Positions 1 to 64,000 of a stretch of DNA of 64,000 bases are shown here, piece by piece. Source of the stretch: Mycobacterium dioxanotrophicus (lineage in GTDB: Bacteria; Actinomycetota; Actinomycetes; Mycobacteriales; Mycobacteriaceae); assembly GCF_002157835.1 (NCBI RefSeq), contig NZ_CP020809.1, positions 6,076,001 to 6,140,000 on the forward strand, written 5' to 3'. The position numbers were made by a program, and so were the translations under genes. Numbering within the stretch: the stretch's first letter is position 1; each line of letters starts with the position of its first letter. The notes under the pieces are model-generated. The model did no database searches. It saw only the letters and a list, made by a program, of their open reading frames with translations, and was not told where the DNA came from.

Positions 1-192
1 ACCATCGCCACCGGGTTACCCGTGGGCCCGCCACCGGGCGTGGTGCCCAAACCGCTCAAGGGCATGCCGCCGTTTTCCGGGCCGCAGGGCCCGTTCGCCG
101 GGATCACCGCCGGAGCCGATGGGACGCTGTATGTTTCGGCCGACGGCGACGGCAGCGTGCTGGCGCTGCGCCGTAGCGGGATCGCGTCATGA
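1..192 (+). CDS. C-terminal end of a beta-propeller-like protein (partial)
   Basis: Only the last 63 codons are in the window; the frame is open from base 1 and stops at TGA 190-192. The visible end has a blade-like pattern (PFAGITAGADGTLYVSADGD followed by GSVLALRR), as found in SMP-30/gluconolactonase, NHL and sorbosone-dehydrogenase-type propellers, so a soluble or exported sugar or lactone enzyme is possible. The family cannot be fixed from this fragment. The stop codon sits inside the ATGA that begins the first unit of the tandem repeat at 189, so this gene was probably once coupled directly to the GntR gene downstream. Confidence 0.6.
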   Translation, partial: TIATGLPVGPPPGVVPKPLKGMPPFSGPQGPFAGITAGADGTLYVSADGDGSVLALRRSGIAS

Positions 193-332
193 CCGAGCCA
201 GCGAGAAGCGAAGCGGACCGCGTCATGACGGAGCCAGCGAGAAGCGAAGCGGACCGCGTCATGACGGAGCCAGCGAGAAGCGAAGCGGATCGCGTCAATG
301 ACGGAGCCAGCGAGAAGCGAAGCGGATCGCGC
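189..332 (+). repeat. Four tandem 35-37 bp units, MIRU-like, between two genes
   Basis: Four near-identical units start at 189, 225, 261 and 298 (36, 36, 37 and 35 bp), each beginning ATGACSGAGCCAGCGAGAAG and ending with AGCGGAYCGCGTC or a close variant. The upstream gene's TGA lies in the first ATGA and the GntR start lies in the ATGACA just after the last unit. Deleting the 144 bp leaves a single overlapping ATGA stop/start junction. ATGs at 189, 225 and 261 are in frame with the regulator, the one at 298 is not. MIRU elements of mycobacteria are known to sit at such TGA junctions; assignment to that class is inference. Confidence 0.85.
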
Positions 333-1070
333 ATGACAATCAGCCCCACCGAGCACCGCTACCTGCAGGTGGCACGCACCCTGCGCAAAGAGATCGTGGA
401 CGGCGTGTACCCGGTCGGCTCCCAGCTCCCAACCGAACACGAACTGTGCGAACGCTTCGAGGTGAGTCGCTACACCATCCGGGAGGCGTTGCGGCGGCTG
501 CGCGACGACAACCTGGTGTCCTCGCGACCGCGCGCCGGCACGCTGGTGGTCCCGCGCGCGGCGACGAATTCCTATGCCCAGGACGTGATGTCGATCAACG
601 ATCTGCTGGCATTCGCCACCGGGGCGCAGTTCACCATCGAATCCAACGCCATGGTGACCATCGACGACGACATGGCCGAGCACACCGGCCTGGCGGTCGG
701 TGAACAATGCCTGGCGGTCCGCGGCTACCGCCAGATCGACGGCGCACCCGTGTGCTGCACCGAGTACTACATCAACCGGACATTCGCCGCGGTCGGCAGG
801 CTGCTGCAGCGACACAGTGGACCGATCTTCCCGCTCATCGAGGACCTGTTCGGGGTGAGCATCACCGAGGTGCACCAGGAGATCTCTGCCGTGCTGGTGA
901 CTCCGGGCCTGGCGGCGGCGCTGAACGTTGCCCCGGCCAGCGCCGCGCTGCGGATGCTCCGCACCTACACCACCTCCGACGGTGAGGTCGCGCAGGTGAC
1001 CGTGAACACCCACCCGTCGGATCGGTTCCGGCACTCCATGACCATGCGGCGGGTCAAAGGGCAGCCGTGA
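333..1070 (+). CDS. GntR/HutC-family transcriptional regulator
   Basis: A 245-residue protein with an N-terminal winged helix (residues about 8-75, including SQLPTEHELCERFEVSRYTI and REALRRLRDDNLVSSRPRAG), the classic GntR DNA-binding fold, followed by a UTRA ligand-binding domain (about 95-240, with LAVRGYRQIDGAPVC and PIFPLIEDLFGV). Length fits the HutC subfamily. ATG 333 was chosen because it begins just before the HTH and after the repeat array; in-frame ATGs at 189, 225 and 261 could add a repeat-encoded N-terminal tail (MTEPARSEADRV units). Its TGA overlaps the GTG of the following CoA ligase, so it probably controls that operon in response to an acid or acyl-CoA ligand. Confidence 0.85.
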   Translation: MTISPTEHRYLQVARTLRKEIVDGVYPVGSQLPTEHELCERFEVSRYTIREALRRLRDDNLVSSRPRAGTLVVPRAATNSYAQDVMSINDLLAFATGAQFTIESNAMVTIDDDMAEHTGLAVGEQCLAVRGYRQIDGAPVCCTEYYINRTFAAVGRLLQRHSGPIFPLIEDLFGVSITEVHQEISAVLVTPGLAAALNVAPASAALRMLRTYTTSDGEVAQVTVNTHPSDRFRHSMTMRRVKGQP

Positions 1071-2554
1071 GAACCCTGGCCGACGCTCTGACCGAAGCGG
1101 CCCGCGACACCCCGGACCGGGTACTGCTGATCGACGGCGACGTGCAGCTCACCTGCGACCAATTACATTCGCGGGCAACCGGCTTGGCGTATCACATGGC
1201 ACACCGGATGCCGTCCGGCAGCGTCGTCTCGTTCATGCTGCCGAACTGGCACGAGGCCGCCGTCATCTACCTGGCCGCCACGCTGGCCGGCATGGTGGTC
1301 AACCCGATCCTGCCGTCGCTGCGGGACCGGGAACTGCGGTACATCCTCGACGACGCGGACAGCCGAATGATCTTCATTCCAGGGCAGTTCGGCGGACACG
1401 ACTACGCGGCAATGCTGACCCGGGTGAGCACCGAGCTGACCTCGCCACCCGACATTGTCGTGGTCCGCGACCACGCCGAACTGCCGACCGGACGACCCGT
1501 ACCACTGCCGAGCCTCGACCCCGCCGCGGTGCGCATGATCCTCTACACCTCGGGCACCACCGGCCGTCCCAAAGGGGTGCTGCACAGCCATGATTCGATT
1601 GCCGCGCTGATCGGGCAACTGCGCGTGCACTGGATGGTGGAACCCGGCGACACGTTCCTGGTCCCCTCCCCCATCGCCCACATCGGCGGATCCATCTACG
1701 CGTTCGAATGTCCGCTGCTGTTGGGCAGCACCGCGGTGCTCATGGACCGGTGGGACGCCGATCGCGGAGTCCGATTGATGACCGACCACAGGTGCACCCA
1801 CATGGCCGGCGCGACACCGTTTCTCGAGCAACTGCTGGCCGCCGCCGACCATGCAGGCACCCGGCTGCCCGATCTGAAGGTGTTCATCTGCGGCGGGGCG
1901 TCGGTGCCCCCCTCGTTGATCCACCGCGCCACACGCTATTTCGGCAACGCCGTGGTAACCCGGGTGTACGGCTCGACCGAAGTGCCGGTGACCACCGTCG
2001 GTTCACTGCGCCCCGGGGACATCGACCACGCCGCCGAGACCGACGGACGCGCCGGTGCCGCCGAGATCAGGCTGGTGCGCGGCGAGATCCGGGCCCGCGG
2101 CCCGCAGATGCTGCTCGGCTACCTCCACCCCGAGGACACCGCCGCGGCATTCGACGCCGACGGCTTCTTCCGCACCGGAGACCTCGGCCAGTGGCTGGAC
2201 GGCGACTACCTCGTGGTGACCGGACGAGCCAAAGATCTCATCATCCGCAACGGCGAGAACATCTCCCCCAAGGAGGTGGAGGACGTCCTGGTGGGCGAAT
2301 TGGACATCGCCGAGATCGCGATCGTGGGACTGCCCGACGAGCGCACCGGGGAACGCGCCTGCGCCGTCATCGTGCCGGCGTCGGGTCCCGGCCCGGATGT
2401 CGCCGCGGTAGGGCGCCTGCTCGCCGAGCGCGGTCTGGCGAAGTTCAAAACTCCCGAACGCGTGGAGATCTGGCAGGCGCTGCCCAAGAACGCCGCGGGC
2501 AAGGTGTTGAAGCACCAGATCCGGACGGCGCTGCTGGCAGGGAGGAACGACTGA
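1067..2554 (+). CDS. AMP-dependent acyl-CoA synthetase/ligase
   Basis: A 495-residue member of the ANL superfamily, which activates a carboxylate with ATP to an acyl-AMP and then forms a CoA thioester. The P-loop LYTSGTTGRPKG lies near residue 160, the adenylate motif VYGSTEVP near 302, the RTGDLG motif near 368, the hinge GRAKDLIIRNGENISPKEVE near 386 and the C-terminal lysine in PKNAAGKVLK. It starts with GTG overlapping the GntR stop (GTGA). Sequence style recalls cyclic or short-chain carboxylate CoA ligases rather than long-chain FadD enzymes, but the substrate is unknown. With the SDR and the second ligase it forms a tightly packed catabolic operon. Confidence 0.85.
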   Translation: MRTLADALTEAARDTPDRVLLIDGDVQLTCDQLHSRATGLAYHMAHRMPSGSVVSFMLPNWHEAAVIYLAATLAGMVVNPILPSLRDRELRYILDDADSRMIFIPGQFGGHDYAAMLTRVSTELTSPPDIVVVRDHAELPTGRPVPLPSLDPAAVRMILYTSGTTGRPKGVLHSHDSIAALIGQLRVHWMVEPGDTFLVPSPIAHIGGSIYAFECPLLLGSTAVLMDRWDADRGVRLMTDHRCTHMAGATPFLEQLLAAADHAGTRLPDLKVFICGGASVPPSLIHRATRYFGNAVVTRVYGSTEVPVTTVGSLRPGDIDHAAETDGRAGAAEIRLVRGEIRARGPQMLLGYLHPEDTAAAFDADGFFRTGDLGQWLDGDYLVVTGRAKDLIIRNGENISPKEVEDVLVGELDIAEIAIVGLPDERTGERACAVIVPASGPGPDVAAVGRLLAERGLAKFKTPERVEIWQALPKNAAGKVLKHQIRTALLAGRND

Positions 2555-2555
2555 G

Positions 2556-3329
2556 ATGCGGGTAGCGATCGTCACCGGGGCCAGCAGCGGCATCGGCTTC
2601 GGCTGCGCCGTCACCCTGGCCGAGGCCGGCATGGCAGTACTGGGGACCGGGCGCGACGAAGCACGGCTGGCCGAGTTGGCCGCGGCCGTCGGCGACCCCG
2701 ACCGGGTCGCGACGCTGTCGGTGGATCTGACCGACGACGACGCACCGCGTCGCATCGTCGACACCGCGTTGTCGCGGTGGGCGCGCATCGACGTGCTCGT
2801 CAACAACGCCGGGGTCGGCAGCCCCAAACCGCTGCACGAGACCGACGACGAAACCCTGGACTATTTCCTCGGTGTGATGCTGCGGGCACCGTTCCGGCTG
2901 GCGCGCGAGGCGATACCGCACCTGATGCCCGGGTCGGCGATCATCAACATCACCTCGACGTTCGCGGTGGTGGGCGGGCTGCGCGGCGGGGCCTACTCGG
3001 CAGCCAAGGGCGGATTGACGGCGTTGACCACGCATATCGCCTGTCAGTACGGCGCGCAGGGAATTCGGTGCAACGCCGTCGCTCCCGGCGTTACCGTGAC
3101 CCCCATGGTGGCCACCCGGCTCGAAGACGAGAGATTCCGCAAGATCAACACCGAGATGACTCCGCATCAGCGGCTCGGCCGGGTCGAAGACATCGCGGCG
3201 ACGGTGGCTTTCCTGTGCTCGGACGGAGGCAGCTTCATCAACGGGCAGACCATCGTCGTCGATGGCGGCTGGAGCTCGACCAAGTACCTGTCCGAACATG
3301 CGTTGACCTCAGAATGGGTTGTGCGGTGA
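2556..3329 (+). CDS. Short-chain dehydrogenase/reductase (SDR)
   Basis: A 257-residue classical SDR. The NAD(P)-binding TGASSGIGFG motif is at residues 7-16, NNAG at about 85-88, the catalytic serine in INITSTFAVVGG near 130 and the YSAAKGG active-site Tyr/Lys near 147-151. The C-terminal INGQTIVVDGGWS is typical of FabG-like oxidoreductases. It likely oxidises a hydroxyacyl or alcohol intermediate in the pathway served by the two flanking CoA ligases. ATG 2556 follows the ligase stop by one base, and its own TGA overlaps the next GTG, so translation is coupled throughout. Confidence 0.85.
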   Translation: MRVAIVTGASSGIGFGCAVTLAEAGMAVLGTGRDEARLAELAAAVGDPDRVATLSVDLTDDDAPRRIVDTALSRWARIDVLVNNAGVGSPKPLHETDDETLDYFLGVMLRAPFRLAREAIPHLMPGSAIINITSTFAVVGGLRGGAYSAAKGGLTALTTHIACQYGAQGIRCNAVAPGVTVTPMVATRLEDERFRKINTEMTPHQRLGRVEDIAATVAFLCSDGGSFINGQTIVVDGGWSSTKYLSEHALTSEWVVR

Positions 3330-4816
3330 ATCTTTTCGACGTCCTGGACCAAGCGGCGGCCCGGTTCGGTGACCGGGGCGCGGTGTTCTGCGGGAGGCGT
3401 CAACTGTGCACATGGTCGCAATTGCGCGACCGGGTGCTGCGGCTCGCGGCGTCGCTGCGGCACCATGCGGAGCGCGGCAGCAGAATCGCGGTGGCCAGTG
3501 AAAACCGGCCGGAAATCGTGGAACTCATGTTCGCCATCTGGGCCGCCGAGTGCGTCTTCGTCCCGATCAACTACAAACTGCATCCGCGCGAGATGGCCGA
3601 CATCGTCGGCGACTCCGGGGCGTCACACGTCTTCGCGTCGGCCACGATCGCAGCCGGGCTGGACCCGGCCCTGGACCGGGCGCGAGCGGGCCAGACACCA
3701 CCGGTCGAGGTGATCGGCGCAGACACCTACACCGCGCGCTTTGGCACCGATCCGGCCACGCTGCCCGATACCGACCCGGAGCAGCTGGCCTGGCTGTTCT
3801 ACACCAGCGGAACCACCGGAAAGTCCAAGGGCGCCATGTTGTCCCATCGCAACCTGATGGCGATGACCGTTGCCCACCTCGCCGACATCGACGACCCGGA
3901 CGAGAACTGCAGTCTCATCCACGGTGCCCCGATGTCGCACGGGTCAGGCCTTTATGTCGCGCCCTACATGCTGCGCGGGGCCCGGCAAGTGGTCCCGGAA
4001 TCCGGCTCGTTCGACCCGGCCGAGTTCCTGGAATTGTGCGACCACCACCCGGGTGCGTCGGCGTTCCTGGCGCCGACCATGGTCCAGCGGCTCGTCGAGA
4101 CCGGCCGTCCCGCACCGCAATCCCTACGCACCATCGTCTACGGCGGCGGTCCCATGTATGTCGACAGCATGCGCAAGGCGCTGGACGCGTTCGGTCCGGT
4201 GTTCGCCCAGATCTACGGCCAGGGTGAATCACCCATGACCATAACCGGGTTGCGCCGCGCCGACCACGTCGATGCGGACGACTCCGTGCTGGGCTCGGTC
4301 GGCTACGCCCGCTCGGGAATGCACGTCGCGGTGCTGCGCAACGACGGCAGCCATGCCGGCATCGGCGAGATCGGCGAAATCGTTTGTCGCGGCGACGCCG
4401 TCATGTCTGGTTATTGGAACAATCCGGCGGCCAGCGCCTCGACCCTAAGGGGCGGCTGGCTCTACACCGGTGACATGGGTTCGTTCGACGAGCGCGGCTA
4501 CCTCACCTTGCGCGACCGGTCGAAGGACGTGGTGATCAGCGGCGGTAGCAACATCTATCCGCGAGAGGTGGAAGAGGTGTTGCTGACTCATCCCGGCGTC
4601 GTCGAGGCGTGCGTCGTGGGAGCCCCCGACCCCGACTGGGGCGAGATCGTGGTGGCCTTCGTGGTCGGGGACGCTGACGCGGGCGCACTCGACGCGCATC
4701 TGCTCGAGCGCATCGCGCGGTTCAAACGGCCGAAACGGTACGAATTCGTCGACGCGCTACCCAAGAACAGCTACGGCAAGGTGCTCAAGCGAGAGTTGCG
4801 CTCCCGGCTCACCTAG
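3326..4816 (+). CDS. AMP-dependent acyl-CoA synthetase/ligase
   Basis: A 496-residue ANL-family ligase starting at GTG 3326, inside the stop of the SDR (GTGA overlap). P-loop LFYTSGTTGKSKGAMLSHRN near residue 155, IYGQGESPMT near 297, LYTGDMGSFDERGYLTLRDR near 380, the hinge motif DVVISGGSNIYPREVEEVL just after, and the catalytic lysine in PKNSYGKVLKREL near the end. The region upstream of 3326 in the same frame is open but is the shadow of the SDR. This is the last gene of the GntR operon; two non-identical ligases in one operon suggest successive or alternative substrates. Substrate not identifiable from sequence alone. Confidence 0.85.
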   Translation: MNLFDVLDQAAARFGDRGAVFCGRRQLCTWSQLRDRVLRLAASLRHHAERGSRIAVASENRPEIVELMFAIWAAECVFVPINYKLHPREMADIVGDSGASHVFASATIAAGLDPALDRARAGQTPPVEVIGADTYTARFGTDPATLPDTDPEQLAWLFYTSGTTGKSKGAMLSHRNLMAMTVAHLADIDDPDENCSLIHGAPMSHGSGLYVAPYMLRGARQVVPESGSFDPAEFLELCDHHPGASAFLAPTMVQRLVETGRPAPQSLRTIVYGGGPMYVDSMRKALDAFGPVFAQIYGQGESPMTITGLRRADHVDADDSVLGSVGYARSGMHVAVLRNDGSHAGIGEIGEIVCRGDAVMSGYWNNPAASASTLRGGWLYTGDMGSFDERGYLTLRDRSKDVVISGGSNIYPREVEEVLLTHPGVVEACVVGAPDPDWGEIVVAFVVGDADAGALDAHLLERIARFKRPKRYEFVDALPKNSYGKVLKRELRSRLT

Positions 4817-4850
4817 GGGATGGCGCCTGGGTCTTCACGGGAATACCATT

Positions 4851-4868
4851 ATGTGACCTGCATCACAT
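4851..4868. promoter_or_regulatory. CRP-type palindromic operator upstream of the frd operon
   Basis: ATGTGA CCTGCA TCACAT is a perfect palindrome with 6-bp arms and matches the CRP/FNR-family consensus TGTGA-N6-TCACA. It lies 26 bp upstream of the small gene at 4894 and 291 bp upstream of frdA. In M. tuberculosis the cAMP receptor protein Rv3676 is reported to bind ahead of frdA, so cAMP-CRP control of this operon is likely here. Confidence 0.75.
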
Positions 4869-4893
4869 GCCTCACACCTGAGGAGGCGGGGCA

Positions 4894-5136
4894 ATGGCCG
4901 CAACGACCACACATTTCCCCAGCCAGAAGGCTCCGTGCGGGCGCGCGGCAGCGGGCGATCACCACATCGAGAGCGATGACGACGGTCTGAGCTTCGACGA
5001 TGTCAGGTTCTCCTGCGGCTGCCGCGAAACCCGTCACACCTACCACGACGGTTGCATACACGTGCGGACCGTCCGCCACGACGGCAAAGTTCTGCGCGAC
5101 GAGCGCTCCACCGAACACGAGGCTTTCGAAGTGTGA
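4894..5136 (+). CDS. Small cysteine/histidine-containing protein of unknown function, first gene of the frd operon
   Basis: An 80-residue protein not recognised as a known family. The ATG at 4894 is preceded by a purine-rich GAGGAGGCGGGG about 6 bases upstream. It has no membrane segment; the middle and C-terminal part is acidic and contains the cluster FSCGCRETRHTYHDGCIHV (three Cys and four His within about 20 residues), which could bind a metal, followed by a charged tail. It lies between the CRP-type palindrome and frdA, 22 bases before frdA, so it is probably cotranscribed with fumarate reductase. A regulatory or metal-sensing role is speculative. Confidence 0.6.
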   Translation: MAATTTHFPSQKAPCGRAAAGDHHIESDDDGLSFDDVRFSCGCRETRHTYHDGCIHVRTVRHDGKVLRDERSTEHEAFEV

Positions 5137-5158
5137 GCGTCTGCAGTGAGGCGCTGCA

Positions 5159-6898
5159 ATGACGGCCTCGTACAACATCGTGGTGATCGGCGGGGGCGGC
5201 GCCGGTCTGCGCGCCGCGATCGCCATCGCCGAAACGGACCCGAAGCTGTCGATAGCGATCGTGTCGAAGGTGTACCCGATGCGCAGCCACACCGTCTCGG
5301 CGGAAGGTGGCGCAGCAGCCGTCGTCGGCGCAGACGACACGCTTGACGAGCACGCTTACGACACCATCTCCGGGGGCGACTGGCTGTGCGATCAGGATGC
5401 GGTGGAGGCGTTCGTCGCCGAAGCCCCGCGCGAGCTGCTGCAGCTCGAACACTGGGGCTGCCCGTGGAGCCGCACCGACGACGGGCACATCGCCGTGCGG
5501 GCGTTCGGCGGCATGAAGAAGCTGCGCACCTGGTTTGCCGCCGACAAGACCGGATTTCACCTGTTGCACACCCTCTTTCAGAGAGTGCTGAGTTATCCGG
5601 ACATCGTCCGCTACGACGAGTGGTTCGCCACCACCCTGCTGGTCGACGACGGTGTGGTGCGCGGCCTCGTCGCCATCAAATTGGCAACCGGCAGAATCGA
5701 AACCATCCTCGCCGATGCGGTCATCATCTGCACCGGAGGCTGCGGACGGGTGTTCCCGTTCACTACGAACGCCAACATCAAGACCGGAGACGGTATGGCA
5801 CTGGCGTTTCGGGCCGGCGCACCGCTGAAAGACATGGAATTCGTCCAGTACCACCCGACCGGGCTGCCGTTCACCGGGATCCTCATCACCGAAGCAGCTC
5901 GCGCCGAGGGCGGTTGGCTGCTGAACAAGGATGGCTACCGGTACCTGCAGGACTACGACCTGGGAACCCCGACGCCCACCCCCAAGTTGCGCAGCATGGA
6001 GCTCGGGCCGCGGGACCGGTTGTCCCAAGCCTTCGTCCATGAGCTCGACAAGGGACGTACCGTCGAAACCCCATACGGCCCCGTCGTCTATCTCGACCTG
6101 CGGCATCTCGGCGCGGAGCTCATCGACACCAAGCTGCCGTTCGTACGGGAACTGTGCCGCGACTACCAGCACGTCGACCCCGTCACCGAATTGGTGCCGG
6201 TGCGCCCGGTGGTGCACTACATGATGGGCGGTGTGCACACCGACATCCATGGTGGCACACCGGTTTCCGGCCTGTACGCCGCCGGCGAGACCGCGTGCGT
6301 CAGCATCAACGGCGCCAACCGGCTCGGCTCCAATTCCCTGCCCGAACTGTTGGTGTTCGGCGCGCGGGCCGGTCACGCCGCCGCCGAGTACGTGGCAGGC
6401 AAGCCGTCCGGCTCCTCGGCGGTAGCGACGCAGGCCCGCACCGAAGAACAACGCCTGCAGCGGGAACTACAGCGCCACAGCGACGGCACCGACCGGATCG
6501 CCGACATCCGAACCGAGATGCAAACCATTCTCGAAACGGCCGCAGGCATCTACCGCGACGGGCCGACCCTGGCCAAAGCCGCCGAACAGATCCGGGCCCT
6601 GCAGGAGCGGTTCGCGGTCGCCGGCCTCGATGACCACAGCCTGACCTTCAACACCGAGCTGACCGGACTACTCGAACTGCACGGAATGCTCGATATTGCG
6701 CAGACCATCATCGAATCGGCGCTGCAGCGCACCGAATCCCGCGGCGCACACCAACGCACGGACTTCCCCGGCCGCAACGACGAAGAGTTCCTGGCGCACA
6801 GCCTGATTCACCGGAAGCCGGATGGCTCGACACGCGTCGACCTGCTGCCGGTCACGATCACGCGCTGGCCACCGGGCGAGCGCGTGTACGGGAGGTGA
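5159..6898 (+). CDS. frdA: Fumarate reductase flavoprotein subunit
   Basis: A 579-residue FAD subunit of the succinate dehydrogenase/fumarate reductase family, which reduces fumarate with electrons from the quinol pool. The dinucleotide-binding motif GGGGAG is at residues 11-16. His44 in SHTVSAEGG corresponds to the histidine that carries covalent FAD in E. coli FrdA. The dicarboxylate site is marked by YHPTGLP and HYMMGGV, and by [11 protein letters not shown] near residue 385. The downstream order B-C-D with two separate short anchor proteins marks it as Frd rather than Sdh, as in M. tuberculosis Rv1552-Rv1555. It faces the cytoplasm, bound to FrdBCD. Confidence 0.92.
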
Positions 6899-6904
6899 GA
6901 CGAC

Positions 6905-7657
6905 ATGGCCGAGACAGCAACCGACCGAATTGTCATGGAAGTGGCCCGGTATCGACCGGGCACCGACACCGAACCGGTGTACCAGTCCTACGAGGTGCCG
7001 GTCACCCGGGAATGGGCCGTACTGGACGGCCTCAACTACATCAAGGACCGGCTCGACGGGACGCTGAGCTTCCGCTGGTCGTGTCGGATGGGGATCTGCG
7101 GCAGCTGCGGGATGACCATCAATGGCGACCCCAAGCTGGCGTGCGCGACCTTTCTCGTCGACTACCTGCCGGGCCCGGTGCGGGTGGAACCCATGCGCAA
7201 CTTCCCGGTGATCCGCGATCTCGTCGTCGACATCAGCGATTTCATGACCAAACTACCCAAAGTCAAACCCTGGATCATCCGCGACGACGAACAGCCTCCG
7301 GACAGTGAATACCTGCAGACACCAACCGAAATGGCGGAGTACAAGCAATTCAGCATGTGCATCAACTGCATGCTGTGCTACTCGGCGTGTCCGGTGTACG
7401 CGCTCGAGCCTGCGTTTCTCGGGCCGGCGGCCATCGCGCTCGGCCAGCGCTACAACCTCGACTCCCGCGATGAGGGAGCAGCGGATCGCGCCGACGTGCT
7501 GGCCGCCGCCGACGGCGCCTGGGCCTGCACGTACGTCGGTGAATGTTCGACGGCGTGCCCGAAAGGGGTCGATCCGGCGGGCGCCATCCAGCGGTACAAG
7601 CTCACCGCGGCAACACATTCCGTGAGAGACCTGGTCCTGCCGCGGGGTGCCCGATGA
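6905..7657 (+). CDS. frdB: Fumarate reductase iron-sulfur subunit
   Basis: A 250-residue electron-transfer subunit. All eleven cluster cysteines are present: C60, C65, C68 and C80 for [2Fe-2S] ([11 protein letters not shown]); C152, C155, C158 and C162 in [12 protein letters not shown]; and C208, C214 and C218 in [14 protein letters not shown], which together supply the [4Fe-4S] and [3Fe-4S] clusters with the spacing known for E. coli FrdB. It moves electrons from quinol in the FrdCD anchor to FAD in FrdA. The gene starts six bases after frdA and its TGA overlaps the frdC start. Confidence 0.93.
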
Positions 7658-8034
7658 CCGCAAGTGCCTACCGCCAACCGGTGCCCCGATTCTGGTGGGT
7701 GAAACGCCGGTCCTATCTGCTGTTCATGCTCCGGGAGCTCAGCTGCGTGGCCGTCGCGTGGACGGTCGTGTTCCTGCTGGCCGGGGTGGCAGCCATCGCC
7801 GGCGGCGATGTCCAGGGTTTCCTGGATTTCTCCGGGCGCCCGGTGGTGGTACTGCTGAACATCGTCGCGCTGGCTTTTCTGCTGCTGCACGCCGTCACCT
7901 GGTTCGCACTGGCCCCACGCGCGATGGTGGTCCATCTGGGCGGACGCCGGGTGCCGTCGAGCACGGTGCTGGCCGGTCATTACGGCGCGTGGCTGGTGGT
8001 GTCGGCCGTGATCGTCTGGGTGGTGCTGGCATGA
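7654..8034 (+). CDS. frdC: Fumarate reductase membrane anchor subunit C
   Basis: A 126-residue membrane protein, the same length as I recall for M. tuberculosis FrdC. It begins with a basic, aromatic stretch ([20 protein letters not shown]) followed by three hydrophobic segments at about residues 28-50, 62-84 and 103-125. With FrdD it anchors FrdAB and forms the quinone site. The ATG at 7654 overlaps the frdB stop (ATGA), and its own stop overlaps frdD, which fixes both starts. Confidence 0.88.
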
Positions 8035-8387
8035 GGACCTCCGCGCGCCGCACGCCCGAGCCGTACTTCTGGCTGCTGTTCTCCGCAGGCGGCATGGTGG
8101 CCGCGTTGACGCTGCCGATCCTGGTGCTGCTGTTCGGCGTGTTGGTTCCGCTCGGCGTGGTCCATGTGGACCCCGCACATCTGGAGGCCGTGGTGCGCAA
8201 TCCGGTGACCAGGATCGTCCTGGCCGGCGTCTTCGTGCTGGCACTGTTCCACGCGGCGCACCGGTTCCGCTTCACCGTCGAGCACGGGCTGCAGCTGGGC
8301 CGGTTCGACGCTGTCATTGCGGTGTGTTGTTACGGCGCAGCGGCTTTGGGGTCGCTCGCGGCGCTGTGGATCGTGCTCACGACATAG
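8031..8387 (+). CDS. frdD: Fumarate reductase membrane anchor subunit D
   Basis: A 118-residue protein with three transmembrane segments and the FrdD-type signatures PYFWLLFSAGGMVAALTLP at the first helix and FHAAHRFRFTVEHGLQLGR in the loop between helices two and three. M. tuberculosis FrdD has nearly the same wording. ATG 8031 overlaps the frdC stop. It ends the operon; a hairpin repeat begins two bases after its stop and probably terminates transcription. Confidence 0.9.
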   Translation: MRTSARRTPEPYFWLLFSAGGMVAALTLPILVLLFGVLVPLGVVHVDPAHLEAVVRNPVTRIVLAGVFVLALFHAAHRFRFTVEHGLQLGRFDAVIAVCCYGAAALGSLAALWIVLTT

Positions 8388-8388
8388 C

Positions 8389-8448
8389 GCGAGCAGACAC
8401 GTAAGTCCCGCAACAGCGGCGTGTCGCGGACCTATGTGTCTGCTCGGC
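8389..8448. repeat. Interspersed hairpin repeat, copy 1, between convergent genes
   Basis: GCGAGCAGACAC (8389-8400) pairs with GTGTCTGCTCGGC (8436-8448); the interior holds a shorter pairing of CCCGC with GCGG around the shared core GGCGTGTCGCG. It fills the gap between frdD and the convergent gene ending at 8456, so it can act as a bidirectional terminator. Related copies lie at 34543 and 54061. Confidence 0.8.
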
Positions 8449-8455
8449 GGGGAAC

Positions 8456-8902
8456 TTACGGGGCGTAGAGGGCCTTGAACTTGTTCAGGGACTCCTGAAT
8501 GTCCCCCTTGAGGGCCGCCGCCACCACCATGCCGATGGGCCCGAACAACGCCGGACCACCGAGGTGCACGTCGAACGTGACGCTGGCGCCGGTGCCGCCG
8601 TCGACCGTCGCCGGCTTGATCTTTCCGATCAGCTTGACCTTGACCCCGCCCCGGCCGTCACCGTTAAGGGTCAGCGACTGCGGTGGCTTGTAATTGACGA
8701 GCGTCCACTTGACGCGGTTCAACATGCCCTTGACCTCGACGATCGAGTCGATGACCGTGCCCTTTTCCAGAGTTTCCGGCAGCTTCGACCGCCACGCCCG
8801 GTGAATGCTCAACCACTCGTCGTACCGGGACAGGTCGGAGGCGTACTCCCATGCCTTCTCGGGCGGGAGTGGAACATCAATGGAGACAGAAAGTTTCGCC
8901 AT
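8456..8902 (-). CDS. SRPBCC-fold protein, Rv0910-like putative toxin
   Basis: A 148-residue single-domain START/SRPBCC (polyketide-cyclase-like) protein: N-terminal strand MAKLSVSIDVPLPPEKAWEY and a central run of beta strands, ending with the long C-terminal helix ALKGDIQESLNKFKALYA. In M. tuberculosis the equivalent Rv0910 has been described as the toxin of a type II pair with Rv0909; the fold is also used for lipid binding, so toxicity here is unproven. It follows the Rv0909-like gene by three bases and lies downstream of ctpE on the same strand, as in M. tuberculosis. Confidence 0.85.
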   Translation of the reverse strand: MAKLSVSIDVPLPPEKAWEYASDLSRYDEWLSIHRAWRSKLPETLEKGTVIDSIVEVKGMLNRVKWTLVNYKPPQSLTLNGDGRGGVKVKLIGKIKPATVDGGTGASVTFDVHLGGPALFGPIGMVVAAALKGDIQESLNKFKALYAP

Positions 8903-8905
8903 AGG

Positions 8906-9085
8906 TTACTGCGTCGGTTCGTCCTTGTGGATGGCGTTCTTGGCGGCATCCTGTGCCTTGTCCACAACGCCAGAAAACTTGCCCTCGGTCTTCTCGTCGA
9001 CCATGTCGCCTGCCTTGTCGATCGCGGATTCCACCTTGTCGGCGTTCTGCGCCAGCAGATCCTTGGCCTTGTCCAGGAAACTCAT
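8906..9085 (-). CDS. Rv0909-family putative antitoxin
   Basis: A 59-residue, helix-rich, highly charged protein starting ATG at 9085 (MSFLDKAKDLLAQNADKVES) and stopping at TAA 8906-8908. The heptad-like alternation of Lys, Asp and Ala and the motifs DKAGDMVDEKTEGKF and VDKAQDAAK match the MT0933/Rv0909 antitoxin family. It is three bases upstream of the Rv0910-like gene, the usual antitoxin-first order. The family is small and repetitive in composition, so function is assigned from the neighbour and from wording, not from a fold. Confidence 0.85.
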   Translation of the reverse strand: MSFLDKAKDLLAQNADKVESAIDKAGDMVDEKTEGKFSGVVDKAQDAAKNAIHKDEPTQ

Positions 9086-9156
9086 GTGCCCACCCTATCG
9101 CTTGAGATTCGGCTGAAACGCGGCACGCATTTCGCTGCCAGTCTGCCGCGTCTCAG

Positions 9157-11532
9157 CTATCTCCACAAGCGACGCCGTTCGCCCAGCACAGCGCCCTGTA
9201 CCCACCACAGCAGCTCGATGAGCAGGGCGCCGATCAGACCGATCCCGAGCGCCACTGAGGTGACCCCAAGGTTGGACGGATCCAGCATGAACAGGCGCTG
9301 GGCCAGCGGCAACGAGAAGATCACCACGTAGGCCAGGCCCGAGACCGCCACCAGAGCGATCCGCCACCACTCATACGGCCGGGCCACGACCGAGAGCACC
9401 CACAGCGAGGACACCAGCAACGTGATCAGGGCGGCGGTGGAGGCCTGCATCTGCTCGGTTTCGCCGGCCTCGCGGCCCTGGTAGGCGATCAGATACGAGA
9501 CGAAGGTGGCAATGCCCACCACGAGCCCCGACGGCAGGGCCGCCGTCATCACGCGGCGCACGAAACCGGGGTGCGCCCGCTCGGTGTTGGGCGCCAGCGA
9601 CAGGATGAACGCCGGGATGCCGATGGTGAACCACGCGGCGATGGTGACGTGGATGGGCTGGAACGGGAACAACAGCGGATCGGTGCCGAAGAACCGCGAC
9701 GACAACCCGGCGCACGCCACCAGAATGGCCAGCAGCACCGAGTAGACGGTCTTGGTCAAGAAGAGGTTCGACACCCGCTCGATGTTGCCGATCACCCGGC
9801 GGCCCTCACCGACCACATACGGCAGCGTCGCGAACTTGTTGTCCAACAGCACGATCTGCGCCACGGCCCGCGACGCCGAGCTGCCGGAGCCCATCGCGAC
9901 GCCGATGTCGGCATCCTTGAGCGCGAGCACGTCGTTGACGCCGTCACCGGTCATCGCGACGTTGTGACCGCGCGACTGCAGGGCATGCACCATCGCGCGC
10001 TTCTGATCCGGCCGCACCCGGCCGAACGTCGTGTACTCCTCGAGCGTTTCGGCCAGCTGCTCGGGTTCGTCGGGAAGCCTGCGGGCATCCATGGTTTCGC
10101 CGTGCAGGCCCAGCGTGGCGGCCACCGCGCCCACCGACACCGCATTGTCCCCGGAGATCACCTTGACCGCGACGTGTTGGGAAGCAAAGTATTCCAAGGT
10201 GTCTCGGGCGTCGGGCCGCACCCGCTGCTCCAACACCACAAGCGCGGCCGGGGTGACGGTCCCCGGGGCGCGGGCATCGTCCACCGGCAGATCGGAGGAC
10301 CCGAGCAGCAGCACCCGCAGGCCCTGCGCGCCGATCTGCTCAGCCTCCTCAGCGACCGGAGAAGCCGGGTCCAGCAAGACATCCGGTGCGCCGATGACCC
10401 AGTTGCCGTGCTCGCCGTAGGACGAACCGCTCCATTTGGTGGCCGACTTGAAGGGTGCCGTCGCGGTGGCCGTCCACCCCGGCGGCATCCGGTACGCCTC
10501 GCCGATGGCGGCCATGCTGGCATTGGGCCGGGCATCGTCGGCTGCGAGTTGGGCCAGCACCTCCGCCACGTCTGAACGCTCGAGCGTCTTCAGATCGCTG
10601 ACCCGCATACCGTTCTCGGTCAGGGTCCCGGTCTTGTCGGCACACACCACGTCGACCCGCGCCAGCCCCTCGATCGCGGGCAGTTCGTTGACCAGACACT
10701 GTCGCTGACCCAACCGCACCACGCCGACCGCGAACGCGATCGAGGTCATGAGGACCAGGCCTTCCGGAACCATCGGCACCAAGGCACCGACCATGCGCAG
10801 GATCGCATCGTGCCAATCGGCCCGGGTGGTGAACAGCTGCGTGTAAATGGTCAACAGCCCGGCGGGCACCAGCAGATACGTGATGAACTGCAGGATCTTG
10901 TTGATGCCGTTGCGCAGTTCTGATTTGACCAGGGTGAATTTGGACGCCTCTTCGGCGAGCTTGGCGGCATAGGCCTCGCGCCCGACCTTGGTGGCCCGGT
11001 AGGCACCGCTTCCGGCCACCACGAAGCTGCCCGACATCACCGTGTCACCGACCCGCTTGACGATCGGGTCGGCCTCGCCGGTGAGCAGCGACTCGTCGAC
11101 CTCGAGATTGGCCTCCTCGAGCACCTCGCCGTCGACGACGATCTGGTCGCCCGGCCCCAGCTCGATGATGTCGTCGAGCACGACCTCGCTGGGCGCGAGT
11201 GGCTTGCTCCCGGATTGCCTGCGCACCTTGGGTTTCGCCTGCCCGACGATGGCCAGCTTGTCCAGGGTCTGCTTGGCCCGCAGCTCCTGGATGATGCCGA
11301 TGGCGCTGTTGGCGATGATCAGCAACCCGAACGCGCCGTTGATCACCGAGCCGGTGGACAACACGATGAGGAACAGCACACCGAGGATGGCGTTGATGCG
11401 GGTGAAGACGTTGCCCCGCACGATCTCCGAGACGCTGCGCGCGGCGCGGGTCGGCACATCGTTGGTCTTGCCTTCGGCGACCCGCTGGGCGACTTCGGCA
11501 TCGGTCAGCCCGGTGGCTGTCATCGTCGTCAT
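9157..11532 (-). CDS. ctpE: P-type cation ATPase CtpE
   Basis: A 791-residue P-type ATPase closely resembling M. tuberculosis CtpE (Rv0908), which is reported to import Ca2+. Features: actuator-domain LLTGEAD at 149-155, PEGL in the metal-site helix at 256-259, the phosphorylated Asp299 in DKTGTLT, the hinge [20 protein letters not shown], and about ten membrane helices, six of them after the hinge. No heavy-metal domain and no CPx motif, which argues against copper transport. The start at 11532 coincides exactly with the end of two 32-bp repeat units; a second ATG lies at 11523. Genomic position (Rv0907-like gene upstream, Rv0909-like downstream) supports the name. Confidence 0.92.
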
Positions 11533-11596
11533 CGCGGCTCGATCTCTTCGCGCAAGCGGCTCATCGGTGCTGTCTCTCTTCGCGCAAGCGGCTCAT
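11533..11596 (-). repeat. Two tandem 32-bp MIRU-like units at a gene junction
   Basis: Read on the minus strand, units at 11596-11565 and 11564-11533 both begin ATGAGCCGCTTGCGCGAAGA. The TGA of the upstream serine hydrolase lies in the first ATGA, and the ctpE ATG begins directly after the second unit. Removing the 64 bp would fuse stop and start into one ATGA, so the elements appear to have split a coupled junction. Confidence 0.85.
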
Positions 11597-13164
11597 CGGA
11601 AAAACGTCCCCGTCCTGTCCTCGTCATAATATTCAAGCGTCAGCTTGTCACCGGCGAACGTCGCCTTGGAAACCGTTCCGGGCGGGGCGTTCTCGGTGAC
11701 GAACATGAAGGTGAAGACGTCACCGTCCCAATGGTCCAGTGGCACCCACAGTTTCGACCCGAGCGCCAACATCAGCTTGCCGTCGGCTTCGGTGACGGTG
11801 GCCGGACCCCAGTAGTCGTTGCGGTAGACGCCGGTGTAGGCCGAAAGTGGTTTGGCGGGAGCCGGATTGGCCGGTGGCTGGTTGCCCACGAGAGCGCCCT
11901 CCGGGGCGTCCATCGGTGCGAACGCGTTGGCGTAGAGCTTGCGCCAGTCCTCGCGGACCTCACCGAACTGCACGAGGTCGGCGAACTCGGCGGTCAGTGT
12001 CTCCGGGATACCCACCGGGGTGGAGTTGGTCAGCGCGACGATGGCGACGTCCGCGGACGGGATGATGAGGAAGTTGGTGGCCGCCCCGAGGTCGAACCCG
12101 CCGGAATGGCTGAGCTGCATGCGGGCCGCCGAGGTCGAGTTGACGTTGAATCCGAAGCCGTAGAAGCCGGACCGCATGGCCGCTTCGGTGGCCGGAGCGG
12201 ACACGGCCTGCGGCGTGACGGCGGGCAACAGCGCCTTCGGGTCCACGATCTGATGTCCCTCGAAGCTGCCGTTGGCCAGCACCATCGTCAGCCAGCGGGC
12301 CATGTCGTTGACCGATGAGCTGGCTCCACCGGCCGGGGACTGCGCGTCGGCGTCCCGCACATAGTCGGGCTCGTAGCGGTCCCCGATGCGGATGTGCCCG
12401 ACGGCGCGGTCCGGTCGGGCCGCGTAATCGGCGAACCGTGAGCTCGTCGCGTTCATCCCCAGCGGGCGGTACAGCACGTCTTCTGACAGGTCCTCCCAGC
12501 TCTTGCCCGCGCCGGTGGCGACCGCTTCGGCACCGGCGGTCAAACCGAAGTTGGTGTAGGCGTAGGACGTCCGAAACGGCGCCAACGGCAGCAGGCGCAG
12601 CTTGTCGAGTACCGCGCGGCGGTCATAACCCAGGTCTTCGAGTCGGTCTCCGGCGTGATCTGGCAGCCCGGAGCGGTGGGCGAACATGTCGCCGACGGTG
12701 ACCAGGCGGGTCGTGGTCGGATCCGACAGCGCGAACCACGGGAGCTTCGAGACGATCGGGGTGTCCCAGCTGATCGCGCCGACCCCGACCTGGTGCGCGA
12801 CGACCGTGGCAGACAGTGATTTGGACAGCGACGCCAGTTGGAACACCGTGTCGGCGTCGACCCGGTTGTCCGGGCCGTCACCTTTACGCACATCCCGCTT
12901 GCCGAAGCCCTTGGCGTACACCGTCTTTCCTCCGTGCACCACAGCCACGGCGAGCCCGGGTATACCCGATGAGCGCATGAGGTCGTCGGCGATGCCGTCG
13001 AGTTTGTCCACCGCCTTGGTGACGGCGTCGCCGGGCAGCGGCAACGCCGGCACCAGCGGTGGCGGCACATCGCTGAGGTGTTGGGCCGGCGGCGTCGATC
13101 CGGTGCAGCCGGTGATCAGCGCCAGGCCGAATGCGAGGCCGGCGAACGCGCGAAAGGTGTTCAC
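11593..13164 (-). CDS. Beta-lactamase/penicillin-binding-type serine hydrolase, lipoprotein (Rv0907-like)
   Basis: A 523-residue class C-like serine hydrolase. The GTG at 13164 gives a signal peptide, VNTFRAFAGLAFGLALITGC, with a lipobox ending in LITGC, so the protein is probably lipid-anchored outside the membrane; an ATG at 13197 adds 11 residues in front. Catalytic motifs are the SxxK in FQLASLSKSL and the YxN in SYAYTNFG; a third motif appears as LSHSGGFDLG. The C-terminal part (after about residue 400) is an extra beta domain of the kind found in esterase/beta-lactamase relatives. It may act on peptides or esters of the envelope; beta-lactam resistance cannot be inferred. It precedes ctpE. 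Confidence 0.85.
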   Translation of the reverse strand: MNTFRAFAGLAFGLALITGCTGSTPPAQHLSDVPPPLVPALPLPGDAVTKAVDKLDGIADDLMRSSGIPGLAVAVVHGGKTVYAKGFGKRDVRKGDGPDNRVDADTVFQLASLSKSLSATVVAHQVGVGAISWDTPIVSKLPWFALSDPTTTRLVTVGDMFAHRSGLPDHAGDRLEDLGYDRRAVLDKLRLLPLAPFRTSYAYTNFGLTAGAEAVATGAGKSWEDLSEDVLYRPLGMNATSSRFADYAARPDRAVGHIRIGDRYEPDYVRDADAQSPAGGASSSVNDMARWLTMVLANGSFEGHQIVDPKALLPAVTPQAVSAPATEAAMRSGFYGFGFNVNSTSAARMQLSHSGGFDLGAATNFLIIPSADVAIVALTNSTPVGIPETLTAEFADLVQFGEVREDWRKLYANAFAPMDAPEGALVGNQPPANPAPAKPLSAYTGVYRNDYWGPATVTEADGKLMLALGSKLWVPLDHWDGDVFTFMFVTENAPPGTVSKATFAGDKLTLEYYDEDRTGTFFR

Positions 13165-13211
13165 AGCACGCGAGTATGCCCGCAAATCTGCGGGCATTCG
13201 GGGCAATGGCG

Positions 13212-14318
13212 TTACAGCTGCCACCACGGGTCCAGCGCGGGCGACTGGTGGTCGACCCGCTGGCCCGGCCGCGGCACCGCCACGTGGACCCCGGCCGGAT
13301 CGGTGGCGGCCAGCAACCGCTGCACCGGCTCGGCCCACGGATGCGGCGCCAGCCGGAACGTGGCCCAGTGGACCGGCACCAGCAGGCCGGACTCCGTGAT
13401 GTCCAGGTGCGCGCGCACCGCCTCTTCCGGGTTCATGTGGATGTCCGGCCAGGCCGGGTGATAGGCCCCGATCGGCAGCAGGGTGACATCGAAAGGCCCA
13501 TGGTCCGAACCGATCTCGGCGAAGCTCTTGGTGTAGCCGGTATCACCGCCGAAGAACGCGCGGTGGCGGGGCCCGGCGATCACCCAGGACGCCCACAGCG
13601 TGGTGTTGCGGCGCAGCGTGCGGCCCGAGAAGTGCCGGGCAGGTGTGCACACCAGCGTGAGATCACCGATGCGGTGGCTTTCGTTCCAGTCCAGTTCGAC
13701 GATGCGCGCCTCTGGGATGCCCCACTTGCGCAGGTGCGCGCCGATGCCGAGCGGCACCACGAACGGTGCGCGCTGCGTGCGGGCCAACCCGATGACGGTG
13801 TCGATGTCGAGATGGTCGTAGTGGTCATGGCTGATGAGCACCGCGTCGATCGCGGGCAGTTCATCCAGGGCCAGGGGCGGTTCGTGCAGCCGCTGCGGAC
13901 CGACGACCCGCGACGGTGAGCAGCGTTGGCTCCAGATCGGATCGGCCAGCACCCGGTACCCGTCGATCTCGACGAGCACGCTGGAGTGGCCGTACCACGA
14001 CACCGCGCACTCTCCCGCGGGGCCGTCGGCCGGGTCGGCCAGCGGGATCGGGCCGCCGGGCCAGCTCGCGCCGCGAGATCCGATCATCTCCCGCAACAGC
14101 AGCCGACGCTCCTCGCGGCCCATGCTGATGCCCGGGGACGCCGACTCGATGTTGACGAACGCGCCGCCGGTGTACTGCGGCGACCGCTGGGCGACCGGCC
14201 GGATCGCCCGGGCGCCCGCGCCCACGGCCGCCGAGGTGCCGCTGAGTGCACGCACCAGCCAGCCCCCGGCGAGCAGCGAGGCCGACCGGACCCCGAACCG
14301 CAGCGCAGCGCGCAGCAC
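13212..14318 (-). CDS. Metallo-beta-lactamase-fold hydrolase, NAPE-PLD/UlaG-like (Rv0906-like)
   Basis: A 368-residue hydrolase. The zinc motif ISHDHYDHLDIDTVIG is present, along with the later ligands in TPARHFSGR, FFGGDTGYTKSF and VPVHWATFRLA, the arrangement known from N-acyl-phosphatidylethanolamine phospholipase D-like enzymes. An N-terminal hydrophobic stretch (ASLLAGGWLVRALSGTSAAV) may be a membrane anchor or signal. GTG 14318 was chosen because it lies one base after the echA6 stop; a longer open frame would run deep into echA6. Likely acts on a phosphodiester or lipid, but the substrate is unknown. Confidence 0.82.
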   Translation of the reverse strand: MLRAALRFGVRSASLLAGGWLVRALSGTSAAVGAGARAIRPVAQRSPQYTGGAFVNIESASPGISMGREERRLLLREMIGSRGASWPGGPIPLADPADGPAGECAVSWYGHSSVLVEIDGYRVLADPIWSQRCSPSRVVGPQRLHEPPLALDELPAIDAVLISHDHYDHLDIDTVIGLARTQRAPFVVPLGIGAHLRKWGIPEARIVELDWNESHRIGDLTLVCTPARHFSGRTLRRNTTLWASWVIAGPRHRAFFGGDTGYTKSFAEIGSDHGPFDVTLLPIGAYHPAWPDIHMNPEEAVRAHLDITESGLLVPVHWATFRLAPHPWAEPVQRLLAATDPAGVHVAVPRPGQRVDHQSPALDPWWQL

Positions 14319-14319
14319 C

Positions 14320-15054
14320 TCAGGCCCCGGTGAAGTTCGGCGGCCGCTTCTGCAGCCGGGCCACCTGCGCCTCGATGACGTCATTGCTGGACCACGCCTT
14401 GTCGAACAGTTCCTTGTGCTCGGGCCACTGGTCTTCATAGGCACCGTCGTCGTTGAGCACCCGCTTGGCGTGCTGGAGGGCCAGCGGCGCGAACCCGGCG
14501 ATCTCGGCGGCCCAGGCCTGCGCGTCGGCCAGCGTGCCGATGCGGTTGGCCATCCCGGTCTGCAGTGCGGTTTCGGCGGTCAGCTTCTCGGCGGTGAGCA
14601 GCATGCCGCGGGCCCGGCCGTAGCCGACCAGCGACGTCAGCCGACGGATACTCCAGTTATCAAGGGCCAGGCCATATTTGGCGACAGGAAACTGGAAGTA
14701 CGCGTTCGCGTCGACCACGCGCAGATCGCAGATCATGGACAGGATGACCCCCGCGCCGATCGCCGGGCCGTTGATGGCGCCGATGACGGGCACCGGAGTC
14801 TTGTCGATCGCGAGGTTCAACGCCAACGCCTTGTCCGGCAGCTTCTCGGCCATACCCGTCGCATCGGTGAGGTCTGCGCCCGAGCTGAACACGTGCCCCG
14901 CGCCGGTCAACACGATCGCACGGACATCCTCGGTGGCGGCCTTCTCCACCGCTTCGCGCAGGCTGTCGACGAGTTCGCAGTTCAGCGCGTTGCGCCGCTC
15001 CGGGCGCTGCAGTTCCAAGGTCAGGACATTGCCGTCCCGGGTGACACCAATCAT
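14320..15054 (-). CDS. echA6: Enoyl-CoA hydratase-like protein EchA6
   Basis: A 244-residue crotonase-fold protein. The oxyanion-hole elements [11 protein letters not shown] and [13 protein letters not shown] are present, and the C-terminal helices are of the usual type. M. tuberculosis EchA6 (Rv0905) is reported to be a non-catalytic acyl-CoA carrier that feeds FAS-II in mycolic acid synthesis and is a target of THPP compounds; the close wording and the same neighbours (accD3 divergent, Rv0906-like downstream) support the same role. The start codon lies 26 bp from the divergent accD3 start. Confidence 0.88.
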
Positions 15055-15080
15055 GTCGCCAGCCTATATACGCTCACCGT
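15055..15080. promoter_or_regulatory. 26-bp divergent echA6/accD3 promoter region
   Basis: Only 26 bp separate the two start codons. On the plus strand TACGCT (15069-15074) lies at -12 to -7 relative to the accD3 GTG; on the minus strand TAGGCT (15066-15061) lies at -12 to -7 relative to the echA6 ATG. Both fit the mycobacterial -10 pattern TANNNT for transcripts starting at the first base of the start codon, so both mRNAs are probably leaderless. No ribosome-binding site is visible for either gene. Confidence 0.6.
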
Positions 15081-16541
15081 GTGAGTCGTGCCGTGGCACT
15101 ACGTGACGCTGTCCTGGACACCGGGTCGTTCCGCAGCTGGGACGGCCCTCCGCTGCAGGTAGCCACATCGGAGTCGTACCGATCCGAACTGGACGCCGCG
15201 GCCGCCCGCAGCGGCCTCGACGAGTCGGTGATCACCGGCGAAGGCACCGTGTTCGGCCGCCGCGTCGCGGTCGTGGCCTGCGAGTTCGACTTCCTCGCCG
15301 GGTCGATCGGGGTGGCCGCCGCCGAACGCATCACCGCAGCGGTCGCCCGCGCGACCGCCGAGGGGCTGCCGTTGCTGGCCTCGCCGAGTTCGGGTGGCAC
15401 CCGCATGCAGGAGGGCACCGTCGCGTTCCTGCAGATGGTCAAGATCGCCGCCGCGGTCGAGCTGCACAAGCGGGCCCACCTGCCCTACATCGTCTATCTG
15501 CGCCACCCCACCACCGGCGGGGTGTTCGCGTCGTGGGGGTCGCTGGGCCACGTCACCGCCGCCGAGCCGGGCGCGCTCATCGGATTCCTCGGTCCCCGCG
15601 TCTACGAGCAGCTCTACGGCGAAAAGTTCCCGGCGGGTGTGCAGACCGCGGAGAACCTGTTCCAGCACGGCGTCATCGACGGCGTCGTGCCGGTCGACGC
15701 GCTGCGTTCGGTGCTGCACCGCACGCTGACGGTGATGTGTGACTCCCCCGCAGCCCCGCCCCCCGAACCACCGCCGGCCGCGCCGCGCGACGTGCCTGCC
15801 TGGGATTCCGTCACCGCGTCACGACGGTCCGACCGCCCCGGTGCCGAGTACGTGCTGAAGCACGGTGCCACCGACCGCGTGCTGCTGTCGGGAACCGGGG
15901 GCGGTTCGGGGCAGATGCTGCTGGCACTGGCCCGGTTCGGCGGGCAGCCCGCCGTCGTGCTCGGCCAGCAGCGCATCGGCATGGTCGGCCCAGCGGCGCT
16001 GCGTGAGGCGCGCCGCGGCATGGCGCTGGCCGCCGACCTGCGCCTGCCGCTGGTGTCGATGATCGACACCGCGGGCCCGGCATTGTCGGCCGAGGCCGAA
16101 CAGGGCGGCCTGGCCGGCGAGATCGCCCGCTGCCTGGCCGAACTCGTGACGTTGGACGTGCCGACCGTGTCGGTGCTGCTCGGCCAGGGCAGTGGCGGCC
16201 CGGCGCTGGCCATGGTGCCCGCCGACCGCGTGCTGGCCGCCGCCAACGGCTGGCTGGCTCCACTACCACCGGAGGGAGCCAGCGCCATCGTCTTCCGCGA
16301 TACCCAACACGCCCCGGAACTGTCTGCCGCACAAGGCATTCGGGCCGCCGATCTGCTGCGCAACGGCATCGTCGACGCCATCGTGGCCGAGCAGCCCGAC
16401 GCCGCCGACGAACCCGAGGAGTTCACCGCGCGCTTGTCGGCGAGCATCGCCGGCGAACTGCACCGGCTACGCACAGTGCCCGACGCCGAACGCATCGGCA
16501 TGCGGCTGCACCGCTACCGACGGATCGGGCTGCCCGGCTGA
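15081..16541 (+). CDS. accD3: Acyl-CoA carboxylase carboxyltransferase AccD3
   Basis: A 486-residue carboxyltransferase with two crotonase-type halves. The N-terminal half has SSGGTRMQEG and LRHPTTGGVFASWGS, the C-terminal half GTGGGSGQM, SMIDTAGPALSAEAEQGGLA and LLGQGSGGPALAMVPADRVL, giving the two oxyanion holes needed to move carboxyl from biotin to an acyl-CoA. It resembles AccD3 of M. tuberculosis (Rv0904c), whose substrate is not established. A proline-rich linker (about 223-236) joins the halves. The gene begins with GTG and is divergent from echA6. In M. tuberculosis prrA lies directly after it; here about 30 kb of other genes intervene. Confidence 0.87.
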   Translation: MSRAVALRDAVLDTGSFRSWDGPPLQVATSESYRSELDAAAARSGLDESVITGEGTVFGRRVAVVACEFDFLAGSIGVAAAERITAAVARATAEGLPLLASPSSGGTRMQEGTVAFLQMVKIAAAVELHKRAHLPYIVYLRHPTTGGVFASWGSLGHVTAAEPGALIGFLGPRVYEQLYGEKFPAGVQTAENLFQHGVIDGVVPVDALRSVLHRTLTVMCDSPAAPPPEPPPAAPRDVPAWDSVTASRRSDRPGAEYVLKHGATDRVLLSGTGGGSGQMLLALARFGGQPAVVLGQQRIGMVGPAALREARRGMALAADLRLPLVSMIDTAGPALSAEAEQGGLAGEIARCLAELVTLDVPTVSVLLGQGSGGPALAMVPADRVLAAANGWLAPLPPEGASAIVFRDTQHAPELSAAQGIRAADLLRNGIVDAIVAEQPDAADEPEEFTARLSASIAGELHRLRTVPDAERIGMRLHRYRRIGLPG

Positions 16542-16819
16542 CGTTCGCGTTCGGTCGAGCCAACGCGAGCTGTAGGCCGCGAGGTGTCGGTGATGTGCTG
16601 TGCCGGCCGCTGTGACGAGCGTGCAGCTTGTCGCGGCGTTTTTGGCCTGTCGCCACCGGAACCTACACACTCGTCACAGTCTCCGCAGGGCATGTCGAAC
16701 CTGAGGCCGAGGTTCGCGTTCGTAGCGCGGTGGAGGGATTTCCGCGGATCTTCCGCCATGGCGTCACGCACTCAGGAGCCCGTGGCGATTCCCGATGGCA
16801 TCCTGGGGTGGTGGAGCCG
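16542..16819. other. Intergenic stretch without convincing genes
   Basis: This 278-bp gap follows accD3. Several short frames are open on both strands, as expected at this GC content, but none has a plausible start, family wording or coding pattern. It marks the junction between the conserved block and the accessory region. No strong hairpin was seen. Confidence 0.5.
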
Positions 16820-17503
16820 ATGCTGCAGTTCGCCGGGAACTTCTGGTGGCTGATCTTTCCGCTCGGCGGCGCGATCGGTGGCGGGATCAAGGCGGTCGCC
16901 GCGGCCAACGAACGCCGCGCCGAGCGTCGGCTCGAGCGCTACCGGATCAAGCAGCAGACCAAGATCGAACTGGCCCGCGCGGCAGGCAGCGCGAAGATGA
17001 CCGACGCCGCCGCGCACCGCGAACTCAAGAAGCTGCTCGAACAGCACGACAGCACCAACGCCCGGTGGCTCGACTACGAGATGGACATCGCCAAGCTGCT
17101 GGATTTCCCGCTGATGACGGATATGCGCGAGCCGCTGACCATCGCGTTCCACAAGGCCCGCAGCCGTGCGGAGTGGCTGCGTCCCGACAAGCTCGAGGAC
17201 ATGCTCGGCGACCGGGAGGCGCAGTTGGAGTATCGCGACGCCGTGCACGAATACGCCTCGGCGTTCGACGTGGCCGAGGCCGAGGCCATTCGGCGGCGGC
17301 GCAGCGACTTCTCCCCCGAAGACCAGGAACGGCTGGCCCGCGCCCAGCAGCTGCTCAGGCTCGCCTCCGATACGGCGGCCACACCCCAGGAGCGGCAGAA
17401 CGCCTACAGCAAGGCGCGCCGCGAACTCGACGGGTTGTTCGTGCTACCCGCCACTGCGCGGGCGGCCATCGAGCGTGGCATCGCGGGCGAACTGGAAGCG
17501 TGA
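16820..17503 (+). CDS. Membrane-anchored coiled-coil protein of unknown function
   Basis: A 227-residue protein not assigned to a family. ATG 16820 gives a short N-terminal hydrophobic segment (FWWLIFPLGGAIGGGIKAVA, about residues 8-27), then a strongly charged helical region (ERRAERRLERYRIKQQTKIE and onward) likely to form coiled coil, and a globular C-terminal half with many Arg and Glu residues. GTG codons at 16808 and 16811 are alternative starts. The topology suggests a single-pass protein with a cytoplasmic helical domain. It stands alone, convergent with the gene ending at 17510. Confidence 0.75.
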   Translation: MLQFAGNFWWLIFPLGGAIGGGIKAVAAANERRAERRLERYRIKQQTKIELARAAGSAKMTDAAAHRELKKLLEQHDSTNARWLDYEMDIAKLLDFPLMTDMREPLTIAFHKARSRAEWLRPDKLEDMLGDREAQLEYRDAVHEYASAFDVAEAEAIRRRRSDFSPEDQERLARAQQLLRLASDTAATPQERQNAYSKARRELDGLFVLPATARAAIERGIAGELEA

Positions 17504-17509
17504 GGGTCC

Positions 17510-17956
17510 TCAGGCCAGCGCCAGCGCCGTGAGCAAGGACACCGCGGTGATCAGATCCAGCGGTAGCCGCAGCAGGCTGCGTCGGGTCCAGCGCCGCGCC
17601 GCGGACTCGTCGACCTCGACCGGATCGGCCTTCTCGAAGGCGACCGCCGTGGGCACGAAGTAGAGCAGCGTCCAGATCCGCATCACCGCGTGACTCACCA
17701 GTGCGATCAACAGCGCGGTCCGGACCCCGGCGTCGCCCCACGCGGCGACGATCGCGGCGATGAGGACCAGTTCGAAGAGGCTGTGGGCCGGGATCCAGAA
17801 CCGTCGCCGCGAGATGCCGCCGTTGCGGGCCTGGATGATGCCGGGTCGCCGCGGCCACGCCGGATCGATGACCAGCGTTTCGTAGAGGCCGCCGCCCACG
17901 AGCACACAGGCGAGCAGCGTTGCGACAGCGATCAGGACGAGTGCCGGGATCCCCAC
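17510..17956 (-). CDS. Small integral membrane protein, DUF1772/anthrone-oxygenase-like
   Basis: A 148-residue protein with four predicted membrane helices (about 3-25, 57-75, 80-103 and 128-147). The run LWTLLYFVP followed by TAVAFEKAD resembles the FxP pattern of DUF1772-type proteins, a weak match. Its start overlaps the end of the preceding gene by 25 bp, making it the last gene of the amine oxidase operon. Function unknown. Confidence 0.65.
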   Translation of the reverse strand: MGIPALVLIAVATLLACVLVGGGLYETLVIDPAWPRRPGIIQARNGGISRRRFWIPAHSLFELVLIAAIVAAWGDAGVRTALLIALVSHAVMRIWTLLYFVPTAVAFEKADPVEVDESAARRWTRRSLLRLPLDLITAVSLLTALALA

Positions 17957-18372
17957 GTATTCCGATTATCCAGCGTGACCGCGTCGAGCGAGCGGTGCCG
18001 AGTGCGGTACGCCAGCACCGCGGCCGCGATGACGACCTCGACCAGCGCCAACATGGTCGCCATCGTCATGGGGTCCACGGCGGCGGATGGTGCCGATGCG
18101 ACGCCCAGACCGTGATGATGGGTCGGCATGGGCATGTGCAGCGCGATCATCGCGAGGTTCATCAGGGCCACCGCGCACCAGACCCCTAGAGATCCGCGGC
18201 GCCACAGATCCCGCGCGCAGAACAGGCACGCGATCATCATGGCGACCATGGCGGCCATCATCGCGGGGTTGGCCGCATGGCCCAGCAGCACGCCGTGCAG
18301 GGCCGCCGAGCAGGCGGCCAGCACGGCGCACGCCCGCCGTCCGAGGACAGCGGGCGTGCGACCGATGGACAT
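17932..18372 (-). CDS. Methionine/histidine-rich membrane protein next to amine oxidase
   Basis: A 146-residue membrane protein with about four helices. It is unusual for clustered Met and His: NPAMMAAMVAMMIACLF in a helix, then LHMPMPTHHHG in a loop and MTMATML in the last helix. Such clusters can bind copper. It begins three bases after the stop of a copper amine oxidase and its end overlaps the next small membrane gene, so cotranscription is very likely. A role in copper supply to the oxidase is a reasonable guess, but no known family was recognised. Confidence 0.65.
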   Translation of the reverse strand: MSIGRTPAVLGRRACAVLAACSAALHGVLLGHAANPAMMAAMVAMMIACLFCARDLWRRGSLGVWCAVALMNLAMIALHMPMPTHHHGLGVASAPSAAVDPMTMATMLALVEVVIAAAVLAYRTRHRSLDAVTLDNRNTWGSRHSS

Positions 18373-18375
18373 GAC

Positions 18376-20307
18376 CTAATCCTCGCAGCAGTGCGACGAT
18401 CGAGACGACGGAACGACCGGAACATTTAGGGCCGGGTTCTGGTCGAAGAAGCTGACCGGCTTCAACTTGAACCCGGCGTAGTCCACCGGCATGACCGGCC
18501 AGTCCTCGGGCCGCGGGAAGTGGGTGAGCCCGAAGGTGTGCCACACCACGATGTCCTCGGCGTCGATGTTGCGGTCCTGCGCGACGTAGGTCGGCAGGCC
18601 GGCATCCCCGGGGTGCTGGTTGACGAACTGGCCTGCCGGATACCGTTCGGCCGGATCGTATTTCGTCACCCACAGGTGCTTGGTGGCGAATGCGGCGCGC
18701 TTGGCGATCGAGCTCGACGGGTCGGCCAGCAGGGTGGGCTGCCCCTCGGGATGCAGGGCGTAGCCGACGTTCTGGCCCAGCCGATTCTGCTTGGTCGGGT
18801 TGGTGATGTGCCACACCCGGGCCTTGAGGTTGTCGGCGGTGCGCATGCCCTCCAGCTCGTGGGTCAGCTTGGTCTTCTGTGGACGGAAAGCGTTGCCCCA
18901 CGGGTTGTCCGGGCCCATCGGCACCGGGACGGCGTCGACTTCCTCGACCGTGTTGGTGAGCCCGTCGACCGCCATGTCCAGCCGTGCGGAGAACATGTGC
19001 TGGTGGAACGGCGCGCCCAGGCCGGGGGCCATCTCGGTGGAGAAACCGTCCGGGCCGCGGTAGGCCGACGCGAACACGATGCCGGTGGCCTTGGCTTCCA
19101 GCTGGATGGTGCCGTCGAGGTACAGGTACCAGTAGAAGCCGTAGTCGTAGTTGCCGATGGTGAGGAAGAAGGAGATCACCAGACGGCGGGACCGGCGGAC
19201 CTCCGCCATACCGTTGAACATGTCGGTGTGCTTCCAGAGCACGCCGAAGTCCTCCTCGTGCAGGCAGATCGCGTTCTTCATCACCTTGGGATTGCCGTCC
19301 TCGTCGGCAATGGTGACGTCGAAGTACTTGATCTCGCCGAGGCAGTCACAGCCCAGCTCAAGGGAATTGGTGTACCGGCCGAACAGGTACTCGCCCTGGT
19401 CGAAGTAGTTCTGCCAGTACCGCACCGGGGACGGGTCGGCGTAGGGCACCACCATCTCGGCGATCGAGGCGCGGTATACCACCGGGCGCCCGTCGATCGA
19501 CAGCTGGTGCAGGGTCAGTCCCTCACGGACGTCGAAGCCGAACCGGAAAGACCAGTCGGCCCAGGTGATCTGGTTGCCGTCGACGCTGAAGCTGGCGCCC
19601 TCGGGCTGGGTGATCTCGATGGGCTTGAGATCGGTCCGCGCCGGCACGGCGTGCGGTGCCGCGTCCCACTCCCCGCGCTCGGTGGGCAGCGGCAACTCGA
19701 CCTCATCGATCACCTTCACGACCTTGCGCCCGGTGAGGTCGACGTAGGCGACCACGCCGTCGATCGGGTGCGCCCAGGGCAGGTCGGCCTTGTCGTACTG
19801 GTAGAACGCCAGCACTCGCACGATGCGGCGACCCACCTCGTCCTCGTGGCCGAACACCCCGGCCGACAGCGGAACCGCCCGCACGTCAGTGGGATTGAGC
19901 TTGCGCTTGGTCATGGCCTCGATCCATTCGGGGCAGTCGAGCAGGAAGGATTCGATGTCCTCGAACTCCTGGTCGAGGATCGGCACGTGGCCGTCGGCGG
20001 TGCTGTCGATCGAAAGCCGGCTGACCACGCGGCCTTCGGTCACCGACACCACCAGGTCGAAGCCCAGACCGGTGGCCCGGTCCAGCAGCAGTACGCGGGC
20101 CTTGCGGTCCAGGTGGTCGCCGGGGTGGAAGGACAGCACGTCACGCTTGTGCGGTTCCTCCAGCGCGACGAACACGAAGCGGACACTCTCGCCCAGCAGC
20201 CCGGCCTCGTCGACGATGCGGCGCGCCGCGCGGATCTCGTCGGCGCTCAGCGGGGTCAGCGGGTGATCGGGGACCGTGGTCACCTGGGGCTCAATAGTGG
20301 CGGTCAT
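18376..20307 (-). CDS. Copper-containing primary-amine oxidase
   Basis: A 643-residue copper amine oxidase, which converts a primary amine with O2 and water to aldehyde, ammonia and H2O2. Tyr387 in the motif TIGNYDYG is the residue that becomes the topaquinone cofactor. Copper ligands are His435 and His437 (PFHQHMFS) and a third His in LTHFPRPEDWPVMP near the C-terminus; the likely catalytic base is the Asp in YWQNYFDQGEYLFG (Asp303). Length is close to the Arthrobacter globiformis enzyme. No signal peptide is seen, so it is cytoplasmic. The start overlaps the permease stop (ATGA), and the aldehyde product fits the dehydrogenase encoded just upstream. Confidence 0.93.
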   Translation of the reverse strand: MTATIEPQVTTVPDHPLTPLSADEIRAARRIVDEAGLLGESVRFVFVALEEPHKRDVLSFHPGDHLDRKARVLLLDRATGLGFDLVVSVTEGRVVSRLSIDSTADGHVPILDQEFEDIESFLLDCPEWIEAMTKRKLNPTDVRAVPLSAGVFGHEDEVGRRIVRVLAFYQYDKADLPWAHPIDGVVAYVDLTGRKVVKVIDEVELPLPTERGEWDAAPHAVPARTDLKPIEITQPEGASFSVDGNQITWADWSFRFGFDVREGLTLHQLSIDGRPVVYRASIAEMVVPYADPSPVRYWQNYFDQGEYLFGRYTNSLELGCDCLGEIKYFDVTIADEDGNPKVMKNAICLHEEDFGVLWKHTDMFNGMAEVRRSRRLVISFFLTIGNYDYGFYWYLYLDGTIQLEAKATGIVFASAYRGPDGFSTEMAPGLGAPFHQHMFSARLDMAVDGLTNTVEEVDAVPVPMGPDNPWGNAFRPQKTKLTHELEGMRTADNLKARVWHITNPTKQNRLGQNVGYALHPEGQPTLLADPSSSIAKRAAFATKHLWVTKYDPAERYPAGQFVNQHPGDAGLPTYVAQDRNIDAEDIVVWHTFGLTHFPRPEDWPVMPVDYAGFKLKPVSFFDQNPALNVPVVPSSRSSHCCED

Positions 20308-21770
20308 CGTGCGATCTCCTTTGCGATATCAGGGTTTTCGTCTTGTTGCGTTCCGGCGTGTGGGCGCATGACCGCGACCACGATGCCGCCGAGGAAGGCG
20401 CCGACCAGCAGGACGCCGATGATGGCGGCCAAAGTGTCGGATCCACCGACCAGCAGGGGCAGATTCACCGCGGTCATCACCGACAGCACTGCCAGCCCGG
20501 CGAATCCGAGCAGGGGGGCGATCAGGGTGTTCCACGGCCGGGTGTCCAACCGGGTGCGGCGGAAGTACACGACGACGGCTGCCGAGGTGACCGTCATCAG
20601 CACCACGATGCCCACCGACGCGGCGCCGACGAACCAAGTGAACACCTGCGTCACCGGATCCAGGCCCGCCACGACCGAGGCGACGACCAGCACCAGGGCC
20701 GACACCGTCTGCACGGCCGAGGCGATGTGCGGGGAATCGTGGCGCAGATGCGAGCGACCGCACCGCTCGGGCAGCGCCCGGGTGTTGCCCAGCGAGAAGA
20801 TGTAGCGGGCCAGCACGTTGTGGAAGGACAGCAGGGCAGCGAAAAGGCTTGTGATGAGGAAGATCTGGACCAGGTCGCCGGCCACGGACCCGACGTAGCG
20901 GGTCGCGGTATCGGTCAGCATGGTGGCCGGATTGTTGGTCGCCTCGCCGACCACATCCGCGTCGCCCCACGCAGAGACCAGTGCCCAGCTGGACAGCGCG
21001 TAGAACCCGCCGATGACCAACAGCGCCACATAGGTGGCCCGCGGGATCGTGCGGGCCGGATCACGGGCCTCGTCACGGAACACCGCCGTGGCCTCGAATC
21101 CGATGTAGCCCGCCAGCGCGAAGATCAGCGCGATGCCCGGGGCGCCCGAGAAGAAGTTGCCAGGGTGCAGCACTGCGGTCGACAGCCCCGACGCGCCGCC
21201 GTGGCCGATCACCGCCACGTTGATCACCAGGACGATGCCGACCTCGCAGACCAGCAGGACACCCAGCACCTTGCCGGACAGTTCGATGTGCCGGTAGCCC
21301 AGGAATCCGGTGATGCCCATCATCACCAGGGCGTAGACATACCACGGCACCGACGGGCCGCCGTGGCTCGTGACCAGTTCGTTCAGCGATGCGCCGATGT
21401 AGCCGTACACCCCGCCCTGCACGGCGGTGTAGGACAGCAGCGCCAGGAACGCCGCGCCGAGACCGGCGTGACGACCGAACCCGTGCGCGATGTAGGTGTA
21501 GAAGGCGCCGGCACCGGGGATGTGGCGGGCCATCGCGGTGAAACCGACGGCGAACAACAGCAGCACCACGGTGCATACGCCGTACGACGCCGGGAACGCG
21601 GCCCCGTTACCCGCGGCGATGCCGATGGGGAAGGTGCCTGCGACCACGGTCAGCGGCGCGGCGGCCGCGACGACCATGAACACGATGGCGGTAGGGCCGA
21701 GCTTGCCCGCCAGTCGGTGGGCCTGATGCCCAGCGGTGACGCTGGGAGTCAGAACTGCGTCAGTTGACAT
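20304..21770 (-). CDS. APC-family amino acid/amine permease
   Basis: A 488-residue secondary transporter with about 12 membrane helices. The helix-1 signature GPTAIVFMVVAAAAPLTVVAG and the helix-6 run GIALIFALAGYIGFEATAVF identify the amino acid-polyamine-organocation superfamily. It precedes and overlaps the amine oxidase gene, so it probably imports the amine that the oxidase degrades. ATG 21770 is followed by a short hydrophilic tail before helix 1. An inverted repeat of the cluster's shared motif lies 36 bp upstream. Confidence 0.88.
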   Translation of the reverse strand: MSTDAVLTPSVTAGHQAHRLAGKLGPTAIVFMVVAAAAPLTVVAGTFPIGIAAGNGAAFPASYGVCTVVLLLFAVGFTAMARHIPGAGAFYTYIAHGFGRHAGLGAAFLALLSYTAVQGGVYGYIGASLNELVTSHGGPSVPWYVYALVMMGITGFLGYRHIELSGKVLGVLLVCEVGIVLVINVAVIGHGGASGLSTAVLHPGNFFSGAPGIALIFALAGYIGFEATAVFRDEARDPARTIPRATYVALLVIGGFYALSSWALVSAWGDADVVGEATNNPATMLTDTATRYVGSVAGDLVQIFLITSLFAALLSFHNVLARYIFSLGNTRALPERCGRSHLRHDSPHIASAVQTVSALVLVVASVVAGLDPVTQVFTWFVGAASVGIVVLMTVTSAAVVVYFRRTRLDTRPWNTLIAPLLGFAGLAVLSVMTAVNLPLLVGGSDTLAAIIGVLLVGAFLGGIVVAVMRPHAGTQQDENPDIAKEIAR

Positions 21771-21805
21771 GGCATTTCTTTCGGTGGAATTGGACGGGGC
21801 GGGTC

Positions 21806-21841
21806 CAAATGAGAATTGCGGTGGCCCCGAATTCTCATTTG
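21806..21841. promoter_or_regulatory. Inverted repeat operator upstream of amine permease/oxidase genes
   Basis: CAAATGAGAATT (21806-21817) and AATTCTCATTTG (21830-21841) are exact reverse complements separated by 12 bp. The pair lies between the aldehyde dehydrogenase stop and the permease start. The same 12-mer recurs three to four more times upstream of the dehydrogenase, which favours a protein-binding site over a simple terminator, though the hairpin could do both. Confidence 0.7.
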
Positions 21842-21854
21842 ACGGCTGCGGAAT

Positions 21855-23363
21855 CTAGAGCGCGATATTCACAGCTTTGGTCTGGGTATATTCGGCGATC
21901 GCGCCCTCACCGAGTTCGCGGCCCCAGCCCGATTGTTTGTATCCCCCGAACGGCAATGCGGTGTCGAACGCGTTGTGGCAGTTGACCCACACGGTGCCCG
22001 CCTTGATCTGGGCGGCCACCCGATGCGCGGTCGACACGTCGCGGGTCCACACGCTGGCCGCCAGCCCGTAGGGCGTGTCGTTGGCCGCCTCCCTGACGCC
22101 GCGGTCCCGGTTGAACGGCACGGCCACGGCCACCGGCCCGAAGATCTCCTCCTGGTAGACGCTGAACTCGCGGTCGACGTCGACCAACAGCGTCGGCTGC
22201 ACATAGAAACCGGTGTCCCCGTGGCGACCACCGCCGGCCAGTGCACGGGCACCCTGCGCGATCCCGGCGTCGAGGTAGCCGGTGACCTTGGTGAGCTGCT
22301 CCCGCGAGACCAGCGGGCCGATGTCGTTGATGGGGTCGAGGCCGGGGCCGATGCGCAGACCCGCGGCGTGCTCGGCGACGCCCTGCGTGAACTCCTCGAA
22401 GATGGCGTCCTCGACCAGCAGCCGGGTGCCCGCCGTGCAGGTCTGGCCGTGGTTGAACAGGAACCCGCCTGCCACGCCGGGGATCGCGGCCTCAAGATCG
22501 GCATCGGCGAAGACCACCTGCGGGCTCTTGCCGCCCAGCTCCAACGAGACCTTCTTGAGGTTGCCCGACGCGGCATTCACGATCAACTTGCCGACCTCGG
22601 TGGACCCGGTGAAGGCGACCTTGTCGACGCCGTCGTGCGCCGACAGCGCGGCTCCGACGTCACCGAAGCCGGTCAGCAGGTTGAACACCCCGGCCGGGAC
22701 GCCGGCCTCGGCGATCACCTCCGCCAGCAACAGCGCGGTCAGCGGGGTCTGCTCGGCCGGCTTGAGGATGACGGTGTTGCCGCAGGTCAGCGCTGGCGCC
22801 ACCTTGAACGCAGCCATCACCAGCGGGAAATTCCAGGGGGTGATCTGGGCGCATACGCCGACCGGTTCACGCAGCGTGAACGCGTGGAACCGGCCGCCGG
22901 GCGCCCACGGCACCGACACCGGGATGGTGCGGCCCTCGATCTTGGTGGCCCAACCCGCGTAGTAATAGAAGATCTCCGCGGCCCAGGTGACGTCGACGGC
23001 CTTGGCGACGGCCACGGACTTGCCGTTGTCGATGCTCTCCAACTGGGCGAACTGGTCCGCGCGGGCGGAGATGCCCTCGGCGATGCGCCACAGCACCTTC
23101 TGCCGTTCGGCCGGGGTCATGGCCGGCCACGGGCCGTCCTCGAAGGCGCGGCGGGCCGCGGTGACGGCACGTTCGACATCCTCCGGCCCACTGTGCGGGA
23201 CGGTGGTGATGACCTGCTCGGTGGCCGGGTCGACAGTGTCGAACCGCCGCCCGGACATCGCATCGACCCACTGCCCGTCGATGTACATCCGGCGGGGAGA
23301 CGAGATGAAATCGAGCGTGCGCGGGTCCAGATCTGTGCTGAGCAAGGCTGTCATGGGAATCAT
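21855..23363 (-). CDS. NAD(P)-dependent aldehyde dehydrogenase
   Basis: A 502-residue ALDH-superfamily enzyme. It has VAFTGSTEVGKL at the cofactor site, the general base Glu in SLELGGKSPQV, the catalytic Cys in NHGQTCTAGTRL near residue 302 and the late motif EEIFGPVAVAV. The wording is closest to phenylacetaldehyde/betaine-aldehyde-type enzymes. It should oxidise the aldehyde made by the copper amine oxidase to a carboxylic acid, which the CoA ligase at 25825 may then activate. ATG 23363 is used; ATG 23354 (MTALLST) is equally possible. It is divergent from the second permease gene, with several copies of the operator motif between them. Confidence 0.9.
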   Translation of the reverse strand: MIPMTALLSTDLDPRTLDFISSPRRMYIDGQWVDAMSGRRFDTVDPATEQVITTVPHSGPEDVERAVTAARRAFEDGPWPAMTPAERQKVLWRIAEGISARADQFAQLESIDNGKSVAVAKAVDVTWAAEIFYYYAGWATKIEGRTIPVSVPWAPGGRFHAFTLREPVGVCAQITPWNFPLVMAAFKVAPALTCGNTVILKPAEQTPLTALLLAEVIAEAGVPAGVFNLLTGFGDVGAALSAHDGVDKVAFTGSTEVGKLIVNAASGNLKKVSLELGGKSPQVVFADADLEAAIPGVAGGFLFNHGQTCTAGTRLLVEDAIFEEFTQGVAEHAAGLRIGPGLDPINDIGPLVSREQLTKVTGYLDAGIAQGARALAGGGRHGDTGFYVQPTLLVDVDREFSVYQEEIFGPVAVAVPFNRDRGVREAANDTPYGLAASVWTRDVSTAHRVAAQIKAGTVWVNCHNAFDTALPFGGYKQSGWGRELGEGAIAEYTQTKAVNIAL

Positions 23364-23400
23364 GTTTACGCCGCGATGTGGTGCGCGTCACCACTTATTT

Positions 23401-23459
23401 CAAATGGATATTCAGCGCATTGCGATTCTCATTTGAGAAATTCCGGCAATTCTCATTCG
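23401..23459. promoter_or_regulatory. Cluster of operator half-sites in the divergent ALDH/permease region
   Basis: CAAATGGATATT (23401-23412, 9 of 12 matches to CAAATGAGAATT) faces GATTCTCATTTG (23424-23435) with an 11-bp spacer, nearly the geometry seen at 21806-21841. A further AATTCTCATTCG lies at 23448-23459. The sites are 38-96 bp upstream of the aldehyde dehydrogenase start, a normal position for an operator. Confidence 0.65.
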
Positions 23460-23533
23460 GGCTCCTGGGAAAGGCCAGTTGACGGTGTCCGGTTAGAACG
23501 AGACGGGCCGGACCGCGGGGCCGTGGGCGGCCG

Positions 23534-23545
23534 GATTCTCATTTG
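23534..23545. promoter_or_regulatory. Additional operator-like half-site upstream of second permease
   Basis: GATTCTCATTTG matches the shared motif in 11 of 12 positions and lies 76 bp upstream of the permease start at 23621. It is followed by AAAATTTTC, an AT-rich patch unusual in this genome. No clear inverted partner was seen here. Confidence 0.55.
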
Positions 23546-23620
23546 AAAATTTTCCTCGAATTGGGCTGTGGCGGAGTCCCGCGATGGGCTACCTTGCGAC
23601 GAGTGAGCGGCAGACGTGCC

Positions 23621-25060
23621 ATGAAGAGCAGCTCGCCGGTCTCAGGGCTCCGGCGCGCTCAGCTGTCCTTCACCCAGGTGCTGGGGCAGTCGGTGTCGGC
23701 GGTGGCTCCGTCGGCCGTCATGGTCACCCTGCCCGCGCTGGTGATCCCGGCTGCGGGCTCCGCGACGCTTCCCGTGTTCATCGTGACGGCGGTACTGATG
23801 GCCGCCGTCGGCTACTGCGTGACTCAGTTCTCCACGCGGATGGTCGCGGTCAGCGGCCTGTACAGCTATACGGTCAAGGGGCTCGGGCCGGTGCCGGGTA
23901 TCGCGGCGGGATGGTCGGTGGTGATCGGCTATGCGGCGGCAGCGATGGCCAGCACCTTGGGCGCCGCAAGCTATCTCACCGCCCTGCTGGGCCGGCTCGG
24001 GGTGCCCGGCGGTGAGCCCACCATCGCGGCGCTTGCCGTGGTGGTCGGCATCGTCGCCTTGACCCTCATGGTGCGCGGCATTCGGCTGTCGGCGCGAATC
24101 TCGCTCACCGTCGAGGTTTTCGCGATCGTCGCGGCTGCGGTGGTGCTCGTGATCGCCTTCACCGGAGCGGTCACCGGAGGTCACGATCCACCGGAAGCAC
24201 CTGCCGTACAAACGCATTCAGCCCTGGGCTTCGCACTGCTGCTGGCCATCACGTCCTATGAGGGATTCGAGAGCGCGTCGACCGTCGCGCGCGAGGCACA
24301 GCGGCCCTTCGTCACCGTCACCCGCGCGATCCGGTGGACGCCGGTCGCGCTCGGCGTGCTCTACACGTTCGCCGCCGCGATGCAGTCCGCAGGCACCATC
24401 CAGGCCGGCATCGGTGCGGTGCCCATCGTGCTCAGCCTGCCCGACACCGCGGGAACCGCATCGGTGGCGCTGTCCATCGTGATGGAACTGGGCATCACCG
24501 CATCCTGGTTCGCCTGCGTGATCGGCTCGACGACGGCGTTGTCGCGCACCCTGTTCGCGATGGGCCGCGAAGGCGTGCTGCCGTCGGCCGTCGGCGATGC
24601 GCACCCGCGTCACCGCACCCCGCACATCGCGCTCTACGTGGCCATCCCGGTGATCGTCGCCGTGCCGGTGGGCTATCTGCTGATCGTCGGCTCCAGCCGC
24701 GAGGTGCTGATCGGCCTACTGGCGATATCCGCGCACGGCTACATCGGCGCCTACCTGCTGGCATGCCTGGCCGCGCCGACATTTCTGCGCCGCATCGGCG
24801 AGCTCACCTGGGCGCCGCTCACCGTCGGCCTGACCACCGCGGCCATGATGGTCGCGATCATCGGCTGGGCGGTGCTGACCGTCGAATCGCCGGTGTGGGT
24901 CGCCACCGCGGTGTTCGCCGCCCTGCTGGCAATCGGTCTCGGGGCCTTCGCCCTTCGCCGTCGCTCGGTGCCCGACCTGGCCGAGCGGGTCGGTGTCTTC
25001 GACGAGACCGTGGCCGGTGACATCTTCGCCGACTACAACCCGTGGGAGGTACGTCGATGA
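23621..25060 (+). CDS. APC-family permease
   Basis: A 479-residue transporter with about 12 membrane helices, including SAVAPSAVMVTLPALVIPAA near the start and LLLAITSYEGFESASTVARE at helix 6, typical of the APC superfamily. It is divergent from the aldehyde dehydrogenase and cotranscribed with the IclR regulator, whose start overlaps its stop (ATGA). It may import an amine or amino acid related to the substrate of the oxidase. ATG 23621 is preferred; GTG 23603 adds six residues. The open frame extends upstream over the operator region, which is not likely to be coding. Confidence 0.82.
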   Translation: MKSSSPVSGLRRAQLSFTQVLGQSVSAVAPSAVMVTLPALVIPAAGSATLPVFIVTAVLMAAVGYCVTQFSTRMVAVSGLYSYTVKGLGPVPGIAAGWSVVIGYAAAAMASTLGAASYLTALLGRLGVPGGEPTIAALAVVVGIVALTLMVRGIRLSARISLTVEVFAIVAAAVVLVIAFTGAVTGGHDPPEAPAVQTHSALGFALLLAITSYEGFESASTVAREAQRPFVTVTRAIRWTPVALGVLYTFAAAMQSAGTIQAGIGAVPIVLSLPDTAGTASVALSIVMELGITASWFACVIGSTTALSRTLFAMGREGVLPSAVGDAHPRHRTPHIALYVAIPVIVAVPVGYLLIVGSSREVLIGLLAISAHGYIGAYLLACLAAPTFLRRIGELTWAPLTVGLTTAAMMVAIIGWAVLTVESPVWVATAVFAALLAIGLGAFALRRRSVPDLAERVGVFDETVAGDIFADYNPWEVRR

Positions 25061-25809
25061 GCCCCGCCGACGGAGCACTGTCGGGCCGCCAGCCCAAGGC
25101 GGTGCAGAGTGCGCTGCAGGTGCTGGAGGCCGTCGCGCACGCGGGTGTGGGAGTGACCGCGAAGGAAATCGCCGACCGCCTGAACATGCCCTCGGCGACC
25201 ACCTACCGGCTGCTGAATCTCCTTGTCGCCGACGGCTACATCGTGCGGCTGCCGGACCTTTCGGGTTTCTCGCTCGGCCCGCGGATGGGGGTGCTGATCG
25301 ACGCCGCGGTGTCGCCGACGGTGTGTACGGCCGCGCGGGAGGTGCTCGGCGAGATGCGGCTGTCGGTGCGGTTCGGCGTGCACCTGTTCTACTTCACCAA
25401 CACCTCGGTGCGCATCGCCGATCCCGACGGGGAGTATCCCCCGCCGGCCGACGAGTCGGTGCTGAACCATCACCTGCATGCGTGCGCGGTGGGCAAGCTG
25501 CTGCTGGCCGAGAAGAGCGACGCCGATGCGCTGCTCGGCACGCAGCTGGGCGCGTTGACCGCGCGCACCGTGACGTCGAAAGCCGTTCTTGCCGAACAAC
25601 TACAGACCGTGCGCCAGAACGACGTCGCCACTCAGACCGGCGAGCTGCGCGACGAGTCGGCCTGCGTGGCGGTACCGGTGCGCTCGGCCACCGGTGCGTT
25701 GGTGGCCGCGGTGGCGATGTCGGGACGATCCGATCAGACCGAACTGCTGAGCCGGCAGGTCCCGGTGCTGCAAGAGTGTGCGGAGCGGCTGCGCCCGCTG
25801 CTGGCGTGA
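25057..25809 (+). CDS. IclR-family transcriptional regulator
   Basis: A 250-residue regulator with an N-terminal helix-turn-helix (about residues 10-75; VQSALQVLEAVAHAGVGVTA and KEIADRLNMPSATTYRLLNL) and a C-terminal effector-binding domain containing HHLHACAVGKLLLAE and DESACVAVPVRSATGALVAA. A GGGAGG ribosome-binding site lies seven bases before ATG 25057, which overlaps the permease stop. It is the best local candidate for the factor that binds the ATTCTCATTTG sites around the aldehyde dehydrogenase gene. Confidence 0.87.
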   Translation: MSPADGALSGRQPKAVQSALQVLEAVAHAGVGVTAKEIADRLNMPSATTYRLLNLLVADGYIVRLPDLSGFSLGPRMGVLIDAAVSPTVCTAAREVLGEMRLSVRFGVHLFYFTNTSVRIADPDGEYPPPADESVLNHHLHACAVGKLLLAEKSDADALLGTQLGALTARTVTSKAVLAEQLQTVRQNDVATQTGELRDESACVAVPVRSATGALVAAVAMSGRSDQTELLSRQVPVLQECAERLRPLLA

Positions 25810-25824
25810 GGACAGGAGACCTGC

Positions 25825-27417
25825 ATGACCACGACGGCGTCGTTCACCGAGCTCACCCCATTGGTGTTCCTGCAACGGGCGGCCCAGGTGTTTCCCGACA
25901 AGACCGCGATCGTCTACAACGACCGGCGGATCACGTATCGCGAGTTCGCCCGCGAGGCGACACGGCTGGGTAATGCCCTGCGGGCCAGCGGCATCCGGCC
26001 CGGAGACCGGGTTGCGTACCTGATGCCGAACATTCCGGAGATGCTCATCGCACATTTCGGTGTCGGCTTGGCGGGCGCGGTCCTGGTCGCCGTCAACACC
26101 CGGCTGGCGCCGGAAGAAGTGCTGTACATCTGTAACCACTCCGGCGCGACGCTGCTCGTCGTCGACGCGGGTCTGCACCCGACCGTCGAACCCGTGGTAT
26201 CGCAGTTCACCACAGTCCGCGAGATCGTCACCGTGGTGGACCCGGCTTCCGGAGCACAGCCCAGCCCCGACGTCAGCGGCCCGGACTACGCACACTTCCT
26301 GTCCCGCGGCAGCGACGACCCGCTGCCGTTCACCGTGCCGGACGAACGCGGGCCGATCTCGATCAACTACACGTCCGGGACCACCGGCAAGCCGAAAGGT
26401 GTTGTGTACCACCATCGCGGGGCCTATCTCAACGCGCTCGGCGAGTTGATCCACTCCCGGCACACCACCGAGTCGGTCTATCTGTGGACCCTGCCGATGT
26501 TCCACTGCAACGGCTGGTGCACCACCTGGGGTGTCACCGCGCTCGGCGGCACCCACGTCTGCCTGCGTGCCGTCGACGCCGACGAGATCTGGCGGCTGAT
26601 CGACACCGAGGGTGTCACCCACTTCAACGGGGCCCCGACCGTCCTCATCGCCGTGGCGAATTCACCGCGGGCGCACCATCTTCCACACGGACTGATCGTG
26701 ACGACGGCGGCCGCTCCCCCGAGCCCAACGATGATCGCGACCGTCGAACGGCTGGGCGCCACGATCGTGCACGTCTACGGGCTGACCGAAACCTACGGCC
26801 CGTACACCGTGTGCGAGCGGCAGAGCACCTGGGCCACCGCGCCTTCGGACGAGGTCGCCAAGCTGATGGCGCGGCAAGGGGTCGGATTCGTGGTGACCGA
26901 CGGCGTCCGGGTGGTCGACGAGCACATGAACGACGTACCGCGGGACGGCGCCACCATGGGTGAGGTGGTGATGCGCGGCAACAACGTGATGACCGGGTAC
27001 TTCGACAACCCCGAGGCGACGGCAGAGGCGTTCCGGGGCGGCTGGTTTCACTCGGGCGACCTCGGCGTCATGCATCCGGACGGCTACCTCGAGCTACGCG
27101 ACCGCGCGAAGGACATCATCATCTCCGGTGGCGAGAACATCTCGACCATCGAGGTGGAGGCGGCGCTGGCGTCGCATCCCGCGGTGCTCGAGGTCGGGGT
27201 GGTGGGCGTACCGGACGAGCACTGGGGTGAGCGGCCCAAGGCCTACGTCGTGCTGCGGGCCGGGCAGACGGCGTCCGAGGACGATCTGCGCCGGCACGTC
27301 CGCGCCCACCTTGCCGGTTACAAGGTGCCCGACACAGTGGACTTCGTCGACGCCCTGCCGAAGACGTCGACGGGCAAGATCCAGAAGTTCGCCCTGCGCT
27401 CGATGGCGAAACGCTAA
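25825..27417 (+). CDS. Acyl-CoA synthetase (FadD-type AMP-binding protein)
   Basis: A 530-residue ANL ligase with P-loop INYTSGTTGKPKGVVYHHRG near residue 175, VYGLTETYGPYT near 315, FHSGDLGVMHPDGYLELRDR near 408, the hinge and ISGGENISTIEVE after it, and catalytic Lys in PKTSTGKIQKFAL. The AGGAGA sequence eight bases before ATG 25825 is a good ribosome-binding site. It follows the IclR gene by 15 bp and so is probably in the same operon. Substrate may be the acid produced by the aldehyde dehydrogenase; medium-chain and aromatic acids are both possible. Its last four bases overlap the convergent ligase gene. Confidence 0.87.
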   Translation: MTTTASFTELTPLVFLQRAAQVFPDKTAIVYNDRRITYREFAREATRLGNALRASGIRPGDRVAYLMPNIPEMLIAHFGVGLAGAVLVAVNTRLAPEEVLYICNHSGATLLVVDAGLHPTVEPVVSQFTTVREIVTVVDPASGAQPSPDVSGPDYAHFLSRGSDDPLPFTVPDERGPISINYTSGTTGKPKGVVYHHRGAYLNALGELIHSRHTTESVYLWTLPMFHCNGWCTTWGVTALGGTHVCLRAVDADEIWRLIDTEGVTHFNGAPTVLIAVANSPRAHHLPHGLIVTTAAAPPSPTMIATVERLGATIVHVYGLTETYGPYTVCERQSTWATAPSDEVAKLMARQGVGFVVTDGVRVVDEHMNDVPRDGATMGEVVMRGNNVMTGYFDNPEATAEAFRGGWFHSGDLGVMHPDGYLELRDRAKDIIISGGENISTIEVEAALASHPAVLEVGVVGVPDEHWGERPKAYVVLRAGQTASEDDLRRHVRAHLAGYKVPDTVDFVDALPKTSTGKIQKFALRSMAKR

Positions 27418-29024
27418 CCCAGCCCGAGGATCCGGACGCTTTCGGCCCGCATCTCGACCTTGCGGACCTTCCCGGTGACGGTCATCGGGAACTCCTCGAC
27501 CACCACCACGTAGCGCGGGATCTTGTAGTGCGCCAGCTTGCCCGAGGCGTACGCCCGGACCGCAGCGGCATCCAGCGGGGCACTGCCGGGCTTGAGCCGG
27601 ATCCATGCGCAGATCTCCTCGCCGTAGCGCTCGTCGGGCACCCCGACCACCTGGGCGTCCTCGACATCGGGATGGGTGTACAGGAACTCCTCGATCTCAC
27701 GGGGATAGACGTTCTCACCGCCGCGGATCACCATGTCCTTGATACGGCCGACCACGTTGCAGTAGCCGTCCTCCCGCATCACCGCGAGATCGCCGGTGTG
27801 CATCCAACCGTCGGCGTCGACCGCCTCTGCACTTTTTTCCGGGTCGTTCCAATACCCCAGCATCACCGAATAGCCGCGGGTGCAGAGTTCGCCCGGGGCA
27901 CCACGTTCCACGAGCGCACCGGTCTCGGGATCGACGATCTTGACCTCCAGGTGCGGGTGCACCCGGCCGATCGACGAGGTACGCCGCTCCAGATCGTCGT
28001 CGATGAGGGTCTGGCACGACACCGGCGACGTCTCGGTCATGCCGTAGCAGATCGCGACTTCCGACATGTGCATGTCGTTGACGCAGCGCTTCATCACCTC
28101 GACCGGACACACCGAACCGGCCATGATCCCGGTGCGCAGCGACGACAGGTCCCGGCCGGCGAAACTCGGGTGGTTCTGCATCGCGATGAACATCGTCGGC
28201 ACCCCGTAAACGCCGGTGCACCTTTCGGTTTCGATGGCATCCAAGGTGGCTTCCGGGTCGAATCCGGGTGCCGGGATCACCATGGTGACGCCGTGGGTGG
28301 TGCACCCGAGGTTGCCCATCACCATACCGAAGCAGTGATAGAACGGCACCGGGATGCACAACCGCTCTCCCGGCATGAGCTTGATGCCCTCGGTGACGAA
28401 GAACCCGTTGTTGAGGATGTTGCGGTGGCTCAGCGTCGCCCCTTTGGGGAAACCTGTTGTGCCCGAGGTGTACTGAATGTTGATGGGGTCGGTGTTGGCG
28501 AGCGTCGCGGCGCGGGCCGCCAGGGCCTCGGGTCCCACGGCGCGCTCGCGCAGGCGATCCCAGTCGCCGGTGCCCAGGAACACCACGTCGGCCAGCTCCG
28601 GAGCCTGCGGACGCACCTGCGCCACCATCGACACGTAGTCCGAGGTCTTGAACGCCGTCGCGGAGACCAGCAGCCGCACCTGCGCCTGGTTGAGCACATA
28701 GGCCAGTTCATGGGCGCGGTAGGCCGGGTTGATGTTGACCAGGATCGCACCGATCTTGGCGGTGGCGTACTGCACGATGGTCCACTGGGCGCAGTTCGGG
28801 GACCAGATGCCGACACGGTCGCCCTTGTCGATTCCCATGCCGATCAAACCCCGTGCGACCACGTCGATCTCGTCGTTCAACTCGGCGTAGGTGTACCGGA
28901 GGCCCTGGGCCACGTCGACCAGCGCCTCGATGCCGGGATGCGTCGCCGCGGTCCGCTCGAAGTTCGCGCCGATCGTCTCCTCCAGGATGGGGGTGTCGGT
29001 CGGTCCCGCGTCGTAACTGTGCAT
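27414..29024 (-). CDS. fadD35: Fatty-acid-CoA ligase, FadD35-like
   Basis: A 536-residue acyl-CoA synthetase. It carries IQYTSGTTGFPKGATLSHRN, CYGMTETSPVS, MHTGDLAVMREDGYCNVVGR, IRGGENVYPREIEEFLYTHP and MTVTGKVRKVEMR. Wording and length are closest, from memory, to FadD35 (Rv2505c) of M. tuberculosis; the symbol is a family guess. The start is placed at ATG 29024, which forms a TGATG overlap with the upstream ligase stop; TTG 29027 would be the only longer choice. The two ligases are thus translationally coupled and may share a fatty acid pool. Confidence 0.8.
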   Translation of the reverse strand: MHSYDAGPTDTPILEETIGANFERTAATHPGIEALVDVAQGLRYTYAELNDEIDVVARGLIGMGIDKGDRVGIWSPNCAQWTIVQYATAKIGAILVNINPAYRAHELAYVLNQAQVRLLVSATAFKTSDYVSMVAQVRPQAPELADVVFLGTGDWDRLRERAVGPEALAARAATLANTDPINIQYTSGTTGFPKGATLSHRNILNNGFFVTEGIKLMPGERLCIPVPFYHCFGMVMGNLGCTTHGVTMVIPAPGFDPEATLDAIETERCTGVYGVPTMFIAMQNHPSFAGRDLSSLRTGIMAGSVCPVEVMKRCVNDMHMSEVAICYGMTETSPVSCQTLIDDDLERRTSSIGRVHPHLEVKIVDPETGALVERGAPGELCTRGYSVMLGYWNDPEKSAEAVDADGWMHTGDLAVMREDGYCNVVGRIKDMVIRGGENVYPREIEEFLYTHPDVEDAQVVGVPDERYGEEICAWIRLKPGSAPLDAAAVRAYASGKLAHYKIPRYVVVVEEFPMTVTGKVRKVEMRAESVRILGLG

Positions 29025-30712
29025 CAATCCACCAGATCCTCGTAGCGGTATTCACTGTCGATCGGCGTCCCCGATTGGTACGCCTCGTCCTCGCGCCTGC
29101 GTAGCTCGACCCGGCGGATCTTGCCGGAGATGGTCTTTGGCAGCTCGAAGAACTCCACGCGCCGCACCTTCAGATACGGCGCGAGGTGGTCACGGGCGTA
29201 GGACATCACGGCTTTTGCGGTGTCGGCGTTGGCTTCCCAGCCGTCGGCGAGGGCGACGTACGCCTTCGGCACCGCCAGCCGGGTCTCGTCGGGCTGCGGC
29301 ACGACCGCGGCCTCCACCACCGCCGGATGCTCGATCAGCACACTTTCCAGCTCGAACGGCGACACCTTGTAGTCGCTGGACTTGAACACGTCGTCGGTAC
29401 GGCCGATGTAGGTGATGTAGCCGTCGGCGTCGCGCGCCGCGACATCGCCGGTGTGGTAGTAGCCCCCCGCCATCACCGCCGCATTGCGTTGCGGGTCACC
29501 GAGATAACCGGTCATGAGGTTGACCGGGTGGGCGCTGAGATCCAGGCACAGCTCACCCTCGTCGGCGAGTTCGCCGCTGATGGGATCCACCAGCACCACC
29601 GGGACCCCCGGCATCGGCCTGCCCATCGAACCGGGCTTGACCGGCTGCCCCGGCGTGTTGCCGACCTGCAACGTCGTCTCGGTCTGGCCGAAGCCGTCGC
29701 GGATGGTCAGGCCCCAGGCGTTCTCGACCCGTGCGATGACGTCGGGGTTGAGCGGTTCGCCGGCGCCCAGGATCTCGCGCAGCCCTTCGGGTTTGGCGCC
29801 GAGGTCGGCCTGGATCAGCATGCGCCACACGGTCGGCGGGGCACAGAAGGTGTTGACCCCGGCTCGGCGGATCTGGTGCAGCAGCCCGGCGGCGTCGAAC
29901 CGCCGGTAGTTGTACACGAAGATGGTGGCCTCGGCGATCCACGGCGCGAAGAAGCAACTCCAGGCGTGTTTGGCCCAGCCCGGTGAGCTGATCGCCAGGT
30001 GGACGTCGCCGGGACGCACCCCGATCCACGCCATCGTCGTCAGATGACCGACCGGGTACGAGACCTGGGAATGCTCAACCAGTTTGGGCTTGCTGGTGGT
30101 GCCCGAGGTGAAGTAGATCAGCAACGGGTCCTCGGCCGTCGTCGTCCCCGCCCAGCGGATCGGCTCGGCGTCCGCGGCGTCGGCGTAGGCGTGCCAGCCG
30201 GCGACCGGCTCACCCACCGCGATGCGTACGTAGTCGCCGTCGACCTCGGTGAACTTGTCCGCGTCGGCGGCATTGGCGATGACGAAGCGCGCGCCGCCCC
30301 GCGTGATCCGGTCGGCCAGATCGGCCGGGCCCAGCGCCCCGGTGGTCGGCATGATGATCGCGCCGAGCTTGGCGATGGCCAGCATGGACTCCCACAGCTC
30401 GGCCTGATTGCCGAGCATCACCAGGACCCGGTCGCCCTTGCCGATCCCCAGGCTGTGCAACCAGCCGGCGACCCGGTCGGAGCGCTCGGCCATCTCGGCA
30501 AAACTGATCTGCTGCTCGCTGCCGTCCTCCTCGACGATCCACAACGCGGTCCGCTCGTTGCCTCGCGCAATCACGTCGAACCAGTCGGTGGCCCAGTTGA
30601 AGGTGCCGGTGATCTGCGGCCAGGAGAAGGTCTCGACGGCCTTGTCGTAGTCGGCGATGGCCGCGACAAGCTGGTCACGGGCGGTGCGGTAGCGATCGGT
30701 GTTACTGACCAT
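29024..30712 (-). CDS. Acyl-CoA synthetase, medium-chain (AcsM-like)
   Basis: A 562-residue ANL enzyme of the acetyl-CoA-synthetase-like medium-chain group: an N-terminal cap (FNWATDWFDVIARGN), P-loop IYFTSGTTSKPKLVEHSQVS near residue 205, DGFGQTETT near 345, YYHTGDVAARDADGYITYIG near 425 and PKTISGKIRRVELR near the end. The C-terminus ends close to the SEYRYEDL wording usual for this group. First gene of a two-ligase operon, divergent from the LuxR-type regulator with 60 bp between them, so that regulator may control it. Confidence 0.85.
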   Translation of the reverse strand: MVSNTDRYRTARDQLVAAIADYDKAVETFSWPQITGTFNWATDWFDVIARGNERTALWIVEEDGSEQQISFAEMAERSDRVAGWLHSLGIGKGDRVLVMLGNQAELWESMLAIAKLGAIIMPTTGALGPADLADRITRGGARFVIANAADADKFTEVDGDYVRIAVGEPVAGWHAYADAADAEPIRWAGTTTAEDPLLIYFTSGTTSKPKLVEHSQVSYPVGHLTTMAWIGVRPGDVHLAISSPGWAKHAWSCFFAPWIAEATIFVYNYRRFDAAGLLHQIRRAGVNTFCAPPTVWRMLIQADLGAKPEGLREILGAGEPLNPDVIARVENAWGLTIRDGFGQTETTLQVGNTPGQPVKPGSMGRPMPGVPVVLVDPISGELADEGELCLDLSAHPVNLMTGYLGDPQRNAAVMAGGYYHTGDVAARDADGYITYIGRTDDVFKSSDYKVSPFELESVLIEHPAVVEAAVVPQPDETRLAVPKAYVALADGWEANADTAKAVMSYARDHLAPYLKVRRVEFFELPKTISGKIRRVELRRREDEAYQSGTPIDSEYRYEDLVD

Positions 30713-30772
30713 GACAGCTATGCTCTACGTCACAGTTATCTGTCCGCTACCCCCGAAAGTGGGTATCCGCCC

Positions 30773-31612
30773 ATGCGCCCCTCGCTGCTGCGGCCGCGCG
30801 ACGCCGATGCGGTGCGCGCCGAACTGCGCCGCATGGCCGTTGACACCGGTTTGCCGCTGGCATTCGGCGGGGAGGTGCATGGCGACGCGCTGTTGCTCAG
30901 CGAATTCATCGGCACCCGCACGGGAGCCATGCGCGGGCTGGCGGTCCGGCCGAGTGCGGGGCTCGGCGGCGCGTCGATGGTGGCACGGCGGCCCATCGCG
31001 GTGCCCGACTACCGGCGGTCGGCGACCATCACCCACGACTACGACGAGCCGGTGCTGACCGAGGGCATCCGGTCGATCCTGGCGGTGCCGGTGGTGGTGG
31101 ACGGCACCGCGCGGGCCGTGCTGTACGGCGCGCACCGCAGTAGCGCGCCGATCGGCGACCGCACCGCGGCGGCCATGCTGACCTCGGCGCGCCGGCTCAG
31201 TGACGAGCTCCGGATCCGCGACGAGGTGGACCGCAGGCTGCGGCTGCGTGAGGCGCAGTTGGCGAATTTCGGCGATCAACCCGCCGACACCGAGCAGATC
31301 CGTTCGGTGTACGCCGATCTGCGCCGTCTGGCCGCTGACACTCCCGCGCTGGCCGGCCCGCTGCGTGAACTGGCCGACCGCCTGGCGGGCGCGCTGCGCG
31401 GCGACGCCCCGGCCAGCGCGCCGCTGACCGCCCGGGAGGTCGACGTGTTGGCCCAGGTGGCGATGGGATGCACCAATTCCGAAGCCGCGCAACGCCTTTC
31501 ACTGAAGCCCGAGACGGTGAAGAGTTATCTGCGCAGCGCCACAGCCAAACTCGGGGCGCGGACCCGGCACGAGGCGGTGTCCAAAGCCCGCAGGCTACGT
31601 CAGATCCCCTGA
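30773..31612 (+). CDS. GAF-domain LuxR-type transcriptional regulator
   Basis: A 279-residue protein: an N-terminal GAF-like sensory domain (about 20-145, with RSILAVPVVVDGTARAVLYG) and a C-terminal LuxR helix-turn-helix (about 210-275; PLTAREVDVLAQVAMGCTNS and AAQRLSLKPETVKSYLRSAT). It lacks a receiver domain, so it is not a classical response regulator. ATG 30773 was chosen as the first start consistent with the domain; upstream in-frame sequence is the shadow of the divergent ligase. It probably senses an acid or CoA ester and controls the divergent ligases. Its last 18 bases overlap the end of the convergent TetR gene. Confidence 0.82.
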   Translation: MRPSLLRPRDADAVRAELRRMAVDTGLPLAFGGEVHGDALLLSEFIGTRTGAMRGLAVRPSAGLGGASMVARRPIAVPDYRRSATITHDYDEPVLTEGIRSILAVPVVVDGTARAVLYGAHRSSAPIGDRTAAAMLTSARRLSDELRIRDEVDRRLRLREAQLANFGDQPADTEQIRSVYADLRRLAADTPALAGPLRELADRLAGALRGDAPASAPLTAREVDVLAQVAMGCTNSEAAQRLSLKPETVKSYLRSATAKLGARTRHEAVSKARRLRQIP

Positions 31613-32146
31613 CAGATAACGCTGAATCGTCGGGCCGATCGACGAGATGATCTCCTCCCGCGTCATATCCGCCACCGGCGGCACCGCGAGCACGAACCGG
31701 CACAGGGCCAGGCCCATCATCTGAGCGCCGACCAGGCCGGCGCGCCGCTCGGCCTCACCCGCCGGCGCCAGCTTCGCGACCACCGGCACCAGCTGGGCCC
31801 CGAAGATCTCCCGCATACGTTGGGCCGCTTCGGCATTGGTGGTGGCCGAACGCAGCAGGACGGTGAGTGCCTCGTCGCCCTCCCAGCGGTTGAGGAAATG
31901 CGTGACGAGGTGGCGCCCCACCGTGGCCGGGTCGACCGCCGTGAGGTCGGGGAATCGCAGATCGAACTCCGATGCGGTCGCGAACAGTTTGTCCTTGTTG
32001 CCGAAATACCGGATCACCAGGGCCGGGTCGATGCCTGCCGCCGCGGCGACCGCCCTGATGGTCGTGCCCTGGTAGCCCGTCGCGGCGAATTGCTCGCGGG
32101 CGGCGGCGAGGATCGCCTCCCTGGTCCGATCGGCTGAACGCTTCAT
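31595..32146 (-). CDS. TetR-family transcriptional regulator
   Basis: A 183-residue regulator with the TetR DNA-binding helices at residues about 5-52 (AREQFAATGYQGTTIRAVAA and IDPALVIRYFGNKDKLF) and a helical C-terminal ligand domain. ATG 32146 is preferred over ATG 32158 because TATGCT at 32159-32154 fits a -10 box for a leaderless transcript from 32146. Two palindromic operators lie in the divergent gap to the FAD monooxygenase gene, so it most likely represses that gene and itself. Confidence 0.85.
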   Translation of the reverse strand: MKRSADRTREAILAAAREQFAATGYQGTTIRAVAAAAGIDPALVIRYFGNKDKLFATASEFDLRFPDLTAVDPATVGRHLVTHFLNRWEGDEALTVLLRSATTNAEAAQRMREIFGAQLVPVVAKLAPAGEAERRAGLVGAQMMGLALCRFVLAVPPVADMTREEIISSIGPTIQRYLSGDLT

Positions 32147-32160
32147 GACCGACAGCATAG

Positions 32161-32176
32161 GTCAACAACTGTTGAC
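32161..32176. promoter_or_regulatory. TetR operator O1 (GTCAACA-N2-TGTTGAC)
   Basis: GTCAACAACTGTTGAC is an inverted repeat with exact 7-bp arms and a 2-bp centre, 14 bp upstream of the TetR start and overlapping its likely -35/-10 region. A second copy lies at 32208. Confidence 0.8.
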
Positions 32177-32207
32177 ATCAGCGCCGGACCGGGTTCATCA
32201 TGGGTAT

Positions 32208-32223
32208 GTCAACAAGCGTTGAC
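32208..32223. promoter_or_regulatory. TetR operator O2 (GTCAACA-N2-CGTTGAC)
   Basis: GTCAACAAGCGTTGAC matches O1 in 14 of 16 positions, with one mismatch between its arms. It lies 26 bp upstream of the monooxygenase start, and its centre is 47 bp from that of O1, so the two sites can silence both divergent promoters. Confidence 0.8.
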
Positions 32224-32249
32224 CTACTCGACAGGCAGAGGAGCTCACC

Positions 32250-33388
32250 ATGAAATCCACCGACGTCCTGGTGTCGGAGCCGGCCCGACCGGCCTCACCC
32301 TCGCCGCCGACCTGCGCCGCCGCGGGGTCGACGTGACCGTCGTCGACAAACTGGCGGAGGGCGCCAACACCTCGCGCGCCGCCGCCGTGGCCGCCCGCAC
32401 GCTCGAAGTCCTCGAGGAGCTCGACGTGTCCCGCCGCATGATCGCCGAAGGGCTGGTCACACCCCACTTCACGATGCGCGACGGTGAGCGCGTGCTGATC
32501 CCCGTCGACTTCAGCCGACTGCCGACCGCCTACCCGTTCACGCTCATGCTGTCCCAGGCCGACACTGAGCGGATCCTGGTGCAGCGGCTCACCGAACTCG
32601 GCGGCACGGTGATCCGACCGCTCGGGCTCGAACGACTCGACCAGGACGGCGACGGCGTCACCGCGACCTTCGACGACGGCACCGCGATGCGGGCGCGCTA
32701 CGTCGTCGGCGCGGACGGCATCCACAGCCGGGTGCGGGACCAAGCCGGCATCGGGTTCAGCGGCGGCGAGTATCCGGAGTCGTTCGCCCTTGCCGATGTC
32801 CGGCTGGCAGCACCGCTGGACGACGAGGGTGTGATCCTGTTCTACGCAAAATCGGGCCTCACCGTCGTCGCGCCATTGCCCGACAAGGTATTCCGCATCG
32901 TTGCTCCCACCGCGGACGCACCGGAATGCCCGACCGTGTCCTACGTCCAGCGCCTGCTCGACCAACGCGGTTTCGGGCCGGGTAAAACCGTTGTCACAGA
33001 GGTCATCTGGGGTTCGCGGTTCCGGATCCAGCACCGCGTGGCCGACACCTACCGCGCTGGTCGGCTGCTACTCGCCGGCGACGCCGCCCACGTACACAGC
33101 CCGGCAGGCGGGCAGGGCATGAACCTGGGCATCCAAGACGCGGTGGCACTGGCCGAGGCGCTCGCCGCCGTGCTCAGCGGTGCCCCGGAAAGCGTGCTCG
33201 ACGACTACAGCGCGGCGCGCCGACCGATCGCCCAGCAGGTGCTGGCACTCACCGGGCAGCTGACCCGGGTGGCCACGCTGCCACCGCTGCTGCGTCCCAT
33301 CCGCAATGTGCTGATGGGGTTGGCGTCGCACCTTCCCGTGGTACGCCACCAACTGGCGTGGCGACTCAGCGGGCTGGTCTACCGCTGA
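32250..33388 (+). pseudogene. FAD-dependent aromatic-type monooxygenase with N-terminal frameshift
   Basis: The expected start is ATG 32250 (AGGAG seven bases upstream), giving MKSTDVLV, the start of an FAD Rossmann fold. The remaining GAGPTGLTLAADLRRRG lies in the next frame: a single base is missing near 32271-32276 (CTGGTGTCGGA where CTGGTGGTCGGA is expected). Downstream the protein is complete: GADGIHSRVRDQAG, then LLAGDAAHVHSPAGGQGMN, the DG and GD motifs of class A flavin hydroxylases (PheA/TetX type). In the present frame, no good start exists except TTG 32219, which lies in the operator. The gene is either inactive, recoded, or miscalled by one base in the assembly. Confidence 0.8.
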
Positions 33389-33411
33389 GGTGATGCGACA
33401 GGATGGCTCAC

Positions 33412-34518
33412 ATGTCTTCCATCAGACCGTTCCGGATCGCCGTCCCCGACACCGAGCTCGCCGACCTCAAGGACCGGCTGGCGCGGACCCGATGGCCCGA
33501 AGCCGAATGCGTGGAAGACTGGAGCCAGGGCATACCGCTGAGCTACACGCGCGAACTCGCCGACTACTGGGCGAACTCCTACGACTGGCGAGCCCGGGAG
33601 GCCGCACTCAACCGCTTCGACCACTACACCACCGAAATCGACGGCCTGGACCTCCATTTCATCCATCAGCGCTCGCCACACCGGGACGCGTTCCCGCTGC
33701 TGATCACGCACGGCTGGCCCGGATCGATCGTGGAGTTCCACAAGGTGATCGAGCCGCTGACGGAGGCCGGGTTCCACGTGGTGTGCCCGTCGCTACCGGG
33801 CTACGGCTTTTCCGGCAAACCGACGTCCACCGGCTGGGGTGTCGCGAAGATCGCCGAGGCATGGGACGAGCTGATGGTGCGTTTGGGGTATGACCGCTAC
33901 GGCGCGCAGGGCGGCGACTGGGGTGCCGCGGTGACGACGCAGATCGGCCGCAATGTGGGCTCGTGCGTGGGCATTCACGTCAACATGCCGATCGCCCAAC
34001 CGCCCGCCGAGGGCATCGGTGAGATGACCGAGGACCTGCAGAAGGCGCTGGCCCGCATCGACTACTACCGCAAATGGGATTCGGGCTACATGAAGCAGCA
34101 GTCCACGCGGCCGCAGACCGTCGGCTACGGACTGGTGGACTCCCCCGTCGGCCAACTCGCGTGGATCGTGGAGAAGTTCTGGTCGTGGATGGACTGCGAC
34201 GGCAATCCCGAGAACGTGGTCTCCAAAGACGAAATGCTCGACAACGTCATGCTGTACTGGCTCACCGCGTCGGCAGCGTCGTCGGCCCGGCTGTACTGGG
34301 AAAGCCACGACACCTGGGGCGGCGGCGGATACGTGAGCGTGCCCACCGGCATCGCGTCGTTCCCGTTGGAGATCCTGCGGGCACCCCGCGCCTGGTGCGA
34401 AACCGGCTACAACGTCACCCATTACACGACCATGCCGCGCGGCGGGCATTTCGCGGCCTTCGAGCAACCGGAGTTGTTCGTCGAGGACGTGAAGACGTTC
34501 TTCGCCACCGTTCGCTGA
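33412..34518 (+). CDS. Epoxide hydrolase (alpha/beta-hydrolase with EHN domain)
   Basis: A 368-residue epoxide hydrolase with the N-terminal EHN domain (IRPFRIAVPDTELADLKDRL; LARTRWPEAE) and an alpha/beta-hydrolase core. The oxyanion motif is HGWPGS (100-105), the nucleophile Asp169 in GGDWGAA, the epoxide-activating Tyr in ARLYWESHD, and the base His346 in GGHFAAFEQPE. It opens epoxides to diols by adding water. ATG 33412 has AGGATGG at good distance; ATG 33403 adds three residues. It follows the monooxygenase remnant by 23 bp and would process epoxides made by such an enzyme. Confidence 0.88.
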   Translation: MSSIRPFRIAVPDTELADLKDRLARTRWPEAECVEDWSQGIPLSYTRELADYWANSYDWRAREAALNRFDHYTTEIDGLDLHFIHQRSPHRDAFPLLITHGWPGSIVEFHKVIEPLTEAGFHVVCPSLPGYGFSGKPTSTGWGVAKIAEAWDELMVRLGYDRYGAQGGDWGAAVTTQIGRNVGSCVGIHVNMPIAQPPAEGIGEMTEDLQKALARIDYYRKWDSGYMKQQSTRPQTVGYGLVDSPVGQLAWIVEKFWSWMDCDGNPENVVSKDEMLDNVMLYWLTASAASSARLYWESHDTWGGGGYVSVPTGIASFPLEILRAPRAWCETGYNVTHYTTMPRGGHFAAFEQPELFVEDVKTFFATVR

Positions 34519-34542
34519 GTTTCCGTGCGCTGAGTTTCCCCG

Positions 34543-34603
34543 CGCGAGCAGACATGAAAGTCCGCGAAATGCGGCGTGTCGCGTACCGCAGTGTCTGTTC
34601 GCG
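34543..34603. repeat. Interspersed hairpin repeat, copy 2
   Basis: CGCGAGCAGACA (34543-34554) pairs with TGTCTGTTCGCG (34592-34603). The interior carries the same core as copy 1, GGCGTGTCGCG, and inner pairing GTCCGCGAAA. It lies between the epoxide hydrolase stop and the next gene, reading as a likely terminator. Confidence 0.8.
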
Positions 34604-34648
34604 GGAGAAGTGCTCGCGGGGAAAACGGGACCGGCTAGCGTGAGTGCC

Positions 34649-36028
34649 ATGGATGAACTGGTGCGTTCCCGGGCAATCCAAGCCGTCATCTGGGGCATGC
34701 CCGCCGTCAACTTCGAGCTGTTGCGCGAGGCCGCCGCCGGTGTGGGTGCCACCGACAATCAGGTGGTGTTCTGGTCGAAACTGCCGGACTGGAAGAACCA
34801 GACGCTCACACCCAATCCCGATACCGTGTACGTCTTCCCGTTCTACGACACGCAGGCCGGGCCGATGGTGCTCGAAATCCCTCCTGCCGAAGGCGGTTCC
34901 ATCACCGGATCCATCGACAACGGCTGGCAGGAGGCGCTGGAGGACGTCGGGCCCGCCGGCGTCGACAAGGGTGCGGGCGGCACGTACCTGATCCTGCCGC
35001 CCGACTACGACGGACAGATACCCGCCGGGCACATCGCGCTGAACTCGGCGACCTACACCGGATTCGGGGCGTTGCGGTCCAACATCGCCTCGAGCGATGA
35101 CGCCGACGTTGCCGCTGCGGTTGAGTACGGCAAGCGGGTCAAGTTCTATCCGCTGGGACATGCCGACACCCCGACCACATTCGTCGATGCGGCTGATGCG
35201 TTGTACGACAGCACCATTCCGTACGACCTCCGGTTCTTCGAACTGCTCGACCGGTTCGTGCAACGCGAACTCTGGCTGCAGCGCGACCGGGTGATGATCT
35301 CGATCCTCAAGTCGATCGGCATCGAGAAGGGCACGCCGTTCTCGCCCGACGCAGAGCTCACCGCAGTGCTGAACTCTGCCGCGGCGGCGGCACACGACTG
35401 GCTCGAAGCCAATTATCCGCGGTTCTTCACCCCGCCGTATTTCGAGGGCACGCACTGGGCCGTCCCTGCCTCACCCGAGGTGGTGCGGGGCATGCAGACC
35501 GGTTTCGCCGATGTCGGCAGTTATCCCGTCGACGATCGCGGGCTGCTGTACTCCTTCATCTACTTCAGCGCCAAACACCTTGGCCAGGGCCAGTTCTACG
35601 TGATGACCATCGCGGACAGGGACGGCAAGCCGCTCGACGGTGACCAGACCTACCGGCTACGGGTCCCGGCCGACCCCCCGGTGTCGCTCTACTGGTCGGC
35701 CACCGTGTACGACCGTGCCACGCATGCGCTGATCCGGGATCTGCCGTACGCCAGCCGCGCGTCACATCGACCCGACCTGATCAGCAATCCCGACGGCTCC
35801 GTCGACATATACATCGGACCGTCTGCACCCCTCATGGCTCCTCGCGCGAGCGCTCGTCAGAGCGCAACGAGGCCAATTGGATTCCCACCACACCCGGCGG
35901 CCGGTTCGAGGTGCTGTTCCGGCTCTACGGACCCAAGCCCGCCCTGTTCGACAAGACCTGGCAGTTGCCCGACCTCGAAAAGGTGTGACAGCAAACATGC
36001 CTGCCCGTCTGCTCTGAGGATCTGTTAA
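34649..36028 (+). CDS. DUF1254/DUF1214 protein with C-terminus altered by a 29-bp repeat insertion
   Basis: A 459-residue frame. Residues 1-394 are normal for DUF1254/DUF1214 proteins (WGMPAVNFELL, NPNPDTVYVFPFYDTQAGPM in parts, FYVMTIADRDGKPLDGDQTY, SLYWSATVYDRATHALIRD). After GPSAP the natural end, ANWIPTTPGGRFEVLFRLYG and then FDKTWQLPDLEKV, is present in another frame and stops at TGA 35986-35988. Removing the 29 bp at 35831-35859 joins the frames as GPSAP-ERNE-ANWIPT. The last 65 residues now encoded are therefore a frameshift product. Function of the family is unknown. ATG 34649 is used; GTG 34640 is three codons longer. Confidence 0.85.
   Translation: MDELVRSRAIQAVIWGMPAVNFELLREAAAGVGATDNQVVFWSKLPDWKNQTLTPNPDTVYVFPFYDTQAGPMVLEIPPAEGGSITGSIDNGWQEALEDVGPAGVDKGAGGTYLILPPDYDGQIPAGHIALNSATYTGFGALRSNIASSDDADVAAAVEYGKRVKFYPLGHADTPTTFVDAADALYDSTIPYDLRFFELLDRFVQRELWLQRDRVMISILKSIGIEKGTPFSPDAELTAVLNSAAAAAHDWLEANYPRFFTPPYFEGTHWAVPASPEVVRGMQTGFADVGSYPVDDRGLLYSFIYFSAKHLGQGQFYVMTIADRDGKPLDGDQTYRLRVPADPPVSLYWSATVYDRATHALIRDLPYASRASHRPDLISNPDGSVDIYIGPSAPLMAPRASARQSATRPIGFPPHPAAGSRCCSGSTDPSPPCSTRPGSCPTSKRCDSKHACPSALRIC
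35831..35859 (-). repeat. MIRU-like unit inserted inside a coding sequence
   Basis: On the minus strand it reads TGACGAGCGCTCGCGCGAGG followed by AGCCATGAG, almost identical to the unit between prrA and prrB (one base change and a deletion of seven bases). It is inserted in reverse orientation in the 3' part of the DUF1254/DUF1214 gene and shifts its frame. Precise excision restores the gene. Confidence 0.85.
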
Positions 36029-36038
36029 TACTGGCTAG

Positions 36039-37451
36039 GTGAACGTCGCACCCCGTTGGGGGAAAACCCTACTGACATGGGCGCTCACGGTCGGCATGCT
36101 GATGGTGATGACGCTGCTCCTGGGGTCCCCGACTGTGCACGCCGACGGCGGCGGGTCCGACACCGACGTGCACATCGCGCAGTCCCTGGGCGGCCGTGAG
36201 CTGACGGTGGTGATCCGGCGGGTCGGCCCGGTGCTCGGCCCGCTCCAGGTGGATGTGGTCACCCACGCCGGCGATGCACCCGGGACCCTGCAGCTCATGG
36301 CGACCACCGCGGGGACCGCGGGCAGCTCCGGCCACGTGCAGCTCGGCGCACCGGGCATCTACACCACGACACTCGACGTCGACCGGCCCGGACCGTGGGA
36401 ACTTCTGGTCGACGACGGACACACCGTGGCCCGCATCCCATTCCTGGTCCCCGCGCAGATCACCCCGCCGTGGAAGAAGGCCAGCGACTACGGGTTTTTC
36501 GCCGCCGGGGTTCTGCTGATCGTCTCGCTCGGCGTGGCACTCCGGTCGCGACGGGGCGCGGTCACGCTGATCCCTGCGACCGCGATGGTGGTCGCGTTGA
36601 CCGTCGGAGTCACCGGGGCCGTGCTGTCGGCGTCGTCCCCACCGCCACCGCAGCCCGGCCGCGACATGGACCCCACCGTGGAGAACATCCGCGACCCCTA
36701 CGCCCGGGTGGCAGCGAATTCCCTGACCCCCGTGGACTATTCACGACCGCCGGTCAACTTGGCGCTGGCGATGCAGGGCCAGGCGCTGGAGCTCAACCTG
36801 ATCGATTCGGCGACCGGGCGCGCCGTCGACGACCTGCTCATCCACCATGGCGCGCTGATCCACCTCATCGTCGTCTCCCCCTCAGGGGCGATGTCGCATC
36901 TGCATCCGGTGCGGGTGGCCCCGGGTCGCTACCAGGTGCAGTTCGATCCGGCCGAGCACGGCACCTACGCCGTCGCGGCCGAGATCGCCCGCCGAGGCGG
37001 GGGCATCCAGTTGCTGCGCGGCTCGGTCGCGGGCCGCAACCAGGGCCAGGCACCCAAGACACCCGGTCCGTCCCCGGCCCGGATCACCACCACGGTCTCC
37101 CCCGCCGGTACGCCGAGCACCGTCCGGGCGCGGTTCGGCGACACCGCCGACCTGCAGCCATGGCTCGGCATGACCGGCCACATGATGGTGATCGGCCCGC
37201 TGGACACCAACAGCACCGACATCGGCAAAATCGCACTGACAGCGCCGGTTTGGGCCCATGCCCACGCTATGGTACCGCCAGCCCCGGGCGCCGCCGGCGG
37301 CCAACCCGACGAATCGGTGGCCCGCTATGGACCGGAGATCGACTTCACCTACACCTTCGCCCTGCCGGGTCGGTACAAGGTGTGGGTGCAGAGCGAACGC
37401 GACTACGCCATCCTCACCGCGCCAACCGAAGTCGAGGTTCCCGCAGCATGA
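36039..37451 (+). CDS. Exported/membrane protein with His- and Met-rich ectodomain, putative metal handling
   Basis: A 470-residue protein starting at GTG 36039. It has an N-terminal signal or anchor (LLTWALTVGMLMVMTLLLGS), an Ig-like region, two membrane helices at about 155-170 and 178-195, and a large C-terminal external domain with histidine clusters: HHGALIHLIVVSPSGAMSHL, then WLGMTGHMMVIG and VWAHAHAMVPPAPG. The last two motifs recall domains seen in copper-related proteins of actinobacteria. It is the first gene of four linked by ATGA/GTGA overlaps or short gaps. No named family was recognised; metal binding is inference. Confidence 0.7.
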   Translation: MNVAPRWGKTLLTWALTVGMLMVMTLLLGSPTVHADGGGSDTDVHIAQSLGGRELTVVIRRVGPVLGPLQVDVVTHAGDAPGTLQLMATTAGTAGSSGHVQLGAPGIYTTTLDVDRPGPWELLVDDGHTVARIPFLVPAQITPPWKKASDYGFFAAGVLLIVSLGVALRSRRGAVTLIPATAMVVALTVGVTGAVLSASSPPPPQPGRDMDPTVENIRDPYARVAANSLTPVDYSRPPVNLALAMQGQALELNLIDSATGRAVDDLLIHHGALIHLIVVSPSGAMSHLHPVRVAPGRYQVQFDPAEHGTYAVAAEIARRGGGIQLLRGSVAGRNQGQAPKTPGPSPARITTTVSPAGTPSTVRARFGDTADLQPWLGMTGHMMVIGPLDTNSTDIGKIALTAPVWAHAHAMVPPAPGAAGGQPDESVARYGPEIDFTYTFALPGRYKVWVQSERDYAILTAPTEVEVPAA

Positions 37452-37855
37452 GCCGTCAACGCCTCATCGTCGTCGCCGTGATCGCCGGGGTCGCCGCGGC
37501 CGCCGGATTGTGGCTGCTGTGGCCCAAACCCGCGCCGCCGCTCGTCGCCGAGGCCACCGCGGGCCCGTATCTGGTGCGTATCACCGGCACGCCACCGAAG
37601 GTCGGGATCAACGCGTTGGTGGTCGAGATCACCGGCAGCGCGGGCGAGTCGCCGACGCCGGAATCGGTGACATTCGAACCCGCGATGCCCCAGATGGGTC
37701 ACGCCACAACGCCTGTGGTGGCCCACCCCGAGGGCACCGAACGTTACCGCGGCGACGTGAATCTCAGCATGCCCGGGCAGTGGGAGATCACCGTGCGGAT
37801 TTCCGACGGCAAAGACCACTACGACGCGGTACTCAACGTGACCACCACCGGATAG
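37448..37855 (+). CDS. YtkA/FixH-like exported protein
   Basis: A 135-residue protein with an N-terminal membrane anchor (LIVVAVIAGVAAAAGLWLLW) and an external beta-sandwich: PYLVRITGTPPKVGINALVV, FEPAMPQMGHATTPVV, YRGDVNLSMPGQWEITVRI. The P-x-M-x-H pattern in the second motif is typical of YtkA-like/FixH domains, often found near copper and cytochrome-oxidase genes. ATG 37448 overlaps the previous stop (ATGA), which fixes the start. Confidence 0.75.
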   Translation: MSRQRLIVVAVIAGVAAAAGLWLLWPKPAPPLVAEATAGPYLVRITGTPPKVGINALVVEITGSAGESPTPESVTFEPAMPQMGHATTPVVAHPEGTERYRGDVNLSMPGQWEITVRISDGKDHYDAVLNVTTTG

Positions 37856-37865
37856 GAAGCGCCCC

Positions 37866-38948
37866 ATGACGAAAACGGATTCAGCGGGACGGTTTGCGGC
37901 GTTCGTGATGCTGGCCGGAACCCTGATCTCGCTGAGCGGACTCACCTGGGACATCGGGTGGCACGGCGATGTCGGACCGGACAGTTTCTTCACCCTGCCC
38001 CACCTGTTCGTCTACTCCGGCGGCGCGATCGCCGGGCTGACCAGCCTGACCATGGTGCTGCGCGCCACCTCCGCGCAGCGCAACGGCCAGGCTCCCGATC
38101 CAACGGTCGGCGGCCGGGCCGTCAAGGTACTCGGCGTGTTCGCCGCCCCGATCGGATATCTCGTCGGAGGCGTCGCCGCCGCATCGTTTTTGCTGTACGG
38201 GCTGTGGGACGAATGGTGGCACGGCCTCTACGGATTCGACGTCACCATCGCGTCCCCACCGCACCAGGGTTGGCTCACCTCGATCTGCGTCACGATGATC
38301 GGCACGGCGATCGTGTTTGCCGCCGCCCGCGAACACCGCTGGGGGCGTTGGGGTTTCATGACCGCCGTAGCAGCGTTCGGATCGTATGCGTCGATCACCA
38401 GTACCGCGCTGGCCGATGTCAACATGGGCACCAGCATCGACTGGTTCGTCGTCACCTGGGTCGCGATCCCCGTCGTATGCGTGCTCCTCGGTTCGCAGGT
38501 GCTGCCGCGCGGCGGGGCACTGGGCACCGGCGTGCTCACGCTGGTGGTCAACCTCGCGACATGGTCGTACGCGCAGTGGGCGGTCGGCTGGTATGCGAAT
38601 GTTCAGGATCTGGCGCTGCGTGACTACGTCGAGTTGGGCTTCCCCATCGAGCGGGTGCTGATACCCGCTGCGGTGCTGGTGTTCAGCGTCGTCGTGGAAG
38701 GCCTGCTGCGCTGGAAGGGTTGCAGCGCATGGGCATTGGCCGGTTACGGCGCCGTCGGCGCGGCGGCCATCACCTGGTGGCTCGAATCCGGCATGCGGCA
38801 CGCGCCGGGTGACAGCATCGTGTTCACCTGTGCCGCTTCGGCTGCCATCGCCGCGATCCTGGGCGCCGCTACTCTGCGGCTGGGGCGGGCGTTGCGGGCC
38901 GCCAATACCGCGGCCGTCGCGCGCGGCGATGCGGTGGTCGCGGCGTGA
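37866..38948 (+). CDS. Polytopic membrane protein of unknown function
   Basis: A 360-residue protein with about nine or ten membrane helices. Conserved-looking polar residues sit in the helices: LTWDIGWHGDVGPDSFFTLP followed by HLFVYSGG, LLYGLWDEWWHGLYGFDV, and SPPHQGWLTS, giving several His/Asp/Trp groups near one face. This arrangement could bind a metal or haem, but no family was recognised. RBS-like GGAAGCG lies upstream of ATG 37866; its stop overlaps the next GTG. Confidence 0.7.
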   Translation: MTKTDSAGRFAAFVMLAGTLISLSGLTWDIGWHGDVGPDSFFTLPHLFVYSGGAIAGLTSLTMVLRATSAQRNGQAPDPTVGGRAVKVLGVFAAPIGYLVGGVAAASFLLYGLWDEWWHGLYGFDVTIASPPHQGWLTSICVTMIGTAIVFAAAREHRWGRWGFMTAVAAFGSYASITSTALADVNMGTSIDWFVVTWVAIPVVCVLLGSQVLPRGGALGTGVLTLVVNLATWSYAQWAVGWYANVQDLALRDYVELGFPIERVLIPAAVLVFSVVVEGLLRWKGCSAWALAGYGAVGAAAITWWLESGMRHAPGDSIVFTCAASAAIAAILGAATLRLGRALRAANTAAVARGDAVVAA

Positions 38949-39475
38949 GAGCGCGCAAAGTCGCCGCCGTGGTCGGCGCTGTGGTCGCCCTGTGGTTCGG
39001 TGCCGCCCCGACCGCAGCGGCCGATCCCCTGGACTTCGTGGTGCATTCCGAGCATGTCCAGGTCGGGCCGTATCCGGTGACGGTCGGCTTCACCGTCTGG
39101 CCGTTGCGGGCCATGCAGTCACTGGATTTCACGTTCGAACCCGAAGGCGGTATCGCCGGGAAATCGGGCACGCTCACCGAGATCGCGCCCGACGGGCGAG
39201 ACGAGACCGACCGGCTGGCCCGGCATCCGCGCAACCGTGACGTGTGGGGCCTCGACGTGCGGTCGCTGGATGCGTCGGGCACCTGGACGCTGCGATTCAC
39301 GATCGACGGGCCGCAGGGCCAGGGCACCGGCGAGCTGGCCGTCGACGTGCTCAAGCAACCGGGGCCGCCGCTGCCGCTGAGCTGGGCGGTCGGGCTGATA
39401 CCGCTGACGCTCACCGTGGTGTTCTTCGGCGTGGTGTGGCTGCGCACCGGCCGCTCCCCTGCCGAAGTGCCCTGA
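38945..39475 (+). CDS. Exported protein with C-terminal membrane anchor
   Basis: A 176-residue protein starting at GTG 38945 (GTGA overlap with the gene before). Signal peptide VVGAVVALWFGAAPTAAADP, then a beta-rich domain with an FTVWPLRAMQSLDFTFEPEG motif and WTLRFTIDGPQGQGTGELAV, and a C-terminal helix WAVGLIPLTLTVVFFGVVWL followed by basic residues. The pattern is like a single YtkA/CopC-type domain tethered outside. Last gene of the four-gene operon. Confidence 0.72.
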   Translation: MRARKVAAVVGAVVALWFGAAPTAAADPLDFVVHSEHVQVGPYPVTVGFTVWPLRAMQSLDFTFEPEGGIAGKSGTLTEIAPDGRDETDRLARHPRNRDVWGLDVRSLDASGTWTLRFTIDGPQGQGTGELAVDVLKQPGPPLPLSWAVGLIPLTLTVVFFGVVWLRTGRSPAEVP

Positions 39476-39487
39476 GCGGGCCCGCTC

Positions 39488-41317
39488 TCAGGCGAGCGAG
39501 TCCACCCAGGCGCGGTGCAGCTTGGCGTAGTGGCCGTCACGGCCGATCAGCTCGGCCGGTGGACCGTCCTCGACGATGCGGCCGTGTTCGAGCACCAGCA
39601 CGCGGTCGGCGATCTGCACCGTGGACAACCGGTGAGCGATCACGAGTGCGGTGCGGTCGGCCAGCACGGTTTCCAACGCGCGCTGCACCATTCGCTCGCT
39701 GGGGACATCCAGTGACGAGGTGGCCTCGTCGAGGATCAGCACGGCCGGGTCGGCCAGGAACGCCCGGGCGAACGCCACCAGCTGGCGTTGCCCCGCCGAG
39801 AGCCGGCCGCCGCGCTTGGCGACATCGGTGTCATATCCGTCGGGCAACGCGTCGATGAACCGGTCGGCACCCACCGCGGTGGCGGCGGCCCGCACCTGCG
39901 CGTCGGTGGCATCGGGGCGCCCGAACCGGATGTTGTCGGCCACCGTGCCCTCGAACATGAAGTTCTCCTGCGTGACCATCACGATGTGCCTGCGCAGCTC
40001 GGACTGCGAGAGGTCACGCAGGTCCACGCCGTCGAGCGTCACCGCACCCGAGGTCGGATCGTAGAACCGGGCGATCAGCTTGGCGATGGTGGTCTTACCC
40101 GCCCCGGTGGTGCCCACCAAGGCAACCGTCTGCCCCGCAGGCACCCGCAGCTCGAGCCCGGGCAGCACGGTTCGGCCCGGCGCGTAGGCGAAGGTCACGT
40201 CGCGGAACTCGATGTCGCCCTTGACATTCGCCAGCTTCACCGGCCGGCGCGGGTCGGCGATGCCGGGCCGCTCGGCCAGCACGCCTGCCAGCTTCTCCAA
40301 GGCCGACGACGCCGACTGGAAGGTGTTGAAGAACTGCGAGATCTCCTGCATCGGCTCGAAGAACATCCGCAGGTACAGCAGGAACGCGGCGAGTGTGCCG
40401 ACCGTCATCTGCCCGTGCAGCACCCGGTAACCGCCGTAGAGCAGCACCACACCCGTGGTGATGTTGCCGACGAGTTTGACGCCCGGCATAAAGACGGCCA
40501 GCAGCTTGAACGTCTTCTCGTTGATCGCGCGGTAGCCGTCGGCGATGTCGGAGAAGATCTCCTGGTTGCGCGGCTCCCGGCGGTAGGCCTGCACGGCCTT
40601 GATGCCCGTCATGGTCTCGACGAACTGCACGATCACCAGTGCGGCGCTTTCCCGCACGAGCCGGTAGGTCTTGGCCGACTCGTTGCGGAACCACCACACC
40701 AGGGCCACCAGGATCGGAAAGGCCGCCAGGCACATCAGGCCCAGCCGCCAGTCCAGTGCCACCAGCAGCACCGCCGTGCCGAAGAGCGTCAACACCGCGG
40801 TGATCAGGCTGTCGAAACCGGTCTCCAGCATGTCCTGGATGGCCTCGACGTCGTTGGTCGAGCGGCTGACCACCCGGCCTGACGTGTAGCGGTCGTGGAA
40901 GGCGACATCGAGACGCTGGAAATGCCGGAACACGCGGCGGCGCAGTTCCAGTAGCACCTTCTGCCCGATCCGGCCGGAGCGGCGCAGGAAGAACATCCGG
41001 CTGATCGCCTGCACCACGACCACCGCGCACAGCACACCGACGATGACCATCAGCTCGTGCGCCGGGCCGCCCGCGACGATGGGCGGTATGCCGCGGTCGA
41101 TGCCGCGCTGCACGAGCAGCGGGACAGCCAGGCGCGCAGCGTTTTCCACCACGACGACCAGCGCCAGCACGGCAACGGTCCACCGGTACGGCCGCAACAG
41201 CGAGCCGAGCAGGGCCCGCGCCTCGCGGCGCCGCGGCACACTCTCGTCGATGGGCAGATCGTCGTCGGCGTCGTCCTTGACGCGCCCGCGCCAGCTTTCG
41301 GTCTCGACCGCGGTCAT
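39488..41317 (-). CDS. ABC exporter half-transporter, consensus-site partner of a heterodimer
   Basis: A 609-residue type IV ABC exporter: six membrane helices (to about 320) and a nucleotide-binding domain with Walker A LVGTTGAGKTT, a signature with a changed residue, RLSAGQRQLVAFARA (LSAGQ instead of LSGGQ), and Walker B AVLILDEATSSLD with the catalytic Glu. Its start overlaps the stop of the next half-transporter gene (ATGA). In TM287/288-type heterodimers one subunit has a changed signature and the other a changed Walker B; that is the case here. Probable drug or lipid export. Confidence 0.88.
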   Translation of the reverse strand: MTAVETESWRGRVKDDADDDLPIDESVPRRREARALLGSLLRPYRWTVAVLALVVVVENAARLAVPLLVQRGIDRGIPPIVAGGPAHELMVIVGVLCAVVVVQAISRMFFLRRSGRIGQKVLLELRRRVFRHFQRLDVAFHDRYTSGRVVSRSTNDVEAIQDMLETGFDSLITAVLTLFGTAVLLVALDWRLGLMCLAAFPILVALVWWFRNESAKTYRLVRESAALVIVQFVETMTGIKAVQAYRREPRNQEIFSDIADGYRAINEKTFKLLAVFMPGVKLVGNITTGVVLLYGGYRVLHGQMTVGTLAAFLLYLRMFFEPMQEISQFFNTFQSASSALEKLAGVLAERPGIADPRRPVKLANVKGDIEFRDVTFAYAPGRTVLPGLELRVPAGQTVALVGTTGAGKTTIAKLIARFYDPTSGAVTLDGVDLRDLSQSELRRHIVMVTQENFMFEGTVADNIRFGRPDATDAQVRAAATAVGADRFIDALPDGYDTDVAKRGGRLSAGQRQLVAFARAFLADPAVLILDEATSSLDVPSERMVQRALETVLADRTALVIAHRLSTVQIADRVLVLEHGRIVEDGPPAELIGRDGHYAKLHRAWVDSLA

Positions 41318-43125
41318 CGGCTGCCACCTCCCACGGTCACCGCATCGTCGTCGGCGGCCAGCAGGTACCGGTACTGCGGCACCTCGGCCAGCAGGTCGGC
41401 ATGCGTGCCGACGTGCGTGATGGTGCCCTGCTGTAACAGGGCGACCCTGTCCGCCAGCAACACCGTCGACGCCCGGTGGGCGACCACGATGCCGGTGACG
41501 TCGCGCAGGATGCGGCCGAGCGCCTCGGTCACGGCCGCCTCGGTGTGCACGTCGAGCGCCGACAGCGTGTCGTCGAGCACCAGGATCTTCGGCCCGGCCA
41601 GGATCGCGCGGGCCAGCGAAAGCCGTTGCCGCTGACCACCAGACAGGCTCATGCCCTGCTCGCCGATGCGGGTGTCGAGGCCGAACGGCAGATCGTAGAC
41701 GAACTGCGCGGCCGCGACGTCGATGGCCTGCGCGAGTTCCTCGTCGGTCGCGCGTGGGCGTCCCAGCCGCAGGTTCTCGGCCACCGACATGGAGAACAGC
41801 GTCGGATCCTCGAATGCGGTGGCCACCGTCGCGCGCAGCGCAGGCAGGCTCAGCTCGCGGATGTCCTTGCCGTCGATGAGGATCTGCCCCTCGGTGACGT
41901 CGTAGAGCCGGGAGAACAACGCGGCCAGCACCGACTTGCCCGAACCCGTCGCACCGACCAGCGCCACGGTCTCACCCGGCTCGACGGTCAGGTCGACGTG
42001 CCGCAGCACCCACGCGTCGCTGTCGGGGAACCGGAAACCGACGTCACGCAGCTCGAGCCGGCCACCGTGCAGTGCCACGTCATGCGGACCGTCGGTGATC
42101 TCCCGTGGCGCATCGAAGATCTCGGCGATGCGGTTGGCCGCGGTGAACGATTCCTGGGTCATCGACAGCAGGAAACCCAGCGACGCGATGGGCCACACCA
42201 GCGACAGCATCATCGTGATGAACGCGACCAGCGTGCCCATGGTGACGTAGCCGTGGCCGGCGGCATACGCGCCGAGACCGAGCACGACGATGAGCGTCAG
42301 GTTGGGGATGACCTCGAGCAGGGTCCAGAAGTTCGCCGACACCGTCACCCGGTCGACCTGAGTGTCGTGCAGCCGGGTGGCCTGTTGGTCGAACCGGTCG
42401 TAGGTGTAGTCCTCGCGGCCGAAGGACTTAACCACCCGCATGCCCAATGCGGATTCCTCGACATGTGTTGCGACATGGCCGGTCTGGTCCTGCGCCAGCC
42501 GCGACAGCCGGGTGTACTCGCGTTCGAAATGCAGCACGGTGGCCGCGATCGGCACGATGGACACCACCACCACGACCCCGAGCGGCCAGTACATGGCCAG
42601 CAGGATCGAGGTCACCACGACTATCTGCAGGGCGTTGAGGATCAGGAACACCAGCCCGAACGACAGGAACCGGCGGATGGTGGACAGATCGTTCATGACC
42701 CGCGACAACAGCTGCCCGGACTGCCAGCGACCGTGGAAACTCATCGGCAGCACCTGCAGCCGCGCGTAGAGGTCCTTGCGGATGTCGGCTTCGACGCCCA
42801 TGGTGGCCCGCGCCACCAGCCAGCGCCGGATGAACCACAGCACTGCCTCGGAGATGCCGATACCCATCGCGGCCGCGCCGAGCAGCCACAGCCCGTGCTG
42901 ATCCTGATGGCGTACCGGACCGTCGATCACAGCCTTGGTCATCAGCGGAATCGCCACCGTGGCGCCCAGGCTGACCACCGCGACCACGAGCATCCAGACC
43001 CAGCGCGTGCGGTACGGCAGGAGATACGGCAGCAGCCGCCACAGATCCGAGCTGCCACGAACTCGCGCCCGGCGCGGAGCTATCGCGGGCGCGGATCGAA
43101 GAGCATCTGTCGCGGATTCAGTCAC
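41314..43125 (-). CDS. ABC exporter half-transporter, degenerate-site partner of a heterodimer
   Basis: A 603-residue type IV ABC exporter with a membrane domain to about residue 335 and a nucleotide-binding domain: Walker A LVGATGSGKSVL, intact signature MSLSGGQRQRLSLARA, and Walker B KILVLDDTLSALD, in which Asp replaces the catalytic Glu. This is the mark of the non-hydrolysing site in heterodimeric exporters. It begins with GTG 43125. The translational overlap with the following gene supports one-to-one synthesis with its partner. Confidence 0.88.
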   Translation of the reverse strand: MTESATDALRSAPAIAPRRARVRGSSDLWRLLPYLLPYRTRWVWMLVVAVVSLGATVAIPLMTKAVIDGPVRHQDQHGLWLLGAAAMGIGISEAVLWFIRRWLVARATMGVEADIRKDLYARLQVLPMSFHGRWQSGQLLSRVMNDLSTIRRFLSFGLVFLILNALQIVVVTSILLAMYWPLGVVVVVSIVPIAATVLHFEREYTRLSRLAQDQTGHVATHVEESALGMRVVKSFGREDYTYDRFDQQATRLHDTQVDRVTVSANFWTLLEVIPNLTLIVVLGLGAYAAGHGYVTMGTLVAFITMMLSLVWPIASLGFLLSMTQESFTAANRIAEIFDAPREITDGPHDVALHGGRLELRDVGFRFPDSDAWVLRHVDLTVEPGETVALVGATGSGKSVLAALFSRLYDVTEGQILIDGKDIRELSLPALRATVATAFEDPTLFSMSVAENLRLGRPRATDEELAQAIDVAAAQFVYDLPFGLDTRIGEQGMSLSGGQRQRLSLARAILAGPKILVLDDTLSALDVHTEAAVTEALGRILRDVTGIVVAHRASTVLLADRVALLQQGTITHVGTHADLLAEVPQYRYLLAADDDAVTVGGGSR

Positions 43126-43163
43126 CAGTTCCCAATTTTCCCATCTGTTGCAATCGATTTACT

Positions 43164-45050
43164 TCACGCGGCCGTTACAGCGTCATCGGCGAACTGCGTG
43201 TAGTACAACTCGGCGTACCGACCGTCGCGGGCCAGCAGCTGTTCGTGGGTGCCGCGTTCGACGATGCGTCCGTCCTCGACGACGAGGATGAGATCGGCGG
43301 CCCGCACCGTCGACAATCGGTGGGCGATGACCAGTGAGGTGCGGCCGTCGAGCGCCTCGGCCAGAGCGTGCTGCACGGCGGCCTCCGAGGCGGTGTCCAG
43401 CGATGCCGTCGCCTCATCCAGTACCACCACCCGTGATCGCCCCAACAGCAGGCGTGCGATGGTCAACCGCTGCCGCTGTCCTCCTGACAGACGGTATCCC
43501 CGCTCACCGACAACTGTGTCCAACCCGTCGGGCATCGCCGCGACGACATCGTCGAGCCGGGCCCGGCGCAGGGCCTCCCAGAGCTGTTCGTCGGACGCGT
43601 GCGGGGCGGCCAACTTCAGGTTGGACCGGATCGACTCGTGAAACAGATGCCCGTCCTGGGTCACCATGCCGACGGTGTCCTTGAGCGACGCGAACGTCAC
43701 GTCACGGACGTCGACACCGTTGAGGGTGATCGAGCCGCTGTCGACGTCGTAGAGCCGGCCCAGCAGCGACGCGATGGTCGACTTGCCCGCGCCTGACGAA
43801 CCGACCAGCGCCACCATCTGCCCGGGCGCCGCGCTGAACGAAATGCCGTGCAGCACTTCGTCGCCGCCGCGGTCATCGAGCGTCGCAACCTCCTCGAGCG
43901 ATGCCAGCGACACTTTGTCCGCCGATGGATAGGAGAACCGGACGTCGTCGAACTCGACCGCGACAGGGCCGTCGGGCACCGAAACGGCATGCGGCTTCTC
44001 GGCGATCAGCGGCACCAGGTCGAGCACCTCGAAAACCCGCTCGAAAGACACCAGCGCACTGGCGATTTCGACCCGCGCGTTCGCGAGCGCGGTCAGTGGC
44101 GCATACAGCCGGGTGAGCAGCAGCGCCAGCGACACGACGGCGCCGGCCTGCAGGTGCCCGCCGATGGCCAGCACCCCGCCCAGCCCGTAGACCACGGCCA
44201 GGGCGAGCGCCGACATGAGGGTCAACGAGTTCATGAACGTCGACTGCAGCATGGCCGTGCGCACCCCGATGTCGCGCACCCGGTCGGCGCGCGCCGCGAA
44301 CTCGTCGGACTCGCGGTCCGGATCGCCGAACAGCTTCACCAGTGTCGCGCCGGGAGCCGAGAAGCGTTCTGTCATCTGGGTATTCATCGTCGCGTTGTGT
44401 GCGGCGGCCTCGCGCGACAGCCCCGCCATGCGGCTGCCGATGCGGCGGGCAGGCACCACGAACAACGGCAGCAGCGCCAGCGACAGCAACGTGATCTGCC
44501 ACGAGATGCTCAGCATCACCGCCAGCGTCAGGGTCAGGGTGACCACGTTGGCGACGATGCCCGACAGCGTGTCCGAGAACGCCCGCTGCGCGCCGATCAC
44601 GTCGTTGCCCAATCGGCTCACCAGCGCCCCGGTGCGCGTGCGGGTGAAGAACGCCACAGGCATGCGCTGCACGTGGTCGAACACCGCCGTGCGCAGATCC
44701 AGGATCAGGCCCTCCCCGATGTTCGACGACAGCCACCGCGTCACCAGCGACACCACCGCCTCGGCCAACGCCACCGCCGCGATCACCACGGCCAACAGGA
44801 CCACCGCAGACGACGGGCCGCCGCGGGTGATCGCGTCGACCACGCGCCCGGCCAGCACCGGCGTCGTCACCGTCAGCAACGCACTGACCACACTGATCGC
44901 GACGAACCACCCCAGCCTGCGGTGGTGACGTGCGGCGAACCGCCAGATACGCGCCAACAGCCGTTTGTCCGCCAGTGCGCGCAGGTCCCCGCCACCGCGG
45001 GCATGCGCCTGCCGGTACAGCGTCTGCCGCGCCACCGATTCCATACTCAT
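43164..45050 (-). CDS. ABC exporter half-transporter, canonical
   Basis: A 628-residue type IV exporter with complete motifs: LVGSSGAGKSTI, YRLSGGQRQRLTIARLLL and RVVVLDEATASLD. It has a short extra loop before Walker A (SLASLEEVATLDDRGGDEVL). With every catalytic residue intact it probably works as a homodimer, separate from the heterodimer encoded 38 bp downstream. ATG 45050 has GGTGAGG about four bases upstream and is preferred to GTG 45059. Confidence 0.87.
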   Translation of the reverse strand: MSMESVARQTLYRQAHARGGGDLRALADKRLLARIWRFAARHHRRLGWFVAISVVSALLTVTTPVLAGRVVDAITRGGPSSAVVLLAVVIAAVALAEAVVSLVTRWLSSNIGEGLILDLRTAVFDHVQRMPVAFFTRTRTGALVSRLGNDVIGAQRAFSDTLSGIVANVVTLTLTLAVMLSISWQITLLSLALLPLFVVPARRIGSRMAGLSREAAAHNATMNTQMTERFSAPGATLVKLFGDPDRESDEFAARADRVRDIGVRTAMLQSTFMNSLTLMSALALAVVYGLGGVLAIGGHLQAGAVVSLALLLTRLYAPLTALANARVEIASALVSFERVFEVLDLVPLIAEKPHAVSVPDGPVAVEFDDVRFSYPSADKVSLASLEEVATLDDRGGDEVLHGISFSAAPGQMVALVGSSGAGKSTIASLLGRLYDVDSGSITLNGVDVRDVTFASLKDTVGMVTQDGHLFHESIRSNLKLAAPHASDEQLWEALRRARLDDVVAAMPDGLDTVVGERGYRLSGGQRQRLTIARLLLGRSRVVVLDEATASLDTASEAAVQHALAEALDGRTSLVIAHRLSTVRAADLILVVEDGRIVERGTHEQLLARDGRYAELYYTQFADDAVTAA

Positions 45051-45106
45051 GTGCCTCACCGTAGAACCTCAACAATTGATGAGGTCAACGACTTCCCGGG
45101 TGTGGC

Positions 45107-45667
45107 TCAGATGAAACCGAAGTAGCCGATCACCCCCGCCGCGGCCACCACGATCAGCGGGTTTGTCTTGGTGAGCAGGAAGATCGCAGTACAGATCGCG
45201 GTGACGGTGTACGCCCGCCAGTCATGGTCGGCGGCGCGGCTCATCACGAGCGAGGTCGCCAGGATCAGGCCGACGGTCAGCGGCGCGAACCCCTTCTCGA
45301 CGGCCCGGCGCAGCTTGGACCGCTCGGCCTTCTGCCAGAACAACGTGACGACGTACACGAAGGTCGCAGCCGGTAGGACCATCGCGATCATCGAGACCAC
45401 GCCGCCGATGATCGCCGCGGCTATACCGCCCGCCTGCAGACCCGCCCCGTAGCCGACCATCGACACGATCAGGATGCTCGGGCCGGGCGCGGTCTGGGAG
45501 ATCGAGAAGAGGTCGGCGAACTGGCTGTTGGTCAGCCAGTGCCTGCCGTTGACGGCGTGCATGTGCATTTCCGGCAGGACCACGTTGCCGCCGCCGATCG
45601 ACAACAGCGACAGCATGCCGAACAGCCCGATGAGCTGCACATAGGTCGCCAGCGAGTGGCTGTTCAC
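45107..45667 (-). CDS. Chromate transporter, second (short) ChrA subunit
   Basis: A 186-residue CHR-domain membrane protein: SIGGGNVVLPEMHMH near the N-terminus, then LFSISQTAPGPSILIVSMVG, GGIAAAIIGGVVSM and about six helices. In single-chain ChrA proteins the two CHR halves are fused; short-chain pairs act together. GTG 45667 overlaps the stop of the first subunit (GTGA). It may export chromate or another oxyanion; function in mycobacteria is not established. Confidence 0.85.
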   Translation of the reverse strand: MNSHSLATYVQLIGLFGMLSLLSIGGGNVVLPEMHMHAVNGRHWLTNSQFADLFSISQTAPGPSILIVSMVGYGAGLQAGGIAAAIIGGVVSMIAMVLPAATFVYVVTLFWQKAERSKLRRAVEKGFAPLTVGLILATSLVMSRAADHDWRAYTVTAICTAIFLLTKTNPLIVVAAAGVIGYFGFI

Positions 45668-46242
45668 GCCGCCGGCTTCTCGCGAACGCCCCGCGGCCAC
45701 GCCCAGATCAAGCTGATCGGCGCCAGGATCGCCAGCGTCCCCAGCAACGGGAACCGCAGCACGCCGTTGAGCACGAACGCCCCGGCGAACAGCAACACCG
45801 GCACCACGCCCGTCAAGCACTTCTGCCCGGTCTTGATCACCATCGTCAGGGTCAGGGCCACCGCGGCGGCCGACGCACCGTGCAGCACACCTTTGACCGC
45901 GGGCACCTCCTTGAAGCGGAAGTACGCGAACGACAACACCAGCACGATCACGAGCGGCATGGCGCACAAACCGACGACGGCGGCAACGGCCCCGGCCATA
46001 CCGCGCATCTTGGTGCCGGCGAACACGGCCATGTTGACCTGGTTGGCGCCGGGCAGGATGCGGCACATCGTCATCGCCGAGAGGAACTCGGCCTCGCCGA
46101 GCCAGCCCTTCTCGACCACCAGCACCTCGCGCGACCAGGCCGAGAGCCCGCCGCCGAACGAGGCCAACGCGATGTGGTTGAACGTCCACGCCAGCTCGAA
46201 CAGCGACACCCGCTGCACTCCAGCGTCGAGCTGCTCACTCAT
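45664..46242 (-). CDS. Chromate transporter, first (short) ChrA subunit
   Basis: A 192-residue CHR-domain protein: FNHIALASFGGGLSAWSREV near the N-terminus, then FLSAMTMCRILPGANQVNMA, the sequence pair GGG and PGxNxxN being diagnostic, followed by FAGTKMRGMAGAVAAVVGLC and about six helices. Its start overlaps the phospholipase-D-like gene's stop by eight bases, and its own stop overlaps the second subunit. Confidence 0.85.
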   Translation of the reverse strand: MSEQLDAGVQRVSLFELAWTFNHIALASFGGGLSAWSREVLVVEKGWLGEAEFLSAMTMCRILPGANQVNMAVFAGTKMRGMAGAVAAVVGLCAMPLVIVLVLSFAYFRFKEVPAVKGVLHGASAAAVALTLTMVIKTGQKCLTGVVPVLLFAGAFVLNGVLRFPLLGTLAILAPISLIWAWPRGVREKPAA

Positions 46243-47224
46243 GGACCAGGTCCGGGTCGTGCGGAAAGTCGTCCTCGTGATGCTGCGAGGGGTCGAGCGG
46301 ATCCGGCGGCTCGTAATGGTGCGACGTTTCCCAGTCGGCGTCGAAGACCTCGCTCAGTTGCCCGACGACCGTCGGATCCTCGACCGTGATGCCCAGCTCG
46401 CGACGCAGATCGAAGGCGCTGCGGTCGATGTTCATCGAACCCACCAGGGCCTGATGGTCGTCGACGATGACCAGTTTGGCGTGCACCCGCAGGTTCTTCT
46501 GCTTGCGCACCTTCACCCCGAAGCGGCGCAACGTCCGCAGTGAGGCGAAGGTGTCGAGGATGTCCCAGTCGCTGATGCCGTGCCTGCCGCCGCACAGCAC
46601 ATGGACGTTGACGCCGCGGCCCACCGCCGCGGCGATATGGTCGAGGATCACCGCATCGACGTACTTGGGGTGCTGGATGCGCAGCCGCTGCTCGGCGGTG
46701 TCGATGAACTTCGCCATGTGATAGCGCGAATTCGAGTTGCTCCACAACAATCCGCGATACACCGTGGGCTCCCATTCCGTATGGGACCAGTCCGCGTCGA
46801 ACACCTCGATGATCTGTGCCACCTGCACGCTGTCGGTGGTGATGACGCCGTAGTCGCGGGTGAGGCTGAAGTACTTCTCGCACAAGTTGAAAGTGGCCAC
46901 CAGAGCGGCCTGCTCGTCGACCACGATCGACTTCTCGTGCGTCACATAGAACGTCGGATTGGACCACTGGACGTTCACCCCGGCAGCGGAGAGTTGTTCG
47001 AACGTCTCGTCATTCGCACGGTCCCCACCCGAGCGCTGCGGGTTCAGCATCACCCGCACGGCAACCCCCGCCCGGTGCCGGTCGATCACCGCGGCCACCA
47101 ACGACGGCTCGGTGAACGTGAACTGTTTTATGAGCAGAGAGTTCTGCGCGGAGGAGACGAAGTCCAGGACCGGTTGCACACCGTCATCGGGTTGGACGAT
47201 GACCCGCGGCGACACAGGCAGCAT
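46235..47224 (-). CDS. Phospholipase D-like phosphodiesterase
   Basis: A 329-residue protein with two HKD motifs: THEKSIVVDEQAALVATFNL (about residues 100-119) and VHAKLVIVDDHQALVGSMNI (about 260-279), which form one active site that cleaves or transfers phosphodiesters. There is no membrane helix or signal, unlike typical cardiolipin synthases, so a cytoplasmic nuclease or phosphatidyl transferase is possible. The gene starts 73 bp from the divergent prrA and may be the first in the chr operon. Confidence 0.82.
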   Translation of the reverse strand: MLPVSPRVIVQPDDGVQPVLDFVSSAQNSLLIKQFTFTEPSLVAAVIDRHRAGVAVRVMLNPQRSGGDRANDETFEQLSAAGVNVQWSNPTFYVTHEKSIVVDEQAALVATFNLCEKYFSLTRDYGVITTDSVQVAQIIEVFDADWSHTEWEPTVYRGLLWSNSNSRYHMAKFIDTAEQRLRIQHPKYVDAVILDHIAAAVGRGVNVHVLCGGRHGISDWDILDTFASLRTLRRFGVKVRKQKNLRVHAKLVIVDDHQALVGSMNIDRSAFDLRRELGITVEDPTVVGQLSEVFDADWETSHHYEPPDPLDPSQHHEDDFPHDPDLVHE

Positions 47225-47297
47225 AAGGGCCGGATGCTAGCACCCAATGGTGTCTGCCAGACGTGCCTGCGCCAATCGGAGTACGTCATCGGGCAAG

Positions 47298-48014
47298 ATG
47301 GCGGGCATGGACAGTTCTGCCGGTGGGGGCTCCCCCCGAGTGCTCGTGGTGGATGACGACCCCGACGTTCTCGCCTCGTTGGAGCGTGGATTGCGGCTGT
47401 CCGGGTTCGACGTGTCGACGGCAGTCGACGGCGCCGAAGCACTGCGCAGCGCCACCGAAACCCGGCCCGACGCCATCGTGCTCGACATCAACATGCCTGT
47501 GCTCGACGGCGTGAGCGTGGTGACGGCCCTGCGCGCCATGGACAACGACGTTCCGGTGTGCGTACTTTCGGCGCGCAGCAGCGTCGACGACCGCGTCGCC
47601 GGACTCGAGGCGGGCGCGGACGACTACCTCGTGAAGCCGTTCGTGCTGGCCGAGTTGGTCGCCCGGGTCAAGGCCCTGCTGCGCCGGCGCGGCTCGTCGG
47701 CGACGTTCTCGTCGGAGACCATCCAGGTCGGTCCGCTCGAAGTGGACATCCCCGGTAGGCGCGCGCGGGTCAACGGGGTCGACGTGGACCTGACCAAGCG
47801 GGAATTCGACCTGCTCGCGGTGCTCGCCGAACACAAGACCGCAGTGCTGTCGCGCGCCCAGCTGCTGGAACTGGTGTGGGGCTACGACTTCGCCGCCGAC
47901 ACCAACGTGGTCGACGTCTTCATCGGATATCTGCGCCGCAAGCTGGAGGCCGGTGGCGCGCCGAGGCTGCTGCACACCGTGCGCGGCGTGGGCTTCGTGC
48001 TGAGGACCCAGTAG
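47298..48014 (+). CDS. prrA: Two-component response regulator PrrA
   Basis: A 238-residue OmpR-type regulator. Acidic pocket in [10 protein letters not shown], the phosphorylated Asp63 in [11 protein letters not shown], conserved Lys in [13 protein letters not shown], then a winged helix (about 145-235) with [20 protein letters not shown] and [16 protein letters not shown]. It is almost identical in wording to M. tuberculosis PrrA (Rv0903c), which is essential and linked to early intracellular growth and respiration. ATG 47298 is favoured (MAGMDSS); ATG 47307 is an alternative. The partner kinase follows. Confidence 0.93.
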
Positions 48015-48020
48015 ATAGCC

Positions 48021-48052
48021 ATGACGAGCGCTTGCGCGAGGAATCGACAGCC
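48021..48052 (+). repeat. MIRU-like unit between prrA and prrB
   Basis: ATGACGAGCGCTTGCGCGAG plus GAATCGACAGCC lies between the prrA TAG (48012-48014) and the prrB ATG at 48053. AGCCATGA occurs on both sides of the unit (48017-48024 and 48049-48056), like a duplicated target. The ATG at 48021 is out of frame with prrB. Same family as the units at 11533 and 35831. Confidence 0.8.
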
Positions 48053-49393
48053 ATGAGTCTGCTCACCCGGATCTTCCGCCGCACCCCGTCGCTGCGGACC
48101 CGGGTGGCGTTCGCGACGGCGATTGGCGCGGCCATCGTCGTCATCATCGTCGGCACCATCGTGTGGGTCGGTATCACCAACGACCGCAAGGAGCGGCTGG
48201 ACCGTCGCCTCGACGAGGCAGCCGGATTCGCCGTGCCGTTCCTCCCGCGCGGCCTGCACGAAATCCCGCGCTCCCCCAGCGAACAGGACGCCGTCATCAC
48301 CGTCCGGCAGGCCGGCGCCGTCACCTCGAACTCGTCGGTGATCCTGCCCGAGCTCCCGGCGGGCTACGCCGACACCGAAATCGACGGCGTGCGCTGGCGC
48401 GTGCGCACGGTGCAGATCCCCGCCCCCGGGCCCATGTGGGTCGCGGTCGGCGCGACGTACGACGCCACCATCGCCGACACCAACAACCTGCACCGCCGGG
48501 TCATCGTGATCTGTGTGTTCGCCATCAGCGCGGCGACCGTACTGGGTTGGGTGCTGGCCGCTTTCGCGGTGCGGCCGCTCAAACGGCTGGCCCAGCAGAC
48601 CCGGCAGATCGACGCAGGCGACGAGGCACCCGACGTCGAGGTCCGCGGAGCCACCGAAGCCGTCGAGATCGCCGACGCCGTCAACGGCATGCTCCAGCGC
48701 ATCTGGTCCGAGCAGGACCGCACCAAGGCCGCGCTGGCCTCGGCACGCGACTTCGCGGCGGTGTCCGCCCACGAGCTGCGCACACCACTCACCGCGATGC
48801 GCACCAATCTGGAAGTACTGGCCACCCTCGACCTACCCGACGAGCAGCGCAAGGAAGTGGTGAACGACGTCATCCGCACCCAGTCGCGGATCGAGGCGAC
48901 GCTGGGCGCGCTGGAACGGTTGGCGCAGGGCGAGCTCACCACCACCGACGACCACGTCACCGTCGACATCACCGAGCTGCTCGACCGGGCGGCCCACGAC
49001 GCCAGGCGGGTGTACCCGGAACTCGATGTGTCCCAAGCCCCGACGCCGACGGTGATCATCGTGGGCCTGCCGACCGGCCTGCGGCTCGCCGTGGACAACG
49101 CCATCGCCAACGCGGTCAAACACGGCGGGGCGACCCGGGTGCAGCTGTCCGCCGTCAGCTCACGCGCCGGGGTCCAGATCGCCGTCGACGACGACGGTGT
49201 GGGGGTACCCGAGGAAGAACGAACCGTGGTGTTCGACCGGTTCTCGCGAGGGTCGACAGCGTCGCGCTCGGGCTCGGGCCTCGGCCTGGCGCTGGTGGCC
49301 CAACAGGCCGAACTGCACGGCGGGACAGCCGCTTTGGAGATGAGCCCGCTGGGCGGCGCCCGGCTGGTACTGCGTCTGCCGGGGCCGCACTAG
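48053..49393 (+). CDS. prrB: Two-component sensor histidine kinase PrrB
   Basis: A 446-residue membrane kinase, the same length as M. tuberculosis PrrB (Rv0902c). Two membrane helices (about 18-42 and 150-174) bracket an external sensor; then a HAMP domain (173-225), the phospho-accepting His240 in SAHELRTPLTAMRT, and the ATPase domain with AVDNAIANAVKHGG, VDDDGVGVPEEER, SRGSTASRSGSGLGLALVAQ. It phosphorylates PrrA. The start at 48053 was chosen by homology; the ATG 32 bases earlier lies in a repeat and is out of frame. Confidence 0.93.
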   Translation: MSLLTRIFRRTPSLRTRVAFATAIGAAIVVIIVGTIVWVGITNDRKERLDRRLDEAAGFAVPFLPRGLHEIPRSPSEQDAVITVRQAGAVTSNSSVILPELPAGYADTEIDGVRWRVRTVQIPAPGPMWVAVGATYDATIADTNNLHRRVIVICVFAISAATVLGWVLAAFAVRPLKRLAQQTRQIDAGDEAPDVEVRGATEAVEIADAVNGMLQRIWSEQDRTKAALASARDFAAVSAHELRTPLTAMRTNLEVLATLDLPDEQRKEVVNDVIRTQSRIEATLGALERLAQGELTTTDDHVTVDITELLDRAAHDARRVYPELDVSQAPTPTVIIVGLPTGLRLAVDNAIANAVKHGGATRVQLSAVSSRAGVQIAVDDDGVGVPEEERTVVFDRFSRGSTASRSGSGLGLALVAQQAELHGGTAALEMSPLGGARLVLRLPGPH

Positions 49394-49409
49394 CCCTGCG
49401 CGGGCACGG

Positions 49410-49772
49410 TCAGCGAACGGCGAGCAAATCGATGACGAAGATGAGCGTCTTACCCGACAGCCGGTGCCCGGAGCCGGCCGGGCCGTATGCCTGCGCCGGC
49501 GGGATCACCAGCTTGCGACGTCCGCCGACCCGCATGCCCGGGATGCCGTCCTGCCAGCCCTGGATCAGCCCGCGCAGCGGGAACTCGATCGACTCGCCAC
49601 GATTCCACGAGCTGTCGAATTCCTCGCCGGTGTCGTACTCGACGCCGACATAGTGCACCTCGACGTTTCCGCCGGGCACCGCCTCGGCACCGTCGCCGAC
49701 CACCAGGTCGGTGATCACAAGTTCGGCGGGGGCCGGGCCGTCCGGAAATTCGATCTCAGGTTTTGTACTCAC
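49410..49772 (-). CDS. FKBP-type peptidyl-prolyl cis-trans isomerase
   Basis: A 120-residue single-domain FKBP. Family signatures: VEVHYVGVEYDTGEEFDSSW, FPLRGLIQGWQDGIPGMRVG, RKLVIPPAQAYGPAG and LIFVIDLLAV, with the active-site Tyr, Asp, Phe and Trp all present. It catalyses proline isomerisation in protein folding. GTG 49772 gives a normal-length protein (VSTKPEIEFPDG) with no signal peptide, so it is cytoplasmic. It sits where M. tuberculosis has the ompATb operon. Confidence 0.9.
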   Translation of the reverse strand: MSTKPEIEFPDGPAPAELVITDLVVGDGAEAVPGGNVEVHYVGVEYDTGEEFDSSWNRGESIEFPLRGLIQGWQDGIPGMRVGGRRKLVIPPAQAYGPAGSGHRLSGKTLIFVIDLLAVR

Positions 49773-49803
49773 CGGACCAACCGTAGTCGGGCAGACTGGC
49801 CAG

Positions 49804-50052
49804 GTGGCCAAAGATCAGGACATCCTCGCCGAAGTTCACCGACTCGTCGCCGAGGAGCAGGAGCTGCGGGGCAAGCTGCAGCGCAGAGAGATCGACGAGA
49901 CCGAGGAGCGCCAGCGGCTGCAGTCGCTGGAGGTAGCCCTCGACCAATGCTGGGATCTGCTGCGGCAGCGCCGCGCGTTGCGGGAGACCGGGCAGGACCC
50001 TGGCGAGGCCAGAGTGCGTCCGGCCGACGAGGTCGAAGGCTACCGAGGCTGA
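49804..50052 (+). CDS. DUF2630 small protein (Rv0898c-like)
   Basis: An 82-residue, almost entirely helical protein: VAKDQDILAEVHRLVAEEQE then LRGKLQRREIDETEERQRLQ and WDLLRQRRALRETGQDPGEA, the pattern of DUF2630. Function unknown. The start at GTG 49804 is 31 bp from the divergent FKBP start; CAGACT at 49792-49797 could be a -10 box for a leaderless mRNA. The next gene, Rv0897c-like, follows by 13 bp as in M. tuberculosis. Confidence 0.85.
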   Translation: MAKDQDILAEVHRLVAEEQELRGKLQRREIDETEERQRLQSLEVALDQCWDLLRQRRALRETGQDPGEARVRPADEVEGYRG

Positions 50053-50065
50053 CAAGGCGAGTGCG

Positions 50066-51622
50066 ATGAGTGAGAAACGATTCGACGCCGTCGTGGTCGG
50101 CGGTGGGCACAACGGCTTGGTGGCCGCGGCGTACCTGGCCCGTGCCGGACGTCGGGTCCAGGTGCTCGAACGCCTCGACCATGTGGGCGGGGCGGCGGTG
50201 TCCGCCCACGCGTTCGACGGGGTCGACGCCCGGTTGTCGCGCTATTCGTATCTCGTCAGCCTGTTGCCGCAGCGCATCATCGACGATCTGGGCGCCCGCA
50301 TCCGGCTGGCCCGGCGCAGTTACTCGTCGTACACGCCCGATCCGGCCACCGGCGGCCGCACGGGTCTGCTCGTCGGCCCCAACTCGACCTTCGCCGCGAT
50401 CGGCGCCCAGGCCGACGCCGCCGGCTTCGACGACTTCTACCGCCGCGCGTCCCTCATCACCAAGCGGATCTGGCCCACCCTGCTGCAGCCGCTGTGCACC
50501 CGGGCCGAGCTGCGCAGCCAGGTGCTGACCGGCCAGGACAGCGACGCCGAGGCGGCCTGGGAGGCGCTGGTCGACCGGCCGATCGGCACAGCCATCACCG
50601 ACGCCGTCGACAACGATCTGGTGCGCGGCGTGCTGGCCACCGACGCCCTCATCGGCACGTTCGCCGACGTGGACGATCCGTCTCTGATCCAGAACATCTG
50701 CTTCCTCTACCACCTGGTCGGCGGCGGCACCGGCGACTGGGACGTGCCGATCGGCGGCATGGGTGCGGTGACCGGGGCGCTGGCCGCCGCCGCGGCCGGT
50801 TTCGGCGCCGAAATCGTCACCGGTGCAGACGTTTACGCGGTCAACCCGGATGGCGAGGTGCGGTACCGCAAGGATGGGGCCGCGCAACGGGTCGAGGCCG
50901 ACGTGGTGCTGGCCAACGTGACGCCCACCGTGCTGGCCGGGCTGCTGGGCGAACCGGCGCCCGCGGCCGCGCCGGGGGCTCAGGTGAAGGTGAACCTGAT
51001 GCTGCACCGGTTGCCGCGGCTGCGCGACGACAGCGTGACGCCGCAGCAGGCGTTCGGCGGCACCTTCCACATCAACGAGACCTACAGCCAGCTGGGCAGC
51101 GCCTACAAGACGGCCGCCGACGGCTCCGTGCCCGATCCCCTGCCGTGTGAGATCTACTGTCATTCGCTGACCGATCCGACGATCCTGTCCGAACAGCTGC
51201 GTGCCGCAGGCGCTCAGACGTTGACGGTGTTCGGCCTGCACACCCCGCATGCGCTGGCCTCCGGCGATCCCGACCGGATGCGGGACAGGCTCACCTCGGC
51301 TGTCTTGAATTCACTGAATTCCGTTCTGGCCGAACCGATTCAGGATGTCCTGATGGAGGACTCCGCGGGCCGGTTGTGCATCGAGGCCAAGACGACGGTG
51401 GATCTGGATGCGGCGCTGGGCATGACGGCGGGCAACATCTTCCACGGCGCGTTGCGGTGGCCGTTCGCCGAGGAGGACGAGCCACTGGACACCCCGGCCC
51501 GCCGCTGGGGTGTGGCGACCGCCCACGATCGAATCCTGCTGTGCGGCTCCGGATCCCACCGCGGCGGTGCGGTATCGGGCATCGGCGGGCACAACGCGGC
51601 GATGGCCGTGCTGGAGTCCTGA
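50066..51622 (+). CDS. FAD-dependent phytoene-desaturase-like oxidoreductase (Rv0897c-like)
   Basis: A 518-residue flavoprotein. The FAD site VVGGGHNGLVAAAYLARAGR is at residues 10-29, followed by VLERLDHVGGAAVSAHAFDG, and a C-terminal GIGGHNAAMAVLES. The middle part (about 150-420) carries the substrate domain. It resembles the carotenoid-desaturase/PYROXD2 group; the substrate is not known. It is probably in an operon with the DUF2630 gene. Confidence 0.87.
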   Translation: MSEKRFDAVVVGGGHNGLVAAAYLARAGRRVQVLERLDHVGGAAVSAHAFDGVDARLSRYSYLVSLLPQRIIDDLGARIRLARRSYSSYTPDPATGGRTGLLVGPNSTFAAIGAQADAAGFDDFYRRASLITKRIWPTLLQPLCTRAELRSQVLTGQDSDAEAAWEALVDRPIGTAITDAVDNDLVRGVLATDALIGTFADVDDPSLIQNICFLYHLVGGGTGDWDVPIGGMGAVTGALAAAAAGFGAEIVTGADVYAVNPDGEVRYRKDGAAQRVEADVVLANVTPTVLAGLLGEPAPAAAPGAQVKVNLMLHRLPRLRDDSVTPQQAFGGTFHINETYSQLGSAYKTAADGSVPDPLPCEIYCHSLTDPTILSEQLRAAGAQTLTVFGLHTPHALASGDPDRMRDRLTSAVLNSLNSVLAEPIQDVLMEDSAGRLCIEAKTTVDLDAALGMTAGNIFHGALRWPFAEEDEPLDTPARRWGVATAHDRILLCGSGSHRGGAVSGIGGHNAAMAVLES

Positions 51623-51632
51623 CGCGGCAGCG

Positions 51633-52076
51633 TCAGCGCGGCGTGAGCTTCGCCAGGATGGTCAGCAGGGCATCGAGATCGTCGGCGTCGAGGCCGGCCA
51701 ACACGTCCGGTGCCGGGTCGTCGACTGCCTCGATCTGTTCCAGTACTTCGCGGCCCGCGTCGGTCAGTGACACCGTCTTGCAGCGCCGGTTGGCCGGGTC
51801 GACGGTGCGGACCACCAGGCCGCGTTCTTCGAGATCGTTGACCGCGACGGTCGCTGCCGGCGCATCGACGGTCGCGGCGTGGGCGACCTGTTTGACCGTC
51901 ATCGGTTGACGGGCCAACCGCCGCAGGATCCGGATGCGGCTGAACGGCAGGCCGCTGCGTTCGATCACCGCACGCTTCCAACTGTCGCGGTTGTCGAACA
52001 CCAAGGCGGTCAACGCCCGCCACACCTCATCGGCGGCGGTCTGCGCGCCGGGCATCGGCAGCTGTTCAGCCGACAT
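51633..52076 (-). CDS. MarR-family transcriptional regulator
   Basis: A 147-residue winged-helix regulator: LPFSRIRILRRLARQPMTVK, QVAHAATVDAPAATVAVNDL and the wing RTVDPANRRCKTVSLTDAGR. ATG 52076 overlaps the end of the MFS gene by 11 bp, so efflux pump and regulator are cotranscribed. A large palindrome at the MFS start codon is the likely operator. Longer starts (52106) would lie wholly inside the MFS gene. Confidence 0.87.
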   Translation of the reverse strand: MSAEQLPMPGAQTAADEVWRALTALVFDNRDSWKRAVIERSGLPFSRIRILRRLARQPMTVKQVAHAATVDAPAATVAVNDLEERGLVVRTVDPANRRCKTVSLTDAGREVLEQIEAVDDPAPDVLAGLDADDLDALLTILAKLTPR

Positions 52077-53523
52077 GGGCCACCTCCGACGGACGGTGAT
52101 GTTCACCGATCAGTGGGGCGAGTCTGTCGGCCGACCGCAATGCCCGCGGCGAGGTCGACACGATACCGAGCACCACGATCACCAAACTCAGTGCGGCGCA
52201 GACGAACCACAGCGGCCGGGCCGCGACCGCGAAATCGGCTCCGGGGGTCGCCAGTGCCGTTCCCGCCACCGAACCGCACAGCGCCACACCGACGCTGACA
52301 CCGACCTGGCGGCTGGTGGAGGCAACCGCAGACGCAGCGCCTGCCCGGTCCAGCGGCATGCCGCTGACCGCCGCCGTGGTGATCGGGGCGTTGACCACGG
52401 CGAAGCCGACGCCGAACACCGCGAAGACGACCAGCAGCTGCCACAGCGGGGTGTGGGCCGTCAGCCGAGCCAGCATGAGCGTCGCCACGGTGAGCGTCGT
52501 GCCGGCCAACAGCAGCGACGGCCGGCTGCCGAACCGACCCACCAGACGCCCCGACAGGGGCGAAAAGATCAGCGCACCAACGGCGACCGGGAGATAGATC
52601 AGGCCGGTGTGCACGGCCGAATAGCCCCGCTCCTCCTGCAGATACAGCGACATCATGAACAGGAAGGCGCCGTATGCGGCGAACGAGCACACCGCGACCA
52701 GGGTGGCCGACGCGAACGGGACGCTGCGGAAGAACCGCAGATCGATGAACGGGTCGCGGCGGCGCGCCTCGTACCGCAGGAAGCCGGCGAAGGCGATCAG
52801 GGCGGCCGCGGCCACACCGAGCGTGCGGGGGTCGGTCCAGCCGAAGCCCGGGCCCTCGATCAGCACGAAGACGACGCCGAACAGGAACGCCACGCCCAGC
52901 GCCTGACCGATCGGGTCGACGTCGCGCATCGTCGAGGATTTCGACTCCGGCACGAAGATCGCGGTCAGCAGGATGGCCAGGGCGCAGATGGGCACGTTGA
53001 TCCAGAACACCGAGCGCCAGCCGACGTAATCGATCAGGACGCCGCCGACGATGGGGCCCAGTGCCATCGCGATGCCGACCACGCCGCCCCACACGCCGAT
53101 GGCGCGGGCGCGTTCGACGCGGCCGGTGAACACCTGCGTGATGATCGACATGGCGACCGGGTTGAGCATCGAGCCGCCGATGGCCTGCAGGAACCGGGCC
53201 GCGATGAGCAATTCGATGTTGGGCGCCAGGCTGCACAGCAGAGAGGCCAGCGCGAAGACGGCCAGTCCCACCTGAAAGGTGCGTCGCCGGCCGAACCGGT
53301 CGGCCATCGCCCCGGCCAGCAGTAGCAGCGAGGCCAGCACCAGCGTGTACACGTCGATCACCCATTGCAGCTGCGAGGGTGAGGCGTCGAAACTGGACCG
53401 GATGCTCGGAATGGCGACGTTGACGATGGTGACGTCCATCGACACGATCAGCAGGCTGAGGCAGCAGGAGATCAGGATGATCGCCTTGCGCCGGGCGCTG
53501 AGGACGCCAATGGTTGTATTCAC
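52066..53523 (-). CDS. MFS drug efflux transporter, DHA2-like
   Basis: A 485-residue major-facilitator protein with 12-14 helices. Signatures: VSMDVTIVNVAIPSIRSSFD (helix 1, drug:H+ antiporter type), MADRFGRRRTFQVGL (motif A) and GGVVGIAMALGPIVGGVLID (motif C), the last a mark of efflux rather than uptake. It starts with GTG 53523, inside the operator palindrome, so binding of MarR would block the promoter and start. Substrate unknown, presumably hydrophobic drugs. Confidence 0.88.
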   Translation of the reverse strand: MNTTIGVLSARRKAIILISCCLSLLIVSMDVTIVNVAIPSIRSSFDASPSQLQWVIDVYTLVLASLLLLAGAMADRFGRRRTFQVGLAVFALASLLCSLAPNIELLIAARFLQAIGGSMLNPVAMSIITQVFTGRVERARAIGVWGGVVGIAMALGPIVGGVLIDYVGWRSVFWINVPICALAILLTAIFVPESKSSTMRDVDPIGQALGVAFLFGVVFVLIEGPGFGWTDPRTLGVAAAALIAFAGFLRYEARRRDPFIDLRFFRSVPFASATLVAVCSFAAYGAFLFMMSLYLQEERGYSAVHTGLIYLPVAVGALIFSPLSGRLVGRFGSRPSLLLAGTTLTVATLMLARLTAHTPLWQLLVVFAVFGVGFAVVNAPITTAAVSGMPLDRAGAASAVASTSRQVGVSVGVALCGSVAGTALATPGADFAVAARPLWFVCAALSLVIVVLGIVSTSPRALRSADRLAPLIGEHHRPSEVAHVG

Positions 53524-53533
53524 ACAACCATTG
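53508..53533. promoter_or_regulatory. MarR operator overlapping the MFS start codon
   Basis: CAATGGTTGT (53508-53517) and ACAACCATTG (53524-53533) are perfect 10-bp arms with a 6-bp spacer that contains the GTG start. Length and symmetry fit a MarR dimer. A further TTGTGAAACTACAACTG lies just beyond. Confidence 0.8.
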
Positions 53534-53585
53534 TGAAACTACAACTGTCTCGCGGGCAAGTCCCGTGTCAGAGACAATCGTCACC

Positions 53586-54050
53586 GTGAACGAACGGAAT
53601 ATCCGAGTCGCCGAGGCTGTCTGCGCCGCCGGTATCGAACCCGCCATCCGAATCCTGGCCGCCGACGCCAAGACCGCGGCCGCCGCGGCCGAGCAGCTGG
53701 GCTGCGAGGTGGGCGCGATCGCCAACAGCCTGGTGTTCGACTGCGACGGCGAGCCGCTGCTGGTCATGGCCAGCGGTGCGGCCAGGGTGGACACCGACGT
53801 GCTGGCGCGCCACCTGGGCGCCACGACCATCAGCAAGGCGAACCCGAAACTCGTGCTCACGGCGACCGGTCAGGTGATCGGGGGCGTCGCCCCCACCGGA
53901 CACCCGATCCAGCTCCGGACAGTCGTCGACGAAACGCTGGCCGGCTACCCGGTCGTGTGGACCGCCGCGGGCACCGCCGACTCGGTGATGCCGCTGACCT
54001 ATCCGCAGTTGCTGGCGCTCACCGGAGGTGTCGCGCTGCCCGTGCGCTGA
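53586..54050 (+). CDS. YbaK/EbsC-type aminoacyl-tRNA deacylase
   Basis: A 154-residue protein of the Ybak/ProX superfamily, which removes wrong amino acids from tRNA: TAAAAAEQLGCEVGAIANSL, VFDCDGEPLLVMASGAARVD, TGQVIGGVAPTGHPIQLRTV and PVVWTAAGTADSVMPLTYPQ, with the conserved Lys in ATTISKANPKLVL. GTG 53586 is used; GACAAT at 53573-53578 would place a leaderless transcript at the start codon. Divergent from the MFS gene. Confidence 0.85.
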   Translation: MNERNIRVAEAVCAAGIEPAIRILAADAKTAAAAAEQLGCEVGAIANSLVFDCDGEPLLVMASGAARVDTDVLARHLGATTISKANPKLVLTATGQVIGGVAPTGHPIQLRTVVDETLAGYPVVWTAAGTADSVMPLTYPQLLALTGGVALPVR

Positions 54051-54060
54051 CCGACCTTGC

Positions 54061-54120
54061 GCGAACAGACGTCAAAGTTCGCGACACGCCGCGTTTGGCG
54101 TACCCGAGTGTCTGCTCGGC
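54061..54120. repeat. Interspersed hairpin repeat, copy 3, between convergent genes
   Basis: GCGAACAGAC (54061-54070) pairs imperfectly with GTGTCTGCTCGGC (54108-54120). The interior has the shared pieces AAAGTTCGCGACA and GCGTACC. It lies between the deacylase gene and convergent gltA2, as copy 1 lies between convergent genes, and probably terminates both. Confidence 0.75.
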
Positions 54121-54128
54121 GAAGGAAG

Positions 54129-55433
54129 TCAGCGGGTGCCGATGTCGAGGTAATCGCGCTCGGTGTAGCCGGTGTAGACCTGACGCGGACGGCCGATCTT
54201 GTTGGGCTCGCTGTGCATCTCCCGCCAGTGCGCGATCCAGCCCGGCAGCCGGCCGAGCGCGAACAACACGGTGAACATGCGCGTCGGAAAACCCATAGCC
54301 CGGTAGATCACGCCGGTGTAGAAGTCGACGTTCGGGTAGAGCTTGCGCTCGATGAAGAAGTCGTCGGTGAGCGCGACCTCTTCGAGCGCCTTCGCGATGG
54401 CCAGCAGCTCGTCGTCGCCGCCGAGCTTGCCGAGGATCTTGTCGGCCTGCTCCTTGACGATGCGCGCCCGCGGATCGTAGTTCTTGTACACGCGGTGACC
54501 GAAGCCCATCAGCTTCACGCCGTCCTCGCGGTTCTTGACCTTCTTGACGAAGTCCCGGACGTCACCGTGCTCGGTGCGGATCTTCTCCAGCATCTCCAGC
54601 ACGGCCTGGTTGGCGCCGCCGTGCAGCGGGCCCCACAACGCATTGATGCCACCGGAGATCGACGTGAACAGGTTGGCCTGCGACGAGCCGACCAGGCGCA
54701 CAGTCGATGTCGAACAGTTCTGCTCATGATCGGCGTGCAGGATCAACAGCATGTCCAACGCGCGGACAAGCTCGGGATCCACCTCATACGGCTCGGCCGG
54801 GAAGCCGAACGTCATCCGCAGAAAGTTCTCCACCAGGCTCAGCGAGTTGTCCGGGTAGAGGAACGGCTGCCCCTCGGACTTCTTGTACGCGTAGGCGGCA
54901 ATGGTCGGCAACTTCGCCAGCAGCCGGATCGTGGACAGCTCGACCTGCTTCTTGTCGAGCGGATCCAACGAATCCTGGTAGTAGGCGCTCAGCGCGTTGA
55001 CCGCACTGGACAGCACCGGCATCGGGTGCGCGTTGCGCGGGAACCCGTCGAAGAACCGCTTGAGATCCTCGTGCAGCAGCGTGTGCCGCTGGATCCGATT
55101 GGTGAACTGCTCCAACTCCTCAGCGGTCGGCAGCTCGCCGTAGATCAACAGATAGCTGACCTCGATGAAGTTCGACTTCTCCGCCAACTGCTCGATCGGG
55201 ATACCCCGGTACCGCAGGATGCCGGCGTCACCATCGATGTAGGTGATGGCCGATTTGGTGGAAGCGGTGTTGACGAAGCCCCCGTCGAAGGTGGTGTACC
55301 CAGTCTTCGACAGCAAAGGCCCCAACGCGATGCCATCCGACCCCTCGGTGGCCTTGACGATTTCCAGATCAAGCTCGCCACCGGGGTAACTGAGGGTGGC
55401 GTGCTCCTGCCCACTCGACGGGTTTTCGGCCAC
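54129..55433 (-). CDS. gltA2: Citrate synthase I
   Basis: A 434-residue type II citrate synthase, joining acetyl-CoA and oxaloacetate to give citrate. Active-site motifs: [17 protein letters not shown] (His), [20 protein letters not shown] (His), and an Asp in [20 protein letters not shown]. The N-terminal [20 protein letters not shown] is usual for the hexameric, NADH-sensitive group. It corresponds to M. tuberculosis GltA2 (Rv0896), the main TCA enzyme. A second citrate synthase, citA, lies 3 kb away on the other strand. Confidence 0.94.
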
Positions 55434-55538
55434 GGGATTCCCTTCGTCCTCGTTTGGGAAGTCGTTGCGAACCTACGACTGCTCTACCAAAAGGTAGTCG
55501 CATTCGGTCGGCGTTGCCCGCGGGGGGCTACCAACCAG

Positions 55539-56195
55539 TCACGCCGGACGCTGCACGCCCGCCGTCACCTCAAGAAACTCGGCATACGTGGAATGCACGG
55601 CCCCGATGACGTCGTCGACTGTGACCGTGTCCCAATCGACTGTCGCGCCGAGCCGCGCCAGCCCGGACATGATGATCGACGTCCACACCGCCGCCGTCAG
55701 CATCAACCGTTGGTCGTCACGCGCCACACCCATGCGCTTGGCCAGCTCCGCGTTGACCGCGTCGAACCGGAACTGGGATGCGGCGTGCATCAACGCGGCC
55801 GACGACGTGAGGATGCGCGCCGAGGCCAGCAGCCGGTCAGCTGTGAGCCGGTTCGGTGGCGCGGTCTTGGTGTCCGCGAACGCCTTCACGTGCGCCCGGT
55901 ACAGCGCCTCGATGTCGCTGATCCCGTCGGGCTGCCCTGCCAGTTCGACCGCGATCATCTCGACCACCTCGTCGATGAACGCCAGCATCACCGCGTCCTT
56001 GGTCGCGAAGTACCGACTGAACGTCCGGGGCGAAACATCGGCCGCGGCAGCGATCTGGTCGACGGTGGTCGCCTCGAACCCCTGCCGGTGACACAACTCG
56101 ATCGCCGCGTCGATCAATGTCGACCTGGTGCGCTGCTTCTTACGTTCACGTAAACCGACATAGGCCGTCCCGACCAGTTCCGCCACGTCCGGCAT
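55539..56195 (-). CDS. TetR-family transcriptional regulator
   Basis: A 218-residue TetR regulator: HTH at about 15-62 ([51 protein letters not shown]) and a helical ligand domain. ATG 56195 gives the normal 15-residue lead before helix 1; longer frames run into the MFS gene. It follows the MFS gene by 55 bp on the same strand and may control that pump. Confidence 0.85.
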
Positions 56196-56250
56196 GTTAT
56201 CGCCCCGAAGTCGATGATTTCGCAAATAAATGACAACCGCTGCCGACTGT

Positions 56251-57555
56251 TCACACCTTGTCGGGATCTCGCAGGTCGTCGGGCGCCCACACGGGTGCCA
56301 CCCGGTACCGCACGAACGCGGGAACGGCCAATGCAGCGACGACGACGCCGACAACGACGAGCGCTCCGCCGCCCGCCGCGGCCACCGTGGTACCGACCAT
56401 CGCCGCGACCCCACCGTGCGCCGCGTCAGCGAGCCGCGGGCCACCGGCGACCACGACCGTGAAGACGCCCTGCAACCGTCCCCGCACATCGTCGGACGCC
56501 GCCTGCTGAAGAATCGTCGATCGGAACGCCGCCGACACCATGTCCGCCGCTCCACCAATGGCCAAGAACACCAACGCAATCCACAACAGCGCACCGGCGT
56601 GGCCGTGGGCCATCCCACCGGCCACGCCGAAACCGACCATCGCCAGGCCCCAACCCACGATCGACCACACGACTGCCAGACCCTGCCTGCGGATCCGCGG
56701 CAGCCAACCGGAGAACACGCCGCCGAGCACCGCACCGGCGGACATCGCGGCGGCCAACAAGGCCATCACGGTGCCACCCTCGACCGGTCCGCCGAAGCTC
56801 TCATGTGCCATCTGCGGGAACAACGCCCGCGGCATGCCGAAGATCATCGCGATGAGGTCGACGACGAACGACATCAGCACGACCCGGTTGCCCGCCAGAT
56901 ACCTCAAACCGTCCAGCACGGCCGCGAATCCCCAGCGCGCCGAACCCTGTTCAGTGCTGGTGGCCGGCATCGGCGCGAGCCGGAACGTGGCCCAGATCGG
57001 CGCAAGACAGGTCAGTGCATCGATGAGGTACAGCGTGGACAGGTCGACCCAGCTCAGCAGCAGCCCGGCCAGCAGCGGACCCACGATCGCACCGAACTGG
57101 AACACCGTCATGTTCAGTGAGTTCGCGGCCGGCAGTTGCTCGCCGGGCAGCATCCGCGGGATCGCCGCCGAGCGGGTCGGACTGTTGATCGCGAAGAACG
57201 CCTGCTGCACCGACAGCAGGCCGAGCACCACCCACACGTTGTTCAGGGCCAGCGCGGCCTGCGCCCACAGCAGCACCGACGCGACGGCCAATCCGACCGA
57301 GGCGATGATGAGCAGCAGCCTGCGGTCCATCGCGTCGGCCCAGGCACCGCCCCACAGCCCGAACACCACCAGCGGCACCAGTGCGAACAACCCGGCCAGC
57401 CCGACGTACGCCGAGTTCTGGGTGAGTACGTAGAGCTGCACCGGCACCGCGAAGATCGTCAGGTTGGCGCCGATGACGGTCGGGATGCCTGCCACCCACA
57501 GGCGCCGGAAGTCGGGGTTGCGCAGCGGGGTGGTGTCGGCGAAGAACTTTCTCAC
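56251..57555 (-). CDS. MFS transporter, EntS-like exporter
   Basis: A 434-residue, 12-helix MFS protein of the DHA3 type: PLRNPDFRRLWVAGIPTVIG at the start, ALVPLVVFGLWGGAWADAMD with the motif A variant DAMDRRLLLI, and NSPTRSAAIPRMLPGEQLPA between helices 4 and 5, a signature of enterobactin/macrolide exporters. Starts at GTG 57555, six bases after the pdxH stop, so the two genes are probably cotranscribed. Confidence 0.85.
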   Translation of the reverse strand: MRKFFADTTPLRNPDFRRLWVAGIPTVIGANLTIFAVPVQLYVLTQNSAYVGLAGLFALVPLVVFGLWGGAWADAMDRRLLLIIASVGLAVASVLLWAQAALALNNVWVVLGLLSVQQAFFAINSPTRSAAIPRMLPGEQLPAANSLNMTVFQFGAIVGPLLAGLLLSWVDLSTLYLIDALTCLAPIWATFRLAPMPATSTEQGSARWGFAAVLDGLRYLAGNRVVLMSFVVDLIAMIFGMPRALFPQMAHESFGGPVEGGTVMALLAAAMSAGAVLGGVFSGWLPRIRRQGLAVVWSIVGWGLAMVGFGVAGGMAHGHAGALLWIALVFLAIGGAADMVSAAFRSTILQQAASDDVRGRLQGVFTVVVAGGPRLADAAHGGVAAMVGTTVAAAGGGALVVVGVVVAALAVPAFVRYRVAPVWAPDDLRDPDKV

Positions 57556-57561
57556 CGTGGG

Positions 57562-58239
57562 TCAGGGCTGAAGACGTTCCGCGCGGCCGCCCACCACGCG
57601 AATCCGGTTGTGCACCCGGTTCTCCCGGCCCTGCCAGAACTCGACCACGTCCGGGCTGATCAGGTAACCACCCCAGTTCGGCGGCACCGGAACCGCGTCG
57701 AGGTCGGCGAAGCGCTCGGTGACCGCGGCCAGTTGGTCCATGAGCACGGCGCGCGAACCGATGGGGAAAGACTGGTGCGACGCCCAGGCGCCGAGCTGCG
57801 ATCCGCGGGGCCGCTTGGACCAGTACTCGGCGGTCGCGTCGGCCGACACCTTGCTCACCGGACCGCGCACATGCACCTGCCTGCCCAGGCCGAACCACGG
57901 GAAGGTGGCCGACGCATAGGGGTTGGCGGCCAGCTGTACGCCCTTGGCGGAGTCGTAGTTGGTGAAGAAGGTGATACCGGATTCGTCCACGCCCTTGCAC
58001 AACACCGTGCGGGTCACGGGCCTTCCCTGTTCGTCGACGGTGCCGACCACCATGGCGTTCGGCTCGGCCAGCCCGGCCCGCTGGGCATCGCCCAGCCAGG
58101 TGCGCAGAAGCGTCAACCAGCCCGTCGCGGGATCGTCGCCGAGCCAATCGGCGTCGAGATCGCCGCAGCCGTCCTTCTCCACATACTCGACACGCATCGC
58201 CGCCAGATCATGATTGTCCGGAGTTGCCACCGCGCCCAC
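57562..58239 (-). CDS. pdxH: Pyridoxamine 5'-phosphate oxidase
   Basis: A 225-residue FMN enzyme that oxidises pyridoxamine or pyridoxine 5'-phosphate to PLP. Conserved pieces: [57 protein letters not shown] and [15 protein letters not shown], the last containing the C-terminal substrate residues of true PdxH proteins. GTG 58239 is used, GTG 58230 is possible. Divergent from citA, with only 31 bp between the starts. Confidence 0.9.
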
Positions 58240-58270
58240 GCTACGCCCGCCCTAGTGCGAGAATCGGGCC

Positions 58271-59404
58271 ATGGCAGCCGTACCGGAAGAGTTCGTCGCC
58301 GGCTTGGAAGGCGTCGTCGCCTTCACCACCGAGATCGCCGAACCGGACAAGGACGGTGGTGCGCTGCGCTACCGCGGCGTGGACATCGAAGAGCTCGTCA
58401 GCCGACAGGTCACCTTCGGCGACGTGTGGGGACTGCTGGTCGACGGCCGCTTCGGCACGGGCCTGCCGCCCGCCGAGCCGTTCCCGCTACCCATCCACAG
58501 CGGCGACGTGCGGGTCGACGTCCAGGCCGGGCTGGCGATGCTGGCCCCGATCTGGGGCTACGCACCGCTGCTCGACATCGACGATCAGATCGCGCGTGAT
58601 CAGCTGGCACGCGCATCGGTGATGGCGCTTTCCTACGTCGCACAATCCGCCAGGGGCATCTACCAACCCGCCGTGCCACAGCGGCTGATCGATGAATGCG
58701 CCACGGTCACAGCACGTTTCATGACCCGCTGGCAGGGCGAGCCGGATCCCCGCCACGTCGAGGCCATCGACGCCTACTGGGTGACCGCGGCCGAGCACGG
58801 CATGAACGCCTCGACGTTCACCGCCCGCGTGATCGCCTCGACCGGGGCCGACGTGGCCGCGGCGCTGTCCGGTGCGGTCGGCGCGATGAGCGGCCCGCTG
58901 CACGGTGGTGCGCCGGCCCGCGTGCTGCCGATGATCGAGGAGGTCGAGCGCACCGGCGACGCCCGCGCGGTGGTCAAGTCGATCCTGGACAGCGGCGGCA
59001 AGCTGATGGGCTTCGGCCACCGGGTGTACCGCGCCGAGGACCCGCGGGCCCGGGTGCTGCGGGCCACCGCCAAGCGGCTGGAGGCGCCGCGCTTCGAGGT
59101 GGCCGCCGCGCTCGAACAGGCCGCGCTGGCCGAGTTGCGCGAACGCAGGCCCGACCGGGCCATCGAGACCAATGTCGAATTCTGGGCCGCGGTGATCCTG
59201 GACTTCGCCCGGGTGCCGGCGAAGATGATGCCCGCGATGTTCACCTGCGGCCGGACCGCAGGCTGGTGTGCGCACATCCTCGAGCAGAAACGCCTCGGCA
59301 AGTTGGTGCGGCCCGCGGCGATCTACGTCGGCCCCGATCCGCGCAGTGTGCAGGACGTCCCGGGGTGGGACGAGCTGGCCGAGGCGCGAGCGGCCTCGGT
59401 GTGA
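58271..59404 (+). CDS. citA: Citrate synthase II
   Basis: A 377-residue citrate synthase of the shorter, dimeric, actinobacterial type (M. tuberculosis CitA, Rv0889c). Motifs: ALSGAVGAMSGPLHGGAPAR and [20 protein letters not shown], and an Asp in TNVEFWAAVILDFARVPAKM. The N-terminus (AVPEEFVAGLEGVVAFTTEI) lacks the extension of gltA2. Some relatives use propionyl-CoA (methylcitrate synthase), which cannot be excluded. Its stop overlaps the following GTG. Confidence 0.92.
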   Translation: MAAVPEEFVAGLEGVVAFTTEIAEPDKDGGALRYRGVDIEELVSRQVTFGDVWGLLVDGRFGTGLPPAEPFPLPIHSGDVRVDVQAGLAMLAPIWGYAPLLDIDDQIARDQLARASVMALSYVAQSARGIYQPAVPQRLIDECATVTARFMTRWQGEPDPRHVEAIDAYWVTAAEHGMNASTFTARVIASTGADVAAALSGAVGAMSGPLHGGAPARVLPMIEEVERTGDARAVVKSILDSGGKLMGFGHRVYRAEDPRARVLRATAKRLEAPRFEVAAALEQAALAELRERRPDRAIETNVEFWAAVILDFARVPAKMMPAMFTCGRTAGWCAHILEQKRLGKLVRPAAIYVGPDPRSVQDVPGWDELAEARAASV

Positions 59405-60009
59405 CCGCGGACGTCTTCGCTTCGGCAGCACGGGCTTTCACGCGGTTGGTGCAATCGCTCCCGGCCTCCGCATGGGACGGGCCGGGCCTTGGCGAGTGGG
59501 ACATGCGGGCCCTGATCGGCCACACCTCACGGTCATTGATCACGGTCAGCACATACCTGCGCACGCCCGCCACCCGCGAGGATGTGTCCAGCGCGGTCGA
59601 CTACTACGTGAAGATCCGCGACTACATGTCCGACAGCGGCGCCGCGGCCATCGTGGAGCGGGGCAGGCAGGCGGGCCGGGATCTGGGCGACGACCCGGTG
59701 GCCGCCATCGAGCCCTTGTTGACCCGCGCCCTCGACGATGTCGACGGCGCAGGTGACCCCTTGATCGCGGTGATCGGCGGTCTGGGCATCCGGTTGAGCG
59801 ACTACCTGCAAACCCGTGTCTTCGAGCTGACCGTGCACAGCCTCGACATCGCCGCGGCAGCCGGGGTGACGATAGACCTGCCGCCCGAGGCGCTGGAGGC
59901 GGCCGCGGTGTTGGCCACCCGTGTCTCGGTGGCGCTGGGCGAGGGCGACACGGTGCTGCGGGCGTTGACCGGCCGGGCCCCGCTACCGCACTCGTTCTCC
60001 GTCACCTGA
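59401..60009 (+). CDS. Maleylpyruvate-isomerase/DinB-like mycothiol-dependent domain protein
   Basis: A 202-residue DinB-superfamily protein: FTRLVQSLPASAWDGPGLGE, WDMRALIGHTSRSLITVSTY and VFELTVHSLDIAAAAGV, whose His residues (GHT and VHS) form the metal site of mycothiol-dependent enzymes in actinobacteria. The role is probably thiol transfer or isomerisation of an electrophile. GTG 59401 overlaps the citA stop, so it is cotranscribed. Confidence 0.8.
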   Translation: MTADVFASAARAFTRLVQSLPASAWDGPGLGEWDMRALIGHTSRSLITVSTYLRTPATREDVSSAVDYYVKIRDYMSDSGAAAIVERGRQAGRDLGDDPVAAIEPLLTRALDDVDGAGDPLIAVIGGLGIRLSDYLQTRVFELTVHSLDIAAAAGVTIDLPPEALEAAAVLATRVSVALGEGDTVLRALTGRAPLPHSFSVT

Positions 60010-60110
60010 ATGTCAGACTCCCGTGCTTGCATAGGGATAGCCGCGATGAGATCCGTCCGCCCGGCGGGTCTGCATTGGGGTCCGCCCACAATGAGACAGG
60101 AGTCCGCACT

Positions 60111-60563
60111 ATGGCCATCGAAGTAACTCCCGCAGTGTTGCCGCACCTCGTCGTCGACGACGCCGCAGCCGCTATCGACTTCTACGTCAAGGCATTCGGC
60201 GCCACCGAGTTGGGACGGGTGCCCGGTCCCGGCGGCAAGCTCATCCACGCCGCACTCACCATCAACGGCTCCACCGTGATGCTCAACGACGATTTCCCCG
60301 AGTTCAACGACGGCAAGTCGACGACGCCGAAGGCCCTCGGCGGCACACCCGTCACCATCCATCTGACCGTCACCGACGTCGAGTCCAAATTCGAGCAGGC
60401 GGTCGAGGCCGGCGCCGAGGTCGTCATGCCACTGGAGGACCAGTTCTGGGGCGACCGTTACGGCATGGTGCGTGACCCGTTCGGCCACCAGTGGTCGCTG
60501 GGTCAGCCGGTGCGCGAAGTGAGCCCCGAGGAGATCGCCGCGGCCATGCAGAACCAGCAGTAG
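60111..60563 (+). CDS. VOC-superfamily protein, PhnB/glyoxalase-like (Rv0887c-like)
   Basis: A 150-residue vicinal-oxygen-chelate protein with two beta-alpha-beta-beta-beta units: LPHLVVDDAAAAIDFYVKAF, GKLIHAALTINGSTVMLNDD and WGDRYGMVRDPFGHQWSL. The last motif is typical of PhnB-type proteins. Catalytic function unknown. ACAGGAG ten bases before ATG 60111 is the ribosome-binding site. In M. tuberculosis, Rv0887c also lies near citA and fprB. Confidence 0.87.
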   Translation: MAIEVTPAVLPHLVVDDAAAAIDFYVKAFGATELGRVPGPGGKLIHAALTINGSTVMLNDDFPEFNDGKSTTPKALGGTPVTIHLTVTDVESKFEQAVEAGAEVVMPLEDQFWGDRYGMVRDPFGHQWSLGQPVREVSPEEIAAAMQNQQ

Positions 60564-60639
60564 GACGCTTCCGCCTCACCAGCATCGGCCGTCCCAGCAA
60601 GCCCGGTTAGTCTCGACGCGAGAACCGGGGGGAGAGTCG

Positions 60640-61263
60640 ATGCTGGACTGGCTGGCGCAGTTGGTGCAGCCGCTCAATGCCACGCTGTTCGTGTTGGGCG
60701 GTGACGCCGTCAGTTGGGCCGAGCTGCTGGGGTTCGTCACCGGCGGGCTGTGTGTGGCGCTGACCGTGCGCCGCCACATCGCCAATTTCCCGGTCGGCAT
60801 CGCCAATTGCCTGTTCTTCCTGGTGCTGTTCGCCTCGGCCCGGCTGTGGGCCGACGCCGGCCTGCAAGTGCTCTACATCGCCCTGGGGTTCGCTGGGTGG
60901 TGGCAGTGGCGGTACGGCAACACGGGCCGCACACCGCTGGTGGTCACCCGGGCCCGGCCGGACCAGATCGGTTGGTGCGTGGCCGTTGTCGTGGCGGGGA
61001 CGGCATTGCTGACGGTCATCCTGCGGGCCGCACACGATTCGGCCCCGTTTCTCGACGCGCTCACCACGTGCCTGTCGCTGGTCGCGCAGTGGCTGCTCAA
61101 CGGCAAGTATCTGCAGACCTGGTATTTCTGGATCGCCGCGGATTGCATCTACGTCCCGCTCTACCTGAGCCGCGACCTCAACCTGACCGCGGCGATCTAT
61201 CTCGTGTTCCTGGCCCTGTGCCTGTCCGGGCTGCAGTCCTGGCGCAAGGTGCGGGTGTCGTGA
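60640..61263 (+). CDS. pnuC: Nicotinamide riboside transporter PnuC
   Basis: A 207-residue membrane protein with seven helices: ELLGFVTGGLCVALTVRRHI, FPVGIANCLFFLVLFASARL, QVLYIALGFAGWWQWRYGNT. The WxxW-type motif and the sharing with nadR identify PnuC, which carries nicotinamide riboside across the membrane by facilitated diffusion with trapping by phosphorylation. A strong GGGGGGAGAG lies upstream of ATG 60640. The next gene starts in its stop codon. Confidence 0.9.
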   Translation: MLDWLAQLVQPLNATLFVLGGDAVSWAELLGFVTGGLCVALTVRRHIANFPVGIANCLFFLVLFASARLWADAGLQVLYIALGFAGWWQWRYGNTGRTPLVVTRARPDQIGWCVAVVVAGTALLTVILRAAHDSAPFLDALTTCLSLVAQWLLNGKYLQTWYFWIAADCIYVPLYLSRDLNLTAAIYLVFLALCLSGLQSWRKVRVS

Positions 61264-62348
61264 GCGAGTTCGGTCACGGCCTGTTCATCGGCAAGTTCTA
61301 TCCGCCGCACCGCGGACACCACGCGGTGATCGAGGCCGCCGCCGCGCGCTGTGACCGGGTGAGCGTGCTGGTGATGGCGGCCGCGCCGGAGACCGTACCG
61401 CTGGCCGACCGGGTGGCCTGGCTGCGCGACACCCACAGCGCCCAGCGCAACGTCACCGTTACCGGAATCCCTTGCGACGCACCGCTGGACGTCACCGACC
61501 AACGCGTGTGGGCGGCGCAGGTAGCGGCCATGCGAGCCGGGTTGCGGGCGGCGGGCTGCCCACCCGAGGTCGACGCGGTGTTCTGCGGGGACGACTACGG
61601 CGACGAGCTGGCGCGCTGGTTCGACGCCGCGTGCGTGCGGATCCCCCGGAGCGCGGTCAGTGCCTCGGCCGTCCGCCGCGACCTGGCGGGAGGCTGGCTC
61701 GAGCTGGCCCCGGCCACCCGTGCCGGGCTCACCACGCGCGTCGTCGTGCTCGGCGCCGAGTCGACCGGGACGACGACCGTAGCCACCCGGCTGCAGCAGC
61801 ACTACGCGGCACGCGGCGGGGTCTGGGCCACCACGCACAACGTCGAGGAATACGGCCGGGACCACACCGCGGTGGTGTGGCAGCGGCAACCGGACCGCGC
61901 GATCACCGAATTAGCGTGGGACCACGCCGATTTCGATGCCATCGGGATCGAACAGAAGCGCCGGGAGGAGGCCGCGGCCCGCGCCGGTTCACCGATCCTG
62001 CTGTGCGACACCGACGCGTTCGCCACCGCGGTGTGGGAGCGGCGTTATCTCGGAACGGCCGCACGCGGCGATCAGGTGTGGAAGCAGGTACCGCGGCGCG
62101 CGGTCTATCTGCTCACCGACCACGCCGACGTGCCGTGGCACGACGACGGGATGCGCGAGGGCGACCTGGAGATCCGGGCGGCGATGACCGACTGGTTCGC
62201 CGATGCGCTCACCGCCGCCGGACACTCGTGGGTGCTCTTGACGGGATCGTTGGCCGAGCGTGTCGACCTCGCCGTGCGCACCGTCGACCCGTTGCTGAAC
62301 CTCGCGATGAGCTTCGGCGAACCGCTGCACGGTCCGGGCTTCGAGTGA
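61260..62348 (+). CDS. nadR: Bifunctional NadR-type NMN adenylyltransferase/ribosylnicotinamide kinase
   Basis: A 362-residue protein starting at GTG 61260 (GTGTCGTGA overlap with pnuC). The first half is a nucleotidyltransferase with GKFYPPHRGHH at 11-21 and SAVSASAVRRD at 131-141; the second half is a P-loop kinase with Walker A LGAESTGTTTVATRL (from 164) and a lid region near EEYGRDH. It phosphorylates nicotinamide riboside to NMN and joins NMN to AMP, making NAD. No DNA-binding domain is present, unlike E. coli NadR, so it is only an enzyme. With PnuC it forms an NR salvage route. Confidence 0.9.
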   Translation: MSEFGHGLFIGKFYPPHRGHHAVIEAAAARCDRVSVLVMAAAPETVPLADRVAWLRDTHSAQRNVTVTGIPCDAPLDVTDQRVWAAQVAAMRAGLRAAGCPPEVDAVFCGDDYGDELARWFDAACVRIPRSAVSASAVRRDLAGGWLELAPATRAGLTTRVVVLGAESTGTTTVATRLQQHYAARGGVWATTHNVEEYGRDHTAVVWQRQPDRAITELAWDHADFDAIGIEQKRREEAAARAGSPILLCDTDAFATAVWERRYLGTAARGDQVWKQVPRRAVYLLTDHADVPWHDDGMREGDLEIRAAMTDWFADALTAAGHSWVLLTGSLAERVDLAVRTVDPLLNLAMSFGEPLHGPGFE

Positions 62349-62509
62349 TCGTGACGCGGGCATTGGTCACAGCTGTCACAGCCGTACCGGGTCTGCAGGC
62401 GTTGGTGGACTTCGAAATACGCCACCGCCGGCGGTATCACAAAACCTGGTACCGCCCGCGGTATCACCTTTCCAGGTCGGGTGCCAACAGCTCACCGATG
62501 CTGGCGTGA
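62345..62509 (+). CDS. Possible small arginine-rich ORF after nadR (doubtful)
   Basis: A 54-codon frame starts with GTG in the nadR stop (GTGA) and contains VTAVPGLQALVDFEIRHRRR and a Tyr/Arg-rich run. It has no known family, and a repeated GCGGTATCAC sequence occupies its second half, which rather suggests a regulatory or terminator region. Listed for completeness only. Confidence 0.25.
   Translation: MIVTRALVTAVTAVPGLQALVDFEIRHRRRYHKTWYRPRYHLSRSGANSSPMLA
62446..62475. terminator. Palindromic hairpin between nadR and convergent fprB
   Basis: TACCGC (62450-62455) pairs with GCGGTA (62458-62463), and ACCTGG just before it can pair with CCAGGT about 8 bases after it. GCGGTATCAC appears twice, at about 62431 and 62458. 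The position between convergent genes suggests a bidirectional terminator, without a clear U-tract. Confidence 0.4.
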
Positions 62510-62539
62510 CCAGTGTGGCGAGTGTGAAAGCGCCGTCGC

Positions 62540-64000
62540 TCAGTGCGCCTGCAGGCTCGCGACAAGACGTTGCCGCACAGTCGGTTTCGGTGCTGCCGCG
62601 GCAGCGGCCAGCATGGCCTCGACGGTGGTGAACTTGTCGCGGGGGCGCTCGTCGCCACCACGCGCGATCTCCGCCGCGTCGATGGCGTGCCACCCGGCAG
62701 CGTCCACCACGTCGGGCTGCCGGCTGTGCACGAGCTTCTCCAGCTCCCCCGGCTTGCGCACCGGGGCGGTCAGGACACCGTCGTTGTAGTCGGCGACCAG
62801 GTTGCGCACGGTCTCCGCGGCACACGACTTGTTGGTGCCGATGAAACCGGTGGGGCCGCGCTTGATCCAGCCCGCCACGTAGGCACCGGAGGCGCCACGG
62901 ACACGGCCGCCGTCGTTCGGCACGACAGCAGCGTCGTCGTCGAACGGCAACGCGTCAATGGCCTTGCCGCGGTAGCCGATCGAGGTCAGCACCAGCCCGG
63001 CGTCGATGGTGTACGCCTGGTCGGTCCCGGTCAGCCCGAACTCGACACCCGATACCCGCCCATCGCCGAGCACCCGCTGCGGCGTCAGCTGGTAGGCCAA
63101 CCGGATCCGCGGCGTGGTGATCGGCGCGGACGCATCGCCCAGCTTGGCGAGGATCTCGAGCTTGCCGCGGGTGAGCGGGTCGGTTTCGACGGCCAGGTCC
63201 CGCATCACGAGGTCGTGATCAGCAGCGCTGAGCACCACCTGGCAGGTGGAGGTCAGCCCGATCAGCTCGGGCAGGGTGAACGCCGAGAACGCCGGGCCAC
63301 GGCGGGCGGCGATCACCACCTCCTGCACGCGCGAGCCACGCAGGGCGGCCAGTGCATGATCGGAAATATCGGTGCGCGCCAACACATCCGGGTCGGTGGT
63401 CAGGATGCGGGCGACATCGAACGCGACGTTGCCGTTGCCGACGATCACCACCCGCTCGTGCGTCAGATCCACCGGCAGATCGGTGAACTCGGGATGGCCG
63501 TTGATCCAGGCCACCATCTCGGTGGCGGTTCCGGTACCCGGGCGGTCCATGCCGTCGATGGTCAGGCGCCGGTCGTTGGGTGCGCCGACGGCGTACAGCA
63601 CGGCGTGATGGTGTTCCAGCAGCTCGGCGTGGGTCAGGTGGTTGCCGACCTCGACGTTGAGGAAGAACCGGAAGTTGCGCTGCTTGCCGATGGTGTCGAA
63701 CAGCTTGGTCACCCGTTTGGTGCTCTGGTGATCGGGCGCGACACCGGCCCGCACCAGACCGTAGGGCGTCGGCAGCTTCTCGAAGACGTTGACCCGCACG
63801 CCTTTTTGCGTCAGCAGCTCGTCGGCCGCATACATCGCCGCCGGCCCTGAACCCACGATGGCCACGGTCAGCGGGCCACCGGAGCGCCGGTCGATCTTCG
63901 GCGCCTCGAGGACCGGCGCCAACTTCGACGTCGGCGGCAGCTTGCCTTCCCGTTTGGGATAGAACGCGGCATTGAGTTCGATGAACGGCAGCTGCTTGTC
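62540..64000 (-). CDS. fprB: Ferredoxin/ferredoxin-NADP reductase FprB (partial, N-terminus beyond window)
   Basis: 487 codons are visible and the frame is open to the window edge. FAD- and NADP-binding parts are complete: LTVAIVGSGPAAMYAADELL, LPTPYGLVRAGVAPDHQSTK, VVIVGNGNVAFDVARIL and GWIKRGPTGFIGTNKSCAAE, the adrenodoxin-reductase-like fold. The residues at the edge, LPFIELNAAFYPKREGKLPP, correspond to the linker after an N-terminal ferredoxin domain in M. tuberculosis FprB (Rv0886), so the missing part should contain two iron-sulfur clusters. It passes electrons from NADPH to ferredoxin. Confidence 0.92.
   Translation of the reverse strand, partial: DKQLPFIELNAAFYPKREGKLPPTSKLAPVLEAPKIDRRSGGPLTVAIVGSGPAAMYAADELLTQKGVRVNVFEKLPTPYGLVRAGVAPDHQSTKRVTKLFDTIGKQRNFRFFLNVEVGNHLTHAELLEHHHAVLYAVGAPNDRRLTIDGMDRPGTGTATEMVAWINGHPEFTDLPVDLTHERVVIVGNGNVAFDVARILTTDPDVLARTDISDHALAALRGSRVQEVVIAARRGPAFSAFTLPELIGLTSTCQVVLSAADHDLVMRDLAVETDPLTRGKLEILAKLGDASAPITTPRIRLAYQLTPQRVLGDGRVSGVEFGLTGTDQAYTIDAGLVLTSIGYRGKAIDALPFDDDAAVVPNDGGRVRGASGAYVAGWIKRGPTGFIGTNKSCAAETVRNLVADYNDGVLTAPVRKPGELEKLVHSRQPDVVDAAGWHAIDAAEIARGGDERPRDKFTTVEAMLAAAAAAPKPTVRQRLVASLQAH

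What the first reader, a model, noticed from the sequence alone, without database searches (positions are those of the whole stretch)
35831..35859. A 29-bp repeat interrupts a gene, and its exact removal restores the frame
Inside the DUF1254/DUF1214 gene, a reverse-oriented copy of the prrA-prrB repeat (TGACGAGCGC...CCATGAG) is inserted after codon 394. Taking out exactly these 29 bases joins GPSAP to ERNE-ANWIPTTPGG and gives the family's normal C-terminus with a stop at 35988. This is direct sign that these small units move or moved recently, in either orientation, and not only at gene junctions.
Basis: seen in the sequence. Interest (0 to 1): 0.82.

Follow-up and report, generated by a model that had tools for sequence, protein, structure and literature searches.

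The report
Tiny mobile repeat inside a gene
A DNA repeat of about 30 letters, present in dozens of copies in this mycobacterium and many relatives, sits inside a gene here; such copies come and go at the joints between genes and sometimes inside enzyme genes, where they add about ten amino acids.

Summary
The 29 bp are there as described. They are an antisense, intragenic copy of a dispersed family of 32-33 bp units: 46 sites (up to 3 mismatches) in this genome against 0 for the reversed pattern; 274 of 396 genus genomes carry the family. The interpretation needs correcting. The nearest named relative found, M. aquaticum, has the insertion at the same site, but 30 bp long and in frame. A JGI-sourced protein, 388 of 394 residues identical to the window, is also in frame with 10 extra residues. 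So the insertion predates these lineages and did not itself break the gene; a one-base length difference did, real or an assembly error. The family does behave as mobile: at pyrR-pyrB, miaB and prrA-prrB it needs at least 9, 7 and 4 changes on a tree. Typical copies split an overlapping stop-start (ATGA) and rebuild it on both sides around an 11-codon mini-ORF, the logic published for MIRUs. Others lie in frame inside genes, sense (miaB) or antisense (menD, serB, this gene). Verdict: a short MIRU-like family, new variant of a known kind; mover unknown.

The parts
35831..35859 (-). Antisense intragenic copy of the repeat, C subtype head (GACGAGCGCTCGCGCGAGGA) plus tail; 29 bp here, 30 bp in M. 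aquaticum
34649..35830 (+). First 394 codons of the DUF1254/DUF1214 gene, upstream of the repeat
35860..35988 (+). C-terminal part of the same gene downstream of the repeat, now in another frame; stop ends at 35988
48021..48056 (+).
   Evidence: sequence; site 48022-48043; alleles
48053..49390 (+).

Best explanation
The 29 bp are one copy of a short MIRU-like mobile repeat. Shown: a 20-bp head (GAYGAGCGCTYGCGCGARGA) and a looser tail make a unit of 32-33 bp, often in tandem. Many T-subtype units start inside one ATGA and end with the next one, so they split an overlapping stop-start pair, leave both genes whole, and put an 11-codon mini-ORF between them with the same 4-base overlap on each side. 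Sites gain and lose the unit repeatedly. Other copies lie inside genes in either orientation and add about 10-11 residues in frame (DERLRE.. in sense, GSSRERSS.. in antisense). The copy in the DUF1254 gene is of the antisense kind; its relatives are in frame. Inferred: new copies arise by copying into short target matches such as GATGA; arrays and clean losses arise by slippage between the direct ATGA repeats; inside genes mainly frame-keeping copies survive selection; the one-base shortfall in the window is a later mutation or an assembly error. Not known: which enzyme, if any, moves the unit.
For: Family: 46 and 52 overlapping sets of sites in the own genome, reversed control 0; 274 of 396 genus genomes, reversed control at most 1 per strand. 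Geometry: ATGA, GTGA or TTGA exactly at +33 in 33 of 60 T-type copies, next most frequent offset 6; upstream gene frame of 100 codons or more ending in the element's TGA in 24 of 52 against 33 of 294 control GATGA sites; 11-codon ATG frame ending in the overlap in 18 of 29 own-genome T copies. Alleles: pyrR-pyrB occupied in 10 of 59 genomes, while 44 of the 49 others have the plain -4 overlap; miaB insert in 8 of 30; menD insert in 1 of 30; prrA-prrB in 4 of 30; fewest changes 9, 7 (miaB) and 4 (prrA-prrB) on a 59-genome tree, menD not counted. The gene itself: M. aquaticum and P0002 in frame, 10 of 11 orthologues without insert. Published MIRU logic: PMC12548453, passage.
Against: No transposition was observed; the presence/absence data are between species. 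The miaB and pyrB sites could partly reflect old presence with many losses or gene transfer; 17 of 56 inner branches of the tree are weak. 27 of 60 T copies do not have the +33 overlap and the C subtype has no single preferred offset. The test for a long downstream frame did not discriminate: 25 of 52 against 999 of 1872 controls, and the two counts are not built alike. No clean target duplication can be read at the DUF1254 site. No mover was found.
Confidence: 0.72

Rival explanations
1. One reading: a 29-bp unit moved recently into an intact gene and thereby broke its frame.
For: The insert is 29 bp in the window and 10 of 11 orthologues lack it.
Against: M. aquaticum (369 of 394 residues identical before the insert) has the same insertion with 30 bp and an intact ORF; P0002 (388 of 394) is in frame with 10 extra residues.
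Confidence: 0.04
2. The one-base difference is only an assembly error: the strain's gene is in fact in frame, and no pseudogene exists. (Compatible with the best explanation.)
For: P0002, apparently the same species, is in frame.
Against: The genome is in 5 contigs at 100% estimated completeness and 1.06% contamination; no reads could be seen.
Confidence: 0.45
3. Not a mobile element but a conserved functional motif (translation or regulation signal) kept by selection or arising repeatedly at gene starts.
For: Strong position rule at stop-start overlaps and a head conserved even in other families of the order.
Against: Same head inside enzyme genes in both orientations; 122 of 396 genus genomes have no site at 2 mismatches; presence differs even between the close pair G020 and G021 at pyrB, miaB and menD.
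Confidence: 0.12
4. A REP-type palindrome moved by a RAYT (Y1 tyrosine) transposase.
For: Size of 20-40 bp, dispersed, some copies intragenic, as REPs (PMC3733652, passages).
Against: No Y1_Tnp match in the own genome and matches in only 21 of 118 genus genomes; among genomes without a match are G005, G008 and G021, with 71, 46 and 38 sites. Predicted RNA folds of four units of the family are not markedly better than shuffles (z -0.5 to +1.9). Arrays are head-to-tail.
Confidence: 0.05

Closest known systems
MIRU, mycobacterial interspersed repetitive units (Supply et al. 1997; known to me only through passages of PMC12548453, PMC3914561, PMC4213456 and PMC2734929)
   Same: Dispersed and tandem; apparently mobile; inserted at start codons with an internal ORF coupled at -4 to the gene. 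A longer unit that I take for MIRU type (by recall) sits at the same pyrR-pyrB overlap in G069.
   Different: MIRUs are given as 46-101 bp at 41 loci of M. tuberculosis H37Rv; here 32-33 bp. The MIRU-type core tried is absent from the own genome. Intragenic in-frame copies in both orientations are not in the MIRU passages that I read.
Rickettsia palindromic elements (PMC10969869, passages)
   Same: Inserted in frame inside unrelated protein genes.
   Different: About 150 bp, several families; here 32-33 bp, with a rule for stop-start overlaps and tandem arrays.
REP elements, GTAG and CGTC classes (PMC3733652, passages)
   Same: 20-40 bp, dispersed, some intragenic; the CGTC class has no known transposase.
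   Different: CGTC REPs have 8-9 bp stems, mostly head-to-head pairs and rare clusters, in 5 phyla that do not include actinobacteria; here no supported stem and head-to-tail arrays. The same paper mentions untagged REP-like families in M. tuberculosis.

Membership tests
MIRU | unit of 46-101 bp (PMC3914561 passage) | tested here: not met
   tandem spacing mostly 32 or 33 bp in the own genome
MIRU | inserted at start codons / stop-start overlaps | tested here: met
   33 of 60 T copies at exactly +33; pyrR-pyrB: 44 of 49 unoccupied junctions have the -4 overlap
MIRU | internal small ORF coupled at -4 | tested here: met
   as sequence geometry only: 18 of 29 own-genome T copies; translation not tested
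MIRU | copy number varies at a locus | tested here: met
   between species only: prrA-prrB 1 copy in the window, 2 in M. aquaticum; L052 2 copies, L188 1 copy
MIRU | sequence homology to MIRU | not tested
   no named MIRU reference sequence was fetched; the MIRU-type core was recognised by recall and has no match in the own genome at 3 mismatches
REP (CGTC or GTAG class) | stable stem-loop | tested here: not met
   RNA folding of four units of the family, z -0.5 to +1.9 against shuffles; DNA hairpins with 2-base loops not modelled
REP (CGTC or GTAG class) | predominance of head-to-head pairs | tested here: not met
   arrays seen are head-to-tail; no systematic count of pairs was made
REP moved by RAYT | Y1 transposase in the genome | tested here: not met
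   0 in the own genome, 21 of 118 in the genus
Rickettsia palindromic elements | in-frame insertion in genes | tested here: met
   miaB 8 of 30, menD 1 of 30
Rickettsia palindromic elements | unit of about 150 bp (PMC10969869 passage) | tested here: not met
   32-33 bp

The most novel reading that the evidence does not exclude
One 32-33 bp element spreads across families of an actinobacterial order without a transposase of its own. It slips into 4-base stop-start overlaps and rebuilds them with a coupled mini-ORF, and because it can be read in frame on both strands it also survives inside enzyme genes as a 10-11 residue insert, editing proteins such as MiaB again and again at one fixed site.
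Probability: 0.45. Interest if true: 0.75.

Novelty: new variant of a known kind. Interest (0 to 1): 0.6.

Why it matters
MIRUs underlie tuberculosis typing, yet how such units move is, as far as I know, open. A shorter family with occupied and empty alleles at the same nucleotides (pyrR-pyrB, miaB, menD) makes the question testable in laboratory mycobacteria. It also shows how a very short repeat can land in operons and enzymes without stopping them. For annotation it is a warning: apparent frameshifts and odd 10-11 residue inserts (DERLRE.., GSSRERSS) in these genomes can be repeat copies.

Tried and rejected
Hairpin idea: the head looks like a dyad with two linked positions (60 TA, 28 CG, 1 TG of 89 copies), but predicted RNA folds of four family units and one MIRU-type unit were not markedly better than shuffles (z -0.5 to +1.9); I dropped structure as an explanation, and the linkage may only mark two subfamilies. 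RAYT as mover: no match in the own genome. Rfam at gathering thresholds on six loci: one hit, an unrelated c-di-AMP riboswitch. Complementary occurrence with MIRU-type units looked strong over 396 genomes (5 have three or more of both; Fisher p 3e-43; Spearman -0.73), but it is clade-level: on the 59-genome tree only 3-4 independent pairs exist and no test is possible; 67 of 396 genomes have fewer than three of either. The downstream-frame test did not discriminate.

Literature: for the family's sequence words one search found 0 papers and one search found 28, of which I saw the 10 listed (unrelated by title; in those only the shortest word, gcgcgaagag, occurs) and not the other 18. A MIRU-type word gave 16 papers, one on mycobacteria. 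Further searches: (listings only). I saw no description of this family in these searches, which cover open-licence papers only; I did not see Supply 1997 itself. Passages only were read of PMC4213456, PMC12548453, PMC10117815, PMC3914561, PMC2734929, PMC3733652 and PMC10969869. They disagree on MIRU range: only M. leprae and the M. tuberculosis complex (PMC4213456) or many mycobacteria (PMC12548453).

Rows dropped: of 60 genomes one (G083, cut at a contig start) was left out of the pyrB counts; for miaB, menD and prrA-prrB only the 30 best loci of 60 genomes were examined.

Full report
What is there. The 29 bp at 35831-35859 lie directly after codon 394 of a DUF1254/DUF1214 gene. The downstream part, translated alone, is the family's C-terminus with a stop ending at 35988.

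A large dispersed family. The head TGACGAGCGCTTGCGCGAGGAG, up to 3 mismatches, has 46 sites in the 8.08 Mb genome and 0 for the reversed control; the sister head GATGAGCGCTTGCGCGAAGAGC has 52 and 0 (the two lists overlap). Two subtypes are linked at two positions: of 89 distinct copies 60 are GAT..GAA, 28 GAC..GAG and 1 mixed. Many copies are in head-to-tail arrays of 32 or 33 bp. In the genus 274 of 396 genomes have the T head at up to 2 mismatches, with up to 101 sites, and the reversed control shows at most 1 per strand. In the order-wide sample 49 of 200 genomes have matches at up to 1 mismatch: 16 of 22 in the genus, 0 of 8 in other genera of its family, and 33 of 170 in other families, some of these with single sites only; the reversed control has one site in each of 3 genomes. 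In the 20 stretches read from other families several show the same 32-bp geometry, one an array of 19 units (G440), while those of one family (f2) that hold two or more units have spacings of 82 to 98 bp.

The junction rule. In T-type copies an ATGA, GTGA or TTGA follows at exactly +33 in 33 of 60 copies; the next most frequent offset has 6 (tandem neighbours count here). The upstream frame of 100 codons or more ends in the element's own TGA in 24 of 52 first or single copies, against 33 of 294 other GATGA sites. Such a unit replaces one overlapping stop-start by two, with an ATG frame of 11 codons between them; 18 of 29 own-genome T copies have exactly this frame (mostly MSACAK...). This is the arrangement that a review of translational coupling describes for MIRUs: apparently mobile, inserted at start codons, ORF coupled at -4 (PMC12548453, passage).

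Gain and loss. At the junction before aspartate carbamoyltransferase (pyrB, NCBIfam; pyrR recalled from its motif) 10 of 59 genomes carry the unit. Of the 49 others 44 have the plain -4 overlap; in the 10 occupied ones the two genes are 28 to 160 bp apart. One of the 49, G069, carries instead two longer units that I take for MIRU type (naming recalled). On a tree of pyrB, sensor kinase and miaB (quick method, 59 rows, 17 of 56 inner branches weak) the fewest changes are 9 for pyrR-pyrB, 7 for the miaB insert and 4 for prrA-prrB. The close pair G020 and G021 differs at pyrB, miaB and menD.

Inside genes. miaB holds an in-frame insert at one fixed site in 8 of the 30 genomes examined, seven with DERLRED.. 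and one degenerate. menD of G021 has GSSRERSS.. in frame, antisense, and the other 29 of 30 lack it. serB and an acyl-CoA-synthetase-like ORF (name recalled) of G027 hold two and six antisense units near their starts (empty relatives were not looked for in these two). So the unit can be read in frame from either strand. A wider scan put 91 of 168 distinct copies inside some open, GC3-rich frame (51 sense, 40 antisense), but that scan also counts frames that merely run across junctions, so I do not use the number.

The gene in question. Of 11 aligned relatives only M. aquaticum has the insertion, at the same site, with 30 bp and an intact frame. Of 15 rows aligned (M. aquaticum and 14 of the 120 hits listed, out of 6580 found) only M. 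aquaticum and P0002 have it. P0002 is JGI-sourced (contig of 3,073 bases, 9 member sequences); it matches the window at 388 of 394 residues before the insert and fully after it, and is in frame with 10 extra residues. The insertion is therefore older than the split from M. aquaticum and its relatives are frame-keeping; the window's copy is one base shorter. Whether that is a real frameshift or an error cannot be told here. I did not restore the frame, since the organism is same-genus kin of a listed germ.

Mechanism and limits. Shown: family, geometry, both orientations, recurrent presence and absence between species, frame keeping in relatives. Inferred: ectopic copying into short matches, slippage for arrays and loss, selection against frame breaks. 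No mover was found: the own genome has no Y1 transposase match and 21 of 118 genus genomes do; other transposase families were not searched. RNA folding does not support a hairpin. The complementary occurrence with MIRU-type units is clade-level and no independent evidence.

Judgement. It works like a MIRU; membership fails on unit length and homology was not tested. I file it as a new variant of a known kind. The claim of a recent, gene-breaking move is not supported; the wider claim that small units move, in either orientation and not only at junctions, is.

Noticed in passing
L278 (G069), junction before pyrB: Two tandem longer units (core GTGACGATGCAGAGCGAAGCGATGAGGAGGAG, taken for MIRU type by recall) sit at the same stop-start overlap; the core occurs in 178 of 396 genus genomes, mostly not those rich in the 32-bp family. 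Clade-level only.
   Followed up: partly
L332 (G440): An array of 19 head-to-tail 32-bp units, by its sequence a chain of 11-codon mini-ORFs overlapping by ATGA.
   Followed up: no
L324, L325, L327-L331 (genomes of family f2): The same head inside longer composite repeats spaced 82-98 bp, with another repeated part.
   Followed up: no
L065 and L084 (G027): Six tandem antisense units at the start of an acyl-CoA-synthetase-like ORF and two at the start of serB, in frame.
   Followed up: partly
L286, L287, L185: A second in-frame DERLR-like insert near the N-terminus of miaB in some genomes.
   Followed up: no
L050 96-279: c-di-AMP riboswitch match (Rfam RF00379) near an array of three units.
   Followed up: no
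family copies: The third base of the head and the base 15 further on change together (GAT..GAA or GAC..GAG; 1 mixed of 89). Unexplained beyond two subfamilies.
   Followed up: partly
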